Shown one piece after another: positions 1 to 64,000 of a DNA stretch of 64,000 nucleotides; position 1 is the first letter of the stretch; each line of letters starts with the position of its first letter. The DNA is from Micavibrio sp. (lineage in GTDB: Bacteria; Pseudomonadota; Alphaproteobacteria; Micavibrionales; Micavibrionaceae). The stretch is from positions 1 to 64,000 of the forward strand of contig JALSJP010000005.1 of NCBI GenBank assembly GCA_026989265.1, given 5' to 3'. Both the position numbers and the translations under genes were made by a program. The notes below the pieces were generated by a model. That model made no database searches. It was not told the DNA's origin and saw nothing but the letters and a program-made list of their open reading frames with translations.

Positions 1-117
1 TAAGGGCAATAAGATATGCCCATGTTTTTTAAGCATTTTACCAATGATATTTTTTCTATGTATAAGAGCATTATCCATCACAATAATGCTAGGTCTATCC
101 AATTCTTTAATTAGGAA
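1..117 (-). pseudogene. IS630-family transposase fragment, cut by window edge
   Basis: The minus strand reads through the DDE-type catalytic block of an IS630/Tc1-like transposase: a run ending in IIVMDNALIHRKN followed by a lysine-rich helix and HGHILLPL. The VMDNA..H pattern is the second catalytic aspartate region of this family. Upstream (above about 117) the same frame meets stops, so the reading frame is broken or truncated at its 5' side, and the 3' side lies outside the window. It is almost certainly a decayed element. A frameshifted functional IS cannot be fully excluded without the sequence beyond position 1. Confidence 0.6.
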
Positions 118-175
118 ATATCCTCAACCTTACTTCCACCATTATTTAGCATATAGCTGTTACGCGTGTTTTGCA

Positions 176-191
176 TGTTTCACGTGAAACA
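176..191. promoter_or_regulatory. parS: parS-type centromere site (ParB binding)
   Basis: The 16 bases TGTTTCACGTGAAACA form a perfect palindrome that matches the bacterial chromosomal parS consensus bound by ParB. Such sites usually cluster near the replication origin and nucleate ParB-CTP spreading for chromosome segregation. The site lies in the spacer 44 bp beyond the purA stop codon, next to a transposase remnant. No second perfect copy was seen in the window, and parA/parB themselves are not here. Confidence 0.85.
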
Positions 192-234
192 AATCAAGAA
201 CATTTTTAAATTAGGTGGTTTTTAATATAGAAAA

Positions 235-1527
235 CTACCCCACAAATGGGTCATTCATCAATATGGTATCGTCACGCTCTGGGCTGGTGGATAACATACT
301 TACGGGAGCGCCGATTAATTCTTCAATATGGCGAACATATTTCACCGCTGCTGCTGGCAATTCGCCCCAACTGCGCGCTCCATATGTGGTTTCGCTCCAT
401 CCCTCCATAGTCTCGTAAATCGGCTCTATTGCAGCTTGATCGATTTGTGAGGCTGGATAATAGTCTATTTCCTTGCCATTAAGCTTATATCCAACGCATA
501 TTTTAAGCTCTTCCATACCATCAAGCACATCAAGCTTAGTTAGGGAAATACCGTTAATACCATTGACCTTAACCGCTTGGCGCACCATAACCGCGTCAAA
601 CCAGCCACAGCGGCGCTTACGCCCCGTAACCGTGCCAAATTCCTTGCCTTTTTCACCTAAAAATTGCCCAATTTCATTGTCTTGTTCAGTGGGAAACGGG
701 CCTGTTCCTACGCGCGTAGTATAAGCTTTGGTTATTCCTAGCACATAATTAATCGCGCTAAGCGGAGCGCCAGAGCCAATAGATGCTTGCGCAGCAACTG
801 TATTAGATGAGGTTACAAATGGATATGTACCGTGATCTACATCAAGCATAGTGCCTTGAGCGCCCTCAAATAAGATCTTTTTCCCCTGCTCACGCGCTTT
901 GTCAAGATCACGCCAAACAACGCCAGCATATTGCAGTATATCTGCTGAAATTTCCATAATTTTATCGTAAGTTTCATTGGCATTTACGGGATCCGCGCCC
1001 ATTCCTTGCAGCATAATATTATGATGGAACATCATCTTAATAATCTTATCTTTAAGCAATTCGGGGTGACGCAGATCACAAATACGAACGCCGCGACGCG
1101 ATACTTTATCCTCATAAGCAGGGCCAATTCCACGCTTGGTTGTGCCGATTTTACCATCTCCGCGCATAGATTCTAATGCTTGGTCGAGCGCCTGATGCAC
1201 GGGCAGAATCAAATTAGCATTCTCTGCAATAACGAAATTCTCAGGAGTAATTTTAACACCCTTTTCCTTAATCATGGCGATTTCTTTAAGCAAAGCCCAA
1301 GGGCTTATAACAACGCCATTACCAATCATAGAGATTTTGCCCTCGCGTACAACGCCCGAAGGAAGTAAGTTAAGCTTATATTCTGTGCCATCAATAACAA
1401 GGGTATGTCCTGCATTATGTCCACCTTGGAAGCGCACAACAACGTCAGCGCGAGAAGACAGCCAATCAACTATTTTACCCTTACCTTCATCGCCCCATTG
1501 TGATCCTATAACAACTACATTACTCAT
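235..1527 (-). CDS. purA: Adenylosuccinate synthetase
   Basis: PurA joins IMP and aspartate using GTP to give adenylosuccinate, the first committed step from IMP to AMP, in the cytosol. The 430-residue length is normal for the family. The N-terminal GTP-binding signature [11 protein letters not shown] contains the catalytic Asp13, and the catalytic His41 sits in NAGHTLV. The later [14 protein letters not shown] and [11 protein letters not shown] blocks are also typical. The ATG start has an AAAGGA ribosome-binding site. It follows hisZ by 14 bp on the same strand, so the two are probably co-transcribed; hisZ-purA adjacency is common in Alphaproteobacteria. Nothing is missing from the sequence. 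Confidence 0.97.
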
Positions 1528-1541
1528 AATATTTCCTTTAA

Positions 1542-2681
1542 CTAATTGATTTCTTTAACTTTACCATTTTCATAAATATGGGTGCATTCTTTATTAAGAG
1601 ATTCCCCGCGCACAATAATCCAGCCCTTATCTTGAAGCTCAGCAATAGCGCTCCACGGCTCATTATTAGGTACAAAAACGCAAGTCTTGTCCACTGAAAT
1701 ATCAGTAATTTGCAAAATCGTATCCATATAAAGAGTAAAGCCACGCGCTATTTCTATATGCTCATAACCACCAAAATGCAAATCATAACTTCCGCCGCGC
1801 CCAAGCTCACCAGAAAGCCCATCAGCAAATATGGTAAAGCCCAAACCATTATGATATTCAAATCCCGTTTGCTCTAATACATCAATGCTTACGCATACAT
1901 CATCAATACCTAAATCAAGCATAGCAGAATTAACGCCTGCGCAAATATGTTTTAAATGCGAGATTTTGCCCTGCATATTGCCATCAAATGTTATATTTTC
2001 AAGCAAAAACAAAGCATTGCCTGCCGTGCCAGAAGCCGCCATAGCCCCCGCCAAAATATGCGCCTGCTCACTATCCATAGAAAGCAAAGCATCCAGATCA
2101 CGCCGCCTTACTGCCTTTTCTATCTCCGCATTACTATTAGCATCGCCTAAAATATCAGATACAAATTTAGGAATAGTCAAATCAAGAATAATGCCCTTAA
2201 CCCCTAAAGATTTAAGACCCAAAATAGCCATAACGCAAATCTCGATATCACTGTCATAGCTGTTATTTTCATCTATAAGCTCGCAGCCAACTTGCGTAAA
2301 TTGGCGCTCACTACGCATTTGAGAGCCACGAGTGCGCAGCACATCATTAGCGTAAGCAAGGCGCAGCGGGCGCGGCTCATTTTTAAGGCGCGTTGACACA
2401 ATGCGCGATATCTGAGGAGTAGTATCAGAGCGCAAGCCGAGCATTCTGTTGCTTACGCTATCCATAAGGCGGAAAGTATCGCCCGCCAAAATAGAGCCTA
2501 TGCCGCAGCCAAGCAAACTATCTTCAAATTCCAGAAGTGGCGGTTTTATACGGCTATAACCAAAAGAGGCGAACTTATCCATCAAAGTTTGAATAGCTTT
2601 TGCCTCTTTTTCCGCAAATGGCGGCAGCAAGTCAACAAAACCATTCGGCAATAAAGCCATAGAGTTATCTTTTTTAATCAT
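1542..2681 (-). CDS. hisZ: ATP phosphoribosyltransferase regulatory subunit HisZ
   Basis: HisZ is a catalytically dead paralogue of histidyl-tRNA synthetase. It assembles with short-form HisG to make the active, histidine-regulated first enzyme of histidine synthesis. The sequence shows the class II synthetase core: [12 protein letters not shown] at the start, [16 protein letters not shown] (motif 1/2 region), [15 protein letters not shown], and a degenerate C-terminal [10 protein letters not shown] and GGSYD region, without the full HisRS anticodon-binding domain. The start is uncertain: ATG at 2681 or ATG at 2660 both precede the conserved block, and neither has a clear ribosome-binding site. 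A longer TTG start at 2717 is less likely. hisG is not in this window. Confidence 0.9.
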
Positions 2682-2732
2682 GATAGCAGGTATAATATCT
2701 ATAACTCCTCTTTGCAAGCAAGGAACATAAAG

Positions 2733-2800
2733 AATTAAGATCTCTCCCTTTCATGCTTGAGGTGACACTTGGTGGCTTTGTCGTAAAGAATAGTCTAGAT
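2733..2800. repeat. Dispersed repeat, copy 1 (overlaps glmM stop)
   Basis: This segment closely matches 6026-6095 through GATCTCTCC...GAGATGACACTTGG-type sequence and then a long identical run reading GGCTTTGTCGTAAAGAATAG. The glmM stop codon (2795-2797, read on the minus strand) lies at the edge of the matching block, so the element appears to have landed at, or now supplies, the 3' end of glmM. It fills the glmM-hisZ spacer. It is an intergenic repeat of unknown mobility and encodes no protein that I can see. Confidence 0.75.
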
Positions 2801-4159
2801 TTCAGCTTTGGCAATAATATCACATAAATCATTAACAACATCATCAACAAGAGACTTATCATCGCCCTCAGCCATTACGCGGATAAGGGGTTGCGTGCCT
2901 GAGGGGCGCACCAAAACTCTGCCTGTATCACCGAGGCGTTTTTCAGCCATCTTTATGGCATCACGAACCGTGTCGTCTTGTAATGGGTTATCACCAGAAA
3001 AACTAATATTTTTAAGCAGTTGCGGGCATGGTTTAAACACATTCAAAGCCTTGCTAGCGGGGATGTTCTTAGTCTTAATCATATGCAAAATCTGAAGCGC
3101 AGCCAATAATCCATCGCCTGTCGTTGCATTATCAAGCAAGACTAAATGCCCTGATTGCTCTCCCCCAAGGTTAAATCCATGGCTTCTCATATGCTCCACA
3201 ACATGGCGATCACCAACGTCAGTTCGCACAAAATCCAAACCATTATCGCGCATCAAACGCTCTAGCCCAAGATTTGACATCACAGTGGCAACAAGCCCGC
3301 CGCCGCTAAGCATTCCTTGTTCTTTAAACCATAGAGCAAGCGCACCCATAATCTGATCGCCATCAATTTTATTGCCCAGCTCGTCAACCATGATAAGGCG
3401 ATCCGCATCGCCATCAAGCGCAATGCCTAAATCCGCGCCATTATCGACCACTGCTTCTTGCAAATTCCCCGTAGCAGTCGCGCCATAGCCATCATTGATA
3501 TTCTTGCCATCGGGAGTATTGCCAATTGCTATAACGTCAACCTCAAGCTCCCACAATACTTGCGGGGCAACCTTGTAAGCCGCGCCATGCGCGCAATCTA
3601 TAACGACCTTAAGCCCTTCCAGCGATTCCCTGCGCGGAATAGAGCGTTTTAGAGATTCGATATAACGCCCAAGTGCATCATCAAGGCGCGTTGCCTTACC
3701 TAAATCCTCGGGCGCTACTCGCTCATCGCTTAAATCCGCATCAATTTTAGCTTCTATCTTGCACTCTATCGCGTCATCAAGCTTAAATCCGTTAGAGCCA
3801 AATAGCTTTATTCCGTTATCTTGATATGGATTATGCGAGGCGGAAATCATAACGCCAGCATCAGCCCGAAGGCTGCGCGTTAGCTTGGCAATACCAGGGG
3901 TTGGGATCGGCCCAACCAATATAACATCCATGCCCATAGAGATAAATCCCGCGCTCATCGCTTGTTCAAGCATATAGCCCGAAAGCCGAGTATCCTTGCC
4001 GATAACAACGCGGTTCATATGCTTCCCGCCCCTAGCAGAGCGCAGCACGCTCGCGCTTGCCATGGCAACTTTAAGTGCCATATCTGCCGTCATCGGGTGG
4101 CTGTTTGCTCGCCCGCGAATACCGTCAGTGCCAAAATATTTTCTCTTGTTTTTATTCAT
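2795..4159 (-). CDS. glmM: Phosphoglucosamine mutase
   Basis: GlmM interconverts glucosamine-6-phosphate and glucosamine-1-phosphate on the way to UDP-GlcNAc for peptidoglycan and LPS. From the ATG at 4159 the protein has 454 residues, the usual length. Visible blocks are YFGTDGIRG at the N-terminus, the phosphoserine loop [12 protein letters not shown] (active Ser near residue 108), the metal-binding loop ALDGDADR, the sugar loop GGEQSGH and the C-terminal phosphate loop [12 protein letters not shown] longer ATG start at 4195 would add 12 non-conserved residues and is less likely. It is divergent from the amidohydrolase gene. Its stop codon sits at the edge of a dispersed repeat. Confidence 0.96.
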
Positions 4160-4205
4160 GAGAGAGACTTTAATAAGGACAGCGTCCTTTTTCAATGAAA
4201 ATATT

Positions 4206-5063
4206 ATGAAACAACCAACAAAACTTTTAGAGCATCAAGACATTGAGCCTGTCACCATAATAGAGCGGCAAGGCAATATCATATTTTCAGGCCCTCATAA
4301 TGGATATGCTGTGCCAGCAAAGCTAAAGCCATGTCTTGGTATGGATGAGGAGTGGTTTCATAATGCCCATGAAGCCATGGATTTACATATAGATAAATTA
4401 TTCATAGAGCTGCAAAATACACTTAACAATGTTAGCTTTATTAGCGGAAATTACTCGCGCCTTGTTTGCGATCTTAACGCGCTTCCCGATTATGCAATAT
4501 CCCAGCATTCCTCCGAATACAGCCATATCAAGATAGAGCAAAACCAGCCTGATATGTGCTGCCCGCGCCAAAGAGTGCGCCGCATAGAAGAGATTTACTG
4601 GTCATACCATGATGCTAAAAAGCAGTTGATCGAGGAGAAACGAGCCAAGCATGGTGGGGTCATAGTCCTTGATATTCATAGCTTTACCCCGACATGGGAT
4701 CAGAAAAAGCGCAATGTAGAGCTTGGAACTATTCGCTGTGAAAAGACTCCATTTTCGCGCGCATTTGAAGAGTTTTTGCGCTCTCAAGATGAATATTTAT
4801 TTGTCTCGGGCGAGCCATACCGCGTAGCTAATCGCAAAACTAATGCAGCCCATCTAATAACAGAAATTAGTGATCTGCAATATTTAGGACTTGAAATACG
4901 TAATGATTTAATAGCCGATAGTCATGGAATTAAAAAGATATCCGCATTGCTGAAAGATGCTATGGGTTACCTGCAAAACCACGAAAATATAGATAATATT
5001 ACAGCAAAGCATAGCGAAATAAGCACCACCACCACGCAAATCCACGAAAGCTGGTCTATTTGA
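4206..5063 (+). CDS. N-formylglutamate amidohydrolase family protein
   Basis: This family hydrolyses N-formylglutamate to formate and glutamate (the HutG-type last step of one histidine degradation route) or related N-acyl amino acids. The 285-residue protein shows the family pattern: [10 protein letters not shown] near the start, an E..MDLHID metal-site motif, SRLVCDLN in the middle and [11 protein letters not shown] with the second metal-binding His/Asp. An upstream extension to 3996 is open in frame but overlaps glmM on the other strand and is not conserved. The ATG at 4206 begins [10 protein letters not shown]. No other hut genes are nearby, so the physiological substrate is uncertain. 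The spacer to glmM is only 46 bp, which suggests a shared divergent promoter region. Confidence 0.85.
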
Positions 5064-5139
5064 GGTTACATTTTTATTGACAAGCCCCTGCGGAATATGT
5101 AAATGTGCGCATTCATGAAGGTAATTAGGAGTTGAAATA

Positions 5140-5235
5140 ATGAGTATAGCAGAAGGTATTATCACAGAAGAACAAGCGCAGTTCTATGGCTGGCTTGACA
5201 AGACATATAAAAGCAATAATTTTTTAGCGCGTTAG
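5140..5235 (+). CDS. Short ORF, probable first exon-like part of an amber-interrupted pentapeptide gene
   Basis: The ORF encodes 31 residues, begins with ATG and has a good TAGGAG ribosome-binding site 7 bases upstream. It starts MSIAEGIITEEQAQFYGW and ends at a TAG at 5233-5235. The same frame continues without another stop into the pentapeptide-repeat ORF, whose own upstream sequence has no ribosome-binding site. The simplest reading is one gene of about 265 codons broken by a nonsense mutation; alternatives are suppressed readthrough or a real short peptide. A weak TTGACA-like -35 at 5077-5082 lies upstream. I do not recognise the N-terminal domain. Confidence 0.5.
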   Translation: MSIAEGIITEEQAQFYGWLDKTYKSNNFLAR

Positions 5236-5253
5236 AATAAGCATCAGTTATTT

Positions 5254-5937
5254 TTGGATGTTGAAGAAGGCGGAGAGCAATTTGTTTGCCATTCGAGTGA
5301 GGTTTTACCAAAATATCTGGAAAATGCTAATCTGAGAGATGCTAATCTGAGTGGTGCTTATCTGACAGGTGCTAATCTGGAAAATGCTGATCTGATAGAT
5401 GCTACTCTGATAGATGCTACTCTGATAGATGTTAATCTGGAAAATGCTATTCTGATAGATGCTAATCTGACAGGTGCTAAAATAGATGCAGTGTCTTTGA
5501 GCGATCAGATAAAAGCACTTGAAAATATTGACCTTACAAATACACAATTACGTGTGGGTGGAGAGTTATTAGACATTGAAAAATCCCGTAAACTAATAAT
5601 AGAAATATTGGTTGAACGCGGCGTTACGACGGCTAGAGGGCTTGGTGGTGAATATCAAGCCGCACTTATTGATGCAAAGCCTATTGCCCCGCTTTATGCA
5701 AAGCTTATTGCCCCGCTTTATGCAAAGCTTATTGCCCCGCTTTATGCAGAGCCTATTGCCCCGCTTGATGCAAAGCTTACTGCCCCGCCTAAAAAAAGTG
5801 AGAGTGAATTAGCGCCATCTCTGGCAGCAGCCGGTTTTACAATTGCAAGTATGATGCCTAGCGAAGCTCAAATTAAAAAACTGAAAGACGAACCATATAT
5901 CGGGCAGCCTTTGGATGGTGAAAACCCTGAGCCTTAA
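5254..5937 (+). CDS. Pentapeptide-repeat protein with Pro-rich tandem repeats (probably interrupted)
   Basis: About 227 codons are open here from a TTG at 5254, in frame with the short ORF upstream past an amber codon. Residues about 27-85 are pentapeptide repeats of the A(N/D/T)L.. type (ANLRD, ANLSG, AYLTG, ANLEN, ADLID and so on), which fold as a right-handed quadrilateral beta-helix. Residues about 141-180 are five copies of an 8-residue unit (I/T)APL(Y/D)A(K/E)(L/P) encoded by a 24-bp tandem repeat. The C-terminus has a short hydrophobic AAAGFTIASMM segment. The function is unknown; pentapeptide proteins range from DNA mimics to effectors. With no ribosome-binding site of its own, this part may not be translated unless the amber codon is read through. 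Confidence 0.6.
   Translation: MDVEEGGEQFVCHSSEVLPKYLENANLRDANLSGAYLTGANLENADLIDATLIDATLIDVNLENAILIDANLTGAKIDAVSLSDQIKALENIDLTNTQLRVGGELLDIEKSRKLIIEILVERGVTTARGLGGEYQAALIDAKPIAPLYAKLIAPLYAKLIAPLYAEPIAPLDAKLTAPPKKSESELAPSLAAAGFTIASMMPSEAQIKKLKDEPYIGQPLDGENPEP
5674..5790 (+). repeat. 24-bp in-frame tandem repeat (about 5 copies)
   Basis: The unit GCAAAGCTTATTGCCCCGCT plus TTAT recurs with starts at 5674, 5698, 5722, 5746 and 5770, the last copy being partial, with a few substitutions. It lies inside the pentapeptide-repeat ORF and encodes a repeated 8-residue Pro/Ala-rich linker. Near-identical copies point to recent slippage or recombination and probable copy-number variation. Confidence 0.9.
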
Positions 5938-5940
5938 TTA

Positions 5941-6120
5941 TTAGAATTACCACGAAGTCACGAAGATCGCGAAGTTTTTTATCTATCATGTCATCCCGAA
6001 AGCTTTAGCTGAGGGATCTTGTATTATTAAGATCTCTCCATTTAATGTTCGAGATGACACTTGGTGGCTTTGTCGTAAAGAATAGTCTGGATTCCCAATT
6101 AAGTTGGGAATGCTTTATAT
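5941..6120. repeat. Dispersed composite repeat, copy 2
   Basis: This is the most complete copy of the family. It has a CCACGAAGTCACGAAG start, a hairpin block ATCCCGAAAGCTTTAGCTGAGG-like, GATCTCTCC...GAGATGACAC, the shared TTTGTCGTAAAGAATAGTCT block, and a terminal perfect hairpin ATTCCCAA/TTGGGAAT at 6091-6111. Related copies are at 2733-2800, 63473-63646 (with one arm inverted) and, for the terminal hairpin only, 21361-21386. It is non-coding. Confidence 0.75.
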
Positions 6121-6210
6121 ATGAATTATTCAGCATTTTTTCGTGTCTAGATTTACTTTTCACTCAAGAGCATTTACAATCAATATCGATGGATTTGTTG
6201 CAAGATTAAA

Positions 6211-6290
6211 AATCTGTCATGCTAAGTTTATTTCAGCATCCATAGTTATTGTAATATATAGATTCTGAAGCGAGCTTAAGAATAACAAAT
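6211..6290. repeat. Second intergenic hairpin repeat
   Basis: The gap 5938-6411 holds no gene. After the composite repeat it contains a TCATGCTAAGTTTATTTCAGCA-like imperfect stem and then a near-perfect stem-loop TTCTGAAGC-GA-GCTTAAGAA at 6263-6282. Both resemble short palindromic REP-like units. I see no T-tract and no ORF, so a terminator role is unsupported. Confidence 0.45.
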
Positions 6291-6411
6291 AGGGTGAAAA
6301 TCCAACCTTGTGACAGTCCCTTGATGTAACAGAAAGTTGCTTGATGATTTTAAATTTAATTCAGTTTTATAGCGTTCATACTGCAATAGGTGATTGCGGC
6401 GGGGGTTGTTG

Positions 6412-8433
6412 ATGGCTTCTGGCTCTAATATTGATCCATCACATATTAAGTTTGGGAAAAGTGTTTATATAAACCCTAAAATCAGGCTGCCACAATTTGA
6501 TAATGGCGATTCTCTTGCTTACCAAGCGTATGATTCGCAAAATAAGGAAGGCAAATTCATTGCCATTATTGCGGGGGTTGAAAATATTCCTAGATGGAAT
6601 GCTGTAGCAGCTTATGCTGGGCTGGCGGATACATCTTTTATGCGTTTAGTTGGCTCTGGGGTTGTTAATTGGTCTTTGGAGAATAAGCAAAAATATGTGT
6701 TTATGTATTCAGGTGGTTTGGGTAAATGCTTAGTAGAAGAGGGCGGTTTTTCTGAGCATCATTGGCGGCACCCTGATATTGTAGAGTATTTTATTCAGCC
6801 AATGGCGCGAATGTTTAAGGAAATGAGTGATAAGAATTTTGCTCATGGCTCTATTTGTCCCTCTAATATTTATTATTCTGGTGGCGGCGCGAACAGCCCT
6901 GTAATCCTTGGTGATGGTCTGTCTGCTTGCGCGGGCAGCACACAAGATGCGTTATTCTTTCCTCCGTCCAAGGCGTTAGCACACCCTATGGGGCGGGGCA
7001 TAGCCTCACTTGAAGATGATATTTATGCTTTTGGCGTTAGCTTGGTTCTATTTTTGCGCAAGGGAAATCATTTAAACGGGCTTAGTAATGAAGATATTGT
7101 CCGCAGAAAAATAGATATTGGAAGCTACGCTACTTTAATAGGTCAGGAACGTTTTCCCGCTTCATTTTTGGATCTTCTTAGGGGGGTTTTGCACGATTGT
7201 AGCTCTAGCAGGTGGGGCGTTGACGAATTTTTTTCATGGCTTGATGGTACGCGCCTATCGCCAGAGCCTTTGACCAAAAAGAAAAAGGCTAATCGTTCCA
7301 TAGATTTTTGTGGTAAAAAATATTTATATGCAGAGTTTTTGGCTCTTGATCTTCATAAAAACCCAAATGAGCTTTCTTCAATTATTGAAAATGGATCTTT
7401 GGGTAAGTGGGTGGAGCGGTCTGTTGATGATACCCCTATGACTGAGCGATATATTAAGGCTTTGGAGCGCAGCTTAGCGGATAGTGATAATAAAGATTAT
7501 TTGGCGGCGCAAATAGCCATCGCGCTTAACCCTTCCTTGCCTCTTCATTATAAAGGCAAATGCTTTACCTATGATGGGCTTGGTTCTATGATGGCTAAAA
7601 CTATCTGTGATGGCGGTGATATGGGTTATTATAAGAGTGTTCTTAATTTAAGCTTGCCCGATCAGGCACTTGCGGGGGCGGGATTACCTCAAAATGAGGT
7701 TCTTGCCAATTTGAAGCAATTTGATACATGCAGGTCTGTGCTTCGTATGAACAATATGGGTTATGGCATTGAGCGGTGTGTTTACATATTATGCGATAGC
7801 GCCCCATGTTTAAGCCCTAAATTAGAACAATATTTTATAAATAGTGATAGCTCTGTTATTATGGCATTTGAGGATATGTGTAAGCGCGGAGGGCAGATTG
7901 CCCTTATGATTGATCAACATTTGGCGGCTTTTTACTATGTAGCATATCCCAATATTATGGGGTCTATTGCTTATGATTTAAATTCTCCTGAAAAAGATAG
8001 CAAGATTGCTGCTAATTTACGCTTTATGGCAGGGCTTCAAAAAAGGGCTAGAATTAACAGTGTTCCTGCTATTGCGCGAGTATTTTTGGAATCTCTCTCA
8101 GGTGTTTATAAGGCGTTTAACAATAAGGAGATGCAAAAAGTTATTAAGTCTGGGGTGGAGGAGGCTGCGAAAGATGGTGATTTGCCTGCTATGGCGGCTT
8201 TGCTTGATGATAAAACTTCCCTTGCGCGTGATAAAAAAGCATTTCAGATTGCATCGGCTGAATATAGGATGCTAGAGGATGAATATAATCAATATAATAT
8301 AAAGTTGGCTAACAAAAAGACTTATGGCGTTGTTAGTGGTCATGACGCGGCGGCGGTTGTGTCATGGCTTGCGGCTACTATTATAACAGTTATTGTTATA
8401 CTTGCGTTTATTTCAGGGAATAGGATTTTTTAA
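6412..8433 (+). CDS. Tail-anchored protein pseudokinase at the head of the Tad locus
   Basis: This 673-residue protein has the outline of a eukaryotic-type protein kinase without its catalytic residues. HGSICPSNI at 145-153 occupies the HRDxKxxN position with the catalytic Asp replaced by Ser and the Lys by Cys. LGDGLSA at 167-173 occupies the DFG position, and SLEDDIYAFGVSL at 199-211 matches subdomain IX. A roughly 350-residue helical region of unknown fold follows, and the protein ends in a single membrane helix at about 646-668, so the bulk should be cytoplasmic. The start chosen is ATG 6412, with GGGGG six bases upstream. The next gene begins 12 bp later, so the two are probably an operon. 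A role as a scaffold or regulator of the pilus is inference from position only. Confidence 0.7.
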   Translation: MASGSNIDPSHIKFGKSVYINPKIRLPQFDNGDSLAYQAYDSQNKEGKFIAIIAGVENIPRWNAVAAYAGLADTSFMRLVGSGVVNWSLENKQKYVFMYSGGLGKCLVEEGGFSEHHWRHPDIVEYFIQPMARMFKEMSDKNFAHGSICPSNIYYSGGGANSPVILGDGLSACAGSTQDALFFPPSKALAHPMGRGIASLEDDIYAFGVSLVLFLRKGNHLNGLSNEDIVRRKIDIGSYATLIGQERFPASFLDLLRGVLHDCSSSRWGVDEFFSWLDGTRLSPEPLTKKKKANRSIDFCGKKYLYAEFLALDLHKNPNELSSIIENGSLGKWVERSVDDTPMTERYIKALERSLADSDNKDYLAAQIAIALNPSLPLHYKGKCFTYDGLGSMMAKTICDGGDMGYYKSVLNLSLPDQALAGAGLPQNEVLANLKQFDTCRSVLRMNNMGYGIERCVYILCDSAPCLSPKLEQYFINSDSSVIMAFEDMCKRGGQIALMIDQHLAAFYYVAYPNIMGSIAYDLNSPEKDSKIAANLRFMAGLQKRARINSVPAIARVFLESLSGVYKAFNNKEMQKVIKSGVEEAAKDGDLPAMAALLDDKTSLARDKKAFQIASAEYRMLEDEYNQYNIKLANKKTYGVVSGHDAAAVVSWLAATIITVIVILAFISGNRIF

Positions 8434-8445
8434 TTTTGGTGCGAT

Positions 8446-8949
8446 ATGGCAGATAAAAAAGAGAAGAAGGCTAAAAAGTCTAAAAAACCTAAGGTTAAGA
8501 AAAAGGGCGGCTTTGGGTTTAAGGGGCGGCTGTTTTTTATTGCTCTTGTATTGATGAGCATTACTTTTTTGCCAACTACTATGTTGCTGTTTTTTGGTAT
8601 GTTGCCTAGTCTTGTAGCTTTTTTTGTTAATGCTCGAGGTATGTCCGCGCGGGCTTCGACGATATCGGCTATGAATTTGGCTGGTTGTGTACCGTTTGTA
8701 TTCAAGCTGTGGGATACAGGCAATGATTTTGAGGCAAGTATAGATATTTTAACAAATACGCAAACATTAATGGTTATTTATACGGCGGCGGCGTTTGGTT
8801 ATATGATTGATTGGGTGGTAACTGGGCTTGTATCTTCTTATATGTATCAAAAAGGTGTATTGAGAATGAAGGCAATAAGAAAACGGCAGGAAGTTCTTGT
8901 CGGGTTATGGGGTGAGGGGCTTTCTGGCACAAGAAACGATAAAAGTTAA
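8446..8949 (+). CDS. Small basic-N-terminus membrane protein
   Basis: The 167-residue protein starts with about 22 residues that are nearly half lysine. Hydrophobic segments follow at about 30-48, 50-66, possibly 72-90, and 105-127. I recognise no named domain. It lies 12 bp after the pseudokinase gene and just before an intrinsic terminator, so the pair forms a two-gene unit upstream of the Tad genes. The partnership suggests a membrane complex with the tail-anchored pseudokinase; the function is unknown. The ATG at 8446 has only a weak ribosome-binding site (TTGGTG). Confidence 0.6.
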   Translation: MADKKEKKAKKSKKPKVKKKGGFGFKGRLFFIALVLMSITFLPTTMLLFFGMLPSLVAFFVNARGMSARASTISAMNLAGCVPFVFKLWDTGNDFEASIDILTNTQTLMVIYTAAAFGYMIDWVVTGLVSSYMYQKGVLRMKAIRKRQEVLVGLWGEGLSGTRNDKS

Positions 8950-9022
8950 TAATTTATTTATATTTTGTAAGTTACACTGTTTAGATGGGATATTTGCGTA
9001 AGCGGGGGTTTCTAGTAAATTT

Positions 9023-9045
9023 AAGGCGGTTTTGCCGCTTTTTTT
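9023..9045 (+). terminator. Intrinsic terminator
   Basis: A 7-bp stem (AAGGCGG / CCGCTTT, one G-T pair) with a TTTTG loop runs into a T-tract at 9039-9045. It closes the pseudokinase/membrane-protein unit 74 bp after its last stop and separates it from the Tad pseudopilin genes. Confidence 0.75.
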
Positions 9046-9105
9046 GTGGTCAAAAACAAGAACAAATTTGAATTAAATACAAAGTAAAGGATTAGCGCAT
9101 TAAAT

Positions 9106-9627
9106 ATGATAGGTTTTATTAATAGATGCATAAAGAAAGAAGATGGTAGCACGGCTATAGAATTTAGCCTGCTAATGATGCCTTATATGCTTATTTCCTT
9201 GGCTATTATAGAGGTTTCCTTGATGTTTATGTCGGCTAGCCTTTTGGAGGGCGCGACTGATTCTGCTGCTCGTTTAATTCGCACTGGTCAGGTACAGCAA
9301 ACAGCGGGTGATCCTGAAACTATGTTTAGAAATGCGTTATGTAGCTATGCCGTAGTACTTATAGATTGCAACACTATGGTCATTGAGGTAACTACTTTGA
9401 CTAATTACGCAGATTATACTGCCCCTACATATGACGCTGGTGGCAATATGGTTACATCTGGTTTTGATGCTGGCGGGTCAAATGACAAGGTCTTAATCCG
9501 CGTTGCTTATAGCTATTCCATGATGACGCCGCTTGTGGGGACGCTGCTTAATGGCTCTGATGGCGCGACATTATTTGTTTCTACTATTGTGTTGCAGACA
9601 GAGCCTTATGAATTTCAGGGGGCTTAA
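9106..9627 (+). CDS. tadE: TadE-like pseudopilin
   Basis: TadE proteins are minor pseudopilins of the Flp/Tad type IVc pilus, processed by the prepilin peptidase. The 173-residue protein has a short charged leader, then GSTAIEFSLL at residues 14-23, a prepilin-peptidase-like site with the Glu five residues after the Gly. A membrane helix to about residue 45 and a periplasmic domain follow. It overlaps nothing and abuts the next gene, a second pseudopilin. It starts a run of Tad genes that goes to 21314. The assignment to TadE rather than TadF or TadG rests on length and the TxxEF motif. Confidence 0.85.
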   Translation: MIGFINRCIKKEDGSTAIEFSLLMMPYMLISLAIIEVSLMFMSASLLEGATDSAARLIRTGQVQQTAGDPETMFRNALCSYAVVLIDCNTMVIEVTTLTNYADYTAPTYDAGGNMVTSGFDAGGSNDKVLIRVAYSYSMMTPLVGTLLNGSDGATLFVSTIVLQTEPYEFQGA

Positions 9628-10155
9628 ATGCAGTTTCTTAAGAAAATATTATCAAAATGGATGTCAGAGGAAGATGCGGTTGCTGCGGTTGAGGCTGCGT
9701 TTATATTTCCTATTATGTTGACGTTATTTCTTGGGGTTTTTGATTTGGGTAACGCTATTTTGGCTAATCAAAAGACTATTAGAGCCTCTCAGGTGGTTGC
9801 TGATTTAGTGACAAGGAATAACATTGTAAATGACGCTGATATTGCCGAAGCTATAGAGGCTGGTAGGCTGGCGTTTGAGCCGATAGATACGGCAAGTTAC
9901 GGCATTGATATTGTAAGCATACGCTTTGATGAGGATGCGGGGAGTGAAGTTGTTTGGCGTGAGACATTTAATATGGTTGCTCCTGATGCTTTGGCGGCAG
10001 TGGCTGCGCTTGCTAGTGCGGATGATGGGGTCGTTATGGTCTCGGTCGCTTATGAATATAATCCTGTTTTTTCAGGGTTTGCAGTGGGGCAAATTCAGAT
10101 GAATGAAGTCGCATTTAGTAGAGGGCGCAGGACATCTGTTATTGCGCGAGAGTAA
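9628..10155 (+). CDS. Second TadE/TadG-type pseudopilin
   Basis: The start codon follows the stop of the previous gene directly. The 175-residue protein has an acidic leader, then AAVEAAFIFPIML at about residues 15-27, the pseudopilin cleavage-like motif with Glu, and a hydrophobic helix followed by a periplasmic region with QVVADLVTR. Two tandem TadE/F-like genes before a large vWA TadG is a usual Tad arrangement, so this may be the TadF equivalent. It is expected in the inner membrane and pilus base as a minor subunit. Confidence 0.8.
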   Translation: MQFLKKILSKWMSEEDAVAAVEAAFIFPIMLTLFLGVFDLGNAILANQKTIRASQVVADLVTRNNIVNDADIAEAIEAGRLAFEPIDTASYGIDIVSIRFDEDAGSEVVWRETFNMVAPDALAAVAALASADDGVVMVSVAYEYNPVFSGFAVGQIQMNEVAFSRGRRTSVIARE

Positions 10156-10185
10156 TAGGAAACAATAAGATATGGGAGTTAAGTT

Positions 10186-11568
10186 ATGTTGAAAAATATT
10201 CGTGATTATTGGGTGAGCACATCGGGGGCTATTGCTTTGATGTTTGGGCTTATGCTTCCTGTTCTTGTTGGTGCGGCGGGTCTGTCCTTGGATTATTCGC
10301 AAGCATTTCTTGTTAAACAGCGTTTGGCGCAAGCCTTGGACGCTGCGGCTTTGGCTGCTGCTGCTTCGTCAACGGATGAGGCTGTTATAACTCAAAAAGT
10401 TAAGGATTTCTTTGAGGCTAATTATCCGCCCGATAAGCTTGGCGTGACATTTGAGCCTGTTGTTAATGTTGTAGGTGATGAGATTATAGTAACAGGAGTG
10501 GCATATTATAACACTACTTTTCTAAGTGTGCTTGGCATTGATACTATTAATGTTAGTGCAGATACTACGGTTTTGCGTGAGGTTCAGGGCATTGAGGTTG
10601 TTCTTGTTATGGATAACACTGGTTCAATGAATACAAATAATAATATGGCAGCGTTGCGATCTGCTGCATCTAATTTCGTTTATATAATGCATGGCATAGA
10701 TACAGAAGATGGCGCTGCGGCAGATCCTTCTGAGCTTGATGCTATGGCGACAAGAGATAGCACTTATATAAAAATTGGGCTTGTCCCTTATAGTGCGTCG
10801 GTTAATGTTGGCCCTTATGGGCTTGGGGTGGATAAGAATGGCGATTATTATGGAGCGCCATTTGTAAATAACCCGCATGATATACCCTATACAACAACAT
10901 TTTGGAGCAGTGATTGGATGGGCTGTGTTTTGGCGCATGATTACCCCGATGATACACTAGACCACGCAGGGCCGTGGGATATGTATCGTTATTGCAGGGA
11001 TGTTGAGACTGATGCTCCTTATTGTCATTTAAAGAGTAATGGTCAGGTTAATGGTGTTCCTAATAACCGCTGCCTAAAAACGCCTTTAACGCCGCTTGTT
11101 ACCAGCCCAACTGAACTTAAGGAAAATATTGATGCAATGAAGGCTGCTGGGAATACATATGGTAATTACGGAATGGTCTGGGGTGGGCGCGTTCTTTCGG
11201 CAGATTTTCCATTTGAAGAGGGGGTGTCTTGGGATAATCAATATTGGCGCAAGGCTATTATAATGATGACTGATGGTAAAAACACTATGCATTATAAATA
11301 TTCTGCTTATGGGCCTACGCAAGACCATGATATTAATGCAAATGACCTTAATGATCGTTTTATTGATGTGTGTGATGATTTGAAGTCAAAGGGCGCAATA
11401 ATATACACTGTGACATTTTATTATAATGTAAATGAGAGCACAAAAGACTTTTATCGCCAGTGCGCAACATCGGAAGATTACTATCATGATGCACCAGATC
11501 AGGAAGATTTGATCAATGTGTTTGAGACAATTGGTCGTGAGCTTAGCAATTTATATATTAAGGATTAG
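10186..11568 (+). CDS. tadG: TadG-like protein with von Willebrand factor A domain
   Basis: The 460-residue protein starts with a Tad pseudopilin-like segment (SGAIALMFGLMLPVLVGAAG at about 13-32) and then DYSQAFLVKQRLAQALDAAA, typical of TadG. A von Willebrand factor A domain follows, with the MIDAS metal site DNTGS at residues 143-147 and a later MMTDGKNT strand. Such proteins sit at the inner membrane and periplasm and are needed for Flp pilus assembly. A cysteine-containing loop (CVLAH, YRYCRD, YCHLK) lies inside the domain. The next gene is convergent and only 7 bp away. Confidence 0.85.
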   Translation: MLKNIRDYWVSTSGAIALMFGLMLPVLVGAAGLSLDYSQAFLVKQRLAQALDAAALAAAASSTDEAVITQKVKDFFEANYPPDKLGVTFEPVVNVVGDEIIVTGVAYYNTTFLSVLGIDTINVSADTTVLREVQGIEVVLVMDNTGSMNTNNNMAALRSAASNFVYIMHGIDTEDGAAADPSELDAMATRDSTYIKIGLVPYSASVNVGPYGLGVDKNGDYYGAPFVNNPHDIPYTTTFWSSDWMGCVLAHDYPDDTLDHAGPWDMYRYCRDVETDAPYCHLKSNGQVNGVPNNRCLKTPLTPLVTSPTELKENIDAMKAAGNTYGNYGMVWGGRVLSADFPFEEGVSWDNQYWRKAIIMMTDGKNTMHYKYSAYGPTQDHDINANDLNDRFIDVCDDLKSKGAIIYTVTFYYNVNESTKDFYRQCATSEDYYHDAPDQEDLINVFETIGRELSNLYIKD

Positions 11569-11575
11569 TCAACTT

Positions 11576-12035
11576 TTATTGGTAAGAGAAGACTTTTTTT
11601 AGTAGGTCAGTAGTTCTTTTTGCAGGGTTGTTGCGTATTGCTGCTTCTTCTTGTCCAACATAGAAAAAGATACCATCCATTGCTTTTTCTATGACATAGG
11701 CATTTAGGTTGGTTTTTACATCTTTAGCAAATGGAATGTGGTCATATCTTTTTATAATATGGTTATATGCTTGAATAACTCCTGCATTTGCCAGAGCTTT
11801 ATTGACAATAGGTTGCATTTCTTTGCTAAGATTTAATCCCATAGATTGGCGCAGATACTGAGTTGCAGAGTTTTCTGAGCCAGTCAGAATGTTTTTTGCA
11901 TCAGTGATTGTCATGTCGCTAATCGCTGTGATGAATAGCTGTTTTGCCTTTGGTGTTGCTATTTCTGCGGCGCGGTTTAATCGCAATTCAAGGTCATTAG
12001 TGAGTGAGCCTAAACTTCACATCTCTAACTTGCAT
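11576..12035 (-). pseudogene. DUF4197-family gene, 5' part deleted and frameshifted
   Basis: An open frame of about 136 codons from 11986 matches the C-terminal two thirds of DUF4197 proteins: LRLNRAAE, DAIxxM-like ITAISDMTITDAKNILTG, ATQYLRQ, PIVNKAL, YVIEKAMDGIFF, EEAAIRNNPAKRTTDLLKKVF. Full members are about 220 residues with a signal peptide. Here the matching frame meets TGA upstream at about 12018-12020, and there is no proper start. An ATG at 12035 behind a weak AAGAG site opens a different frame of 12 codons. This fits an internal deletion that removed the signal peptide and N-terminal region and shifted the frame. The function of the intact family is unknown. Confidence 0.7.
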
Positions 12036-12234
12036 GGTTTTTCTCTTTTAATTTTAATGATGGATATATGTTTATAATAGCTTTATTTTTTGAAAATAAA
12101 ATAAGTTTTTCTGCTTTTGTTAAGTCTTTTTTAAGTAATACTGAGCTATGATTAGATAACGGTTAAGGGGCTTCACGTTTAGCATTGAAGTGTTAGTTTA
12201 ATCGGTAAAATTAAATCTTATGAAGGAGATAAAC

Positions 12235-12423
12235 ATGTTTACTAAATTAATCGCTTGGAAAGAAGCTTATTTAAAAGATGAAAACGGTGCAACGGCTATT
12301 GAGTATGGCTTAATTGCAGCGGGAATTGCAGTGGCTATTGCTGTTACTGTTGGTCTTGTCGGTGATGAGCTTGTGGCAATGTTTGAAGGTGTTCAAACCG
12401 AGCTAGAAACAGCTAATGCTTAA
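12235..12423 (+). CDS. flp: Flp/Fap-type major pilin
   Basis: This is the structural subunit of the Tad pilus. The precursor has 62 residues: an 18-residue charged leader ending in Gly, then ATAIEYGLIAAGIAVAI, the class IVb Flp motif with Glu at mature position 5 and Tyr at 6. Cleavage after Gly18 would leave a 44-residue mature pilin. The ATG at 12235 has a strong AAGGAG site seven bases upstream; an in-frame upstream ATG at 12220 lacks one. An intrinsic terminator follows 46 bp after the stop, as expected for an abundant, partly separate pilin transcript. Confidence 0.95.
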   Translation: MFTKLIAWKEAYLKDENGATAIEYGLIAAGIAVAIAVTVGLVGDELVAMFEGVQTELETANA

Positions 12424-12468
12424 TATCTAAGTATTGTTAAAAAGTTTAAGTTAAGTAGAAAATAGGAA

Positions 12469-12496
12469 GTCCGTCATTTATATGGCGGGCTTTTTT
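12469..12496 (+). terminator. Intrinsic terminator after flp
   Basis: A 9-bp stem (GTCCGTCAT / ATGGCGGGC, with two G-T pairs) around a TTAT loop is followed by six T residues at 12491-12496. It probably limits readthrough from the pilin gene into cpaA and so sets a high pilin to machinery ratio. Confidence 0.85.
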
Positions 12497-12536
12497 ACTA
12501 TCGATTTTCATGCAAATTTAATGTATTATCATTTGC

Positions 12537-13106
12537 ATGGTCTTACTTATTATTTTTCTAATTTGCGTATTCATAACATTATTCGTCGGAGTTCTAGCGG
12601 GGCTTTCCGATATTCGCTCTATGAAGATCCCAAACAGCTATAGCATATATATTATCGCGGCGTTTCTTGTGGCTTATCTAGGGCTATATTTTGCTGGTCA
12701 TGCTGGGGTGTTTTCATCTATTTGGTCTCATATTCTATCGGCTGGCTTAATGTTTTTGGCTACGGCTGTTTTATTCGGGCTTAAAATTATTGGGGCGGGG
12801 GATTCTAAATTTGCAACGGCTTGTGCATTTTGGATTGGCGCGAAATATTTAACTATATTTCTATTTTTTATGACGCTTGGCGGAGGGGTGCTGGGCATTA
12901 TTGCGCTTTATATAAAGCGTAAAAAACCGTTTAAATCTCCGAGGGAGGGGAGCTGGGCTGCGCAGGTGCAAAGCGGGGCGGATAAAGTTCCTTACGGCGT
13001 TGCAATTACTTTTGGCATGGTTATTGCTTTTATCTATGCAGGGTATTTTTCGCCTGATGTGCTATCTTCTTTTATTGATGTGCCTTCGGAGGAAAATGGT
13101 TCATGA
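12537..13106 (+). CDS. cpaA: Tad prepilin peptidase (CpaA/TadV)
   Basis: This short, aspartic-type prepilin peptidase lacks an N-methylation domain and cleaves the Flp leader and pseudopilin leaders at the inner membrane. The 189 residues contain about five membrane segments. The two catalytic aspartates are in SDIRSMKIPN (Asp25) and IGAGDSK (Asp89, the GxGD motif). The gene lies 41 bp after the flp terminator and begins the machinery operon. The start ATG at 12537 has no strong ribosome-binding site. Confidence 0.93.
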   Translation: MVLLIIFLICVFITLFVGVLAGLSDIRSMKIPNSYSIYIIAAFLVAYLGLYFAGHAGVFSSIWSHILSAGLMFLATAVLFGLKIIGAGDSKFATACAFWIGAKYLTIFLFFMTLGGGVLGIIALYIKRKKPFKSPREGSWAAQVQSGADKVPYGVAITFGMVIAFIYAGYFSPDVLSSFIDVPSEENGS

Positions 13107-13220
13107 ATTATTAACCAACTGATTATATCATTAGTGTATTGGCTATTTTCTGGTTCACTTCATTATTTCTTGAGTATCTAAACGCAAGTATTTCAAGTCC
13201 TAAGGGCGAGGTTTATAAAT

Positions 13221-14102
13221 ATGAATAAAAATATTTTAATTGTATTGGGCGGGGCTGTTTTGGCGGCTGTTTTGGTTGCTGTTTTAGTGCAGGTAACGCT
13301 TGGCGGGAAAAAGCCAGTTTCTAAAGCCCCTGAAAATGCAGTAGAGGTTTTGGTCGCGGCAAAGGATTTGAAAAAAGGTCTAAAGCTTAAGGGCGAGGAT
13401 ATGGCGTGGAGGAAATGGTCTGACGATGCTTTGTTTAAGGGCGCTATTATCCGTAAGGATGATCAAAAAACAAGCGCGGCACTTAAGGGACGTTTGGACA
13501 GGAGTTTTTCTGAGGGTGAGGCACTTGTAAGGAAGGCTATATTTAAGAGTAAGGGCAATTATGTTGCCGCCAAGCTTAAAGAGGGTGAGCGTGCAATATC
13601 TATTAAATTAAAAGCCGAGGACATGGTTGCAGGATTCCTTAGCCCTGGAAGTTATGTTGATGTTATTTTAACTTATAAACATAGGGTTTCTCTTGATCGT
13701 AATGAAACTTCAAATGTTAAGGATATGATAGCTCTTAACATTGCGAATCTTGCTACTGAAACTATTTTGGATAATGTTCGCGTGCTTGCTATTGACCAAA
13801 AGGCAGAGAAAAAATCAGATGATAAGGTTAAGGTTGGTAAGACTGTTACTTTGGCGGTGTCTATCCGTGATGCCGAGGCTTTGGCTCTTGCATCTGAGAT
13901 GGGGTCATTGACTTTGGCACTTCGCGGGGTTGGTGATGATGCTGTTAATAAAGATGCAAACGCACTTACAGATGCTCGCCTAATATCTGTTGATGATGAA
14001 ATTCATGATAAATATCTTGAGATTAAAAAAGAGAGCGGCGTTAATTTAAATAGCGTTAAAATTTATAATGGGGCGCAGGTGGAAATAATTCCTGTGCGCT
14101 AA
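13221..14102 (+). CDS. cpaB: Flp pilus assembly protein CpaB/RcpC
   Basis: CpaB is a periplasmic, inner-membrane-anchored protein thought to link the Tad machinery to the secretin. The 293-residue protein has an N-terminal membrane helix (about 5-25) and then an SAF-type domain: VEVLVAAKDLKKGLKLKGED at about 41-60, and a pair of antifreeze-like beta blocks. EGERAISIKLKAEDMVAGFLSPGSYVDVIL follows in two parts, matching the family's central GYVxPGxxVDV region. It lies 9 bp before the next start and is clearly in the operon. Confidence 0.9.
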   Translation: MNKNILIVLGGAVLAAVLVAVLVQVTLGGKKPVSKAPENAVEVLVAAKDLKKGLKLKGEDMAWRKWSDDALFKGAIIRKDDQKTSAALKGRLDRSFSEGEALVRKAIFKSKGNYVAAKLKEGERAISIKLKAEDMVAGFLSPGSYVDVILTYKHRVSLDRNETSNVKDMIALNIANLATETILDNVRVLAIDQKAEKKSDDKVKVGKTVTLAVSIRDAEALALASEMGSLTLALRGVGDDAVNKDANALTDARLISVDDEIHDKYLEIKKESGVNLNSVKIYNGAQVEIIPVR

Positions 14103-14126
14103 ATTTACAAAATGAAAGAAAGAGCC

Positions 14127-15608
14127 ATGACAGCTTTATATTCGAAAATGTTGAAATTTTTTATTGTTGCTTTGATGCTTGTATCGGGCAGCTCTCTTGT
14201 TCATGCCTCAAAGGGTGATCTTGTTTCCGCTAAAAGCTCTATGAAAAAGCACTCGCCTTTAAGTGTTACTTTGGGTAAGGCGGAGCTTGTGAATTTGCCT
14301 GAAAATGTTTCTGATATCCTTGTCGCAAATCCTGCTATTGCTGATGTGCAGGCTGTTAAATCTGATAGGCTTTATATTGTTGGCTTGGAGATAGGGGATA
14401 CTAATATCATTGTTTTGGATAGCTCTGGCGATATTGTAAAGCGCATTGATGTTCATGTGTCTTATGACTTGCAAGCGATACAAAGCCTTGTAGATAGCTT
14501 GTTTCCTAATGAGAGCGTGCAAATTGGCTCGATTCATGACCAAATATTATTGACAGGCACAGTTTCTAATCCCTCGGTTGCGGGCAAGATAAGCAGCCTT
14601 GTTGCGCATTATGTTAGCGATCTGCAAGATATGGATAATAAATCCATTGATGAGCTTATTGCTAATTTGCTTGAGGTTAGGGGAGAGCAGCAGGTAATGC
14701 TTAAAGTGCGGATAATAGAGGCGGAGCGCAGCGTTATTAAAGAGCTTGGCATGGATTTAAAATCTAATGATCCAAATGAGCTTGCGACTGCAACATTATT
14801 TGGTAACTTACCATTTAATAGTACGGGCGGGAGCGGTAAAGCTCTTGGCTTTGGCGGGGCTAATGGTTTGACCTTATCTCAAGATGCTATTGGCGCGGCG
14901 AGTGCGTTTTTTGATACGAATATAAGCGGTATAGGCACGCTTGGTTTATTTTTAGAGGCTTTGGACGAGGAAAATTTAATCAATGTACTTGCCGAGCCTA
15001 ATTTGACGGCTGTATCAGGGCAACAAGCAGGTTTCCTTGCGGGCGGCGAGTTTCCTGTTCCCACGGGGCGCGATCAGTTTGGCAATATAACTATTGAATT
15101 TCGTGAGTTTGGCGTATCGCTTAATTTCAAGCCGATAGTGCTTTCTGATGATCGTATTAATCTGCAGCTTAATACCGAGGTTTCATCTTTGAATAACAGC
15201 AATGCGGTTGTGCTTTCTGATTTGACTATACCTGGATTAGATATTCGCCGCGCGGAGACTACTATTGAAATGCCAAGCGGCGGCAGTCTTATGATTGCGG
15301 GGCTATTACAATCTCAAACAGCTAAGGGCATGTCTGGCTTACCCGGTATTAAAAATACTCCCGTTCTTGGTGATTTGATTTCTTCTGAGAGCTTTCGGCG
15401 CGATGAAACTGAAATGGTCGTTATTGTAACTGCTTATCTAGTTGAGCCTTTTGCCGATAAAACCGAGGCGAAAAAAATTGATAATAAGCCCGTAGAAGAT
15501 AGCCGCGCATTAGCTCAGGTTTTTAAGGCAAATATCAGGAATAATTTTGATATTAGTGATAATGAGGTTTTTGCTAAAAGCTCTGTTTATGGTTATATTT
15601 TAGACTAA
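14127..15608 (+). CDS. cpaC: Tad outer-membrane secretin CpaC/RcpA
   Basis: This is the secretin that forms the outer-membrane pore for the Flp pilus. From ATG 14127 (GAAAGAAAGAG site upstream; the in-frame ATG at 14112 has none) the protein has 493 residues with a cleavable signal peptide to about residue 27. An N-terminal pilus-formation domain (LPENVSDILVANPAIADVQ) and a BON-like region follow. The secretin core has VLAEPNLTAVSGQQAGFLAGGEFPVP and the C-terminal GLDIRRAETTIEMPSGGSLMIAGLL with DETEMVVIVTAYLV. The motifs are complete. Confidence 0.95.
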   Translation: MTALYSKMLKFFIVALMLVSGSSLVHASKGDLVSAKSSMKKHSPLSVTLGKAELVNLPENVSDILVANPAIADVQAVKSDRLYIVGLEIGDTNIIVLDSSGDIVKRIDVHVSYDLQAIQSLVDSLFPNESVQIGSIHDQILLTGTVSNPSVAGKISSLVAHYVSDLQDMDNKSIDELIANLLEVRGEQQVMLKVRIIEAERSVIKELGMDLKSNDPNELATATLFGNLPFNSTGGSGKALGFGGANGLTLSQDAIGAASAFFDTNISGIGTLGLFLEALDEENLINVLAEPNLTAVSGQQAGFLAGGEFPVPTGRDQFGNITIEFREFGVSLNFKPIVLSDDRINLQLNTEVSSLNNSNAVVLSDLTIPGLDIRRAETTIEMPSGGSLMIAGLLQSQTAKGMSGLPGIKNTPVLGDLISSESFRRDETEMVVIVTAYLVEPFADKTEAKKIDNKPVEDSRALAQVFKANIRNNFDISDNEVFAKSSVYGYILD

Positions 15609-15632
15609 TTTAACAATTAAGGTGGAAATTCA

Positions 15633-16274
15633 ATGACATATCTTTTGAATATCAGTGTAGCTTTTCTTGCTGTGGGCATTTTGTCAGGGTGCAGCATGTA
15701 TTCGCCAAGCAGCGTAAACGAAACACCTGTAAGGGTTAGTGAGGAAATAAGCACATATGATATCGCTGTTTTGGATATTGATGATGCATTTATAAACTCG
15801 CTTGCGCGGCATTATTCAAAGCATGGTGGCTCGCCAATGGAAATTGTGGTTACCTATGATCCTAAATCTCGTAGCAATACTGCTATGCACGCCACTAATA
15901 AGGCTGCGGGTATAGTTTCTGATTTGCGCGGAAGCGGGGTTAGTAGTGTGAAGGCTGGGATTTTGCCTGTGAATTTACAAGGTAACGATTCTAGGCTTAT
16001 GGTCTCGTATTCTGCCATTACCGCGCATGCTCCAAAGGGTTGTGATGTGGCTATGGATGGAATGGATGGTAATTTGAAAGGCACAAACCCTGATTATAAA
16101 ATGGGGTGCGCTATAGATACTATGCTTGTGCGACAAATTGCAAAGCCTGCACATTTATTAGGGCGAGGTGCGACTTCGCAAACATCAGATGGGCGCGCGG
16201 CGGTGTATGTTGTTGACGGATATAGATCTGGGGCGCAAAATGAATCTCTTGAAGGTTTTGATGCATCAGATTGA
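15633..16274 (+). CDS. cpaD: Pilus assembly lipoprotein CpaD
   Basis: CpaD is a periplasmic/outer-membrane lipoprotein of alphaproteobacterial Tad loci, thought to help the secretin. The 213-residue protein starts with a lipoprotein signal ending LSGC, so the lipidated Cys is at about residue 20. It has the family's VTYDPKSRSNTAMHA and AGIVSDLRGSGV blocks and a GCxxxxNLxxM-like metal/cysteine region (DYKMGCAIDTMLVRQIAKP). It sits between cpaC and cpaE with a GGTGG-type site before the ATG. Identity rests on length, the lipobox and the conserved position. Confidence 0.85.
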   Translation: MTYLLNISVAFLAVGILSGCSMYSPSSVNETPVRVSEEISTYDIAVLDIDDAFINSLARHYSKHGGSPMEIVVTYDPKSRSNTAMHATNKAAGIVSDLRGSGVSSVKAGILPVNLQGNDSRLMVSYSAITAHAPKGCDVAMDGMDGNLKGTNPDYKMGCAIDTMLVRQIAKPAHLLGRGATSQTSDGRAAVYVVDGYRSGAQNESLEGFDASD

Positions 16275-16296
16275 GTAGTTTTATAAGGTAGAGTAA

Positions 16297-17550
16297 ATGA
16301 GTGGTACAGAAAACCAAATAGCAGATATATTATTGCCAAGTGCAAGCATTTGCGTGTTTTCACAAGACAGTGATACGATTAAATCAATTGAGCTATTAAA
16401 AGATGATTGGCGCTTTGCCCGTGTTGATATTAATATTGTGGATGGCGGCGTTGATAATGCTATTGAACAATTTAAAAAAGATGGGGCGAGTGACCTAATA
16501 ATCTTACAAACAGATGATATTGATGATAGTTTTACGGGGCGTTTGGGCGAGCTATCGAATTATTGTGATGATGATACTGATGCTATAATTATTGGGCCTG
16601 TTAATGATGTTTATCTTTATCGCCAGCTAATTGATATGGGCGTTAGTGATTATCTTGTGCGCCCCATATCTCCTGAAGTTATAAAAGAGGTTATTGCTAA
16701 GGCTCTTATTTCTAGGCTTGGAGTATCCGATAGCCGTTTAGTCGCTTTTATAGGAGCAAAAGGCGGTGTTGGGACTTCTTCATTGGCGCAAATATGCAGC
16801 TTGATTGCATCTGATATTATGGAGCAGAAAACCCTCCTTATGGATGGAGGTGGTGGCTGGTCACCATTAAGCGTTGGTATGGGTTTTGATCCTGCTACTA
16901 CTTTGCCCGAGGTATCAAATGCGGTTCTATCTGGCGATGAGGACGCCCTTGAGCGCATGTTCCATGATGTTTCAGATAAGCTTACTGTACTTGCTAGCGG
17001 CGCGGATACTATGCTTGATCCTAGTATTAGCTCTAAAAACTATGAGGCTGTGATTGATAATATTATGGTTAAGTCTCCTGTGGTTTTTGTGGATTTATCA
17101 TCTTCGGAATCGGCAATTAAGAAAATGGTGCTTTCTCGGGCGCATCATATAATAGTTATTAGCTCGCCAACAGTTACATCTCTGCGGTTTTGTCGTAGTT
17201 TACTTAAAGAAATTTCAGAAGTTAGGGGCGGGGATATAGATGATGTCTCACTGGTTATAAATCAGGTCGGAGTTTGCAAGGCAAATGAGGTTAGCAACGA
17301 TGATATAGAAAAAGCATTAGAGCTTGCGCCATCTGCTAGCATTGATAACGCCCCATCATTATTTTTTAAGTACGAAAGTGAGATAATGGGCATTATTTCT
17401 GATAAGGATTCCTCGCGTCTAGTAACTGCGTTTCTGCCGATTTTGGGGGAAACTATATCTGGTGAGGGCAATTATATAGGCGATAGTGAAGATAAAAATT
17501 CAAGTATTTTTGGCGGTTTTTTAAATAAATTAAAACCTAAATCTAAATAG
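16297..17550 (+). CDS. cpaE: Pilus localization ATPase CpaE/TadZ
   Basis: CpaE has an atypical receiver-like N-terminal domain and a MinD/ParA-like ATPase domain, and it places the Tad machinery at the pole. In this 417-residue protein the N-terminal domain spans about 10-140 without a clear receiver phospho-Asp context. The ATPase domain starts with AFIGAKGGVGTSSLAQ (deviant Walker A) at about 149-164, followed by TLLMDGGGGWSPLS. The usual DLD after strand 2 is altered to DGG, so ATP hydrolysis may be reduced. FVDLSSSES is the Walker B region. Confidence 0.9.
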   Translation: MSGTENQIADILLPSASICVFSQDSDTIKSIELLKDDWRFARVDINIVDGGVDNAIEQFKKDGASDLIILQTDDIDDSFTGRLGELSNYCDDDTDAIIIGPVNDVYLYRQLIDMGVSDYLVRPISPEVIKEVIAKALISRLGVSDSRLVAFIGAKGGVGTSSLAQICSLIASDIMEQKTLLMDGGGGWSPLSVGMGFDPATTLPEVSNAVLSGDEDALERMFHDVSDKLTVLASGADTMLDPSISSKNYEAVIDNIMVKSPVVFVDLSSSESAIKKMVLSRAHHIIVISSPTVTSLRFCRSLLKEISEVRGGDIDDVSLVINQVGVCKANEVSNDDIEKALELAPSASIDNAPSLFFKYESEIMGIISDKDSSRLVTAFLPILGETISGEGNYIGDSEDKNSSIFGGFLNKLKPKSK

Positions 17551-17559
17551 TGAGGCTAT

Positions 17560-19092
17560 ATGGCATTTGGTAAAAAAGGCGCAAATATAGGTGCGAATAA
17601 AGGCTCGGCAGCAAAGGCTAAGCCCGAGACTACAGATGTTGATGAATCTGTGGAAGATGTTTTGCCGAAATCTAAAAAGCCCCCTGAAGGATTTTCAAAA
17701 AGCCAAGAAGATAAGTTAGATGATAAAAAACCGTTAAAGGATATGTCTGATGATATTTTGTCAGGTGATTCTGGCGATAGTGATGATATAGACAGTAAAT
17801 CGGCGGAAGATAGCGTTTCATCCTTGCGATTGCAGCGTTGTCAAAAGCGCATATGGATGGATTTACGTGATGGCATTGATCTAAAAGCGCTCGCGCGTAT
17901 GGATGGTAAGGCTGCGCGGGAGGAGATATGCTCTGCCGTTGAAGAAATCGCGCGTTTCCGCAATCTTGATCTAACGCCTGTAGAGCTTTTGCAAATCGGC
18001 AAAGAATGCTCTAATGATATGCTGGGCTTTGGTCCTTTAGAAGAGCTGCTAGAGCGCGACGATATCGCCGATATCATGATTAATGGTCCTGATATCACCT
18101 ATATCGAAGTTGATGGCAAGATCGAGCGCACAAATATTGCTTTTCGTGATAATCAGCATTTAACAACGATATGTCAGCGCATTGTGGGGGCTATCGGGCG
18201 GCGCGTTGACGAAGCCTCGCCGATTTGTGATGCCCGCTTAGCCGATGGTAGCCGAGTAAACGTAATTATTCCGCCGCTAGCTGTGGATGGCGCGTGCATG
18301 ACTATTCGTAAATTTAAGAAGGATAGTCTAACGCTTGAAAATCTGATGGAGTGGGGGTCTATGTCGCCTAGCTGCGCTAAGCTTATTATGGCGATTGGGC
18401 GTTGCCGAGTTAATGTTTTGGTGTCGGGAGGCACTGGCTCTGGTAAAACCACGATGCTTAACTGTTTGACTAGATATATCGAGGCAGGGGAGCGCGTGGT
18501 TACTTGCGAGGATGCTTGTGAGCTGCAATTGCAGCAACCGCATGTGGTGCGATTAGAGACCCGCCCGCCAAATTTGGAAGGGGTCGGGGAAATTACTATG
18601 AGGGATTTGGTGAGAAACTGCCTGCGGATGCGCCCTGAACGCATTATAGTTGGTGAGGTCAGAGGCCCTGAAGCGTTTGATCTGCTGCAAGCTATGAATA
18701 CAGGTCATGATGGCTCTATGGGGACTGTTCACGCCAATAATCCGCGTGAGGCTATATCGCGTATGGAAAACATGATTGCAATGGGCGGGCTTAATCTGCC
18801 AACAATTGCTGTGCGCGAGCAAATAGCAGGCGCGGTGCAAGTGATTATTCAAGTGCAAAGATTGCGTGATGGCTCGCGTAAAACCACGCATGTAACAGAG
18901 ATAACAGGCATGGAGGGCGATGTTGTGACCATGCAAGATTTATTTACGCTTGATATGCTAGGCGAGGATGAAAATGGTAAGCTAATAACAAAGCAAAAAT
19001 CATCAGGTCTGCGCCCTAAATTTTTTGATAATGCACGTCAGTACGGCGTTGCGGATATGGTCATGGATGCAATGGAAGAAGCCTATGGATAG
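17560..19092 (+). CDS. cpaF: Tad pilus assembly ATPase CpaF/TadA
   Basis: This is the hexameric secretion ATPase powering Flp pilus assembly. The 510-residue protein has an acidic, low-complexity N-terminal region of about 90 residues and then the typical core: GFGPLEELL, VNIIxPPLAVDG-like, Walker A SGGTGSGKTTMLN at about 288-300, CEDACELQLQQPHVVRLETRPPN in two parts, RMRPERIIVGEVRGPEAFDLLQ (Walker B/Asp and His boxes) and GSMGTVHAN. The last codons run into a palindromic repeat: the TAG stop at 19090-19092 lies inside the repeat's left arm, so the natural terminus may have been changed. Confidence 0.95.
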   Translation: MAFGKKGANIGANKGSAAKAKPETTDVDESVEDVLPKSKKPPEGFSKSQEDKLDDKKPLKDMSDDILSGDSGDSDDIDSKSAEDSVSSLRLQRCQKRIWMDLRDGIDLKALARMDGKAAREEICSAVEEIARFRNLDLTPVELLQIGKECSNDMLGFGPLEELLERDDIADIMINGPDITYIEVDGKIERTNIAFRDNQHLTTICQRIVGAIGRRVDEASPICDARLADGSRVNVIIPPLAVDGACMTIRKFKKDSLTLENLMEWGSMSPSCAKLIMAIGRCRVNVLVSGGTGSGKTTMLNCLTRYIEAGERVVTCEDACELQLQQPHVVRLETRPPNLEGVGEITMRDLVRNCLRMRPERIIVGEVRGPEAFDLLQAMNTGHDGSMGTVHANNPREAISRMENMIAMGGLNLPTIAVREQIAGAVQVIIQVQRLRDGSRKTTHVTEITGMEGDVVTMQDLFTLDMLGEDENGKLITKQKSSGLRPKFFDNARQYGVADMVMDAMEEAYG

Positions 19093-19341
19093 CTTATATA
19101 TAGCTACGAACGTTGTTAAATTGCGGCTTACGTATAAGAATACGCTGCGCCTTATTTGCCTAGTCGTAGCCACATATAAGCTATCCACGGGTATAATAAC
19201 TACGAACGTTGTTAAATTGCGGCTTACGTATAAGAATACGCTGCGCCTTATTTGCCTAGTCGTAGCCACATATAAGCTATCCATGGGTATAATAGCTACG
19301 AACGTTGTTAAATTGCGGCTTACGTATGTTTATACGCACAG
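19087..19341. repeat. 96-bp tandem palindromic element at the 3' end of cpaF
   Basis: Two full copies and one partial copy repeat with a 96-bp period; ACGAACGTTGTTAAATTGCG begins at 19106, 19202 and 19298. Each full unit can fold on itself: left arm GATAGCTTATATATAGCTAC and right arm GTAGCCACATATAAGCTATC, with a small internal hairpin CGTATAAGAATACG. The period is a multiple of three and both strands stay open through the copies. The first arm contains the cpaF stop codon. The remainder fills the cpaF-tadB spacer. A related unit lies at 23012-23143. Confidence 0.9.
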
Positions 19342-19361
19342 ATAATTAGTGGAATAAAAAT

Positions 19362-20342
19362 ATGACGATAATTCAAATTATACTTATTGCGATGATAGCA
19401 TTTCTCATTTTTGCAATTCTAATATTCATTGTTATGAATCGCGGTTCTAAGCAATCAAAGAAAAATATCAGCCTTATTCGCGGCGTTAATTCTGGTGATG
19501 CCACTGTTAATGAAAAGGATCTTCAAAATAAGCGTAGAGCAGAGATAGCAAGAAAGCTTAAATATTCGAAAGAAGAAAAAGGCGCGGATAAGGATAGCAA
19601 AATATCTATATCTATGAAATTGCAGCAGGCTGGCTCTAGCATGACACTTAAGAAATTCTGGGTGCTTTCTGTCATTTCCCTTGTGATATTTTTGTTATTG
19701 GCTAAATTAATGGCTTTTTCTGTTGTGAGTACAATATTGATGGGAGTAACTGGATTACTGGGCTTTCCTAGGTTTATATTGAGCAAAGCCATTAAGAGTC
19801 GCCAGAAAAAATTCTTGGAAGAGTTCGCAGATGCTTTGGACGCAGTTGTACGCCTTTTGCAAGCTGGAATGCCTGTCGCGGAGGCTATATCCATGATAAG
19901 CAGGGAATTTGATGGACCCGTGGGCGAGGAAATGTCAATCATATATGACAAGCAGAAAATAGGAATACCGCTTCATGAGGCGGCGCAAGAAGGAACAAAG
20001 CGCATGCCGCTTCCTGAGATGAAAATGTTTGCAGCTGGGCTTTCTATTCAGGCGCAAACAGGATCTAGTCTGTCTGAGGTTTTGAGTAATTTATCGCGGG
20101 TTATTCGCTCGCGCTTTCGCCTTAAACGCAAAGTTATGGCTCTGTCATCAGAGGCTATCGCATCTGCGTCAATTATTGGCGCGTTGCCCGTTATTGTTGG
20201 CTTGGGGCTGTGGATGGTAAATCCAGAGCATTTAGAGCCATTATTTACCACGGCAACTGGTAAGAATATGCTTATTGGCTCTGCCGTTTGGATGAGTATG
20301 GGAATCTTAGTTATGAAGCAAATGATCAATTTTAAAATATAA
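19362..20342 (+). CDS. tadB: Tad inner-membrane platform protein TadB
   Basis: TadB, with TadC, forms the inner-membrane platform driven by the CpaF ATPase (type II secretion F-like domain). The 326-residue protein has an N-terminal membrane helix, a charged cytoplasmic stretch, a pair of helices at about 100-145, the GspF-like cytoplasmic segment with FADALDAVVRLLQAGMPVAEA, and C-terminal helices including IIGALPVIVGLGLWM. The 269-bp spacer separating it from cpaF is filled mostly with a palindromic tandem repeat that could form strong RNA structure. The start ATG at 19362 has a weak AGTGGA site. Confidence 0.9.
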   Translation: MTIIQIILIAMIAFLIFAILIFIVMNRGSKQSKKNISLIRGVNSGDATVNEKDLQNKRRAEIARKLKYSKEEKGADKDSKISISMKLQQAGSSMTLKKFWVLSVISLVIFLLLAKLMAFSVVSTILMGVTGLLGFPRFILSKAIKSRQKKFLEEFADALDAVVRLLQAGMPVAEAISMISREFDGPVGEEMSIIYDKQKIGIPLHEAAQEGTKRMPLPEMKMFAAGLSIQAQTGSSLSEVLSNLSRVIRSRFRLKRKVMALSSEAIASASIIGALPVIVGLGLWMVNPEHLEPLFTTATGKNMLIGSAVWMSMGILVMKQMINFKI

Positions 20343-20363
20343 GTAATTAAGAGGTCGGATATA

Positions 20364-21314
20364 ATGGGTAACGAAACAATTATAATGATATTAGCATCTT
20401 TGGCGGCTGGCCTGTCTTTTGCTGCTTTTGCCTTTCCGTTTTTGCAAAAATCTGACCAAAAGGAAAAGACGCGCTCTCTTATTGAAAAGCGCCGCAAGGA
20501 TCTTTATCAAGAATCCCGCGATGGTAGCAATGTAATAATCAAAGATGACAATGTTTCTGCAAGTGATAATCTTGCAATGTTCTACAGCTTTCAAAAACAT
20601 GCAGGGTCAATGGGCGAAAAAGCTCGTGATAAAATGCTTCAAGCTGGTATTCGCAATCCCAAGGCGCATTTAAAATTCATGATTTCTCGCGCTGCCATTC
20701 CTATTGTTTTTGTGGTGCTTGCATCTTTGTATTTTGCGGCATTACCTGAAGAAAAACAATATTCTGATGGGATGGAGGCTCTTATGCTTTTGGGAGGTGC
20801 GTTATTTGGGTTTAAGTTGCCTGATATATTGGTCAAAAATATAATCATTAAGCGTCAAGAAGAGATAAATATAAGCTTTCCTGATGCGCTTGATATGATG
20901 CTGATATGTGTGCAAGGCGGTATTGGTTTAGAGCAAACTATCCAGCGAGTAGCAGAGGAAGTGTCTGAGCAATCGGAAATATTGGCGGAAGAGCTTGGCA
21001 TTCTTTGCGTTGAAATGGCTATGCTTAATGATCGCAGGAAAGCATTACAGGATTTTGCAAGGCGCGTTGGGAGTGGGGCGGGGAAAACCTTTGCCACCTC
21101 GCTAATTCAAGCGGAGCAGTATGGCACGTCGGTATCTCAAGCTATGCGCGTTATGTCTGATGAGCTGCGCGAAATCCGCATGGCAGCGGCAGAGCAAAAG
21201 GCTGCTTCTTTGCCGCCAAAGCTAACCGTTCCCATGATATTATTCTTCTTGCCCGTATTGTTCATAATTATCTTAGGGCCTGTGGGAATTACTGTATCTG
21301 CAATGGGCGGGTAG
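20364..21314 (+). CDS. tadC: Tad inner-membrane platform protein TadC
   Basis: This is the second GspF-like platform protein of the Tad system, 316 residues. It has membrane helices at about 5-25, 110-128, 135-150 and 285-310. The cytoplasmic domain has the family pattern FPDALDMMLICVQGGIGLEQTIQRV, the ALxDLARRxG-like ALQDFARRVGSG and LIQAEQYGTSVSQAMRVMSDE. It lies 21 bp after tadB with a GAGGTCGG site. It is the last gene of the forward Tad run and is convergent with tadD. Confidence 0.92.
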   Translation: MGNETIIMILASLAAGLSFAAFAFPFLQKSDQKEKTRSLIEKRRKDLYQESRDGSNVIIKDDNVSASDNLAMFYSFQKHAGSMGEKARDKMLQAGIRNPKAHLKFMISRAAIPIVFVVLASLYFAALPEEKQYSDGMEALMLLGGALFGFKLPDILVKNIIIKRQEEINISFPDALDMMLICVQGGIGLEQTIQRVAEEVSEQSEILAEELGILCVEMAMLNDRRKALQDFARRVGSGAGKTFATSLIQAEQYGTSVSQAMRVMSDELREIRMAAAEQKAASLPPKLTVPMILFFLPVLFIIILGPVGITVSAMGG

Positions 21315-21360
21315 TATATTACTCTTGCGCCCTCTGCGTCTTAGCGGTTTAAAAATACTC

Positions 21361-21386
21361 TGGATTCCAGCATTCGCTGGAATGGC
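21361..21386. repeat. Dispersed hairpin unit between convergent tadC and tadD
   Basis: CTGGATTCCAGCATTCGCTG followed by GAATGG contains a perfect 8-bp stem ATTCCAGC/GCTGGAAT at 21364-21383 with a 4-base loop. It is the same type of TCTGGATTCC..GGAATG hairpin as the end of the composite repeat at 6086-6112. With no T-tract, it may act as an mRNA 3' stabiliser rather than a terminator. Confidence 0.6.
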
Positions 21387-21480
21387 GTGATGGAGAGGGG
21401 TGAAATAGACGAATGGAGAATGTTACATTCTCACCCTAGTACTGGTACTTGGTAAGTTAAATCACTATAACGCCCATGTT

Positions 21481-22143
21481 CTACCGCTCATTAAGAGTGC
21501 GGATAATGCGCAGGTTGCGCTCAAGCTCTATTCGGTCAGGGGAAAGGGATTGCGCCTTTTCTAATATCTCTATCGCTTCATCAACAAAGCCTTGTGTGGC
21601 AAGGTTTAGGGCAAGGTTATTCATTATAGTGGTTGGATCACCCTTCCAATTGTCTAAGCCTTTGCGGAAGGCGCGTTCTGCTTCTGGGTGCATTTCTTTT
21701 GCATCAAGGGCAATGCCAAGATTTTGATATGCTTCATGGTCGGTTGGATTTTGCAATATTGCTTCTTTTGCGTAGTTTTCCGCCAAATCGTAGTTACCAA
21801 GGGAAAGTGCAATCATTGACATTTCCGTTTTTACGCCAGCTTTTGCCTTATCAGATTTAGCAAATGGGGTTAAGATCGTTGATGCCATATCAAGATAGTT
21901 TGCTTGGCGCAGATTTCGTGCATATTCCAGTGCAATTTTGGGGTTAGAGCTGTTTCGTTTATATTTTTTTTCTAATGCTATTAGGCTAGCATTGTTAGAG
22001 CCTTTTATTGTGGCGGTCATTGCTGCTTTTTCTATAGCGCTATTTATTCCCTCGGAATTGCTTTTGTCACTTGATGTGGTTTGGCAGGCGGATAATTGAC
22101 CCGCTGCTAGGGCTATGACTAGGTAATGCGTGATTTTTTTCAT
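21481..22143 (-). CDS. tadD: Tetratricopeptide lipoprotein TadD
   Basis: TadD is an outer-membrane lipoprotein with TPR repeats needed for Flp pilus biogenesis. The 220-residue protein has a lipoprotein signal ending LSAC (lipidated Cys20). Its TPR-like helices include ALEYARNLRQANYLDMA, GNYDLAENYAKEAI, HEAYQNLGIALDAKEMHPEA and MNNLALNLATQGFVDEAIEI. It is on the minus strand, convergent with tadC, and 15 bp downstream of the CpaC-N-like gene, with which it should be co-transcribed. Confidence 0.88.
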   Translation of the reverse strand: MKKITHYLVIALAAGQLSACQTTSSDKSNSEGINSAIEKAAMTATIKGSNNASLIALEKKYKRNSSNPKIALEYARNLRQANYLDMASTILTPFAKSDKAKAGVKTEMSMIALSLGNYDLAENYAKEAILQNPTDHEAYQNLGIALDAKEMHPEAERAFRKGLDNWKGDPTTIMNNLALNLATQGFVDEAIEILEKAQSLSPDRIELERNLRIIRTLNER

Positions 22144-22158
22144 GTTTATAATGCCTTC

Positions 22159-22737
22159 TTATTCCTCTGTTTCTAGCGGAGGTGTGTTTGATTTTGAGTT
22201 GTTGCTATCGCTGTTTTGAGAGGCTTCACTTTGAGTGGAGGCTTTTTCAGTATCATCAACTGATTTTATTTCATGGCACATATTGGGGCAGTATAGAACG
22301 CTTGTGCTTTGGCAGTTTTGCGCATCATCGGCGCAAACGCGTTTTATACGTATGTAATTTTCCTTTGGGCTGGCAACTATTACGTGACGCTGCATGATAG
22401 CTTGACCATTTTTGTCCAAAACGGTGAAATGCGTTGCTCCTATTGCTCTAGGGACGATCACTAATATTTTTGATGAGTCTGCTATCACATTAATATGTGC
22501 GGGATTACCGATTATTATGCTGCCTGCATCCGAATCTAGCCTTATAAGCTCTGATTTATCAGGTGTAAGCCTAAGGTCGGGGTGCGTTGCCTCTAAATCT
22601 TGTTCTGACTTATCATTTGAGTGGGTCACTGGCGGCAATATATCAGCAAGTTTTTCACCAGCTAAGGATGTCGCGGGCATGAGCAGCGCGATAGTTATGG
22701 CTAGCTTGGCAAGTAGTTTATTGTTTATATATATCAT
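22159..22737 (-). CDS. Secreted protein with CpaC/RcpA N-terminal (pilus formation) domain
   Basis: The roughly 192-residue protein has a signal peptide (INNKLLAKLAITIALLMPAT, cleavage near SLAG). A domain follows that looks like the T2SS/T3SS pilus-formation N domain of CpaC: LIRLDSDAGSIIIGNPAHINV, LVIVPRAIGATHFTVLDKNG, QRHVIVASP. A cysteine-containing tail (CADDAQNC, LYCPNMC) and a Ser/Asn-rich, acidic end come after it. It has no secretin channel domain. It sits upstream of tadD on the same strand, so a role as an accessory to the secretin is likely but unproven. The start may be ATG 22737 or GTG 22746. Confidence 0.75.
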   Translation of the reverse strand: MIYINNKLLAKLAITIALLMPATSLAGEKLADILPPVTHSNDKSEQDLEATHPDLRLTPDKSELIRLDSDAGSIIIGNPAHINVIADSSKILVIVPRAIGATHFTVLDKNGQAIMQRHVIVASPKENYIRIKRVCADDAQNCQSTSVLYCPNMCHEIKSVDDTEKASTQSEASQNSDSNNSKSNTPPLETEE

Positions 22738-22746
22738 AAAAATCAC

Positions 22747-23192
22747 ATATGCTTGAGATGAAAACAGTCTTGAACCTTAAGTATAACGTGAAACATTCAG
22801 AAAATCACTTCTTTTTTTGTTAAGCGGTACAAGGATGGGGTTTGAGGCATAAGTAGCTGATAAATAATGATTGTAAATAATTTAATTATTGTATTACCCC
22901 CAATAAATATTTTGAAGCGGGTTTTTGTTCATCTGCATTCATCATTGCACATTACTGTTCTTTTCTCTATAAATATATGTAGGTTATCCGTTTTGGATGG
23001 CTTGGGGCTTTGTAACCTCTATAACGCGGCTTAATCAGCATCAAGCCGTTATCAATGATGCTGCTTTCTCAACTATGGTTGGGATGGCGGCGAAATATAA
23101 TAGCGTTTGCGTGAATACGCTGCGCCGTTCGTTATACGGTTACAAACACCCCAGCTGCCAGAGCTATTTTTGTTTAATAGGAGATAATAACC
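22747..23192. other. Gene-poor spacer
   Basis: This 446-bp gap between the divergently transcribed CpaC-N-like gene and a lipoprotein gene contains no convincing ORF. It holds AT-rich sequence suitable for promoters in both directions, a half-site resembling parS (ACGTGAAACA at about 22788, not palindromic), and the palindromic element at 23012-23143. Confidence 0.5.
23012..23143. repeat. Palindromic element related to the cpaF tandem repeat
   Basis: The terminal arms pair as GTAACC...ATAACG (23012-23026) with CGTTAT..GGTTAC (23130-23143). The interior shares GCGGCTTA and AATACGCTGCGCC with the 96-bp units at 19087-19341. It is larger (about 132 bp) and single. It lies 50 bp upstream of a lipoprotein start codon. 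Confidence 0.65.
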
Positions 23193-23771
23193 GTGAAGAA
23201 AATATTAATTGCCACAGTATTATTTTGCTTATCTGGTTGCATGACTACTGAGCATTTAATGCCAGGGTATATATCACAAACAGCATCTATTTTTGACGAT
23301 GCTCAAGAGATAACCCTTAAGTCAGCAGGGCTTTTCGATAGCTCAGGATTAAGCTTAGGGCTTTTTTGGAGAACCCCTATGCAGGATGATGTTTTGATTA
23401 TAGCTGAGGTCGGCGGTGCACATATCTTTGATTCAGACCAAAGTATTCAGTTTAAAATAGACGGTAAAATCACAGAATTGCCACCAGCTAACAATTATGA
23501 TTCAGGTGAAATAGATACAAAATATGTTGAAATGCTTGGGGTTATAAGTAAATCGAAAAAACAATATATGACAAATAAATTATTCATAAGAAAAATTTTA
23601 AATGCACAAAAGGTTTTAGTAAGGGTTGATCTTCACAGGGGCTATGTCGAGGGACGATTTTCTGTGGTAGAAAGTGATAACTTACATCAATCAAGTGTAT
23701 ATGGTGATTTATCTGGAATGTATGCTTATAACGCTTTTTCTAAATTTTATAAGAAAGTTTGGGTAGAATAA
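23193..23771 (+). CDS. Hypothetical lipoprotein
   Basis: The 192-residue protein starts at GTG 23193 behind a TAGGAG site. It has a clear lipoprotein signal peptide with lipobox LSGC (lipidated Cys16), so it should be anchored to the outer or inner membrane. The mature part is mostly beta-type (ITLKSAGLF, VLIIAEVGGAHIFDSDQS, KVLVRVDLHRGYVEGRFSVV). I recognise no domain. It stands alone between a palindromic repeat and a decayed region. The Tad locus ends before it, and I see no reason to link it to the pilus. Confidence 0.65.
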   Translation: MKKILIATVLFCLSGCMTTEHLMPGYISQTASIFDDAQEITLKSAGLFDSSGLSLGLFWRTPMQDDVLIIAEVGGAHIFDSDQSIQFKIDGKITELPPANNYDSGEIDTKYVEMLGVISKSKKQYMTNKLFIRKILNAQKVLVRVDLHRGYVEGRFSVVESDNLHQSSVYGDLSGMYAYNAFSKFYKKVWVE

Positions 23772-24458
23772 TTATAAAACATCAAGCATGGCTATGGGAA
23801 CAACACAAAACCTTTCTTCTGGTACGAAATTTGAGCGCGTAGAAACAAAAGGAAGAAATTAATAATGAGTAAGTTTTTATTGATAAGTGCTTGTGTTTTT
23901 GTTCATTTGCATTGTTAAACCCGCCCGCGCTTGGGATAAGATTGATTTTGAATATTAATTATAGCGTGAAAAAGCAAAAATACCATATGTTTTTTACATT
24001 ACATAGTATTAATTAATATTCTGCGGTGTGCCGTGATAACAGTGAATTTATGCAAAACTAAGGTTGAAGCAATAAATCAAGCACTATCTCTTTGTATCGT
24101 GGAGTGTTGTGGATACAGCCTTCGATTATATGGACGCGCTTAATGGCTGGAAATATTGTGAAGATATCCAAGGTCTACGCACAAAATGTTCCAACCACTG
24201 ATGAACTCTTATACAGGACTTGGGTGTAGCATTAAATGAGCGTGAGGATAATTCTGGCTCACAATTTACTAGATTTAATCCTTTTGGGTAATGCAGTTTA
24301 ATCTACTGCAGAAAAAATATTTTTCTCTAGCTATTATATTATTTATGGTGTAGTTATTCATTAAATCCCATAAATATAGGTTTGTAATAATGTGACGAGA
24401 TAGTCACGGCGCGAACCTTGGGTGAAAGTAAAAATATTTGAATATATATGAGGATATA
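23772..24458. other. Decayed, gene-poor region
   Basis: About 690 bp without an intact gene. Two tiny ORFs with passable ribosome-binding context are visible: 23788-23862 (24 codons) and 23865-23918 (17 codons, starting MSKFLLISACVF, like a cut signal peptide). Between 24080 and 24290 short open pieces such as DALNGWKYCEDIQG and NSGSQFTRFNPFG in different frames suggest a degraded gene that I cannot name. No tRNA-Trp, often found before secE, is present. Confidence 0.4.
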
Positions 24459-24656
24459 ATGGCAAAAAAAGGTGCAGTAGAGTTTGTTAATCAGGTGAAA
24501 TCTGAAACTCGTAAGATTACTTGGCCGACTAGGCAAGAGACAACCGTTAGCTTGATTGCTGTTTTTATTATGGTTTTTGTATCGTCTATATTTCTATATT
24601 TTGCGGATCAAGTTATTGCATATGCGGTTCGCTTGATTATGGGGTTTGGCGGATAA
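24459..24656 (+). CDS. secE: Preprotein translocase subunit SecE
   Basis: SecE is the small essential subunit that clamps SecY in the Sec translocon. The 65-residue single-span form is typical of Alphaproteobacteria: a short amphipathic region FVNQVKSETRKITWPTRQET with the conserved WPTR motif, then one membrane helix. The ATG at 24459 has a TGAGGA site; the in-frame TTG at 24438 is not needed. It is 41 bp upstream of nusG, the universal pairing. Confidence 0.96.
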   Translation: MAKKGAVEFVNQVKSETRKITWPTRQETTVSLIAVFIMVFVSSIFLYFADQVIAYAVRLIMGFGG

Positions 24657-24697
24657 ATTAGAATTTATTAGATTAAGTTTAAGAAAAGGATTTTAAA

Positions 24698-25231
24698 ATG
24701 GCTATGCGTTGGTACGTGCTACATGTTTATTCAGGGTTTGAGCAAAAAGTTGCCGAATCTATTAAGGAAAAAGCAGCTAAGCAAGGGCTTAGTGATTTTA
24801 TCGAAGATATACTTGTTCCTACCGAAGAAGTGGTTGAGGTAAAGCGCGGTCAACGCGTAAGTGCGGAGCGTAAATTCTTTCCTGGTTATGTGCTAGCCCA
24901 TATTGAGATGAATGATAATGTTTGGCATTTGATTAAAGATACTCCTAAAGTCAGTGGGTTTCTTGGCGCTGGCGGTAACAAGCCCGTTGCTATTAGTAAT
25001 GCAGAAGCCAAGCGAATCTTGACGCAGGTTCAAGAAGGCGTTGATCGCCCGCGCCCATCTGTTGTTTATGATATTGGCGAAGAGGTTAAGGTTATTGACG
25101 GACCATTTGCATCATTTAATGGCATTGTTGAGGAAATAGACGAAGAAAAAGCAAAGCTGAAAGTTTCTGTTTCTATCTTTGGTCGTCCAACTCCTGTTGA
25201 GCTTGAATATGGTCAAGTCGAAAAAACTTAA
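24698..25231 (+). CDS. nusG: Transcription termination/antitermination protein NusG
   Basis: NusG binds RNA polymerase and couples it to Rho and to the ribosome. The 177-residue protein has the NGN domain (RWYVLHVYSGFEQKVAESI, PTEEVVEVKRGQR, KFFPGYVLAHIEM) and the C-terminal KOW domain (VIDGPFASFNGIVEEID, FGRPTPVELEYGQVEK). It follows secE. In most bacteria rplK, rplA, rplJ, rplL and rpoBC come next, but here an encapsulated-ferritin homologue and mnmA follow, so the cluster is broken after nusG. Confidence 0.97.
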   Translation: MAMRWYVLHVYSGFEQKVAESIKEKAAKQGLSDFIEDILVPTEEVVEVKRGQRVSAERKFFPGYVLAHIEMNDNVWHLIKDTPKVSGFLGAGGNKPVAISNAEAKRILTQVQEGVDRPRPSVVYDIGEEVKVIDGPFASFNGIVEEIDEEKAKLKVSVSIFGRPTPVELEYGQVEKT

Positions 25232-25255
25232 TTTAACTTTAAAAGGAGCAGTAAG

Positions 25256-25543
25256 ATGGCAAATGAAGGATATCATGAACCAATAGAAGAGCTTTCTGAT
25301 GAAACAAAAGATATGCATAAAGCTATCGTTTCGTTGATGGAGGAGCTAGAAGCTGTTGATTGGTATAATCAGCGAGTTGACGCTTGTAAAAATGAGGAGT
25401 TAAAGGCTATTCTAATCCATAATCGTGATGAAGAAAAAGAACATGCTGCTATGGTTCTCGAATGGATTCGCAGGCAGGACAGTGTTTTTGATAAAGAGCT
25501 AAAAGACTTCTTGTTCACAGAAAAACCAATTGCTCATAAATAG
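25256..25543 (+). CDS. Encapsulated-ferritin-like protein (EncFtn family), no cargo tail
   Basis: The 95-residue protein closely resembles the encapsulated ferritin of Rhodospirillum rubrum, a two-helix subunit whose dimers form a ferroxidase centre. Here HKAIVSLMEELEAVDWYNQR and HNRDEEKEHAAMVLEWIRR preserve the metal ligands Glu30, Glu60 and His63 (equivalent to Glu32, Glu62 and His65 of the R. rubrum protein) and the Trp/Tyr nearby. It ends TEKPIAHK with no obvious encapsulin-targeting peptide, and no encapsulin gene is in the window. It lies 24 bp after nusG with an AAAGGAG site, so it is probably co-transcribed with secE-nusG. A cytosolic iron oxidase role is inferred. Confidence 0.85.
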   Translation: MANEGYHEPIEELSDETKDMHKAIVSLMEELEAVDWYNQRVDACKNEELKAILIHNRDEEKEHAAMVLEWIRRQDSVFDKELKDFLFTEKPIAHK

Positions 25544-25573
25544 CCTTGGTTATTTGTCTTTTTTATATTTAAT

Positions 25574-26716
25574 ATGAGTGATAATAAACTTAATTCATTA
25601 GGATTTGCTAAGCCCCCACCTGAAACGCGCGTAGTTGTTGCTATGTCTGGCGGTGTGGATTCATCTGTATGTGCGGCTATGCTGCATGAGCAGGGCTATG
25701 ACGTTGTGGGCATTACCTTACAGCTTTATGATCATGGCGAAGCTATTTCATCTAGATCTAAAACTTGTTGCGCTGGTCAAGATATTCATGATGCGCGCAG
25801 CGTTGCGGAAGAGCTTGGCTTTCCCCATTATGTTTTGGATTATGAAAGCAGCTTCCGCGAGAGCGTGATTGAGGATTTTGCCGATAGCTATATGCGCGGG
25901 GAAACGCCGATACCGTGCGTTAAATGTAATCAAACCGTTAAGTTTCAAGATATGTTAAAGGCTGCGCGTGATTTGGGCGCGGATTGCATGGTAACGGGGC
26001 ATTATATAGAGCGGCTTGTTGACGGTGAGGGCGCGGCTTATTTAAAACGCGCTCATGATGCGGGCAAGGATCAGAGCTATTTCTTATTTGCAACCACGCG
26101 CGAGCAACTGGATTTCCTGCGCTTTCCATTGGGGGGCATGAGCAAAGATATAACGCGCGGACATGCTAAGCGTTTGGGGCTGCTTAATGCTGATAAGCCA
26201 GATTCTCAGGATATTTGCTTTGTTCCTGATGGGGATTACGCAAAATTGGTGAAGAAAATGCGTCCCGATAGCGCGAAAAGCGGTGATATCGTCCATATTG
26301 ATGGGCGGATAATAGGCGAGCATGAGGGCATTATTCACTATACAATTGGGCAGCGCAAAGGCATTGGCGTTGGCGGGGGCGTGTCAGATAATAACGAGCC
26401 ACTATATGTGATAGAGCTTAAACCGCAAGAAAATCAAGTAATTGTAGGGGCTAAAGAGGATTTAGCGCGTAACGTGCTTAGGCTTTCAGAATGCAACTGG
26501 CTGTTTCATGTTGGTGATAACGCTCCGATAGATATTGAGGTTAAGTTCCGCTCAACCATGCAGCCCATTGCTGCTAAATTATCCGTATCAAATAACGGCG
26601 CAGAAATTATATTGAGCGAGCCTAAATACGGAATTTCCGCTGGGCAGGCCGCCGTTTGCTATGTTAATGATCGCATGATTGGCGGGGGCTGGATTACTGG
26701 CACTGGTAATGTTTAG
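25574..26716 (+). CDS. mnmA: tRNA-specific 2-thiouridylase MnmA
   Basis: MnmA makes 2-thiouridine at the wobble U34 of Lys, Glu and Gln tRNAs, using a persulfide and ATP. The 380-residue protein has the PP-loop MSGGVDSSVCAAML near residue 24, the catalytic Cys in PIPCVKCNQTVKF (about 115-127), GKDQSYFL, DICFVPDGDY and the second catalytic Cys in the C-terminal SAGQAAVCY. Those are all required residues. It begins 30 bp after the ferritin-like gene. It is usual for the family in length and domain layout. Confidence 0.97.
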   Translation: MSDNKLNSLGFAKPPPETRVVVAMSGGVDSSVCAAMLHEQGYDVVGITLQLYDHGEAISSRSKTCCAGQDIHDARSVAEELGFPHYVLDYESSFRESVIEDFADSYMRGETPIPCVKCNQTVKFQDMLKAARDLGADCMVTGHYIERLVDGEGAAYLKRAHDAGKDQSYFLFATTREQLDFLRFPLGGMSKDITRGHAKRLGLLNADKPDSQDICFVPDGDYAKLVKKMRPDSAKSGDIVHIDGRIIGEHEGIIHYTIGQRKGIGVGGGVSDNNEPLYVIELKPQENQVIVGAKEDLARNVLRLSECNWLFHVGDNAPIDIEVKFRSTMQPIAAKLSVSNNGAEIILSEPKYGISAGQAAVCYVNDRMIGGGWITGTGNV

Positions 26717-26732
26717 CAATATATTGTCGATA

Positions 26733-27410
26733 TCACATACTCATAAAATCGCGTCTTTCTAATATGTCACCAGTGGGTAAAATTCCTAGTGGATTTTCTG
26801 TATAGCCTTCAAACCAAGGTGCAGTTGAGGGAAGGGACAGTCTAACAAATTGTCTTTTTGTATCGCGCTCCATTTCCATTGATTCATGCACGCATAGAGC
26901 GTCAACCCAATATACTGTATTGGCAGAAAATATTTCTGATTCTTTTTCTTTGCATTGGCTTGATAGGTGATCGCATGAGCCCTCATCATCTGGCCACCCA
27001 TTAAATATTTGCTTCCATGCTTTGCACCCTGACGTTGATGATACAGTTAACATGCCAGTGCTTTTTTGCATATCAAGACCAGGTGTCGGTTCAATACCGC
27101 CTCCCCAGCCACCGCCACCGCCTCCCCAGCCGCCAGCGGCATTTTTATAAATGCCATCTACGTGTTTTCCTGCTCGACGATGGGTGGATCCTGCGGCAAC
27201 TATTTTCTCATCAATGGTTAAATACCCAACTTTTTCATTGTGATCTTGCATTTCAAACATGGATTCTAATGCAGGTTTCCAGCCATCTAAAAAGCTTGGA
27301 ATGCTGTTAGTATCGCCAAGCATTATTGGCATCATCATTATTCTTGTGTTTGAAAATTCAGGTAGATTGATTTCTTGTTTTCTTTCAAAATCGCTTGAAA
27401 AAGCTTTCAT
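26733..27410 (-). CDS. Unknown protein with Gly/Trp-rich loop and possible HxD...H metal motif
   Basis: The 225-residue protein starts at ATG 27410 behind a GGGAG site; the ORF extension to 27461 is a translated 9-bp tandem repeat and is rejected. Visible features are THRRAGKHVDGIY at 77-88, a glycine/tryptophan run at 93-105, cysteine pairs (Cys129, Cys146, Cys153, Cys173) and VHESMEMERDTKRQFVRLSL at 174-193. An HxD (His83, Asp85), a distal His175 and following Arg residues are compatible with a cupin or 2-oxoglutarate/Fe(II) oxygenase-like fold. That is inference from spacing only. It converges on mnmA and is transcribed away from tRNA-Met. I do not recognise a named family. Confidence 0.55.
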   Translation of the reverse strand: MKAFSSDFERKQEINLPEFSNTRIMMMPIMLGDTNSIPSFLDGWKPALESMFEMQDHNEKVGYLTIDEKIVAAGSTHRRAGKHVDGIYKNAAGGWGGGGGGWGGGIEPTPGLDMQKSTGMLTVSSTSGCKAWKQIFNGWPDDEGSCDHLSSQCKEKESEIFSANTVYWVDALCVHESMEMERDTKRQFVRLSLPSTAPWFEGYTENPLGILPTGDILERRDFMSM

Positions 27411-27427
27411 GGCGTGCTCCCTTTTTA

Positions 27428-27458
27428 TATTACATATATTACATATATTACATATATT
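27428..27458. repeat. 9-bp tandem repeat
   Basis: ATTACATAT repeats three to four times just upstream of the ribosome-binding site of the unknown protein gene at 26733-27410. It lies where its promoter or 5' leader should be, so copy-number changes could alter expression. Confidence 0.7.
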
Positions 27459-27475
27459 CAAGTAAAAAATGAGAG

Positions 27476-27551
27476 TGGTAGCGGAGGAGAGAATTGAACT
27501 CCCGACACAAGGATTATGATTCCTCTGCTCTAACCCCTGAGCTACTCCGCC
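27476..27551 (-). tRNA. tRNA-Met (CAT), elongator type
   Basis: A complete 76-base cloverleaf on the minus strand: acceptor GGCGGAG/CTCCGCT, D stem GCTC/GAGC, anticodon stem GAGGA/TCCTT with loop ATCATAA (anticodon CAT), T arm and encoded CCA at 27476-27478. The acceptor has a normal first pair, unlike an initiator, and the sequence resembles alphaproteobacterial elongator tRNA-Met. A lysidine-modified tRNA-Ile (CAT) is less likely. Confidence 0.9.
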
Positions 27552-27790
27552 ACGAAATACAGGGTTGATCTATGATCGAAGGCATATAAGGTCAATTTTT
27601 ACGGTTTTTGTCAAGTGGAAAATATAGATGAATTTGAAAGATATTTTATAAATCTCTATATATATAACCGTTATCCAGTTTGCGTTTCGAAAAAATGCTT
27701 AAATGAGTGAGGTTTAACGGAATTTATATGCCATAGGACTATGATTGTTTATATTTTTCCAGATCCACGCAGTTTATATCAGCGTTAATG

Positions 27791-29068
27791 CTAGAGTTGC
27801 AAGCGTCCACTAACTCTTGAGATATTAGCACCGACATTGCCGAGTTTGCCGACAATATCTTCATAGCCGCGTTCTAAATGATATATGCGGCTTACTATGG
27901 TTTCGCCTTCTGCGACAAGCCCCGCTAACACTAATGCTACGCTTGCGCGCAAATCCGTTGCCATGACTTCTGCGCCGCGCAACTTATTAACCCCGCGCAC
28001 AATGGCAGAGTTTCCTTGCACGCTTATATCCGCGCCCATGCGGCAAAGCTCTGGCACATGCATAAAGCGGTTTTCAAATATAGTCTCCGTTACCATGCCC
28101 GCACCCTCACATAAAGTTAGCATAGCCATGAATTGAGCTTGCAAATCGGTAGGAAAACCCGGATATGGCTCGGTCATAATATCAACACCTTGCAAGCGCC
28201 CAATATCACGGTGAACAATAATGTCATTGCCTTCTTGCTCAACTTCAATGCCACTTTGAGATAGCAAGCCAAGGGCAGCGCTTAAATGCTCTATCCGGGC
28301 ATTTTCAAGGCGCAATGTGCCGCCGCACATGCCCGCAGCAATAATGTAAGTCCCTGCCTCTATTCGGTCGGGAACTACGCTATGCGTTGTTCCGCTTAGG
28401 TGTTTAACTCCTTCGATACGTATCGTATCAGTGCCTAGTCCTGATATTTTAGCGCCCATCTTGATTAAGCATTCGCCAAGATCAATGATTTCTGGCTCTT
28501 TTGCCGCATTACTAAGTACTGTTTGACCATTCGCAAGAGTTGCCGCCATCATAAGGTTTTCAGTAGCCCCAACGGAGACTTTAGGAAACAGGATTTTAGC
28601 GCCTATAAGCCCGCCGATTGGCGCGGTGGCATTGATATATCCCTCGCTAAGCTTAATTGTTGCGCCCATTTCCTCTAATGCTTTTATGTGCATATCAATG
28701 GGTCTGCCGCCAATAGCGCAACCCCCTGGTAGGGACACTTTCGCCTGCCCAAATCGCGTTAATAATGGTCCTAAAACAAGAATACTTCCGCGCATTTTAC
28801 GCACAATATCATATGGCGCGGTGTAGGCTTTTATATTGCTAGCATTAATTGTCATGCTCGAGTTTTCGCGTTTAATCGCGCAGCCCAAATATTCCAGCAG
28901 CTCGACTTGAGAGTTGATATCGCGCAATGAATTAGGGTTATTTTCAAGTGATAAAGTCCCATCGGTAAGCAGAGCCGCGCACATAAGTTTTAGGGCGCAG
29001 TTTTTTGCTCCGCTAATAGGGATAGAGCCGTTAAGCTGGTTGCCGCCAATGACTGATATTGTGTCCAT
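27791..29068 (-). CDS. murA: UDP-N-acetylglucosamine 1-carboxyvinyltransferase MurA
   Basis: MurA transfers enolpyruvate from PEP to UDP-GlcNAc, the first committed step of peptidoglycan synthesis. The 425-residue protein has the substrate-binding Lys22 in SGAKNCALKLM and the catalytic, fosfomycin-sensitive Cys117 in PGGCAIGGRPIDMH. YPGFPTDLQAQFMAM, with the general base Asp, is also present. The active site looks intact. It is 12 bp upstream of dcd's stop on the same strand in transcription order dcd then murA, so the two may be co-transcribed. Confidence 0.97.
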   Translation of the reverse strand: MDTISVIGGNQLNGSIPISGAKNCALKLMCAALLTDGTLSLENNPNSLRDINSQVELLEYLGCAIKRENSSMTINASNIKAYTAPYDIVRKMRGSILVLGPLLTRFGQAKVSLPGGCAIGGRPIDMHIKALEEMGATIKLSEGYINATAPIGGLIGAKILFPKVSVGATENLMMAATLANGQTVLSNAAKEPEIIDLGECLIKMGAKISGLGTDTIRIEGVKHLSGTTHSVVPDRIEAGTYIIAAGMCGGTLRLENARIEHLSAALGLLSQSGIEVEQEGNDIIVHRDIGRLQGVDIMTEPYPGFPTDLQAQFMAMLTLCEGAGMVTETIFENRFMHVPELCRMGADISVQGNSAIVRGVNKLRGAEVMATDLRASVALVLAGLVAEGETIVSRIYHLERGYEDIVGKLGNVGANISRVSGRLQL

Positions 29069-29080
29069 AATTATGTCCCG

Positions 29081-29779
29081 CTAAAGTTTAGGGAGGGTAA
29101 CGCCGCGCTGCCCCATATATTTACCAGCTCGATCCGCATAGCTTACCTCACAAGGCGCGCTGCCCTTGAAAAACAGGAATTGTGCAACGCCTTCATTGGC
29201 ATATACCTTTGCTGGAAGCGGAGTGGTGTTAGAAATCTCCAGCGTGACATGCCCCTCCCAACCTGGTTCTAGCGGGGTTACATTCACAATTAATCCACAG
29301 CGTGCATAGGTGCTTTTCCCCAGACATATCACCAGCACATCTTTAGGAATGCGGAAATATTCAACCGTATGAGTTAGGGCAAAGCTGTTTGGCGGTATGA
29401 TGCAAACATCACTTTTGCGGTCAACAAAGCTTTTATCCGAGAAATTTTTAGGGTCAACCATCGCGTTATCAATATTGGTGAAAATCTTGAAATCTTCCGA
29501 GCATCTAGCGTCATAACCGTAGGATGAAAGCCCGTAGGATATAGCTCCATCACGCTTTTGATTTTCAATAAATGGCTCAATCATGCCATGATTTTGGGCA
29601 AGCTCGCGGATTTGGTGGTCGGCGAGTATTCCAGAATTCATTATAGTGTTATTATTTACCTTAGGTTTTAGCATCTTCTCACTCTTTTTTTCACTCTTAA
29701 TTTTGGCTTTGCGGCGTTTTAAATTATGGCGCAAGGCTGCGGCTCGTTTATCGATTTTGTCAGTATTATCTTGTTTCAT
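29081..29779 (-). CDS. dcd: dCTP deaminase with unusual basic N-terminal extension
   Basis: Dcd deaminates dCTP to dUTP for dTMP synthesis. The core (about 184 residues from an internal ATG near 29641) has [39 protein letters not shown] and [20 protein letters not shown] with the catalytic Glu, and a normal C-terminus. Ahead of it the frame is open for another 47 residues from ATG 29779, rich in Lys/Arg ([15 protein letters not shown]). That matches small basic proteins often encoded near murA in Alphaproteobacteria. Neither ATG has a good ribosome-binding site. The gene is therefore either a fusion of the two or begins internally; the core function is not in doubt. Confidence 0.9.
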
Positions 29780-29880
29780 GAATGCACCATACAATAATAT
29801 ATACAAAGAGTAAAATACATAAAAACATAGAGTTTCTTATGCTAACTTAGGTGTAATTGAAGAGTTATACAGCTATATTG

Positions 29881-30030
29881 CTAAAAGTGATATGGCAACA
29901 GTTTTTTAGACAAATAATTATTAGCCGAATTAATTCTTGTTCGATTATAAAATACCTAAATATATTCAAATATTACATGCTTTGCTTCCTCTTTATCTTT
30001 AAATTTGCATTTTTTATCATTTAATTTCAT
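29881..30030 (-). pseudogene. IS3-family transposase OrfB C-terminal remnant
   Basis: The 383-bp gap 29807-30189 has no intact gene. On the minus strand, 30030-29881 reads the end of an IS3-type integrase: KDKEEAKHVIFEYI, then a stop (TAG) where the family has Glu, then VFYNRTRINSANNYLS. The intact pattern is IFEYIEVFYNRxRxHSAxxYLSP. The remnant is short, carries a nonsense codon and has no inverted repeats that I can see. The rest of the gap is AT-rich with a few TTACCCCCA runs. Confidence 0.7.
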
Positions 30031-30189
30031 ACGTTACCCCCACAGTATTTTGTATTACCCCCATCGTTACCCCTATATTCTTGTGATTACCCACGCGCAA
30101 TAACGAATGGTAAAACATGGCAGCAAAGACCAAAAGCGTTATGGACTAATGATTGCATGGTCGTTAATGAATGGAGAAGAAGAAGAAAA

Positions 30190-30264
30190 TGGTGGGCGGT
30201 ACAAGGATTGAACTTGTGACCCCTTGCGTGTCGAGCAAGTGCTCTACCACTGAGCTAACCGCCC
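30190..30264 (-). tRNA. tRNA-Val (GAC) with C at position 33
   Basis: A 75-base cloverleaf on the minus strand with acceptor GGGCGGT/ACCGCCC, D stem GCTC/GAGC, anticodon stem CTTGC/GCAAG, T arm ACAAG-TTCAATC-CTTGT and encoded CCA at 30190-30192. The seven-base anticodon loop is TCGACAC, giving anticodon GAC (Val), but the base before the anticodon is C instead of the nearly universal U33. All stems are intact, so it does not look like a pseudogene apart from this base. Confidence 0.88.
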
Positions 30265-30360
30265 ACATTTAGATTAGTAAATTGGTAGCGTTAATAAGAT
30301 GTAAATGCAAGATATTTATGAATATTATTAGGTGTCAGCCCCATAAATAATTCTGGTTTT

Positions 30361-30729
30361 TTATTCACTAAGCAGGGTTTCTACTTGCTCTATCAGCTCA
30401 TTTAAGTGGAATGGTTTGGACATTAGTTTAGAGTTTTTGGACATACCGCCCTCTTTTTGTTTTGTAGCCATGGCGGCAAAGCCAGTTATAAACATTATTT
30501 TGATGTCAGGATTGCTCTTGGCAGCTTTTTGGGCTAGCTCTATGCCGTCAATAGCTGGTAATACTATGTCTGTAAGCAATAGATCGAATTTATTATTAGG
30601 ATCGTTTATTGCAGACAATGCATCTATCCCATTATTTTTAGGAATTACAATATGGTTAGCATTTTCTAGTGCCTTAACCAAGAAATTAAGCATGGCTTTG
30701 TCATCTTCGGCAAGTAATATCTTAGCCAT
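30361..30729 (-). CDS. cpdR: Single-domain response regulator CpdR
   Basis: CpdR is a stand-alone receiver that, when unphosphorylated, primes ClpXP to degrade cell-cycle proteins in Caulobacter and relatives. It is phosphorylated through the CckA-ChpT relay. The 122-residue protein starts MAKILLAEDD, with the acidic pair at residues 9-10, the phospho-acceptor Asp54 in LLLTDIVLP, and IMFITGFAAMA and LMSKPFHLNEL, both characteristic of CpdR rather than generic CheY. It is 13 bp downstream of the glycosyltransferase gene in the same direction. Assignment is from these motifs; the ClpXP role is by family. Confidence 0.88.
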   Translation of the reverse strand: MAKILLAEDDKAMLNFLVKALENANHIVIPKNNGIDALSAINDPNNKFDLLLTDIVLPAIDGIELAQKAAKSNPDIKIMFITGFAAMATKQKEGGMSKNSKLMSKPFHLNELIEQVETLLSE

Positions 30730-30742
30730 GTGTCTACCCCCT

Positions 30743-31777
30743 TTATAGTGCCTCTAGGAACTGCTTTCCTGCGGTTTTCCAGTTATAGTTTTCTTTTACA
30801 TGCGCGGCACATTTGGTTTTATCTGATTGTTTTATTGCCCTGTTTGCTGCGTTTGATAGGTTAGTATCATCCAACGCACCCAAATATTCATGTGTTATGA
30901 TATCTTTTGGTCCCATGACTTCATATCCAGCAACAGGCAGTCCGCAGGCTAGGGCTTCTATTAGCACAATTCCGAATGTATCTGTTTTTGATGGGAATAC
31001 AAATATATCAGATGACCTATAATAATCGGCAAGCTCGTATTTGGTTTTTTTGCCTGTAAATAGGGCATTGGGGTATTTTCTCTCTAATATATTTCTGATA
31101 GGACCGTCACCAACTATGACTTTAGAGCCGTGCCATTCCATATCAAGAAAAGCTTCCATGTTTTTTTCTATGGCAAGTCTGCCAACGTAAAGAGCTATTG
31201 GACGCTCCAAATCTTTTAGTATATTTGATCCTTTTGGGTGGAAGATATCAAAATTAACGCCGCGTGATAGATGTTTTATCGGAGCATCAAAACCCCACTC
31301 TAGCAACTGCTTTTCTAGGCTTTTTGTCGCTACCATTACGTTGCTTGATTGGGCGTGAAATAGCCTTACCAACTTTATGGAATTTCTATGCACCATGTCA
31401 TATAATGGCGGGATCAGCCATGCAAATCGCTTGGCAACATAGTCGGGAAACTGCGTGTGATAGCAGGTTGTGTATTTTATGTTGTTTTTTATGCAGTATT
31501 TACGAGCCGCCCAACCTAAAGGACCTTCGGTGGCAATATGTATTTTATCAGGCGCAAAATCTTTAATTATGCGCTTTAGGCGTTTGCTAGGAGACATAAC
31601 TAATTTAATTTCAGAGTAAAATGGCATTGGCACAATGAATGGGAAATCGGCAGGGCCTATGACTTCTACTTGATGCCCCATATTCTCTAACTCTTTGCAG
31701 AGATATTCATATGTGCGCACTACCCCGTTAATTTGGGGGTGCCATGCATCGCTGATAATAAGAACTTTCATGGACAT
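30743..31777 (-). CDS. Glycosyltransferase family 4 protein
   Basis: The 344-residue protein has the GT-B fold pattern of family 4: an N-terminal ISDAWHPQINGVVRTYEYL, the middle HIATEGPLGWAARKYC and YTTCYHTQFPDYVAKR, and the C-terminal nucleotide-sugar site KNMEAFLDM, FPSKTDTFGIVLIEALACGLPVAG with the EX7E motif. It resembles glycosyltransferases that add mannose or glucuronic acid to lipids, but the donor and acceptor cannot be fixed. It has no membrane helix and is likely a peripheral membrane enzyme. It precedes cpdR on the same strand and is divergent from the next gene. Confidence 0.85.
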   Translation of the reverse strand: MSMKVLIISDAWHPQINGVVRTYEYLCKELENMGHQVEVIGPADFPFIVPMPFYSEIKLVMSPSKRLKRIIKDFAPDKIHIATEGPLGWAARKYCIKNNIKYTTCYHTQFPDYVAKRFAWLIPPLYDMVHRNSIKLVRLFHAQSSNVMVATKSLEKQLLEWGFDAPIKHLSRGVNFDIFHPKGSNILKDLERPIALYVGRLAIEKNMEAFLDMEWHGSKVIVGDGPIRNILERKYPNALFTGKKTKYELADYYRSSDIFVFPSKTDTFGIVLIEALACGLPVAGYEVMGPKDIITHEYLGALDDTNLSNAANRAIKQSDKTKCAAHVKENYNWKTAGKQFLEAL

Positions 31778-31828
31778 TTTGCGTAACTAGCTCTATAATT
31801 ATTGAGTTATTATCCAACCTTAAACGTG

Positions 31829-33352
31829 ATGTTACAAATGCTCAATAAATTTTTATATATAATTATATTTGCTGGTTTTGCGGTTTTATCGTCTATGGGC
31901 GCTGGTCATGCGCAGCAATGCGATGTTAGCTATGAGATGATAACGAAATTATATCACCCTTATCCAGGGTCATACACCGTTTGGGACAGCACTTATGGCG
32001 AGGAGAAAAAAGATGAATGGTTTAGCTCGGTTGTAAATCATGGTGATGGCGGAGTTTTAGCAGTGGGGCAGGCGCAAGCAATTCGCGAGGGAGTGCCTTC
32101 TATGGTATTTGTAAGTTTTGATAAGCGCGGGCGCAAGGTTTGGGATAAATACCATTCTATAAGTGGATTAAATAACATTGTTAAAATGCTGCCGCGGGCG
32201 GGCGGGGTGGTTGTTCTTGCTAATCGTCAAAAACCGGGTGGTAAGTCATTTTTGTGGTTGGGGTTTTTTGATGATAATGCTCGTTTAAAATCACAAAAGA
32301 TTATTCGTGATAAAAAACATGGTTTATTCGCAACGGATATTATTCATGGCTCGGGAGATTTATCTAGCAAAAAAGGTTGGGCTATTTCTGTTACTGTAGA
32401 CGGTGAATATGGGGCTGTATATCTGCTTGATAAAAATGGGAATGAATTATCAAATCGCAATTACATTATTGGCTCTAGTAATAAAATAGAGGGATTGTCC
32501 GTATCGAAAACAATCGGGGAAAAGTCCGGTTATATCGCTACTGGAAGTTTCGAAAACCAGAATGGCAAGAAAATTGGCTTGGTGATGCTCTTAAATGGTG
32601 ATTTGTCATATATTTGGCAAAAGGAATATAGTCGCGGATTATCGGCTAATGTTAAATATTCATCTAGCTATGCGGATAAATATATATTGGCGTTTGGCGA
32701 GGTAATGCCTGCTTCTTCTAAACCTGCGGGGAGCTGGATTATGCTGCTTGATAAAATTAATGGCAAGGTTATGTGGCAGAGATATTATTATGGTGAGAGT
32801 GGCGTGCATGATTATTTAAGTAGTGGGCTTTATGTTAGGGGTGATGGGCTTATAACATTGATGATGGCGGCGGATTTAGTCGGTGATAATGATGACGGTT
32901 ATATGAGCTATGCACATTTGCTAACCCTTTCTCCGCGCGGGGTTACACTGTCTGGTGATTCATATTACTATGGCAAGGGCGCGTATATATCACAGTTGAT
33001 TGAAGGCGCTAATGGCTCGCGCATTATGGCAGGTTATAGCCTTGTTTCGGCGAAAGATGCAGCGATTAAGGATGCACCTCCTGTTAATGATGGGCTAACG
33101 CCCTTGAAAGAAATGGGTGTTATTAACCTTCCTAATGTTGAGTTGTCAGATGAAACAAATGCAGGCTTGGCAATGCTTAAAAATAAGATTAAAGATATGA
33201 AGATTGATGGTGCCAAAGATATTTCCACAAAAGAATCGGCTAATGTTGATAATGGCTCTAATGAGCTATCAAAGGATGGGTGGGTTGTGATCGGTGAAAT
33301 GCCTGAGGCGTACAGTGATCCTTGTCTTCGAGAAGTACGCAAATTAAAATAA
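31829..33352 (+). CDS. Secreted beta-propeller-like protein
   Basis: From ATG 31829 the protein has about 507 residues and a signal peptide ending near GAGHAQ. The body shows several repeats of the W...YG....D.......DGG....G type (WDSTYGEEKKDEWFSSVVNH, then GDGGVLAVGQ; later WQKEYSRG and WQRYYYGESG), like the WD/PQQ-type propellers found in secreted bacterial proteins. A C-terminal low-complexity linker of about 80 residues precedes DPCLREVRKL. Function is unknown, and the periplasm or surface is the likely site. It is 18 bp before the RluD-family gene but otherwise unrelated to it. Confidence 0.65.
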   Translation: MLQMLNKFLYIIIFAGFAVLSSMGAGHAQQCDVSYEMITKLYHPYPGSYTVWDSTYGEEKKDEWFSSVVNHGDGGVLAVGQAQAIREGVPSMVFVSFDKRGRKVWDKYHSISGLNNIVKMLPRAGGVVVLANRQKPGGKSFLWLGFFDDNARLKSQKIIRDKKHGLFATDIIHGSGDLSSKKGWAISVTVDGEYGAVYLLDKNGNELSNRNYIIGSSNKIEGLSVSKTIGEKSGYIATGSFENQNGKKIGLVMLLNGDLSYIWQKEYSRGLSANVKYSSSYADKYILAFGEVMPASSKPAGSWIMLLDKINGKVMWQRYYYGESGVHDYLSSGLYVRGDGLITLMMAADLVGDNDDGYMSYAHLLTLSPRGVTLSGDSYYYGKGAYISQLIEGANGSRIMAGYSLVSAKDAAIKDAPPVNDGLTPLKEMGVINLPNVELSDETNAGLAMLKNKIKDMKIDGAKDISTKESANVDNGSNELSKDGWVVIGEMPEAYSDPCLREVRKLK

Positions 33353-33370
33353 TAAAAACAGCAGGTTAGA

Positions 33371-34357
33371 ATGTTAAACGAAGAAAAAGAGTTAAGCTTT
33401 ATTGTTGATGAGTGGAATATGGGCATGCGCGCCGATAAATTTTTAAGCTCGGTTTGTGATGATTTGTCACGTTCAAGGATACAAGCTCTGATAGCAGACG
33501 GGCAGGTGAGCGTTAATGGTGATGTGTTGAAATCCGCCTCATTAAAAACAGAGGAGGGCGCGGAGTTTTGCGTGCGCGTTCCTATTCCTGTTTCTGGTGA
33601 CCCTGATCCGCAAAATATACCGCTTGAAATTATTTATGAAGATGATGATTTGTTGGTTATTAATAAGGAGGCGGGCATGGTTGTTCACCCTGCTGCGGGT
33701 AATTGGAGTGGCACTTTAGTTAATGCGTTGCTGCATCATTGTGGCGATAGCCTGTCTGGAATTGGCGGAGTTCTGCGCCCTGGTATAGTGCATCGTTTGG
33801 ATAAAGATACTAGCGGCTTGATGCTGGTTGCTAAAAATGATCATGCGCATAAGCATTTGTCAGAGCAGCTAGCAGATAGAACGCTTAGCCGTATTTACCA
33901 TGCGCTTGTCCTTGATATCCCGCTTCCGATTAAGGGGAGCATTGAACGCCCGATTGGTCGCCACCGTCATAATCGCTTGAAAATGAGCGTGATGAGTAAT
34001 TCGCCTCGGTCTGCCTGTACGCATTATAAGGTTGTTAAAAATTACAATGATGCGCTGGCTTTGGTTGAATGCAGGCTTGAAAGTGGGCGTACGCATCAAA
34101 TCAGAGTGCATATGGAAGCGTTTGGTCATCCGCTTGTCGGTGATCCTGTTTATGGTATTCAGCAAACAGCCCTTATCGCTAGAATGAAAAAGGGTGGCTA
34201 CCCCAATGATTTAATTAAGGAATTTATCGAATTCCCTAGGCAGTTTTTATATGCTAAAGAGGTTTCTTTTGTCCATCCAGCAACAAAAGAGGTGATGAGC
34301 TTTGAATGCGATCCACCCAAAGAATTATCTCAGTTATTGGAAAAATTAGATAAGTAA
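33371..34357 (+). CDS. rluD: RluD-family 23S rRNA pseudouridine synthase
   Basis: The enzyme isomerises uridines of 23S rRNA helix 69 (RluD) or a related site. The 328-residue protein has an N-terminal S4 RNA-binding domain (RADKFLSSVCDDLSRSRIQAL). The catalytic domain follows: RPGIVHRLDKDTSGLMLVAK, with the catalytic Asp in HRLDKDTSG, and GRTHQIRVHMEAFGHPLVGD. Motifs and length fit RluD best, but RluC is not excluded by sequence alone. It is convergent with the YjbH-like gene. Confidence 0.88.
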   Translation: MLNEEKELSFIVDEWNMGMRADKFLSSVCDDLSRSRIQALIADGQVSVNGDVLKSASLKTEEGAEFCVRVPIPVSGDPDPQNIPLEIIYEDDDLLVINKEAGMVVHPAAGNWSGTLVNALLHHCGDSLSGIGGVLRPGIVHRLDKDTSGLMLVAKNDHAHKHLSEQLADRTLSRIYHALVLDIPLPIKGSIERPIGRHRHNRLKMSVMSNSPRSACTHYKVVKNYNDALALVECRLESGRTHQIRVHMEAFGHPLVGDPVYGIQQTALIARMKKGGYPNDLIKEFIEFPRQFLYAKEVSFVHPATKEVMSFECDPPKELSQLLEKLDK

Positions 34358-34376
34358 CGATACTGCTCGTATAGAT

Positions 34377-36485
34377 TTAATCCATAACCTCAATCCAGTG
34401 ATTTGCCATGTGATCTAAGGTCATGTTTTCGGTCGCATCAAAAAGGCGTGAGGGAGGGTTTAGTATTTGTCCTATATCTCTTCCAAATGGAGCAATTTTT
34501 GTGATTATTTTACTTCCTTCTGGGATGTATTTGATGCTGCCTAATGGCAGTGATAATGAAATATTGTGATATGCGCTTGTCGTGCCGCCAAATAAATCGG
34601 GTTCGCTATAATTGCTTAATGTCGTGTTTGCGTTTAATTTTGCCCCGTTTTTGAAAATCTTTTCAAGCCCTAAGGATATGCCAGTATCACCGCCAAGAAA
34701 ACGCCCTGCTTTTGCGCTTAACACCATATTTTGATGTGATAAATCATACCAGCCATTAACATGCCCTGATATGATGGCGTTGCCTTCAAGCCCAAGATTG
34801 AGGGGAGTGTAAGGGTTTCTGCGCACGACGTTCCATATATTTGCACCAAGCGCAATTCTTGATCCAAAGGGGCGGTATAGCAGCTCCCCGCCATAACCTG
34901 CGTAGAATTCTTCTAAATATCCCGCTGTTATATTTGCGTGCAGCTGGGGGCTGAAGCTATGGTTATATGCAATATATGAGTTTTCAACCCCTATGCGCTT
35001 TTGTGTGAAATTATATATATCGCTGCGAACGGGGTTTTGTGCGGGCGGGCGGAGTTTTTCTATTTTATCAAGGTTGTCATTTATATTTATACGAATGGAG
35101 TTGCCGATTAATATACCCAAAAATGTGGATGATTTTGCATTTATGATTGCTGAGCTGCGATATAATATTCCGCTATCTTCTTCGGATAGGCTAAGCTGGT
35201 TTTCAAGGTCTATGGAGAAGGATTTTTTGCCACTTATCCACTTTGTGGACAAAAAACTGTGGCTTGGTTTGTTTTCACTATCGCTAACTACAAAATCAGC
35301 GTTTTTCCAAAGTTCTTGAGGGCTGCCATTTTTGTTATCAACAGCTTTTTCCACATCTGGGCGCATGAGTTTGATATTTGCGCCATATAGATTTTCATGG
35401 CTTGGACGTATGTTTATTTCCTCAATATTTTGCGCGCTATGCATTGATATATGACGCGCTGCTCGTCCTATTTGCTGTGGCGCGGGAGCTTTGGGGGACA
35501 GCTCTAAATTAGCAAATATTTTATTGCCGCTTTCTGTGATATTATATAGCTGCGCCCCGTCACTTTGTGCATCTTGTTTAATGGCAGTGATATTGGTGTC
35601 GATATGGCTGCGGGTTTTATAAAATGGCTTTGGATTATCATATTTCCTGTGAGTTAGTGACCATTTAGCGGGGTTTGATTTTATTGATAGACCTGCAAAA
35701 ATCTTGTCGCTTCCTTGCATTCCAAGGCTTGCATTTGCCCAATTTTTGTAATTATAGGATAAGCCAATGCCCCATGGTGATGCTGGGTTATAATCGGATG
35801 TTGCTTGCTCAACGCTATATTTGTCAGAGCCGTAATCTAGTTTTATCGATAGTCCTTGGTAGGGGGTGAAATATTCAACCCCGCCAAAAAACCCAATAGA
35901 ATCGCCAGTTAGCCAGTTAGCGGGAGCGTTTGGTAGTTCGCTATTTTGCTCTCTATCTTTGCCGAAATGCTTGGATATATATTTAAGGGGATTGTTGAAT
36001 TTCCCTGATGCGCCCATGCGTCCCCAGCCCATTCCTGCGGTAAAATCAAGGTTTTTATAGCTTTTTGATAGCGCAATATACTCGCTAGCCATTCTGCTAT
36101 GCCCAATGATGGATTGCAAGCCGACGGATATTTCAGGGCTGTATGCGCTTTCTTTTCTTAGGCGCAACTTCATTCCTATATTAGGGTAGAGGCGTTTTGC
36201 CGTGCCTGTTAGGCTGGATATTTCTGCGGTTTGGCGGATGTTTATATATAGTGGAGATGCTAATTGCGCGCCGATATACCCACTAATATAGGGGTCTAAT
36301 GTGGATATTCCTGCGTGAATTGTACCCACGCTATCCATGCGCGCGCTTGGAATTGTGTTTAGTCCGATAAAACCGCTTAGGGCAGGGCTGTGCTTATCGC
36401 TTGCTTGAGATGCTTTTTCTGGCGCAAGAAATAGTAAGGCAACTGTGGCGGCGCAATATATATACTTAAATCTATGGTTTAGCAT
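34377..36485 (-). CDS. YjbH-family outer-membrane protein
   Basis: The 702-residue protein has a signal peptide (hydrophobic from about 10 to 22, cleavage near SQASDK). It starts with SGFIGLNTIPSARMDSVGT, the start of the YjbH/DUF940 exopolysaccharide-export domain, and ends with beta-strand sequences typical of an outer-membrane barrel (GGTTSAYHNISLSLPLG). YjbH is linked to surface polysaccharide export. Its usual partners yjbEFG are not here, so the exported polymer is not known. It is divergent from the hybrid kinase. The assignment depends on the N-terminal and repeat pattern. Confidence 0.75.
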   Translation of the reverse strand: MLNHRFKYIYCAATVALLFLAPEKASQASDKHSPALSGFIGLNTIPSARMDSVGTIHAGISTLDPYISGYIGAQLASPLYINIRQTAEISSLTGTAKRLYPNIGMKLRLRKESAYSPEISVGLQSIIGHSRMASEYIALSKSYKNLDFTAGMGWGRMGASGKFNNPLKYISKHFGKDREQNSELPNAPANWLTGDSIGFFGGVEYFTPYQGLSIKLDYGSDKYSVEQATSDYNPASPWGIGLSYNYKNWANASLGMQGSDKIFAGLSIKSNPAKWSLTHRKYDNPKPFYKTRSHIDTNITAIKQDAQSDGAQLYNITESGNKIFANLELSPKAPAPQQIGRAARHISMHSAQNIEEINIRPSHENLYGANIKLMRPDVEKAVDNKNGSPQELWKNADFVVSDSENKPSHSFLSTKWISGKKSFSIDLENQLSLSEEDSGILYRSSAIINAKSSTFLGILIGNSIRININDNLDKIEKLRPPAQNPVRSDIYNFTQKRIGVENSYIAYNHSFSPQLHANITAGYLEEFYAGYGGELLYRPFGSRIALGANIWNVVRRNPYTPLNLGLEGNAIISGHVNGWYDLSHQNMVLSAKAGRFLGGDTGISLGLEKIFKNGAKLNANTTLSNYSEPDLFGGTTSAYHNISLSLPLGSIKYIPEGSKIITKIAPFGRDIGQILNPPSRLFDATENMTLDHMANHWIEVMD

Positions 36486-36626
36486 ATGGGAGTATTCAAT
36501 TATGTACGCTATGATTGTCTCTTAAATACAACTGTATGTCAAACCTATACTATTTAAAATATATCTTGCTGTGTGCTGCAATATGTAACTACAATCTAAG
36601 GTGGCGTTTATCTGTGTGTGGTTCTA

Positions 36627-38696
36627 ATGTATATTATTCTTGAAATTTTATTGATTATTGCGGTTGTGTCCATGATTTTGTTGGTGTTTTTGGCTAGGAG
36701 ATCATCCTTGTCATCTAAATTACTTAATGAAGTTATGGATGCTTCCGAATATGGTAATGTAATATTTAATAAAAAGGGTCACTTTTTTAAGGCTAATAAG
36801 CTTGCTAAACATTATTTGTTACCGATTATTGATGATAATATCGAGGATTTTACGCGCAATGAGTTTTTAAATTGTTTATTTGATAATGCTGCTGATATTG
36901 ATGAAAGTATCAAAAACACAATTTTAAGGGGTTTCGGCTTTGAAAATGGCACGGAATTTCGGGAGATTATTCAATGCGGTGACATTGGCTATGTTCTTGT
37001 TGATGCTAAAGTTATTAATGGGGGGATGACCTCATTTATAATGAATGACATTAATGTTGGTCAAAAAAGAGAAGAGGATATAATATCCTTGAGCATCTTT
37101 AACCAGCAATTAATGCACGCCGTTCAGGCAACGTCTAGTGGTATTATCATTAGTAACCCTGCATCGGATAGTAATGATATTCTATTTGCGAATGATGCAT
37201 TTTGTGACTTTGTTAATTGTAATATTGATGAAATTATTGGTAGCGACTGGGGCATTGTTATTGGCTTGGCGCAAGATGATGCAAATAGAGATAAGCTTAT
37301 TGATGCCCTTAATGATGTTAAGGAGGTGGATGTTGCGCTTGAATTTGAGGGCAGTGATGGTATGCGTTATTTCAACATGAAACTTACCCCCGCCATGGAT
37401 GATGATGGAGCGTTCGAGCTATTTGTTGGGGTTTTGTCCGAGGTTACATTGCTTAAACAGCGAGAATCCGAATTTTTCCATGCTCAAAAACTAGAGTCTT
37501 TAGGTAAGCTTTCTGCGGGCGTTGCTCATGATTTTAATAATATTTTGTCTATTATTGGTGGTTACAGCGTTATGGCGGCTAATTTGCTTGATGGGGAAAA
37601 CCAGCAAATAAATGATTACCTAGACAGGATTGATGCAGCGTCAAAGCGCGGGGCGTCATTAACGAATAAAATGCTCACATTTAGTAGGCATAAGGTTGTA
37701 ACGCAAACGGTCATTAATGTGTGTGATGTTGTTAGGGAGCAAGGAGAATTACTGTTGCCGCTTTTGGGGGTGTCTATCAATCTTAAGGTGGATATTCCTG
37801 ATGGTGATGTGAATGTAAAAGGAAGCTCTGGCTCACTTGGTCAGATATTAATGAATTTTGCGGTAAATGGTCGCGATGCCATGGATGGCGGTGGCAATTT
37901 ATCTATTAATGTTAAGTGCTTAAACCCTATTGATGTTCCGCGTTCGGTTAGTAAGAAAATTGATGCGGATGAATATGTTTGTATCTCTGTATCTGATACA
38001 GGAACGGGCATTGATGAGGAAACTTTAGAGAAGATATTTGATCCGTTCTTCTCGACTAAAGATCAGGGCAAGGGAACAGGGCTTGGTTTATCTGTTGTCT
38101 ATGGTTTGGTGCAAGAGATGGGCGGTGCGCTTGATGTGTCTTCTGTGCTTGGAAAAGGCACTAAAATGTCACTATATCTACCGCTTAGCCACGAAGAGCA
38201 AAGTAAGAAAATTTCGGGTAATGTGTCTGATTTATCGACAATATGTCTTGATGGCTATAGCGTCCTTGTTGCGGAGGATGAGCCTGATTTGCTTATGCTT
38301 GTTACAAATATGCTTGAGGAGATGGGGCTTAAGGTTTATGGCGCAAGCGATGGTGATGAGGCTTTGGTGCTGCTTGATGATCATATGGATGAGGGCATAG
38401 ATATTTTACTAACTGATGTTGTTATGCCTAATCTTAATGGGGTGAAGCTTGCGGAGCTTGTTTCGGCTATGTCGCCTCAAACTAAAATTATATTTATGAG
38501 CGGATACCCTGCTAATGGTGATATGGCGCCTGTTGAGCTGCCTGATGATTTATCATTTGTTGCAAAGCCGGTTGATTACCAAGCTCTTGCTGTGCTGCTT
38601 TTGAATAAGCTTAGGGAAGGCACGCCCGAGACTTTGGCTTTTGCGGCTCAATCTATGCCGCAATGGGAAACTGTTAATACTGATAAGGGGGACTAG
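36627..38696 (+). CDS. Hybrid histidine kinase, CckA-like
   Basis: From ATG 36627 (689 residues) the domains are a single N-terminal membrane helix (about 3-22), a degenerate PAS and a clear PAS (about 165-275), HisKA with the phospho-accepting His301 in GVAHDFNN and HATPase with N box FAVNGRDAMD. SDTGTGID, GKGTGLGLSVVYG and a C-terminal receiver with acceptor Asp597 in LLTDVVMP follow. The layout, membrane-PAS-HisKA-HATPase-REC, and the AHDFNN motif are those of CckA, the master kinase of alphaproteobacterial cell cycle control. The start of the membrane region differs from the two-helix CckA, so the name is tentative. A CheY-like gene follows by 1 bp. Confidence 0.88.
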   Translation: MYIILEILLIIAVVSMILLVFLARRSSLSSKLLNEVMDASEYGNVIFNKKGHFFKANKLAKHYLLPIIDDNIEDFTRNEFLNCLFDNAADIDESIKNTILRGFGFENGTEFREIIQCGDIGYVLVDAKVINGGMTSFIMNDINVGQKREEDIISLSIFNQQLMHAVQATSSGIIISNPASDSNDILFANDAFCDFVNCNIDEIIGSDWGIVIGLAQDDANRDKLIDALNDVKEVDVALEFEGSDGMRYFNMKLTPAMDDDGAFELFVGVLSEVTLLKQRESEFFHAQKLESLGKLSAGVAHDFNNILSIIGGYSVMAANLLDGENQQINDYLDRIDAASKRGASLTNKMLTFSRHKVVTQTVINVCDVVREQGELLLPLLGVSINLKVDIPDGDVNVKGSSGSLGQILMNFAVNGRDAMDGGGNLSINVKCLNPIDVPRSVSKKIDADEYVCISVSDTGTGIDEETLEKIFDPFFSTKDQGKGTGLGLSVVYGLVQEMGGALDVSSVLGKGTKMSLYLPLSHEEQSKKISGNVSDLSTICLDGYSVLVAEDEPDLLMLVTNMLEEMGLKVYGASDGDEALVLLDDHMDEGIDILLTDVVMPNLNGVKLAELVSAMSPQTKIIFMSGYPANGDMAPVELPDDLSFVAKPVDYQALAVLLLNKLREGTPETLAFAAQSMPQWETVNTDKGD

Positions 38697-38697
38697 A

Positions 38698-39099
38698 ATG
38701 GCTGATGGTGCAAAAAAATTATCAGATTTAAAAGTGTTGGTCGTGGATGATCAAGATGATGCGCGCGCGCTTGTTCGTAATATGCTAACCGAGATGGGGG
38801 TTCATCAGGTTTTTGACGCATCTGATGGACGTCAAGCTCTGTCATTTATTGACGCTGCATTTGACTTTGTTGATTTTATTGTGTGTGACTGGAATATGCC
38901 GAGCATGTCTGGCGTTGAGCTTTTGCGGCAATTGCGGACGGTTGATCCTGATATTCCGTTTTTAATGGTGACGGGGCGCGGTGATATGGATTCTGTTATT
39001 GAGGCGAAAAGCTCTGGAGTTACGGGCTATATCAGAAAGCCGTTTTCTCCAGCTCAGTTTGAGGCAAAAATCCGTATCATTATGAAGAAGAGCTTTTAG
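38698..39099 (+). CDS. CheY-like single-domain response regulator
   Basis: The 133-residue protein begins with ATG 38698 behind a GGGGG site, one base after the kinase stop. It has the acidic triad start VVDDQDD, the phospho-acceptor Asp64 in CDWNMPSMSG, the Thr in VTGRGD and the conserved Lys in IRKPFS. No output domain follows. Coupling to the hybrid kinase makes it a probable partner. The gene's 3' end is the left junction of the genomic island: foreign hipA sequence begins within about 20 bp of its stop. Confidence 0.9.
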   Translation: MADGAKKLSDLKVLVVDDQDDARALVRNMLTEMGVHQVFDASDGRQALSFIDAAFDFVDFIVCDWNMPSMSGVELLRQLRTVDPDIPFLMVTGRGDMDSVIEAKSSGVTGYIRKPFSPAQFEAKIRIIMKKSF

Positions 39100-39813
39100 A
39101 CACTGTACCGGAAATAACAGTAAAACGCTTTACGGCCAGAGCTTGGCTGCCGCGCAATTTGCCAAAATCGGGAAGATTTTCAATATCGGATAGCGCTACC
39201 AGTTTGATCTCCGGCACATTCATACCAATTTGCCCGGCCATATGCATCATGGCATATTCATTTTCGGGGACATTGTCATGCGTGGGGGACGGCAATTTTA
39301 CAATCCAGTCTCCACCCATACCGCTGGCTGGGATTGTTAGCCCACCATGACGCTCCATCAGCGCCGAAAATTTCAGTTGCACGCCCGCAAGAGAAAAACG
39401 CAAAGCTTGCTGTGTATCTTGTTTTTCACCCTGATATTCTGCTTTGGTTTTTTTTAAATAGGCAGAGAAGACCCTTCCGCAGGTCGGGCAATTACGCCGC
39501 CAGGCAAATCCTCACCCAAAAGGTAAAGCAGGGTAAATTCACTACCCGGCTTAACGCCGCCGCGCATCGCAAGATACTCCCTCAAATGCCCTTCGGGAAG
39601 CATATTAGAAAAAAACGGCGGGGCTTTGACGCTATAGGCTTTTGTGTCGGTGAGTAGACTGCCATCAGATGAAAAATAAGACTGGCTTAAAACAGGGCGT
39701 TTTGGATCATTGATATAGGCTTCATCGAAGGTAGATAAAATTCGTCCATCGGGTAGCTGTGTTAGAAGCCACACGCGCCGTTCATTCAGAAAAACATCAA
39801 GCGAAGCTGTCAT
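39100..39813 (-). pseudogene. hipA-like gene, frameshifted and truncated
   Basis: The minus strand holds the first half of a HipA kinase. 39813-39454 encodes the N-terminal domain (VFLNERRVWLLTQLPDGRI, FFSNMLPEGHLREYLA, LGEDLPGGVI) and stops at a shifted frame. The alternative frame then continues (YLKKTKAEYQGE...LRFSLAGVQLKFS, PENEYAMMHMAGQIG, LAVKRF) to about 39122. The gene ends there, so the catalytic GNxDxHxKN region is missing. A one-base indel near 39460 causes the frameshift. The break falls at the end of the receiver gene, the island's left edge. It cannot make an active kinase. Confidence 0.85.
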
Positions 39814-40100
39814 GACAATTTCTCTTCATTATCTGGTTGCCAGGCTGGTCGTGATGCTTCTTCTCCATCACCAGATAGCATAGACCGGACAGCGGGTGCT
39901 AAACTGCGGGGAACGAGCATAGTCTCCAAATCCAAAAGCCGCGCCATTTCCAAAAAGCTGGAAAGGCGTATATCAATTTTTCCTGCCTCAATCTGTGAAA
40001 TATGGCTCTGCGGCAAGCCCATTTTAGCACCCAATGCGCTCTGCGTGAGGCCCTTGGTTTTCCGCGCCGCGCGGAGTTTTTTAATAATATTATCCATCAT
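39810..40100 (-). CDS. HipB-like XRE antitoxin/repressor (partner gene broken)
   Basis: The 96-residue protein has a classic XRE helix-turn-helix (LRAARKTKGLTQSALGAKMG, then LPQSHISQIEAGKIDIRLS) and a C-terminal extension typical of HipB. It overlaps the hipA pseudogene by 4 bp. Two near-identical 14-bp sites with inverted symmetry lie just upstream (40106-40119 and 40136-40149), so it probably still represses its own promoter. With the toxin broken it may act only as a regulator or may be a relic. Confidence 0.85.
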   Translation of the reverse strand: MMDNIIKKLRAARKTKGLTQSALGAKMGLPQSHISQIEAGKIDIRLSSFLEMARLLDLETMLVPRSLAPAVRSMLSGDGEEASRPAWQPDNEEKLS

Positions 40101-40105
40101 TCTTA

Positions 40106-40149
40106 TATGTTACCACATATATTGAATAAATAAAATATGTTATAGCATA
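40106..40149. promoter_or_regulatory. Putative HipB operator pair
   Basis: TATGTTACCACATA at 40106-40119 and TATGTTATAGCATA at 40136-40149 are related inverted repeats spaced 30 bp centre to centre, about three helical turns. They are right upstream of the HipB-like start at 40100. This is the expected layout of operators for an autoregulating XRE dimer; binding is inferred. Confidence 0.55.
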
Positions 40150-40167
40150 ATCAAAGGATTTGTGGTG

Positions 40168-40320
40168 GTGGATGAATGCCGGATTAATAAAAATCTGGCT
40201 GATAATAAGGCATTAAAAGAATATAGCGATTTCAACAAAACCCAAAAAATTACATCCGATTTTGATAAGCGGATTGAGCTATGCTTCAAAACAAAGATAA
40301 ACCTTAATTTTAAGGTTTAA
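40168..40320 (+). pseudogene. Remnant of a RhuM-family C-terminus
   Basis: This frame reads LADNKALKEYSDFNKTQKI followed by TSDFDKRI and matches the end of the intact rhuM gene 3 kb downstream (ADKKALAEYKEFNKKQKI, then KSDFDALI). No start-proximal part is present. It therefore looks like the relic of a second copy of rhuM, left behind when the island was rearranged or when another restriction operon was replaced. The rest of 40101-40393 is promoter-like AT-rich sequence, with a TTAATTTTAAGGTTTAAATT stretch at about 40304-40323. Confidence 0.6.
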
Positions 40321-40393
40321 ATTACTTGAATATTTAGTGATTTTCCATTATTTTCTCAACTGTACTCATTCAAATTATAACCGTAGGAATGCT

Positions 40394-40591
40394 ATGAACA
40401 GCGACATAATGACTATCAAAGAGGTTGCCGCGTATCTCAAATTAAATGAGAAGACGACGTACAGGCTAACATCTGACGGTAAAATCCCTGCCTTTAAAGT
40501 TGGTGGGAGCTGGCGTTTTAGGCGGTCTGAAATTGATCGCTGGATCAAAGAGCAAGAACAAGGCGCACAAGATATAAGGAATCAAAAATGA
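40394..40591 (+). CDS. Excisionase-family helix-turn-helix protein
   Basis: The 65-residue protein is of the MerR-like/excisionase type: MTIKEVAAYLKLNEKTTYRL, GKIPAFKVGGSWRFRRSEID and RWIKEQE. The ATG at 40394 has a TAGGA site. It overlaps hsdM by 4 bp (ATGA), making it the first gene of the restriction-modification operon. Such small DNA-binding proteins commonly precede type I systems, and it is likely a controller that times methylase and nuclease expression. Confidence 0.85.
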   Translation: MNSDIMTIKEVAAYLKLNEKTTYRLTSDGKIPAFKVGGSWRFRRSEIDRWIKEQEQGAQDIRNQK

Positions 40592-42300
40592 GCATAGAAC
40601 AAAAATTCCTAAATGAGCTGGACACCAAGCTTTGGAAAGCAGCGGACAAATTACGCTCCAGCCTTGATGCGGCAAATTACAAACATATCGTGCTTGGGCT
40701 TATCTTTTTGAAATATGTTTCTGATGCGTTTGAAGAGCGCCAAGAAGAATTGCTTGAGCTGTTTAAAACCAACAGTGATGACAATATCTATTATCTACCA
40801 AGAGATGATTACGATAGCGACGCTGAATACGAAGAGGCCATTCAATCCGAACTAGAACTCATAGAATACTACCAAGAGGCAAATGTTATCTGGGTGCCCA
40901 AACATGCACGCTGGACATATCTTAAAGAAACGGCAGCTTTGCCAATTGGGGATGTGCTCTGGCAAGACAATAAGGGACAGGACGTTAAACTTCGTTCTAT
41001 TTCTTGGCTTGTCGATAATGCGCTTGATGAAATCGAAAAAGAAAATCCTAAGCTCAAAGGCATTCTAAACAGTATCAGCCAATACCAACTTGAAAATGAC
41101 AAACTCACAGGGCTTATTAATACATTCTCTGACACCAGCTTTAGCAAGGCAGAGTATAACGGCAAACGCTTAAGCCTGCACAGCAAGGATATTCTCGGTC
41201 ATGTTTATGAGTATTTCCTTGGGCAATTTGCGCTCGCAGAGGGCAAACAAGGCGGGCAGTATTGGACACCTAAAAGCATAGTAACTTTAATTGTTGAAAT
41301 GTTAGAACCTTATAAAGGGCGTATTTATGACCCTGCGATGGGTTCAGGTGGGTTTTTCTCTTCAAATGATAAATTTATAGAGGCTCACGCGCGAGAAAAA
41401 CATTACAACGCCGCCGATCAGAGAAAGAAAATCTCCATTTACGGGCAAGAGGCCAACCCCACAACATGGAAACTAGCCGCAATGAATATGGTGATCCGTG
41501 GGCTGGATTTCAATTTCGGTAAAAAGAACGGCGATACGTTCCTTGATGATCAACACCCAGATTTACGCGCCGATTACGTCATGGCAAACCCGCCCTTTAA
41601 TATCAAGGATTGGTGGCATGGCAAATTAGAAGGCGATGCACGCTGGAAATACGGCACGCCGCCACAAGGCAACGCCAATTTCGGCTGGATGCAGCACATG
41701 CTCTATCACCTTGCGCCGACGGGATCTATGGCGCTGCTCCTTGCCAATGGCTCGATGAGCTCCAACACCAATAATGAAGGTGCCATCCGCCAAAAGCTTA
41801 TTGAGGAAGATATGGTGGAATGCATGGTTGCTCTGCCGGGGCAGCTTTTTACCAATACGCAAATCCCCGCCTGTATCTGGTTTTTGACCAAGGACAAGAA
41901 AAACGGACTGCGCCTTGATAAGGAAAAACGTAACCGCAGCGGCGAGACGCTATTTATTGATGCTCGTAATCTTGGCTTCATGAAAGACCGCGTCCTGCGT
42001 GATTTCACCGACGATGATATCAAGAAACTGGCCTACACTTTCCATGCATGGCAAATGGGTGAAGGCTACGAAGACGTTGCGGGCTTTTGCTACTCCGCGA
42101 CCATAAAGGACATGAAAAAGCATGACTTTGTCCTCACCCCTGGGCGTTATGTCGGCGCAGCGGATCAAGAGGAAGACACCGAACCCTTCAACGAGAAAAT
42201 GACGCGTTTAACAGCACAGCTCAAAGATCAATTCGTTGAGAGCGACCGCCTAGAACTTGAGATCAAAAAGAACCTCGGAGGGCTTGGCTATGAGCTCTGA
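40588..42300 (+). CDS. hsdM: Type I restriction-modification methyltransferase HsdM
   Basis: HsdM is the adenine-N6 methyltransferase subunit of a type I system, forming M2S with HsdS. The 570-residue protein has an N-terminal helical domain (LDTKLWKAADKLRSSLDAAN, KHIVLGLIFLKYVSDAFEE). The SAM site DPAMGSGGFF starts near residue 248 and the catalytic NPPF motif is at about 334-337. A C-terminal region, ending in a helical segment that contacts HsdS, completes it. Start and stop overlap its neighbours, so it is translationally coupled on both sides. Confidence 0.96.
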   Translation: MSIEQKFLNELDTKLWKAADKLRSSLDAANYKHIVLGLIFLKYVSDAFEERQEELLELFKTNSDDNIYYLPRDDYDSDAEYEEAIQSELELIEYYQEANVIWVPKHARWTYLKETAALPIGDVLWQDNKGQDVKLRSISWLVDNALDEIEKENPKLKGILNSISQYQLENDKLTGLINTFSDTSFSKAEYNGKRLSLHSKDILGHVYEYFLGQFALAEGKQGGQYWTPKSIVTLIVEMLEPYKGRIYDPAMGSGGFFSSNDKFIEAHAREKHYNAADQRKKISIYGQEANPTTWKLAAMNMVIRGLDFNFGKKNGDTFLDDQHPDLRADYVMANPPFNIKDWWHGKLEGDARWKYGTPPQGNANFGWMQHMLYHLAPTGSMALLLANGSMSSNTNNEGAIRQKLIEEDMVECMVALPGQLFTNTQIPACIWFLTKDKKNGLRLDKEKRNRSGETLFIDARNLGFMKDRVLRDFTDDDIKKLAYTFHAWQMGEGYEDVAGFCYSATIKDMKKHDFVLTPGRYVGAADQEEDTEPFNEKMTRLTAQLKDQFVESDRLELEIKKNLGGLGYEL

Positions 42301-43339
42301 GAACAACAAAAATGAAATCGCGCTTATCGGCGGACAAACACCGTTCATCCTATATGGCGGAGATGACGATAAAGTACACGTCAAAGTATTTATTGAAAAT
42401 GAAACAATTTGGTTGCCACAACGAGCCATGGCAGAGCTTTTCGATACATCAATCGACAATATCAGCCTTCACCTCAAAAATATCTATGCAGATAGTGAAT
42501 TAGACGAAAATTCAACTGCCGAGGATTTCTCGGTAGTTCAAAATGAAGGTGGCCGCAGCGTTAAAAGAACCCTGAAATTCTATAACCTCGATGCCATTAT
42601 TGCCGTTGGTTACCGTGTGAATTCGCGCAGGGCAACCCAGTTCCGCATCTGGGCAACACAAATCCTAAAAGAGTTCATCAAAAAAGGCTTCGTGCTGGAT
42701 GATGAACGCTTAAGACAGGGTGAAGCCACATTTGGTGAAGATTATTTCCAAGAGCTCTTGGAGCGTGTCCGCTCAATCCGTGCCAGTGAACGGCGCATCT
42801 ATCAACAAATCACAGATATTTTTGCGGAAATCAGTGATGACTATGACAAGGAATCAGACATCACACAAAATTTCTACGCCATGATCCAGAATAAATTCCA
42901 CTTTGCCATTACTGGGAAAACAGCGCCTGAAATTATTCACGAAAAATCAGACCGCAACGCCCCGCATATGGGATTGACCACATGGAAAAACAGCCCCAAA
43001 GGGCGGGTTATATCCTCCGATGTAAAGGTGGCAAAAAACTATCTGGAAGAAAAAGAGATTAAAAAGCTGGAACGCACGATTTCAGGGTTCTTTGACTATA
43101 TCGAAAACATTATCGAAAACCGTGTCAAAATGGAAATGCAAGATATGGCAGATAGCGTCGATAAATTCTTGAGCTTTAATGAATATAAAATTTTGGAAGG
43201 CAAAGGAAAAATCAGCCGCCCCCAAGCCGACAAAAAAGCCTTGGCAGAATACAAAGAATTCAACAAAAAACAAAAAATCAAGTCAGATTTCGACGCCCTA
43301 ATCGCCAAAACCAAAAAAAATGGGGAGGTGGCGGGATGA
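42290..43339 (+). CDS. rhuM: RhuM-family protein within the restriction operon
   Basis: RhuM proteins (virulence RhuM family) are often embedded in type I operons; their role is not known. The 349-residue protein has the N-terminal KVFIENETIWLPQRAMAELF and STAEDFSVVQNEGGRSVKRT domain, the helix FRIWATQILKEFIKKGF and the C-terminal ADKKALAEYKEFNKKQKI tail. The ATG at 42290 overlaps the hsdM stop by 11 bp, and its own stop overlaps hsdS (ATGA). A stop-codon-scale relic of another RhuM tail lies at 40168. Confidence 0.9.
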   Translation: MSSENNKNEIALIGGQTPFILYGGDDDKVHVKVFIENETIWLPQRAMAELFDTSIDNISLHLKNIYADSELDENSTAEDFSVVQNEGGRSVKRTLKFYNLDAIIAVGYRVNSRRATQFRIWATQILKEFIKKGFVLDDERLRQGEATFGEDYFQELLERVRSIRASERRIYQQITDIFAEISDDYDKESDITQNFYAMIQNKFHFAITGKTAPEIIHEKSDRNAPHMGLTTWKNSPKGRVISSDVKVAKNYLEEKEIKKLERTISGFFDYIENIIENRVKMEMQDMADSVDKFLSFNEYKILEGKGKISRPQADKKALAEYKEFNKKQKIKSDFDALIAKTKKNGEVAG

Positions 43340-44751
43340 GTACAACAGAACCTTTATTTAATAAAGAATACATTCTCTCTGAAATGGCATCACTTGTAGG
43401 AGATAAAATTCTTGCATCTAAAATCAGCTGTGATAACTATATTTCAACAGATAACATGCTCGTTGATAGAGGCGGCGTTGAGCCAGCAATAAAACTTCCT
43501 GCTGCAACTAAATTTAATCATTTCAAAACAAGCGATACTCTATTTTCAAATATTAGAACATATTTCAGAAAAGTATGGCTTGCCGATTTTGAGGGTGGTG
43601 CATCTCCTGATGTTCTTATTTTCAGAACAAATGATGCAGAAATTTTAGACCCAACATATCTCTATTACATCATAAGCGATAAAAACTTTACTGATTATAC
43701 GGTCTTAACAGCTAAGGGCGTTAAGATGCCACGCGGCGATAAAGTAGCAATCATGCAATATAAATTTTATTTACCAGAGCCAGATAAACAAAAATCTATT
43801 GCTCAAACCCTGCGATCTTTAGACAATAAAATCGAGAATAACCGCAAGATAAATGAGACATTGGAGGGGATGGCGCAGGCGGTGTTTAAGAGCTGGTTTG
43901 TGGATTTTGAGCCGACAAGAGCAAAAATTGCGGCGTTAGAAAAAGGCGGGAGCGAACAGGACGCAAACCTAGCCGCCATGCAAGCCATCAGCGGTAAATC
44001 ACCCGCCGAGCTAGAGCTTATGCGCTCCTCCTCCCCCGAAGCCTACAAAGAGCTAACCTCCACAGCTCAACTCTTCCCCTCCGCCCTACAAGACAGCGAA
44101 CTAGGCCAAATCCCTGATGGTTGGGAGGTTGAATCAATCGGTGATATAGCAAAAGCAAGGGGTGGATATGCTTTCAAAGGAAAAGAGTTTATAGATACAG
44201 GAAATCCTGTTGTCAAAATTAAAAACATCACGGGAGACGGCAGGGTAGACATTAAAAACTGTCAATGTATCGACGATGACGTTGCATCAAAAGCTTCCCG
44301 TTTTAAATTAAATGATGGTGATTTAATTATGGCTATGACTGGTGCGACCGTTGCAAAAGTTGGCTTAGTTGTAACCGAAGGGAAATCTATTTATTTAAAT
44401 CAGCGTGTTGCTAAATTTGAATCAGAAAAATTTGGTAAAAAAATATCTTGGTTTTTATATTGCTGTTTTAAACGATCAGAAATATTTAATTTGGTTGTCG
44501 GTGCAGCACAAGGGAGTGCTCAACCGAATATAAGTTCAAATGGTATAGAGGCTACAAGAATATTATTATCAGAAGATGCTTTGATAGATAGTTTTTGCAA
44601 CTTTGTATCAGTCTTTTTTAATGCATGGATTGATAATATAGAACAATCTCAAACCCTAACCCAAACCCGCGATGCACTCCTCCCCAAACTCCTTTCCGGG
44701 GAAATAGATGTTAGTGATGTTGCGGATGAAATTAAGGAAACTGCATCATGA
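43336..44751 (+). CDS. hsdS: Type I restriction-modification specificity subunit HsdS
   Basis: HsdS chooses the target site through two recognition domains. In this 471-residue protein the first domain covers about 1-150 and is followed by a conserved helix (SLDNKIENNRKINETLEGMA, then KSWFVDFEP). The second starts at about 255 (GDIAKARGGYAFKGKEF) and ends with TQTRDALLPKLLSGEIDV, the second conserved helix. The first domain's N-terminal part lacks a typical W..V.L.D start, so its exact specificity cannot be guessed. It is coupled to rhuM and to the next gene by 4-bp overlaps. Confidence 0.93.
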   Translation: MSTTEPLFNKEYILSEMASLVGDKILASKISCDNYISTDNMLVDRGGVEPAIKLPAATKFNHFKTSDTLFSNIRTYFRKVWLADFEGGASPDVLIFRTNDAEILDPTYLYYIISDKNFTDYTVLTAKGVKMPRGDKVAIMQYKFYLPEPDKQKSIAQTLRSLDNKIENNRKINETLEGMAQAVFKSWFVDFEPTRAKIAALEKGGSEQDANLAAMQAISGKSPAELELMRSSSPEAYKELTSTAQLFPSALQDSELGQIPDGWEVESIGDIAKARGGYAFKGKEFIDTGNPVVKIKNITGDGRVDIKNCQCIDDDVASKASRFKLNDGDLIMAMTGATVAKVGLVVTEGKSIYLNQRVAKFESEKFGKKISWFLYCCFKRSEIFNLVVGAAQGSAQPNISSNGIEATRILLSEDALIDSFCNFVSVFFNAWIDNIEQSQTLTQTRDALLPKLLSGEIDVSDVADEIKETAS

Positions 44752-45488
44752 GTAAAATTTTGTTTCTTGATGAATCTGGTGACCATAATTTAACGGCTAT
44801 TGACCCGCAACATCCAATATTTTTATTGGGGGGTGTTATTGCGGATAAAGAATATGCACTTGGAGAAATGACCGATAAATTAAATGCTTTTAAAATTGAT
44901 TTATTTGACACAACTGAAATCACCCTACATACAGCAGACTTCACGCGCCAGAGAAACGGTTTTGAAAGAATGAAAGAGCGTGGTTTTTGTGCTGAATTTT
45001 ATCAAAAGTTAAATACACTAATTTCTGAATTAGATATTAAAATATTAGCGTGTGCTATTAAAAAAGAACATCATATGAAAAAATATGGATTAGATGCTGT
45101 AGATCCATACCACTTATCATTAAATGTATTAGTTGAGCGTTTCTGTTTTGAAATCGGGGAGAATGCTCCAAAAGCACATATTATTGCAGAATCGAGAGAC
45201 GCAACACTTGATAGGCAGCTAGATTTATCATGGTTAAACCTTAAAGTGTCAGGTACTCATTATATGCAAGCAGTTGATATTAATAACAGGATAGGTTCCC
45301 TTACGACAAAAACGAAAAATGATAAATTGGCTGGGCTAGAAATTGCTGATGCTATCGTAACGCCAATTGCAAGGCGAATATTAAATCGTAAATCTAGAAT
45401 AGATTTGGATATAATAAAGGGGAAAATGCGGAAAAATCATTTAGGAGAAATAACAGGTTATGGCTTAGTGATTTTGCCCAAAAAATAA
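44748..45488 (+). CDS. DUF3800 protein coupled to the restriction operon
   Basis: The 246-residue protein has the DUF3800 signature FLDESGDHN at residues 5-13, then a second acidic/Asp-rich strand region (HIIAESRD) and a later GLEIADAIVTPIARR. The family is proposed to have an RNase H-like fold with an acidic active site and is often near defence genes. The ATG overlaps the hsdS stop (ATGA), so it is made together with the system. Its biochemical role is unknown; an extra nuclease is a reasonable guess. Confidence 0.85.
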   Translation: MSKILFLDESGDHNLTAIDPQHPIFLLGGVIADKEYALGEMTDKLNAFKIDLFDTTEITLHTADFTRQRNGFERMKERGFCAEFYQKLNTLISELDIKILACAIKKEHHMKKYGLDAVDPYHLSLNVLVERFCFEIGENAPKAHIIAESRDATLDRQLDLSWLNLKVSGTHYMQAVDINNRIGSLTTKTKNDKLAGLEIADAIVTPIARRILNRKSRIDLDIIKGKMRKNHLGEITGYGLVILPKK

Positions 45489-45580
45489 GGTCGACCCCCG
45501 CTACGCAGTGACCAACCTCTACTTACATGGTGTATTATATACCCTAAAATGTCAAGAAAATTGTAGAAAGTATAAACAAA

Positions 45581-48500
45581 ATGAACGAAGAACAACTAGA
45601 AAATAATTGCTTAGACTGGTTCCGTGATACGGGGTGGAAGGTTTTATGCGGGTATGACATCGCCCCTGATAGCGATAATCCTATGCGGGGTGATTACCGC
45701 GAAGTTGTGCTGCAAGAGGTTTTGACGCAGGCCATTATTCGCATTAACCCGCATTTGCCCGAAGAATGCGTAGAGCAAGTTATAGCGCAGGTTTTGAAAC
45801 CTGAGAGCCTTGATCTTATGATCAATAATCGCGCTTTTCACCGCATGTTACTTGGCGGTGTTCCTGTTCAATATAAAGTTGATGGCAAAATTAAACATGA
45901 TACGGCGTTTTTGATTGATTTTGAAAAGGTTGATAATAACCGCTTTATGGCGGTTAATCAGTTTACGGTGGCAGGCACAAAACAGCCGCGCCGCCCTGAT
46001 ATTATTTGCTTTATTAATGGCCTGCCTATTTCAGTGTTAGAGCTTAAAAGCCCCAGCGATGAGCACGCCGATATTTGGGATGCTTTCAACCAAATTCAAA
46101 CTTATAAAGATGAAATTTCCGATCTGTTTATCTTTAATGAAGCCAATATCATTAGTGACGGTTATACGGCGCGTATGGGTTCCCTCACCGCCAATAAAGA
46201 GCGCTTTGTGCCTTGGCGCACTCTCAAAAATGAAAAAGACCAGCCGATGCTGGAATGGCAGTTGGAAACCATGGTGCGGGGCTTTTTTGACCGCGAATTA
46301 TTGCTCGATTATATCCGATATTTTGTACTGTTTGAAAATGACGGTGAGAAAATCATCAAGAAAATTGCGAGCTATCACCAATTCCATGCTGTGCGTGAGG
46401 CCGTTAAGGCAACCGTTGGAGCTTCTAGCGTAGAGGGTGATAAAAAGGCCGGTGTTGTTTGGCATACGCAAGGCTCGGGCAAGAGTATTTCTATGTGCTG
46501 CTATGCCGGAATGTTGTTGCAACAAGCAGAGATGAATAACCCAACGCTTCTTGTTGTTACAGATCGCAATGATCTTGATGGGCAGCTCTTTACAACATTT
46601 AGCAATGCCGAGGAATTATTAAAGCAACGCCCTGTGCAAGCCGATGGGCGCGATGAATTGCGCCGTTTACTGGCAGAGCGCGAATCTGGCGGAATTATAT
46701 TTACGACAGTGCAAAAATTCTCTCCTCTTGATGGTGAAGAAGAGCACCCAATATTAAATGATCGCCATAATATTGTTGTCATTTCAGATGAAGCGCATCG
46801 CAGCCAATACGGCTTAAAAGCAAAGCTCAGCAAAGATGGTACATATAAATATGGCTACGCAAAACATATGCGCGATGCTGTTCCTAACGCTGCCTTTATA
46901 GGATTTACAGGCACGCCAATTTCTTTTGAAGATAAAGATACAAGATCGGTCTTTGGTGAATATGTCTCAATCTATGACATTCAAGATGCCGTTAATGATG
47001 GCGCAACAGTGCCAATTTACTATGAATCCCGCCTTGCCAAGATTGATATTAATCGCGATGAAATAGACGCACTATCAGATCAGGTTGATGAAGTTATCGA
47101 GGATGAAGAAGATACAGGCTCTCGCGAAAAAACCAAAGGTGAGTGGAGCAGGCTTGAAAAGCTTGTTGGGGCAAAAGCTAGGTTAGAGCAAATTGCTGCT
47201 GATTTAGTCTCTCACTTTGAAACGCGCAACGAAACGATGGAAGGTAAAGCCATGATCGTTGGCATGAGCCGTGAAATTTGCGTGCATCTTTATGATGAAA
47301 TTATTGCCTTGCGTCCGCTTTGGCATGATGAAGACCCAGAAAAAGGCGCGATTAAGATCGTTATGACAGGCTCCGCATCTGATAAAGAGCTGTTACAGCC
47401 CCATATTTACAACAAACAAACCAAAAAGCGGTTAGAAAAACGCTTTAAAGATGAAAATGACCCCTTAAAGCTCGTTATTGTGCGTGACATGTGGCTTACG
47501 GGTTTTGACGCGCCATGTTGTAATACGATGTATATCGACAAGCCCATGAAGGGGCATAACCTTATGCAGGCGATTGCGCGCGTAAATCGGGTATTTAAAG
47601 ACAAGCCCGGTGGCCTGGTCGTGGATTATATCGGCATCGCCAATGAGCTCAAACAAGCCCTTAAAATATACACCGATGCAAAAGGCAAAGGCGCTCCTAC
47701 ATTGCGAGCAGAAGAGGCTTTTGCAATTCTTTTAGAAAAGCTGGATGCTGCGCGCGGGCTATTTGCCAGAACCAATAAATCAGAGGGGTTTGATTATTCC
47801 GGCTATGAAACTGAAGCATCTTCACTTTTAGTACCCGCTGCTAACTATCTGTTGTCACTGGATGACGGCAAGAAACGTTTTCTTGATATTGTTTTGGCTA
47901 TGACCAAAGCATATTCATTGTGTTCTACGCTTGATGAAGCCAAAGAGCTTAGAAAAGAAATTGCCTTTCTGTCCGCTTTAAAGGCGGCCATCACCAAATT
48001 TACAACCGTTGATAAAAAACTTGATCAAGAAGAGAAAAACTCGACCTTAAAACAAATCTTGGATAATGCGGTTATAGCAGAAGGTGTATCCGATGTTTTT
48101 GAATTATGTGGACTAGATAAGCCAAATATCGGACTGCTTTCTGATGAGTTTTTAGAAGATGTTCGCCAAATACCAGAGAAAAACTTGGCTGTTGAACTTT
48201 TGGAGAAATTACTAAAAGACGATATCAGATCAAAAACACGTAATAATGTTGTTCAAGAAAAGAAATACTCTGACCGCTTATATGAAACGTTAAGAAAATA
48301 TAACAATCGCGCCATAGAAACGGCTCAAGTTATTGAAGAGCTCATTCAAATGGCAAAGGATTTCCAAGATGATATTAAGCGTGAATCTGAATTAGGATTA
48401 AATTCTGATGAGGTCGCTTTTTACGATGCCTTGGCAAATAATGAGAGCGCATCACGCATGCTTGGTGATGAAATCCTCAAAAAAATTGCCGTAGAAATTA

Positions 48501-48682
48501 CTGAAAAACTTCGTAAATCCACAACGGTCGATTGGCAAGTGCGCGATAGTGTCCGCGCCAAATTACGTATCCTCGTGAGAAGAACGCTCCAGCGTTATAA
48601 ATATCCACCAGATCATGAAAAAGAAGCAATAGACCTCGTGCTTAAACAGGCTGAAGTATTATCGAATGCGTGGACAAAATAG
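45581..48682 (+). CDS. hsdR: Type I restriction endonuclease subunit HsdR
   Basis: HsdR adds DNA translocation and cleavage to the M2S core. The 1033-residue protein has an N-terminal PD-(D/E)xK nuclease ([20 protein letters not shown], about 138-157). The helicase/translocase has Walker A HTQGSGKS at about 294-301, the DEAH box at about 403-406, TGTPI, and motif VI-like AIARVNR. A C-terminal helical domain completes it. A 92-bp spacer separates it from the DUF3800 gene; the spacer contains a GGTCGACC-type palindrome and no gene. The first codon ATG at 45581 fits the family start. Confidence 0.96.
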
Positions 48683-48691
48683 GAAGAGATT

Positions 48692-49123
48692 ATGAAACTT
48701 AATTTGAGCAATACGGTTACAGATTTCCTGAAAAGTAATGCTGAGCAAAAATATACGGCACGGCAAATTGCAGATTGGATATCTGAGACCTACCCTGATG
48801 AATGTACACAGAAAATCAAGAAGCCAAAAAATAAGTTAAAAGACCAAGTTTCCTCTAAGGAGGAAATGGATCAGCTTTTAATTGCTATTCTTATTGCTGA
48901 AATTGGTTCACACAAAGCATCTATCCAGAAGAAAACACCGCAAATAAAAACGACGGAAGGTCGTCCGCGCAAATATTATTATACGGAACAAAGCGATGCC
49001 GACGAGGTAGAAATGTTTGAAAATAATAATGATCCTCAAGAAGGAATTACATGGGAAGATCGCCGGAAGTACCTTTTTGCATATCAGGGAAGGGAAAAGC
49101 AAAAAGCCACGACCCATAGTTAA
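48692..49123 (+). CDS. Truncated HrgA-like (COG2958) N-terminal domain protein
   Basis: The 143-residue protein follows hsdR by 9 bp with an AGGAAGAGA site. It begins MKLNLSNTVTDFLKSNAEQ and continues KYTARQIADWISETYPDEC, then has a helical region, HKASIQKKTPQIKTTEGRP and a short acidic tail. This is the N-terminal winged-helix domain of restriction-associated HrgA/COG2958 proteins, which normally continue for another 200 or so residues into a nuclease-like domain. Here the C-terminus ends early in KYLFAYQGREKQ, so the effector half is lost. Whether it still works as a DNA-binding partner is unknown. Confidence 0.6.
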   Translation: MKLNLSNTVTDFLKSNAEQKYTARQIADWISETYPDECTQKIKKPKNKLKDQVSSKEEMDQLLIAILIAEIGSHKASIQKKTPQIKTTEGRPRKYYYTEQSDADEVEMFENNNDPQEGITWEDRRKYLFAYQGREKQKATTHS

Positions 49124-49240
49124 ATGAGTGCGTGGCTTGAGAGGTCAATTCCTGCGATCTTATATAAAAGACTAAGAGATTTTGTTCGTCTTGTCCGCAA
49201 CAATAATGTTCGCGAACATTATTTATTAAAATGAAGCGTT

Positions 49241-49441
49241 CTAATCCAAGCCTAGTACCTTTAAAATTTTAATAGCACTGTCTAGCTTTATACTTGTCTT
49301 GCCTTGCTCAAAGCTATTAAGAGTAGGCTTACTTACGCCAGCCAGAACAGACAATTGCTCTTGCGTTAGCTTTTGTTCTTTACGACGCGTTACTGCCTCG
49401 ATGATAAGGTCTTGCCAATTAAGGCGAATGTTCCGTTCCAT
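49241..49441 (-). CDS. XRE-family antitoxin overlapping hipA
   Basis: The 66-residue protein is one helix-turn-helix domain (QKLTQEQLSVLAGVSKPTLN, SFEQGKTSIKLDSAIKILK), like a HipB without an extension. It starts within the last 52 bp of hipA in another frame, so it is translated by coupling after the toxin. That is the reverse of the usual hipB-hipA order. It presumably neutralises HipA and represses the promoter with the inverted repeats at 50786-50845. Confidence 0.85.
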   Translation of the reverse strand: MERNIRLNWQDLIIEAVTRRKEQKLTQEQLSVLAGVSKPTLNSFEQGKTSIKLDSAIKILKVLGLD

Positions 49442-50739
49442 CTTTTCTCCATCAATTTTATAAGGTTGTTTTTAAGATTGTCCGAGCCAAACTCAGCGTC
49501 TGATATTGCTTGTTTAGCCATATTAAAATTCTTAATCAAGCCGTCCACCGCCATGTTGATGGCAGCAGGAGATAATCCAAACTCTTCGCCAAGCCTAATC
49601 ATATTGGCAGGCTTTAAGTTACCGATAGGCAAATCAGATGCACCTGCGATTGAAAGTGCCACTGTTTTATATTGATAAAGAGATGCTGCAACCTGATCGT
49701 AAGATGGTGTAAAACGTAGCCCTTGAGTGGTGTGAAGCATCGCAAAATTCTTAAAATGCATATCCGTGTTACCAAGCAGTAATCCTGCCAAGATACGTCT
49801 GTAAAGCATGTAGGCTTGTGTGGGAAGGCAACCATCTGTTTGCAAAATAAACTCTGCCATATCTTTATGTGCGCCCGTATATTTGGCATTTGAACGACGG
49901 CCTAATAACTGATTAAATTCTTCAAAATGAATGCGTTTTATTTCAAAGAGGCTTGGGTGAATAGAATCTCCTGAACCATCAGGGTAACCAAAACCAGAAG
50001 CACTTCCTCCTCCATATCCTGAGCCATCACCAAAACCCGCACCACTTCCTGATCCTCCACCGAAGCCTTCCTCTAAATGCGTTAGCTCTCTATCAAATCG
50101 TTTAATAATCAATGCAGGGTCGTCTAACCCTTTTATTTCACCGATACTGAGTTCAACAATTTCATCATCAGGAAGCAGAGCTTTAAATGCTTGCGACGTT
50201 AGATATTCATTCTCTATAAGGTCAGGGTGATTTGCAGAAGGAAATTTTACAATATGCGTACTGATTTCATCAATGCGTGCCGGGCGGAATATGCCATTTT
50301 CTTCAACCACGGTTAGTTTAGGTTGGACACCCGACAGAGAAGCTCTGCTTGTTAGAACAGCCATTTCTTTCGGGTCATCTATATCAAGCATGGCTTGCGT
50401 CAATTTGGATGGTTCTGGATCAACGACCGATACCGCGCCAGCACAATCAAAACCAAAGGCAAGCAATAACTCAAAGCGTTTTACTTCACGCTTACCAAGC
50501 AAGCGGCTTTGTGCATGTTCAAGCCAGCCCTCTGATACGAGGTTATCAAAAAATGGATGCAGACCATTATTGCTAATATGAGGAGCGGCTCGTACAGGTA
50601 GCGTATGTGCAATAGCTGGGTTTTCAGCAGAAATATAGCTATCATCATAAGTGAACGTAATACGATCACCAGGCTCTTCACGTAGAAAACCTGCGAACAT
50701 ATCGTTAAAATATACTTTCCCCCATAACAAATTCGCCAT
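49390..50739 (-). CDS. hipA: HipA-type serine/threonine kinase toxin with Gly/Ser-rich insertion
   Basis: This family phosphorylates glutamyl-tRNA synthetase or another target to cause growth arrest. The 449-residue protein has the N-terminal subdomain (GPHPFFDNL-like LHPFFDNLVSEGW), SLSGVQPKLTV, the nucleotide-binding KRFDR and the catalytic loop GNTDMHFKN at 323-331 (Asp326). PSYDQVA at 345-351 is the metal-binding site. All catalytic residues are present, unlike the broken copy at 39100. Unusual is a Gly/Ser/Phe-rich low-complexity stretch of about 34 residues (225-258) inserted between KRFDRE and the conserved RIHFEEF. Confidence 0.9.
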   Translation of the reverse strand: MANLLWGKVYFNDMFAGFLREEPGDRITFTYDDSYISAENPAIAHTLPVRAAPHISNNGLHPFFDNLVSEGWLEHAQSRLLGKREVKRFELLLAFGFDCAGAVSVVDPEPSKLTQAMLDIDDPKEMAVLTSRASLSGVQPKLTVVEENGIFRPARIDEISTHIVKFPSANHPDLIENEYLTSQAFKALLPDDEIVELSIGEIKGLDDPALIIKRFDRELTHLEEGFGGGSGSGAGFGDGSGYGGGSASGFGYPDGSGDSIHPSLFEIKRIHFEEFNQLLGRRSNAKYTGAHKDMAEFILQTDGCLPTQAYMLYRRILAGLLLGNTDMHFKNFAMLHTTQGLRFTPSYDQVAASLYQYKTVALSIAGASDLPIGNLKPANMIRLGEEFGLSPAAINMAVDGLIKNFNMAKQAISDAEFGSDNLKNNLIKLMEKRWNGTFALIGKTLSSRQ

Positions 50740-50785
50740 ATCGTAGTTAAATCCTTTTTACTTTATTTGCAGTATATCGCCACAA

Positions 50786-50845
50786 AGTAAAATATAGCTT
50801 ACTATTTATAATATTTCAAGCTTTAAAGTAAAATAAGTTTTACTT
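50786..50845. promoter_or_regulatory. Putative operators for the hipA/XRE module
   Basis: Two inverted repeats lie 46-106 bp upstream of hipA: AGTAA-N8-TTACT at 50786-50803 and the perfect AAGTAAAA-TAAG-TTTTACTT at 50826-50845. They probably bind the XRE protein encoded after hipA. The 314-bp gap 50740-51053 otherwise holds only the IS3 stub. Confidence 0.5.
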
Positions 50846-50951
50846 CTACTGTGAAAAACACTTATAAGTCGATGTGAGATAATGGTTAATTGAGATGCCC
50901 CTAGATTTATAGACGCCTTGCAATTACAAAATGAAGCAAGGAGTTATAAAA

Positions 50952-51038
50952 ATGTTATACACACGACACACGGAAGAATTTAAGCGAGATGCGGTGTCTC
51001 AGGTTACGGATCGGGGTTACGCGCTTATGTGGATATAA
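50952..51038 (+). pseudogene. IS3-family OrfA N-terminal stub
   Basis: A 28-codon ORF with a strong AAGGAG site reads MLYTRHTEEFKRDAVSQVTDRGYALMWI (written here in the family terms YT.EFKRDAV...GY), the start of an IS3-type OrfA helix-turn-helix, and then ends. The rest of the transposase is missing and no inverted repeat is obvious. It is a relic that may mark past insertion at the island's right side. Confidence 0.65.
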
Positions 51039-51053
51039 ACGCTTTGACATTGG

Positions 51054-51236
51054 TTATTCGCTCAAAGGCTTTTCCATTATTTTCTGCCATTCTTGCGCAG
51101 ATTCAATGGAAATTAAAACTCGTTTTCCTAGAGTAAATGTATTAGGGGCTTTGCCTTGTTCTTTAAGTTTATAGAAAAGGCTTCGCGAGATGCTGTATGC
51201 CTCGCAAAATGAATTGATTGTGTAGGCTTTTGTCAT
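51054..51236 (-). CDS. AlpA-like helix-turn-helix protein
   Basis: The 60-residue protein has an excisionase/AlpA-like wing fold: YTINSFCEAYSISRSLFYKL, then KAPNTFTLGKRVLISIESAQ. Such genes are typical of P4-like integrative elements, where they activate or direct excision with the integrase. It lies about 100 bp from the unknown gene that follows the integrase, in the same direction, and so may belong to the same transcript. Confidence 0.75.
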   Translation of the reverse strand: MTKAYTINSFCEAYSISRSLFYKLKEQGKAPNTFTLGKRVLISIESAQEWQKIMEKPLSE

Positions 51237-51338
51237 TGGTTATGTTCTCCATGTAAATACAGAAACGCTTAAATGCTGTTTTGTATCTCTATGAAACCAT
51301 AAATGTATTTATTTAGAAATTAGGCAAAAAAACTACGC

Positions 51339-51926
51339 CTAAGGCAAAGTTAAATTGCCTAACTTTTTTTCTACTGCCTCAAGAGTCTTAAAATCAGCTA
51401 ATTTTAAAAATATTTCTTCGCCGTTATTTAAAGCAACATCACCTTCAAAATATTTTAACCCTGCTTTCAAGTACGCTAAATATGCTTTTTTATGTTGCTT
51501 AGGAAACAATCTTTCAACTTCATGATGACATATCAGCAAATGAAAAGAACATAACTTATAATCCCAACCTGTTTCCAAATGTTCTCTATAAATGTCATTT
51601 TGTTCAATATGATAGTAAGCATCCCTAACTTTAGTTTTACTAAGAAGCAACCAATCTGAAATAGCATCCATAGCTTGATTTTTTGAACTTCCATAAAAAA
51701 CCAAAATAGCTACCATATAACCTATCTCCCACTTCTTTTCTTCTGTACCTATTTTCATCCAAGCCATGTTTGAAACCTCTTCTTGAAACCATGATATATC
51801 AATATCTGTTGTGCTCTCAAAATTAGAGCATATCCACCAAAGGGCATTTTCTACTGCTGTAGCAGTATCCCCAGCCTCATACGCATTTTTTGCCCTTTGT
51901 AGCTCGCACTCCAACAAATTAACCAT
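51339..51926 (-). CDS. Unknown protein coupled to the integrase
   Basis: About 195 residues from ATG 51926 (or one more from GTG 51929); the start overlaps the integrase stop codon (GTGATG), so the two genes are translationally coupled. It is helical and rich in Trp and acidic residues (ENALWWICSNFE, ISWFQEEVSNMAWMKIG). The middle has VRDAYYHIEQNDIYREHLE and HLLICHHEVERLFPKQHKKA. I recognise no domain. The location suggests an element-maintenance, excision-control or defence role, but none is shown by sequence. Confidence 0.6.
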   Translation of the reverse strand: MVNLLECELQRAKNAYEAGDTATAVENALWWICSNFESTTDIDISWFQEEVSNMAWMKIGTEEKKWEIGYMVAILVFYGSSKNQAMDAISDWLLLSKTKVRDAYYHIEQNDIYREHLETGWDYKLCSFHLLICHHEVERLFPKQHKKAYLAYLKAGLKYFEGDVALNNGEEIFLKLADFKTLEAVEKKLGNLTLP

Positions 51927-53140
51927 CACTTAAACCTCGCATGTATCACTGTATTTACGCTGTATAGACTATCTATTAAATCAGCGTATTCCTGCATCAT
52001 TATGGTACGCTCGTCCATATACAGTGCGCGGTCATAGGCTTGGTCTATTTGGCTTTTCTGTTTATGGGCAAGCTGTTTATCGACGACCTCATGACGGTAG
52101 TTTAGCTGCTCTTTAATGGTAGACATTGCCAAGGCTCTAAAGCCATGACCTGTCATGCGCCCTAAATATCCAAGGCGTTTTAATGCCCCTAATATCGCGT
52201 TATTTGACATTGGTTGCATTGGTCTTACCACGCTTGGAAAAACATGTTTCCAATCCCCCGCTATTTGTTTTTGGTCTTTTAAAATTTCAATCGCTTGCTT
52301 ACTCAAAGGGACAAGGTGCGGTTGTTTCATTTTCATGCGGTGTGCTGGAATACTCCATAGGGCATTGTCTAAATCAATCTCGCTCCATTCGGCTTTAATT
52401 AGCTCGCTGGTGCGGACAAAGGTTAGCATGATAAGCCAAATCGCGTTTTGCGTGGTTTTGTATAGCCTCGCATCATTGCGCTCTATGTTTTGTAACAATT
52501 CAGGCAATTCTTCAAAAGTTATCGCGTTGTAATGTTCTTTTTTAACAGGCTGTAATGCCTTGGATAGACTGTAAGTCGGGTCTGTTTTAATTTTGCCTGT
52601 GGCTATAGCGTATTGAAATATCTCTCCACATTTTTGTAATTGGCGTTTTGCCACTTCCCCAGCGCCTCTGTTTTCTATCTTACGTGTAACAGACAAGATA
52701 AAAGGGGCATCTATCTCACTTATCGGATATGCCCCCAAATAAGGGAATATGTCTTTTTCCAAGCGGTCTATAACATTTTTGGCATAATTAGGTGTCCAGC
52801 GTGGCTTACGGTTTTCAAACCATTCACGCCCTACGGCTTCAAAGGTGTTAGTGTTGCTAATTTTGGATAAGGCTTTCTTCTTTTGCTTATCAAGAGAAGG
52901 GTCAATGCCTAAAGCTATTAACTCTTTGGCTTTCAGCATAGCATTACGCGCTTGTTTAAGGGTAACGGCTGGATATACGCCAATAGATAAACGCTTCTCT
53001 TTATTATCAATGCGGTATTTTAAACGCCAATACTTAGCCCCTTTGGTGGTAACTTCCAAATACAAGCCTTTACCATCGCCTAATTTGTATGGTTTAGCTT
53101 TGCCCTTGGCGTTCTTACATTCACTGTCTTTTAGCTTCAT
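51926..53140 (-). CDS. int: Tyrosine integrase of a P4-like genomic island
   Basis: The 404-residue protein has the N-terminal arm-binding DUF4102 domain (KLGDGKGLYLEVTTKGAKYW, KEKRLSIGVYPAVTLKQARN) and a phage-integrase core with the catalytic Arg in FVRTSELIKAEW, His-x-x-Arg as HGFR near 330-333, and the C-terminal AYDRALYMDERTIMMQEYAD with a catalytic Tyr. It starts 166 bp from the 3' end of tRNA-Tyr, the usual position for an integrase that used that tRNA as attachment site. Confidence 0.93.
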   Translation of the reverse strand: MKLKDSECKNAKGKAKPYKLGDGKGLYLEVTTKGAKYWRLKYRIDNKEKRLSIGVYPAVTLKQARNAMLKAKELIALGIDPSLDKQKKKALSKISNTNTFEAVGREWFENRKPRWTPNYAKNVIDRLEKDIFPYLGAYPISEIDAPFILSVTRKIENRGAGEVAKRQLQKCGEIFQYAIATGKIKTDPTYSLSKALQPVKKEHYNAITFEELPELLQNIERNDARLYKTTQNAIWLIMLTFVRTSELIKAEWSEIDLDNALWSIPAHRMKMKQPHLVPLSKQAIEILKDQKQIAGDWKHVFPSVVRPMQPMSNNAILGALKRLGYLGRMTGHGFRALAMSTIKEQLNYRHEVVDKQLAHKQKSQIDQAYDRALYMDERTIMMQEYADLIDSLYSVNTVIHARFK

Positions 53141-53306
53141 TTGGGGGCTACATCCTGCTTAATGCCCCCAAACATGCCCCCTTTTTTTAGTTGATAAGGA
53201 AACATGCTCAAAAGCATTGAAATACAACTATAGACAGGTAGCCCTTTTAAATCAAGGCGTATGGTGTATAATCAGAGGTGATGGGATATGATGAAAAACA
53301 GAAAAA

Positions 53307-53392
53307 TGGTGGAGGGGGCAGGATTCGAACCTGCGTACGCATACGCGGGCGGAGTTACAATCCGCTGCCTTTAACCACTCGACCACCCCTCC
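53307..53392 (-). tRNA. tRNA-Tyr (GTA), probable island attachment gene
   Basis: An 86-base class II cloverleaf with acceptor GGAGGGG/CCCCTCC, anticodon stem GCGGA/TCCGC and loop TTGTAAC (anticodon GTA). It also has a long variable arm, T arm GCAGG-TTCGAAT-CCTGC and encoded CCA at 53307-53309. Its 3' end faces the integrase gene. The gap 53141-53505 holds this tRNA and otherwise only AT-rich sequence. No second copy of its 3' end was seen in the window. Confidence 0.95.
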
Positions 53393-53505
53393 ATTTGAAG
53401 TAATCTGATTTGGGCAAAATTCAGGAGTGCAGAAAAGAGGTTTTTAAGGCTTTTGTCAAGTGCAAACTGCTATTTTAAGGTAAAAGTTCTACAAGGTCGT
53501 TGTTT

Positions 53506-54465
53506 TCATATATCCTTAAGCTTGCCTTTAAAATCATCTATGCTGTGATAGCCTTTTTCTTTCATGATTGATTTAAGCTCATTTTCTATGGTTTTAAAAC
53601 ACGGCGTTCCTTCGCGCATAAAATGCGTTCCGATTTGCACTGCGCTTGCGCCGCATAAGATATGTTCGAATGCATCCATGCCATTTTTAATGCCGCCGCA
53701 CCCTATGATGGCTAGTTTTTTATCCGATAATAAAGTGTAGAATTTACGGACATTAGCCAGAGCGGTTGGCTTTATAAAATCCCCGCCAATTCCGCCAAAG
53801 CCATGTTTAGGCTTTATTACGACGCTTTCTAACGACGTATCAATGACAAGCCCGTTTCCTATGCTGTTTATGCAAGTAGCAAAAGCAATAGGGAAGTCAT
53901 TTAATACCGATGCCATCATCTCAAAATGAGGCATGTCGAAATAGGGGGGGAGCTTTACGCCGATAGGTTTCGTTGCAACAGCAAATACAGCCTCTAACAG
54001 GCTACGGCTTTGCTCGAAATCATATCCAGCTTGCGGTTTACCTGGGACATTTGGACAGGATAAATTAAGCTCTATTGCTGATATATGCTCAAAATTAGCT
54101 AGCTCTTTTATTATTGTTACATTTTCATCAAAGCTCATGCCTGATACTGACATGAAATAGGGTTTGTCATAGGCGTTAAGCTCGTTTGATAGGTTGGCGT
54201 ATAGCTCATACCCTTCATTGGGAAGCCCCATAGAGTTTATACTACCCCATTTTGTGTCTATATATCGCGGGGAGGGGTTGCCCGCTCTTTTTGCTAAGGT
54301 AGCGCTTTTGGATAATATCGCGCCTGATGCGCTTTTGCCAATGGCGTGCAGCTCATCTGCTGTGCTGCATAGAGGGCCTGATGCGTTATATATGCATGAG
54401 GGCAGGGCAATTCCTGCTATTTTAGTTGATAGTGATATGTCGTTTAATGATATGTCGTTGCTCAT
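53506..54465 (-). CDS. pyrD: Class 1A dihydroorotate dehydrogenase
   Basis: The enzyme oxidises dihydroorotate to orotate for pyrimidine synthesis, using fumarate in class 1A. The 319-residue protein has the class 1A marks: SKSATLAKRAGNPSPRY with the FMN-contacting Lys53, NSMGLPNEGYELYAN, the catalytic Cys137 in ELNLSCPNVPGKPQ (class 2 has Ser), and GCGGIKNGMDAFEHILCGAS. No membrane-targeting helix is seen, which also fits class 1. Most Alphaproteobacteria use the membrane class 2 enzyme, so this gene may replace or supplement it. Confidence 0.85.
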   Translation of the reverse strand: MSNDISLNDISLSTKIAGIALPSCIYNASGPLCSTADELHAIGKSASGAILSKSATLAKRAGNPSPRYIDTKWGSINSMGLPNEGYELYANLSNELNAYDKPYFMSVSGMSFDENVTIIKELANFEHISAIELNLSCPNVPGKPQAGYDFEQSRSLLEAVFAVATKPIGVKLPPYFDMPHFEMMASVLNDFPIAFATCINSIGNGLVIDTSLESVVIKPKHGFGGIGGDFIKPTALANVRKFYTLLSDKKLAIIGCGGIKNGMDAFEHILCGASAVQIGTHFMREGTPCFKTIENELKSIMKEKGYHSIDDFKGKLKDI

Positions 54466-54482
54466 ATGTTTTTTTATCCAGT

Positions 54483-54800
54483 TTATATTGAAAATGATGT
54501 GCCGCAGCCACAGCCTGACGCAGCGTTGGGGTTGTTGATTTTAAATTCCGAGCCTATTAGGTTTTTTTCAAATGATATAGTTGCACCTTCAAGAAACCCC
54601 ATTGATATATCATCGCTTAGAACTGTTTCTTCGAATGTTAAATCTCTATCTTTTTTGTCATCGGTTAGCTCTAATCTGTATTGAAAGCCAGAGCAGCCGC
54701 CTCCATCTACGCGTACGCGCAGCATAAGGGATTTATTGCCCTTAATTTCACGAAGTTCATTTATGCGCTTTACGGCGCTTTCATCAATATTTAGAATCAT
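54483..54800 (-). CDS. erpA: A-type iron-sulfur carrier ErpA/IscA family
   Basis: These proteins carry Fe-S clusters to target enzymes. The 105-residue protein from ATG 54800 has the three ligand cysteines Cys36 (GGGCSGFQY), Cys97 and Cys99 (SGCGCGTSF). The length and the divergent position next to dgt match the alphaproteobacterial erpA locus. A longer start at 54836 runs into the intergenic region and is not conserved. It is 17 bp upstream of pyrD on the same strand. Whether it is ErpA, IscA or SufA cannot be fixed from sequence alone. Confidence 0.88.
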   Translation of the reverse strand: MILNIDESAVKRINELREIKGNKSLMLRVRVDGGGCSGFQYRLELTDDKKDRDLTFEETVLSDDISMGFLEGATISFEKNLIGSEFKINNPNAASGCGCGTSFSI

Positions 54801-54841
54801 AGTATGGTTATATCGTAAAAATTTAATGATGAGCAATTAAA

Positions 54842-56038
54842 ATGAAACAAACTTCTTATAATTATTGCGCTATGCCGCTGGCTTCTTATGCTTGCAAGCC
54901 AGAGCAAAGCCTTGGTCGGGTTCATGATGAGCCAGAAAGCAGGCGGCGCAACGCGTTTCAGCGCGATAGGGATAGGATTATTCATTCATCGGCTTTTCGT
55001 CGCTTGAAATATAAAACGCAAGTATTTGTTTATCATGAGGGGGATCACTACCGCACGCGCCTTACTCATACGCTGGAGGTGGCGCAGATTACGCGAACAT
55101 TAGCGCGTAGTTTCATGGTGAACGAGGATTTGGCGGAAACCATTGCGCTTGCCCATGATATGGGGCATACGCCATTTGCTCATATGGGGGAGGATAGCCT
55201 TAAAGAGGTTATGGAGCCTTATGGTAGGTTTGAGCATAACGACCAATCTTTGCGGGTTTTAACAACTTTAGAGCGCAAATATCCGCGCTGGGATGGGCTT
55301 AATCTGACATGGGAAACCTTGGAAGGGGTGGTTAAGCATAATGGACCTATCAAGGGCGAGCCTCATATAGCTGTTCGTGAGCTGCAAGAAAAAATGGATT
55401 TACGTCTTGATACATATGCGTCGATGGAGGCGCAGGTTGCTGCTATTTCTGATGATATTGCTTATAATAACCATGATGTGGAAGATGGAATACGATCCGG
55501 ATTGTTTTGCATTGATGATTTGGCGCAAGTCCCTATATTATCAAGGATAATTGGGCAAGTGCGCGATAATTACCCCGATATTGCCGATCGTTATCTTATT
55601 CAAGAGACCAAGCGTGATATGATTGGCGTTATGGTTGACGATGTTTTGGCGGAAACGGCGAGTCGTTTAGATAAAGTCAAACCCGAATCACCTGATGATG
55701 TTAGGGAGGCAGGCATGCAAATGGTGGCTTTTTCGGCTGGAATGCATGAAGACGTACAGTATCTGCGGAGTTTCTTGTTCGAGCGCATGTATAAACATTA
55801 CACAATAAACCGTATTGGGCTTAAGGTGGAACGCATAGTAGGTGAGCTGTTTCAAGCTTTCCACAAGAATTATAAGCTGCTTCCTGATAATTGGCAAAAC
55901 CGCATTACAGAGGCGGGAGCGCAAAGGAATGAGCAGGTTAGAGCTAGAATTGTTGCTGACTATATTGCTGGAATGACCGATAGATATGCTATCCGTGAGC
56001 ATGAAAGGCTCTTTGACCTTTATTGGGATTTGCGTTAG
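54842..56038 (+). CDS. dgt: Deoxyguanosinetriphosphate triphosphohydrolase-like protein
   Basis: Dgt-like HD-domain enzymes hydrolyse dGTP or other dNTPs to nucleoside and triphosphate. The 398-residue protein has the N-terminal ESRRRNAFQRDRDRIIHSSA, HTLEVAQITRTLARSF with a metal His, the HD pair in AHDMGHTPFAHMGED and later DDIAYNNHDVEDG. It begins 41 bp from the erpA start in the opposite direction, as in other Alphaproteobacteria. The usual next gene argS is absent here; a SPOR gene follows directly. Confidence 0.93.
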   Translation: MKQTSYNYCAMPLASYACKPEQSLGRVHDEPESRRRNAFQRDRDRIIHSSAFRRLKYKTQVFVYHEGDHYRTRLTHTLEVAQITRTLARSFMVNEDLAETIALAHDMGHTPFAHMGEDSLKEVMEPYGRFEHNDQSLRVLTTLERKYPRWDGLNLTWETLEGVVKHNGPIKGEPHIAVRELQEKMDLRLDTYASMEAQVAAISDDIAYNNHDVEDGIRSGLFCIDDLAQVPILSRIIGQVRDNYPDIADRYLIQETKRDMIGVMVDDVLAETASRLDKVKPESPDDVREAGMQMVAFSAGMHEDVQYLRSFLFERMYKHYTINRIGLKVERIVGELFQAFHKNYKLLPDNWQNRITEAGAQRNEQVRARIVADYIAGMTDRYAIREHERLFDLYWDLR

Positions 56039-56086
56039 TAATTTAGAATATAATCACTTGTGTAAAAAAATTAGGAAACCATCCTT

Positions 56087-57154
56087 ATGAGTCAGGATAA
56101 TAAATTTAATCAATATGGCTATAACCATTACTTGAAAGCCCCCGCAAGACCTAGACCTAATGCGAAGCATTTTGTCGGCGAGTCTTCTGGTGTTGCTTTT
56201 CGTATTATGAGTAAGCTTAAAACGCCATTGGTGGCGGTTGTTTCTTTGGGCGTTATTATTACGTTCTTTGTTGGGATTGTTATTGCTACTTATCCATCAG
56301 GCAATGATGAGCCGCGAAATATACCTATCATAAAAGCTGATTTGCGCCCGATTAAATCAGAGCCATTGCAGCGCGGCGGTATGAGCATTGCTAATCGTGA
56401 AAGCACTATAATGGCTAATGCTGGCAGCGTAAATATTGACGCTGAGGCAAAGTCTGTGGAAAATCTCCTTTTACGGTTTAGTGATGATGCTAGTGATATG
56501 GTCAGTAAAGAGGATGCTCTTAATAAGGCTGTTATGGGTGAGATTCCTATGTCCATGCCTTCGCCTCCTAAAGTTATGCAAAGAATTGACCTTGTGGAAG
56601 GCGCGTTAGGCGATAAAATAAGTGATGAAGTGGAAATTGAGATTACTTCTATAAATCCACAAAATGTGCTGCAAAAAATAGGTTCTTCTGCTGAGGGCAT
56701 TAGTAATGAAACGGATGATGAGTTTAATCAAAAGACGGCGGCGGCGGCGCTTTTGGTTAAACCTAAATTTGAAAAACGCGCTATATATGCAGCGGCAAGC
56801 TCTCCCGATACTTTGGATTTTGTGCGCAAGATATTGGATGAAAAATCGTCAGGCATTTCATCAATAGAGCCTGCCGTTGGAGCGGCTAGCCCCGCTTCTA
56901 ACGTGGCTACATCATTATATTTTGTGCAGCTTGCAAGCATTACCGATCCCGCGCGCGCTGGGTCTGAATGGGCGAAAATGCAAGACAAATATAATGTATT
57001 GTCGCAGTCAAAATTCCGCGTTCAAGAGGCATCATTGCCTAGTGGTAAGTTCTATCGCATTCAAGCCGGCCCTATGAGCAAGTCAGAGGCAGAGGATATT
57101 TGTAATTCCTTGAAGGCTCAAAACAAGGCTGGGGGCTGCCTTGTCGTTAAGTGA
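56087..57154 (+). CDS. SPOR-domain inner-membrane protein
   Basis: The 355-residue protein has a short cytoplasmic tail, one membrane helix at about 48-68 (LVAVVSLGVIITFFVGIVI), a long low-complexity periplasmic linker and a C-terminal SPOR domain (about 280-355: FVQLASITDPARAGSEW, AQNKAGGCLVVK). SPOR domains bind denuded peptidoglycan at division septa. It lies between dgt and nagZ as in related genomes, and its last 14 bp overlap nagZ. Function: cell-wall or division accessory, by family. Confidence 0.88.
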   Translation: MSQDNKFNQYGYNHYLKAPARPRPNAKHFVGESSGVAFRIMSKLKTPLVAVVSLGVIITFFVGIVIATYPSGNDEPRNIPIIKADLRPIKSEPLQRGGMSIANRESTIMANAGSVNIDAEAKSVENLLLRFSDDASDMVSKEDALNKAVMGEIPMSMPSPPKVMQRIDLVEGALGDKISDEVEIEITSINPQNVLQKIGSSAEGISNETDDEFNQKTAAAALLVKPKFEKRAIYAAASSPDTLDFVRKILDEKSSGISSIEPAVGAASPASNVATSLYFVQLASITDPARAGSEWAKMQDKYNVLSQSKFRVQEASLPSGKFYRIQAGPMSKSEAEDICNSLKAQNKAGGCLVVK

Positions 57155-58130
57155 AAATGATTTTGCAAGCGGTGCAAAAAATGCATTAGCCTGTATTTTC
57201 TCGCTATCAGGTTTTGAGCTTACGCAGCGCGAAATGGATCTGTTTAGTTATTCTAATCCATTTGGATTTATTTTATTTAAGCGCAATTGTGATAATCCAG
57301 ATCAGTTAAAATCATTAGTTGCTAAGCTTAAAGATATAGTGGGGCGCGATTGCCCTATCCTAATTGATCAAGAGGGCGGGAGGGTTCAGCGTTTACGCCC
57401 GCCGCATTGGCGCGAGTTTAAACCTATGCACTATTTCGGTGATTTATACGCTGCTGATCCTGATAAAGCATTAGAAGAGCTTCGTTTTGAGGTTTTAAGA
57501 ATGTCTGAAGAGCTAGTAGAGCTTGGCATTAATGTTAATTGTGCCCCTGTGCTTGATCTGCAATTTGACGGGGCGCATGATATTATAGGTGATCGGGCAT
57601 TTTCAAATGATCCTGATATTGTATCGCGATTAGGCGTATCTGTTTGTCGTCATTTTTTGAGCGCGGGTATCACTCCTATTGTAAAACATATAGTTGGGCA
57701 TGGCAGGGCGAATAGCGATTCTCATTTGGAACTTCCAATTATTGATGCGCCTTATGATGAGCTGGCAAATTCTGATTTTGTGCCTTTTGAAAATGTGGCA
57801 TCATCTGATATTGGTCACAATGTTTGGGCTATGACGGCTCATATTAAGTTTGATGCATTAGATGCGGATCACCTCGTATCTGTATCTCAAAAAGTTATTA
57901 AGGAAACTATACGCGGGCATATGGGGTTTGATGGAATCCTTATTGGTGATGATCTGGATATGAAGGCTATGGATTGCTATGGCAGTATTTCCGATAAAGC
58001 TATCGAAACTTTGAGCGCTGGGTGTGATTTAGCGCTATATTGTGGCGGTGATATCGATAAAATGGAGGAATTAGCAGTAAAACTCCCCAAAATTAGCAGT
58101 GAAACCATGAAAAGACTGTCTAATGGGTGA
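57141..58130 (+). CDS. nagZ: Beta-N-acetylhexosaminidase NagZ
   Basis: NagZ removes GlcNAc from muropeptides during peptidoglycan recycling (family GH3). The 329-residue protein starts at TTG 57141 inside the SPOR gene; no better start exists further down that keeps the conserved GFILFKRNCDNPDQL region. It has IDQEGGRVQRLRPPHW, the Asp/His substrate loop KHIVGHGRANSDSHLELP and the nucleophile region GDDLDMKAM. It overlaps scpA by 8 bp. Neighbours in the operon concern division and segregation. Confidence 0.92.
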   Translation: MSLSENDFASGAKNALACIFSLSGFELTQREMDLFSYSNPFGFILFKRNCDNPDQLKSLVAKLKDIVGRDCPILIDQEGGRVQRLRPPHWREFKPMHYFGDLYAADPDKALEELRFEVLRMSEELVELGINVNCAPVLDLQFDGAHDIIGDRAFSNDPDIVSRLGVSVCRHFLSAGITPIVKHIVGHGRANSDSHLELPIIDAPYDELANSDFVPFENVASSDIGHNVWAMTAHIKFDALDADHLVSVSQKVIKETIRGHMGFDGILIGDDLDMKAMDCYGSISDKAIETLSAGCDLALYCGGDIDKMEELAVKLPKISSETMKRLSNG

Positions 58131-58908
58131 GGTTTTGGGTGAAAATGATGGTTTTGACAGGCTTTTGCTCGATATTGATGGGTATGAAGGACCTATTGAT
58201 GTTCTTTTGGAGCTATCACGCAACCAAAAAGTTGATCTTGCTAAAATCTCTATCTTGCAGCTTGTTAGGCAATATCTTGAATTTATAGATAGAGCAAAGC
58301 AGAAAGACCTTAAACTTGCGGCTGAATACCTTGTCATGGCGGCGTGGTTGATTTATTTGAAATCACGGCTTTTCCTGCCTAAGGAAGAAAGTGGAGATGA
58401 GCCAAGCGCAGATGATATCGCACAAGCGTTGCAATTTCAATTACAACGGCTAGAAGCTATGCAGCTTGCATCGGAAAAATTGCAAGAACTGCCGATTTTG
58501 GGGCAAGATGTGTTTGCTCGCGGGCAGCCAGAGAGCTTGCTAACAAATACAGAAACTCGCTGGAATGTGTCTTTATATGATATGCTAAAAGCTTATGGTG
58601 ATATTGAGCGTCGCAAGGAAGATAGTAATTATGATTTACCAGAATTCCATCTTATGTCTACGGATGATGCGATGACGCGTTTAAAACAAATGTTTGGATC
58701 ATTGCCTAAATCTGGATTTAATAGCGTGTGGACAACGCTGCATAGCTTCGTTCCTGATGATGTTTTGGATGATCTGTATGGGCGCTCGACCTTGGCTTCT
58801 ACATTTACAGCGGGGCTTGAGCTTGCCAAGCAGGGGCGGGTAGAGTTCAGGCAAGATGGTTTGTTTCGCCCGATTTATATGCGATCCATGGTGGGGGCTG
58901 ATGAATGA
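58123..58908 (+). CDS. scpA: Segregation and condensation protein A
   Basis: ScpA is the kleisin that bridges the Smc heads with ScpB. The 261-residue protein has the N-terminal YEGPIDVLLELSRNQKVDLA, KISILQLVRQYLEF and AAWLIYLKSRLFLPKE, and a C-terminal winged helix (SLPKSGFNSVWTTLHSF, FRPIYMRS). It begins 8 bp before the nagZ stop and its stop overlaps the next gene (ATGA). In most relatives scpB follows at once; here a small membrane-protein gene lies between them. Confidence 0.93.
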   Translation: MGEVLGENDGFDRLLLDIDGYEGPIDVLLELSRNQKVDLAKISILQLVRQYLEFIDRAKQKDLKLAAEYLVMAAWLIYLKSRLFLPKEESGDEPSADDIAQALQFQLQRLEAMQLASEKLQELPILGQDVFARGQPESLLTNTETRWNVSLYDMLKAYGDIERRKEDSNYDLPEFHLMSTDDAMTRLKQMFGSLPKSGFNSVWTTLHSFVPDDVLDDLYGRSTLASTFTAGLELAKQGRVEFRQDGLFRPIYMRSMVGADE

Positions 58909-59345
58909 AAGAGCTGAAAGATATATCTAGTGACATTATAAGTGCAGTGTTTAACATGTTTAAGGATTTTGAAATATCCTTTGATAATGATGACCCTATG
59001 GCTGTTCTTGCTATGTTTATGTATAGTACGGAGCTGTTTGTTTTTGTTTTAGCCGTTTTTTTATGGGTTGGCTCTGTATTTTTTAAAACCAGCGATAAAT
59101 GGGGCATTAAAGAGCAAAAAGAAAAGCGTAGAAATGGTAGTGATAAGTCTTATGATTATCATGGTAGTGATATGAAGCAGATGAATAAAACGCATAAAAT
59201 GGGTAATATTCATGAGATGGGCAATATGCATAAAATGAAGCAAGAGCGCGGATTTCTGTCGGTTTTTATTACAAAATTTGTTTTCCCTGTTGCTGCTGTA
59301 TTTATTGCATTAATGGTTGTTATTAATCTGTCGGGGTTTGGATAA
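58905..59345 (+). CDS. Small membrane protein between scpA and scpB, His/Met-rich loop
   Basis: The 146-residue protein has two membrane helices (about 35-58 and 122-141) flanking a loop of about 60 residues. That loop is rich in His, Met and Lys and contains repeats of the type HKMGN, HEMGN, HKMKQ at about 95-115. The loop could bind Cu or another soft metal, but no known family is recognised. It overlaps scpA by 4 bp and ends 1 bp before scpB, so it is a true operon member. Its role in chromosome segregation, if any, is unknown. Confidence 0.7.
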   Translation: MKELKDISSDIISAVFNMFKDFEISFDNDDPMAVLAMFMYSTELFVFVLAVFLWVGSVFFKTSDKWGIKEQKEKRRNGSDKSYDYHGSDMKQMNKTHKMGNIHEMGNMHKMKQERGFLSVFITKFVFPVAAVFIALMVVINLSGFG

Positions 59346-59346
59346 T

Positions 59347-59985
59347 ATGATTGCTGGGAAAGACCATATACGCTTATTGGAAGCTATTTTATTTGCGTCA
59401 AGCGAGCCATTAAGTACCGCTTTTTTGCATGAACGTATGGGCGAGAGCGCAGATGTTGGCGGGTTATTGATGGAATTACAAAATATATATGAGGGGCGCG
59501 GCGTAAACCTTATTAATATACAAGGAATGTGGGCTTTTCGCACTGCAATTGATCTCGCGGAGGAGCTTAATATTGATAAAATAGTGCATAAGAAATTATC
59601 ACGCGCAGCGATGGAGACTTTGGCTATTATTGCTTACCACCAGCCAGTAACGCGCGCAGAAATTGAAAATATTCGCGGAGTGGCTACTCACAGAGGGACC
59701 TTGGATGCGCTGATGGAGATGGGCTGGATTAAACCAGGGCGCAGGCGTGAGAGCTTAGGAAGACCAGTAACTTGGGTTACGACTAATGGGTTTTTGGATC
59801 ATTTTTCTTTGGAAAGTATTATAGATCTTCCAGGTATGGATGAAATGAAAGCCTCAGGCTTGCTTGATCGCAGGGCTGCTATTGAAACGGTTGCTCAAGA
59901 TGAGCTGTTCTCTTCTGCTGGACAATCTTTAGAAGAAGGCGTAGAAGAAGAGGCAGAAGAAGAAATAATAGAAGAGAGATTTTAG
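59347..59985 (+). CDS. scpB: Segregation and condensation protein B
   Basis: ScpB is the winged-helix partner of ScpA and Smc. The 212-residue protein from ATG 59347 has LLEAILFASSEPLS and INIQGMWAFRTAI-type first wing, AMETLAIIAYHQPVTRAEIE and IRGVATHRGTLDALMEMGWI (the conserved second wing), and an acidic C-terminus. It directly follows the small membrane-protein gene. Its stop is 3 bp before tatA. Confidence 0.94.
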   Translation: MIAGKDHIRLLEAILFASSEPLSTAFLHERMGESADVGGLLMELQNIYEGRGVNLINIQGMWAFRTAIDLAEELNIDKIVHKKLSRAAMETLAIIAYHQPVTRAEIENIRGVATHRGTLDALMEMGWIKPGRRRESLGRPVTWVTTNGFLDHFSLESIIDLPGMDEMKASGLLDRRAAIETVAQDELFSSAGQSLEEGVEEEAEEEIIEERF

Positions 59986-59988
59986 GCT

Positions 59989-60168
59989 ATGTCACCTAGT
60001 ATAATTCAAATTATAATTGTTATTTTATTGGTTATGGTTTTATTCGGAGCAGGGCGGATTCCAACAATCATGGAGAATCTGGCGAAGGGCATTAATAGCT
60101 TCAAAAAAGGTTTGAAGGATGAAAAATCTGGCTCTATTCCTGATGACGAAGATAAAGATAAGACATAG
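59989..60168 (+). CDS. tatA: Twin-arginine translocase subunit TatA
   Basis: TatA forms the Tat pore. The gene is only 59 codons long. It has one N-terminal membrane helix (IIQIIIVILLVMVLFG) followed by the hinge-type AGRIPTIMENLAKGI and an amphipathic helix and acidic tail (DDEDKDK). The FGAGRIP..ENLAKG pattern is the TatA signature (usually FG.kKLP). It lies 3 bp after scpB and 3 bp before tatB, the normal alphaproteobacterial order. Confidence 0.93.
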   Translation: MSPSIIQIIIVILLVMVLFGAGRIPTIMENLAKGINSFKKGLKDEKSGSIPDDEDKDKT

Positions 60169-60171
60169 CAT

Positions 60172-60498
60172 ATGCTTGATTTCGGATGGCTAGAGCTGTT
60201 TTTGATTATTGCTGTGGCTGTCATAGTGATAGGACCTAATGAAATTCCAGTTCTTATGGTGGCATTGGGGCGAATTATTCGCAGGCTGCAGTATGTTAAG
60301 TTCGCCATATCCCAACAATTTGAGGATATAATGCGCGACGCTGATCTTGATGATATTCGCAAAAGCGTGAATTTCGAAGAAAATTATAAACTTGACCAAG
60401 AGCGCGATCAAGAGGCTGGTGAGGCTATAAAAGATGCAGATTTCGATGAAGCTGAGTCTGAGGAAATAGCGGAAGAAGAGGGGCGTAAGCATGAGTAG
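60172..60498 (+). CDS. tatB: Sec-independent protein translocase TatB
   Basis: TatB works with TatC as the receptor for twin-arginine signal peptides. The 108-residue protein begins with LDFGWLELFLIIAVAVIVIG, followed by PNEIPVLMVALGRIIRRLQ, with the conserved Glu and Pro of TatB, a long amphipathic helix and a charged C-terminal tail. The 3' end overlaps tatC by 8 bp. Nothing is missing. Confidence 0.93.
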   Translation: MLDFGWLELFLIIAVAVIVIGPNEIPVLMVALGRIIRRLQYVKFAISQQFEDIMRDADLDDIRKSVNFEENYKLDQERDQEAGEAIKDADFDEAESEEIAEEEGRKHE

Positions 60499-61267
60499 CC
60501 CTGCTTTAGATGATGAAGCTGCAAAGCCCGTTTTGTCCCATTTGATGGAGCTTCGTATTCGCTTGCTTTGGATAATTGGTGTTATGGCTTTGGGGACGGG
60601 CGTATGTTTTTTCTTTGTTGATGAGATTTACAGTTTTCTTGTGCATCCGCTTGCTGCCTCCATGAATGAAAACGATACGAACCGATTGATATATACGGGG
60701 TTAACAGAGGCTTTCTTTACCTATCTGAAGGTAGCTTTCTTTGCAGGGGTTTTCCTCACATTTCCAGTATTGCTAATGCAAATATGGGTGTTTGTTGCTC
60801 CGGGTTTATATAAAAATGAGCGTAAGGTTTTACTGCCATTTTTACTTGCTACGCCGATATTATTCTTTGCTGGCGGGGCATGTGTTTATTACCTAGTGTT
60901 GCCTATGGCATGGCCATTTTTCCTTAGTTTTCAAAGCACTGGCTCGGATATGGCTCTGCCCATACAATTGGAGGCAAGGGTTAGTGAATATCTCGATTTA
61001 ATTATGACCTTGATATTTGCCTTTGGCTTATGTTTTCAACTCCCTGTTTTACTTACCCTTTTGGGGCGAGTGGGGATTGTAAGTGCGGAATTTTTGGCAT
61101 CTAAACGCAAATATGCTGTAATTATTACATTTATTATAGCTGCATTTTTAACTCCGCCTGATATAATAAGTCAGGTAATGCTTGCCGTGCCGCTTCTTGC
61201 TCTTTATGAGTTATCTATCCTTCTAATAAAAATATCTACGCCAAAAAATGACAAAAACGCCGTATAA
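60491..61267 (+). CDS. tatC: Sec-independent protein translocase TatC
   Basis: TatC is the multi-span receptor of the Tat pathway. The 258-residue protein has six membrane helices and the conserved N-terminal LSHLMELRIRLLWI, FAGVFLTFPVLLMQIWVFVA, the PGLYKNERKV loop and the EARVSEYLDLIM periplasmic-to-membrane segment. The tail is basic. It overlaps zapE by 20 bp, so translation is coupled. With tatA and tatB it completes the translocon. Confidence 0.95.
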   Translation: MSSPALDDEAAKPVLSHLMELRIRLLWIIGVMALGTGVCFFFVDEIYSFLVHPLAASMNENDTNRLIYTGLTEAFFTYLKVAFFAGVFLTFPVLLMQIWVFVAPGLYKNERKVLLPFLLATPILFFAGGACVYYLVLPMAWPFFLSFQSTGSDMALPIQLEARVSEYLDLIMTLIFAFGLCFQLPVLLTLLGRVGIVSAEFLASKRKYAVIITFIIAAFLTPPDIISQVMLAVPLLALYELSILLIKISTPKNDKNAV

Positions 61268-62357
61268 AATATATCAAAAACGCATTGCATCGGGAGAGCT
61301 TAAAGCTGACATTGTGCAAGAAAAAACTATGGCTGAGTTGCAGCGGCTTTTTGATGGGGTCATGGAAAAAGAATGCGCTCCTAAAGTTAGTTTCTTGCAA
61401 AAGATAGCAGGGTTTAAACAAGAAATACCAACTCCTTTGGGTATTTACATGTATGGCGGGGTGGGGTGTGGCAAATCTATGCTCATGGATTTATTCTATG
61501 ATTGTTTGCCCGATGATGTTCCTAAACGCCGCGTGCATTTTCATGAATTTATGATAGAGGTTCATGATTATATAAATGCGAGGAGCTGCTTTGATAATGA
61601 TAGCTCAGGGCTTGTGGATCAGGCTTTACCGTCCTTGGCTGGGATAATTGCGCAAAAAGCCAACATATTATGCTTTGATGAATTTCATGTGGTGGATATT
61701 ACAGATGCTATGATTTTGGGGCGTTTGTTCAAAATATTGTTTGAGCATGACGTAATTATCGTTGCGACGAGTAATTGGTCACCAGATGATCTTTATAAAG
61801 ATGGCTTGCAGCGAGAGCGTTTTTTGCCATTTATTGAGCTGCTTAAAACTAAGGTTAAACCAATTCATTTGGGTGGTGACATAGATTATAGAGCGCAAAC
61901 AGTGCAAATCGAGGGAACATATTTCACTCCATTAGGGCGCAAAACCCAAAATATTCTTGATGATATTTTTGAAGAGATTACAAATGGTAGGGCTCACAGG
62001 AAAGAGGTCTTGCATATCAAGGGACGTGAAATTAATGTTAAGCAAGTTGTGGATGGCATTGCTCGCTTTACCTTTGCGCAGCTTTGCGAGCGACCACGCG
62101 GCGCGGAAGATTATCTGGAAGTTGCCCGCAAATACCATACTGTGTTTCTTGAGGATGTTCCAAAGCTTGGCTATGATAGGCGCAATGAGGCAAAGCGTTT
62201 GATGAATTTAATTGATGCGCTATATGAGGCGCGGGTGCGCGTTATTATTTCGGCGGAAGTTGGCGTTGATAGGCTGTATCGGGCTGGCGATCACCTTTAT
62301 GAATTTGAACGTACCGTATCGCGCTTGCTTGAGATGCAAAGTGCTGGTTATCCTTAG
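61248..62357 (+). CDS. zapE: Cell division ATPase ZapE (AFG1-like)
   Basis: The 369-residue AAA-type ATPase has GIYMYGGVGCGKSMLMDLFY (Walker A), LCFDEFHVVDITDAMILGRL (Walker B) and IVATSNWSPDDLYKDGLQRE, the pattern of ZapE/AFG1 proteins that act on the division ring or on unfolded membrane proteins. It starts inside the tatC end. The malate dehydrogenase gene follows; zapE-mdh adjacency is frequent in Alphaproteobacteria. Full length. Confidence 0.93.
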   Translation: MTKTPYKIYQKRIASGELKADIVQEKTMAELQRLFDGVMEKECAPKVSFLQKIAGFKQEIPTPLGIYMYGGVGCGKSMLMDLFYDCLPDDVPKRRVHFHEFMIEVHDYINARSCFDNDSSGLVDQALPSLAGIIAQKANILCFDEFHVVDITDAMILGRLFKILFEHDVIIVATSNWSPDDLYKDGLQRERFLPFIELLKTKVKPIHLGGDIDYRAQTVQIEGTYFTPLGRKTQNILDDIFEEITNGRAHRKEVLHIKGREINVKQVVDGIARFTFAQLCERPRGAEDYLEVARKYHTVFLEDVPKLGYDRRNEAKRLMNLIDALYEARVRVIISAEVGVDRLYRAGDHLYEFERTVSRLLEMQSAGYP

Positions 62358-62443
62358 ATGCTTTATCTTAACTGTTGCTACGAATCATCAAAAACGTTAT
62401 GCGTAGAGTGTTAAAATTTATAATTTCAAGAAAGGCACATTTT

Positions 62444-63421
62444 ATGAAAGATCCAGTTAGAGTTGCAGTTACAGGCGCGGCGGGGCAAATCGGTTATGCA
62501 TTATTATTTCGCATTGCATCGGGCGCTATGCTTGGCGCAGATCAGCCAGTTATTTTGCATTTGCTTGAGATTACCCCTGCACTTGGCGCGCTTGAAGGCG
62601 TTATAATGGAGCTTAATGATTGCGCGTTTCCATTGCTTGCGGGCACGGTTGCTACTGATGATGCTAATATAGCCTTTAAAGACGCGGATTATGCTTATCT
62701 TGTTGGGGCGCGTCCACGCGGCCCTGGGATGGAGCGCAAGGACTTGCTTGAGGCAAATGGTGCTATATTCGCTCCTCAAGGCAAAGCTATAAATGATCAT
62801 GCTAGCCGCGATGTTAAGGTTTTGGTGGTTGGAAACCCTGCTAATACAAATGCATTGATAGCGCAGCAAAATGCTCCTGATCTTGATCCGAGCTGTTTTA
62901 CCGCGATGGTACGCCTTGATCATAATAGAGCAATGAGCAAGCTTGCTGAGAAAACTGGCGCTCATTCCACAGATGTTAAGAATATGATTATTTGGGGGAA
63001 TCACAGCTCTACTCAATATCCTGATTTGCATCATGCAACCGTTAAGGGCGAGGCTGCTTTGTCTAATGTTGATCAATCATGGTATGAAGGCACGTTTATT
63101 CCAGAGGTGCAACAGCGCGGCGCGGCAATTATTAAAGCGCGCGGTGCTTCTAGCGCTGCTTCGGCGGCTTCTGCTGCTATTGATCATATGCGCAATTGGG
63201 CGCTTGGTACGCCTAAAGGGGAGTTTGTCTCAATGGCTGTTCCTTCTGATGGCTCTTATGGTGTTGAGGCGGGGGTTATATTTGGCTATCCCGTTACATG
63301 TGACAATGGCAGCTATAAGATTGTTCAAGGGCTTGATATTAATGAGTTCTCGCAAAAACGCCTTGATGAGAGCGAGGCAGAGCTTAGAGAAGAGCGCGCC
63401 GCGGTTGAAAAGTTATTTTAG
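62444..63421 (+). CDS. mdh: Malate dehydrogenase, cytosolic/Burkholderia-type
   Basis: MDH oxidises malate to oxaloacetate with NAD in the TCA cycle. From ATG 62444 (AAAGG site) the protein has 325 residues: the nucleotide loop [21 protein letters not shown] (written in two parts in the usual family form), [26 protein letters not shown], and the catalytic His in [16 protein letters not shown]. This group is the one found in Betaproteobacteria, Leptospira and the eukaryotic cytosol. Most Alphaproteobacteria carry the lactate-dehydrogenase-like type at this same place, so non-orthologous replacement is likely. sucC does not follow within the window. Confidence 0.93.
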
Positions 63422-63472
63422 CTATATAAACCCTATTTAAGAATGCTGTGTTTTTTAGAATTGTTATTTCTA

Positions 63473-63646
63473 ACCACGAAGCACATGAAGTGCCATCTCG
63501 AACATGAAATGGAAAGATCTTAAATACTGGCGACCTTTATAGATTCCTCGACTTTGCTCGGGATGACAAAAGACGTAACCTTAGTGGCTTCGTGACTTCG
63601 CGTTGAAAAATAACTATGGATTACCAATCAAGTTGGGAATGCTTTA
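63473..63646. repeat. Dispersed composite repeat, copy 3 (one arm inverted)
   Basis: ACCACGAAG opens it, then a block that is the reverse complement of 6026-6060 (GTGCCATCTCGAACATGAAA), a CCTCGACTTTGCTCGGGATG hairpin, GGCTTCGTGACTTCGCG and the ending TTACCAATCAAGTTGGGAAT hairpin. It fills the mdh downstream spacer (63422-63627). Its end supplies the last codons and stop of the gene on the minus strand. Confidence 0.7.
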
Positions 63647-64000
63647 GTGGGGGCGGTTGAAAATGCCTCTTCATTTGCCGCCATATCTTTATCAATTTGG
63701 GCAGATGATATTACTTCATTAACTCCATCTGTATTAAATTGAGGGGTGAGGGGGTATGGCTGGCTCGCATCTGCCACTTCTACCCCACCATTATTGAATA
63801 ATTGCTGGTTAGGTGATTGTGTTTGTGCGCGAGCAAGTAAATTTTCATTCCAGTAAGTTGGATCAATTCTCTTGATGTAATTTAGTGTCTCATTGTGCCA
63901 TGCGCTGGTTTTGTCACGCTCTATTAGTTCAGGAATCGTTTCGTAGTCCTCATTGCGTTTCTCCATAAAATCCATCCAAGTGGCTATTGTAAGTTCTTCT
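63628..64000 (-). CDS. Unknown protein, 5' end beyond the window
   Basis: The minus-strand frame runs to the window edge without a stop, so the ATG at 63975 need not be the start; the preceding codons read EELTIATW. The visible roughly 124 residues are polar (MDFMEKRNEDYETIPELIER, DPTYWNENLLARAQTQ). They end with AFPT, whose codons and stop come from the dispersed repeat at 63473-63646. I recognise no domain. The natural C-terminus may have been replaced by the insertion. Confidence 0.5.
   Translation of the reverse strand, partial: EELTIATWMDFMEKRNEDYETIPELIERDKTSAWHNETLNYIKRIDPTYWNENLLARAQTQSPNQQLFNNGGVEVADASQPYPLTPQFNTDGVNEVISSAQIDKDMAANEEAFSTAPTKAFPT

Follow-up and report, generated by a model that had tools for sequence, protein, structure and literature searches.

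A perfect copy of the chromosomal parS palindrome, TGTTTCACGTGAAACA, lies near one end of the window, the stretch of 64,000 nucleotides of contig C5 of a Micavibrio sp. genome (G000) that was analysed here, raising the question of what this copy marks. parS is held to be a mark of the replication origin, and the great majority of parS sites fall within the origin domain, roughly 20% of the chromosome around oriC, according to passages of PMC7022226. The preliminary description of the window read the site in this way, as a ParB loading site implying an origin-proximal location. The sister copies of the site, their surroundings, and the partition genes of the organism and its relatives point to a different kind of site.

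Results

The window site carries a second motif

The palindrome matches the 16-bp consensus with 0 mismatches and is the sole perfect copy within the window, both as first described. At up to 3 mismatches the window holds 4 matches, the perfect copy and three others with 3 mismatches each, compared with 0.19 expected, and 0 of 100 shuffles reached 4. The spacer beside the palindrome, passed over in the preliminary description as unremarkable, contains a GAACA box 6 bp beyond the palindrome; palindrome and box together are referred to here as a composite. The features of the locus are the following:

1 to 120, minus strand: remnant, weakly matched, of a transposase of the DDE_3 (IS630) type that is cut off by the contig end; a neighbour, outside the site
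176 to 191, plus strand: parS palindrome TGTTTCACGTGAAACA, 0 mismatches, the core of the composite
192 to 197, plus strand: spacer aatcaa, 6 bp, of equal length in 11 of 11 composites of G000
198 to 202, plus strand: GAACA box, 6 bp beyond the palindrome; its distance to the adjacent half-site is 11 bp, in register
235 to 1527, minus strand: purA, adenylosuccinate synthetase, its 3' end facing the site; a neighbour, outside the site

The adjacency to purA is borne out, with the gene product matching Pfam Adenylsucc_synt at 597 bits and its closest named match, 73% identical, coming from an Alphaproteobacteria MAG. A remnant is likewise found where a decayed IS630 element had been described, but its 40 aa fit the DDE_3 transposase family weakly (E 0.007; 16.6 bits, under the cut-off of 28.6). 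The site on contig C2 shares its spacer, box and next base with the window site (aatcaaGAACAt; window positions 176-203), the flanks of the two sites being different. Further along the window, a pentapeptide-repeat protein (5254-5937) is encoded beside a 679-aa protein (6394-8433) for which no Pfam match was found at E 0.001.

Two classes of parS copy in one genome

Across the genome (1.74 Mb, 34 contigs, 100% complete), TGTTTCACGTGAAACA is present in 13 perfect copies, distributed over 8 contigs, with 2 further copies at one mismatch, 0 at two and 11 at three, compared with 3 matches at up to 3 mismatches, and 0 perfect ones, for the reversed pattern. Most genomes of the order (55 of 58) have 0-4 perfect copies, the three others being G000 (13), G010 (11) and G034 (7). 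The 15 perfect and one-mismatch sites of G000 fall into two groups, so that the scattered copies named in the preliminary description as counting against it are found in part: four copies lie within 5 kb beside parB, in gidB, gidA, trmE, and one further small gene (the names gidA, gidB, trmE, rimM, trmD, ileS, sufD, dusA, aroA, ybgC, and recA were read by eye throughout). The other 11, comprising 9 perfect and 2 near-perfect copies, form a box-marked class outside the cluster, on C1 (three), C2, C5 (the window), C7 (two), C10, C16, C17, and C19; ten are on contigs other than that of the cluster, and the C19 site is 8 kb away from it.

GAAC[A/G] stands exactly 6 bp outside one palindrome end in 11 of 11 non-cluster sites, with the C16 site reading GAACG, compared with 0 of 4 cluster sites (Fisher p 7e-4), and the chance of at least 10 GAACA at +6 in 15 sites is ~5e-26 given the local 5-mer frequency. 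The offset is also distinct among 53 perfect sites fetched regardless of the box, with one locus per genome other than G000 (the scan ran on 54 keys, one site being duplicated), where GAACA occurs at +6 in 11 sites (G000 8, and G010, G034, and G001 1 each) and in no more than 1 at any of the remaining offsets between 0 and 40.

The core follows the species and the box does not

With the palindrome left partly free, exact composites with a parS-like core are found in 14 of 142 genomes of the order, a 15th exact match, in G058, having been excluded for its non-parS core. At up to one mismatch 38 of 142 genomes match, chance matches included, and the reversed control gives single matches in 6. 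No composite was found in several relatives, among them the near-closed G009. In each species checked the palindrome matches the parS found on the parB side, and the box remains GAAC. G060 has 11 composites with the core GTTCCACGTGGAAC (boxes GAACA 9, GAACT 1, GAACG 1), and four sites on its contig C7, beside gidA, trmE, and parB, carry the same core without a box; G006 has 5 composites with CGTTTCACGTGAAACG, and an identical core without a box at its gidA site. A core that follows the species' own parB-side parS is expected if one ParB reads both kinds of site. On the parB-bearing stretch the box is found at 0 of 4 sites in G000, 0 of 3 in G010, 0 of 6 in G034, 0 of 4 in G060, and 0 of 2 in G006.

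G000 (11/11), G002 (3/3), and G010 show the split in full (in G010 8/8 rows, which are probably 7 loci, since the sites on C153 and C262, both near a contig end, have the same flank on the box side). Boxless sites also occur away from parB, at 4 of 15 exact-core sites outside C7 in G060 (C1:74688, 353584, 619558, and 690673) and 2 of 8 sites outside the parB contig in G005, and in the draft G059 just 4 of 11 exact-core sites have the box; of these counts, those for G060 and G059 come from one listing of exact-core sites, in which boxless sites were counted for these two genomes. In G097 the box of one composite runs straight into a second parS, forming a tandem array (C4:16528-16568), and G034 has a two-sided composite with GAACA boxes at both palindrome ends (C1:1542238-1542275); two-sided sites, in G034 and G434, are counted as two rows.

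Among 385 genomes of the class Alphaproteobacteria, exact composites are present in 11, G000 among them, with 0 for the reversed pattern, which alone serves as the control at this level. Outside the order, composite rows number 7 in G353, 7 in G434, 4 in G400, 3 in G511, 2 each in G406, G178, and G416, and 1 each in G402, G478, and G476, the seven of G353 being exact composites spread across 2.6 Mb of one contig. Searching 50 of 67 named alphaproteobacterial loci placed composites in 2 of 50 named genomes, with 11 in the Porphyrobacter sp. MAG MCMED-G16 (JACESM01) and 1 in a Rhodospirillales MAG. Single matches at class level may be due to chance, as viral contigs give nearly as many matches with the box at +7 (22) as at +6 (24).

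Positions shared between species

Several composites are retained at the same place in different species. G000 and G010, whose aligned pieces are mostly 74-83% identical in nucleotides, have four composites at orthologous bases, at sufD, the start of ybgC, rimM, and beside aroA. The rimM composite is found at the identical spot in six species (G000, G010, G005, G003, G006, and G001), and one in ileS is common to G000, G005, G115, and G017, which span several genera, with that of G122 likewise inside ileS. At columns with an invariant amino acid, the codon is also invariant in 4 of 7 cases within the rimM composite vs 3 of 49 outside it (five species, p 0.003), and in 4 of 6 within the ileS composite vs 87 of 479 (four species, p 0.013); these p values are inflated, and supportive at most, since the species were picked because they carry the composite. 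Other composites retain the neighbourhood without the exact spot, one example being the suf/dusA cluster (G000, G034, and G060). In G000 (C7) and in G353 (C1:524807), which belong to two distant families, a composite is also found at ~4 kb from lexA, possibly representing another conserved neighbourhood.

Composites reach the terminus half

The chromosomal positions of the G000 composites were estimated from the gene order of G034, a 2.13-Mb contig sampled in 61 stretches (57%), with origin and terminus placed by cumulative GC skew at ~1.92-1.95 Mb, where six parS are found, and ~0.80 Mb respectively; individual placements are therefore indirect. G034 has composites of its own at 0.31, 0.90, and 1.54 Mb, none of them within the fifth of the chromosome around the origin. 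The neighbourhood of the G000 site at C1:211k corresponds to 0.90 Mb of G034, ~1.0 Mb from the origin, as do two adjacent genes at C1:274k to 0.825 Mb (~1.0 Mb from the origin, other genes there mapping elsewhere), and most matches of the C7:10k neighbourhood fall at 1.18 Mb, ~0.75 Mb from the origin. Further neighbourhoods correspond to about 1.42 Mb (C17, 3 of 5 matches), 1.68 Mb (C7:41k), 1.83 Mb (C19:36k), and 2.07 Mb (C10, 5 of 6 matches), with conflicting matches for C2 and C16 and scattered ones for C1:45k. Matches to the genes of the window fall at several points, chiefly 2.10 and 1.40 Mb; purA has no match in the sampled 57% of G034. With sister copies on 8 contigs, several of which map to the terminus half, the origin-proximal location claimed from the palindrome fails for the composites as a class.

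Replication polarity was considered as a general rule and rejected, with 35 of 59 composite rows co-oriented with the local third-codon skew, as judged on pieces of 20 kb or less using simple gene calls. Co-orientation is found for 10 of 11 composites in G000 (p 0.012) and 4 of the 4 fetched in G005, and for 3 of 11 in G060, 0 of 5 in G006, and 0 of 2 in G003.

A ParB without ParA

G000 encodes one full ParB (ParB_N, HTH_ParB, and ParB_C), so that the ParB presupposed by the preliminary description is present; together with the G060 and G006 composites, each carrying the palindrome of its own parB side, this supports the composites being, as predicted, sites of the ParB type. In G000, G010, G002, G004, and G007, parB comes immediately after gidB; parA is missing between the two genes in G000 (within C19:34256-54255), and the same is observed in the four congeners. 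A ParA query found no orthologue in these five genomes (best 35-41 bits), the best match in G000 being one of 35 bits, with 33% identity over half of the query, beside flhF. Matches of at least 360 bits were obtained in 8 of 14 genomes (G005, G006, G003, G008, G009, G011, G034, and G060), and only a short ParA fragment in G001, a 74% complete draft.

Among the 12 genomes with both a ParA search and a ParB (those of G004 and G024 having been read by eye), the N-terminal motif of ParB is LGLGLNALF in 5 of 5 parA-less genomes and LGRGL in 7 of 7 ParA-bearing genomes, and the G000 protein reads GLGLGLNALF, with Leu replacing the ParA-activating Arg. In Myxococcus xanthus, PMC12462528 reports that ParB R13, the equivalent arginine, is required for stimulation of the ParA ATPase and for segregation, with R13A almost completely abolishing the stimulation and failing to support segregation. 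With parA absent and the activating Arg missing, it is unlikely, judging from these sequences, that the ParB of G000 acts as a classical ParA-driven centromere protein. Loss of ParA is nevertheless rejected as the cause of the composites, which are also present in the ParA-bearing species G005, G006, G003, G034, and G060, and thus either predate the loss or are independent of it; no composites were found in the parA-less drafts G004 and G007.

A ParB paralogue was also rejected as a reader of the box, the weak ParB match on C21, the one scanned for domains, combining ParB_N with a DNA methylase and not being a partition protein. The two weak ParB matches of G000 come from near-identical 403-aa genes on C6 and C21, each with an adjacent 168-aa gene, and these gene pairs look like two related prophages.

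Discussion

The reading we favour, whilst placing it a little short of an even chance, is that the composites are asymmetric ParB sites in the service of chromosome arm organisation, with ParB reading the palindrome and a conserved partner reading the box. ParB would bind the palindrome as it does in an ordinary parS, and the GAACA box, one helical turn from the half-site, would be read by a second conserved DNA-binding protein, a putative partner that may license, block or direct ParB at the composite. ParB clamps would in this way load at places other than the origin, probably to provide SMC condensin with platforms, and the composites would not be centromeres pulled by ParA. Arm organisation or SMC loading would be the most natural role for a ParB without ParA.

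An arrangement in which ParB alone reads the composite, placing its HTH on the palindrome and either another surface (in its N- or C-terminal domain) or a second dimer on the box, would resemble the A- and B-boxes of P1 plasmid parS. It requires no second protein and is the strongest of the alternatives, albeit an unlikely one. The box lies in helical register with the adjacent half-site, the separation of 11 bp being one helical turn, and where the core is asymmetric a box-like GGAAC half adjoins the box at 15 of 18 sites (hand-counted; p 0.0075), or in 11 of 14 after likely orthologues are collapsed (p 0.057). However, the same species have parS sites on the parB side without a box, and the box remains GAAC where the half-site becomes TGTTCC or CGTTTC. 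The GGAAC bias is also the pattern that a reader of direct repeats, overlapping with ParB, would favour.

Such a reader could in principle be a transcription regulator, for instance an OmpR-type binder of direct repeats, whose operator overlaps parS by chance. The composite does contain an 11-bp direct repeat, RAAC-N7-GAAC, and in G060 divergent genes flank 4 of the 11 sites, including one at ~100 bp from recA (read by eye). Against this, 5 of the 11 G000 composites are within genes and 3 are between convergent genes, the rimM and ileS composites sit well inside their genes, and the functions of the neighbours listed look unrelated. We therefore regard an operator as improbable.

Far less probable is the reading of the preliminary description, one more parS of the ordinary kind near the origin, which would account for the perfect consensus and the presence of ParB but is contradicted for the class by the box and by the positions of the sister sites. 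A LexA (SOS) box overlapping parS is marginally less credible again. The LexA boxes of these genomes have the form GAAC-N7-GAAC (present at 25 of 30 lexA loci), which some composites of G060 and G005 fit exactly; however, TA precedes the second GAAC in 25 of 27 lexA-locus boxes vs 1 of 11 G000 composites, the first half in G000 is AAAC or AAGC and not GAAC, and G557, a MAG of uncertain completeness, has 11 composites and no LexA match. The alphaproteobacterial LexA box with TA was accordingly rejected, the G000 composites failing to match the local lexA-locus boxes, and it is because LexA, the obvious candidate, fails that a putative partner is favoured. Dispersal by a phage or other mobile element can practically be dismissed, as can chance, for although the window site adjoins a weak transposase remnant and 24 viral contigs contain the exact composite, no element is common to the 60-bp flanks of the sites in G000, the viral counts (24 at +6, 22 at +7, and 7 at +5, for the TTTCAC core only) indicate no viral preference for the composite, and the GAACA frequency at +6 given above is at odds with chance.

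A broader form of the two-protein reading would make the composites chromosome-wide, polar beacons for ParB loading, built of parS and GAACA, in several alphaproteobacterial lineages and separate from the origin centromere. In the lineage of the window these beacons would have outlasted ParA, leaving ParB to organise the arms or to load condensin, licensed in this by a predicted protein that binds the box; we consider this possible but doubtful.

The resemblance to known systems is partial. The G000 sites share with chromosomal ParABS the 16-bp palindrome, a ParB gene adjoining gidB, and four ordinary sites there, but 11 further sites lie away from that cluster, each with GAAC[A/G] on one side, and unlike a ParABS centromere the system has neither ParA nor the ParA-activating arginine of ParB. 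The parS of plasmid P1, with its A- and B-boxes, combines palindromic ParB boxes with a different box on one side. The composites likewise pair a palindrome with a different box to one side, but are chromosomal and present in many copies, and a reading of the box by ParB would be hypothetical. The Noc consensus is TATTTCCCGGGAAATA, and a nucleoid-occlusion site was rejected, the core being that of parS and the G000 ParB scoring 229 bits to nucleoid_noc, where the cut-off is 315.

Multiple, widely separated parS are known from Bacillus subtilis, where eight sites over about 0.75 Mb are tied to Smc loading (passages of PMC8357415); in contrast, those passages mention no second box, and the composites are alphaproteobacterial and reach the terminus half. 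Pseudomonas aeruginosa ParB binds half-parS heptamers genome-wide, by the hundreds, according to parts of PMC10419367 and PMC7022226, which resembles the composites in that sites lie away from ori (bound there, predicted here), but the sites are single heptamers rather than some ten full palindromes with a fixed second box. The G000 ParB without ParA may be compared with the orphan parB of pneumococcus, noted in the same portion of PMC7022226. Scattered parS are described as confined to few lineages in an excerpt of PMC8357415, citing Livny 2007, and in Caulobacter, likewise one of the Alphaproteobacteria, extra parS insertions were recovered ever less often from ori towards mid-arm, as given in part of PMC5815017. 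Literature searches on flanking, asymmetric and ori-distal parS, on the 16-mer itself and on parS with GAACA gave, among the matches listed, none with such a box described in its title or abstract opening.

In a setting where parS is regarded as the mark of the origin, natural composites that are shared between alphaproteobacterial species, reach the terminus half and have a fixed second box suggest how ParB loading elsewhere could be made safe or useful. The composites predict an undiscovered partner of ParB, and their sequence logic of box, spacing, and matching core makes the predictions directly testable; the ParA-less lineage of the window would furthermore allow the non-partition role of ParB to be studied alone. 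The composites thus suggest that ParB sites include a second class, one that may organise the chromosome arms and not mark the origin.
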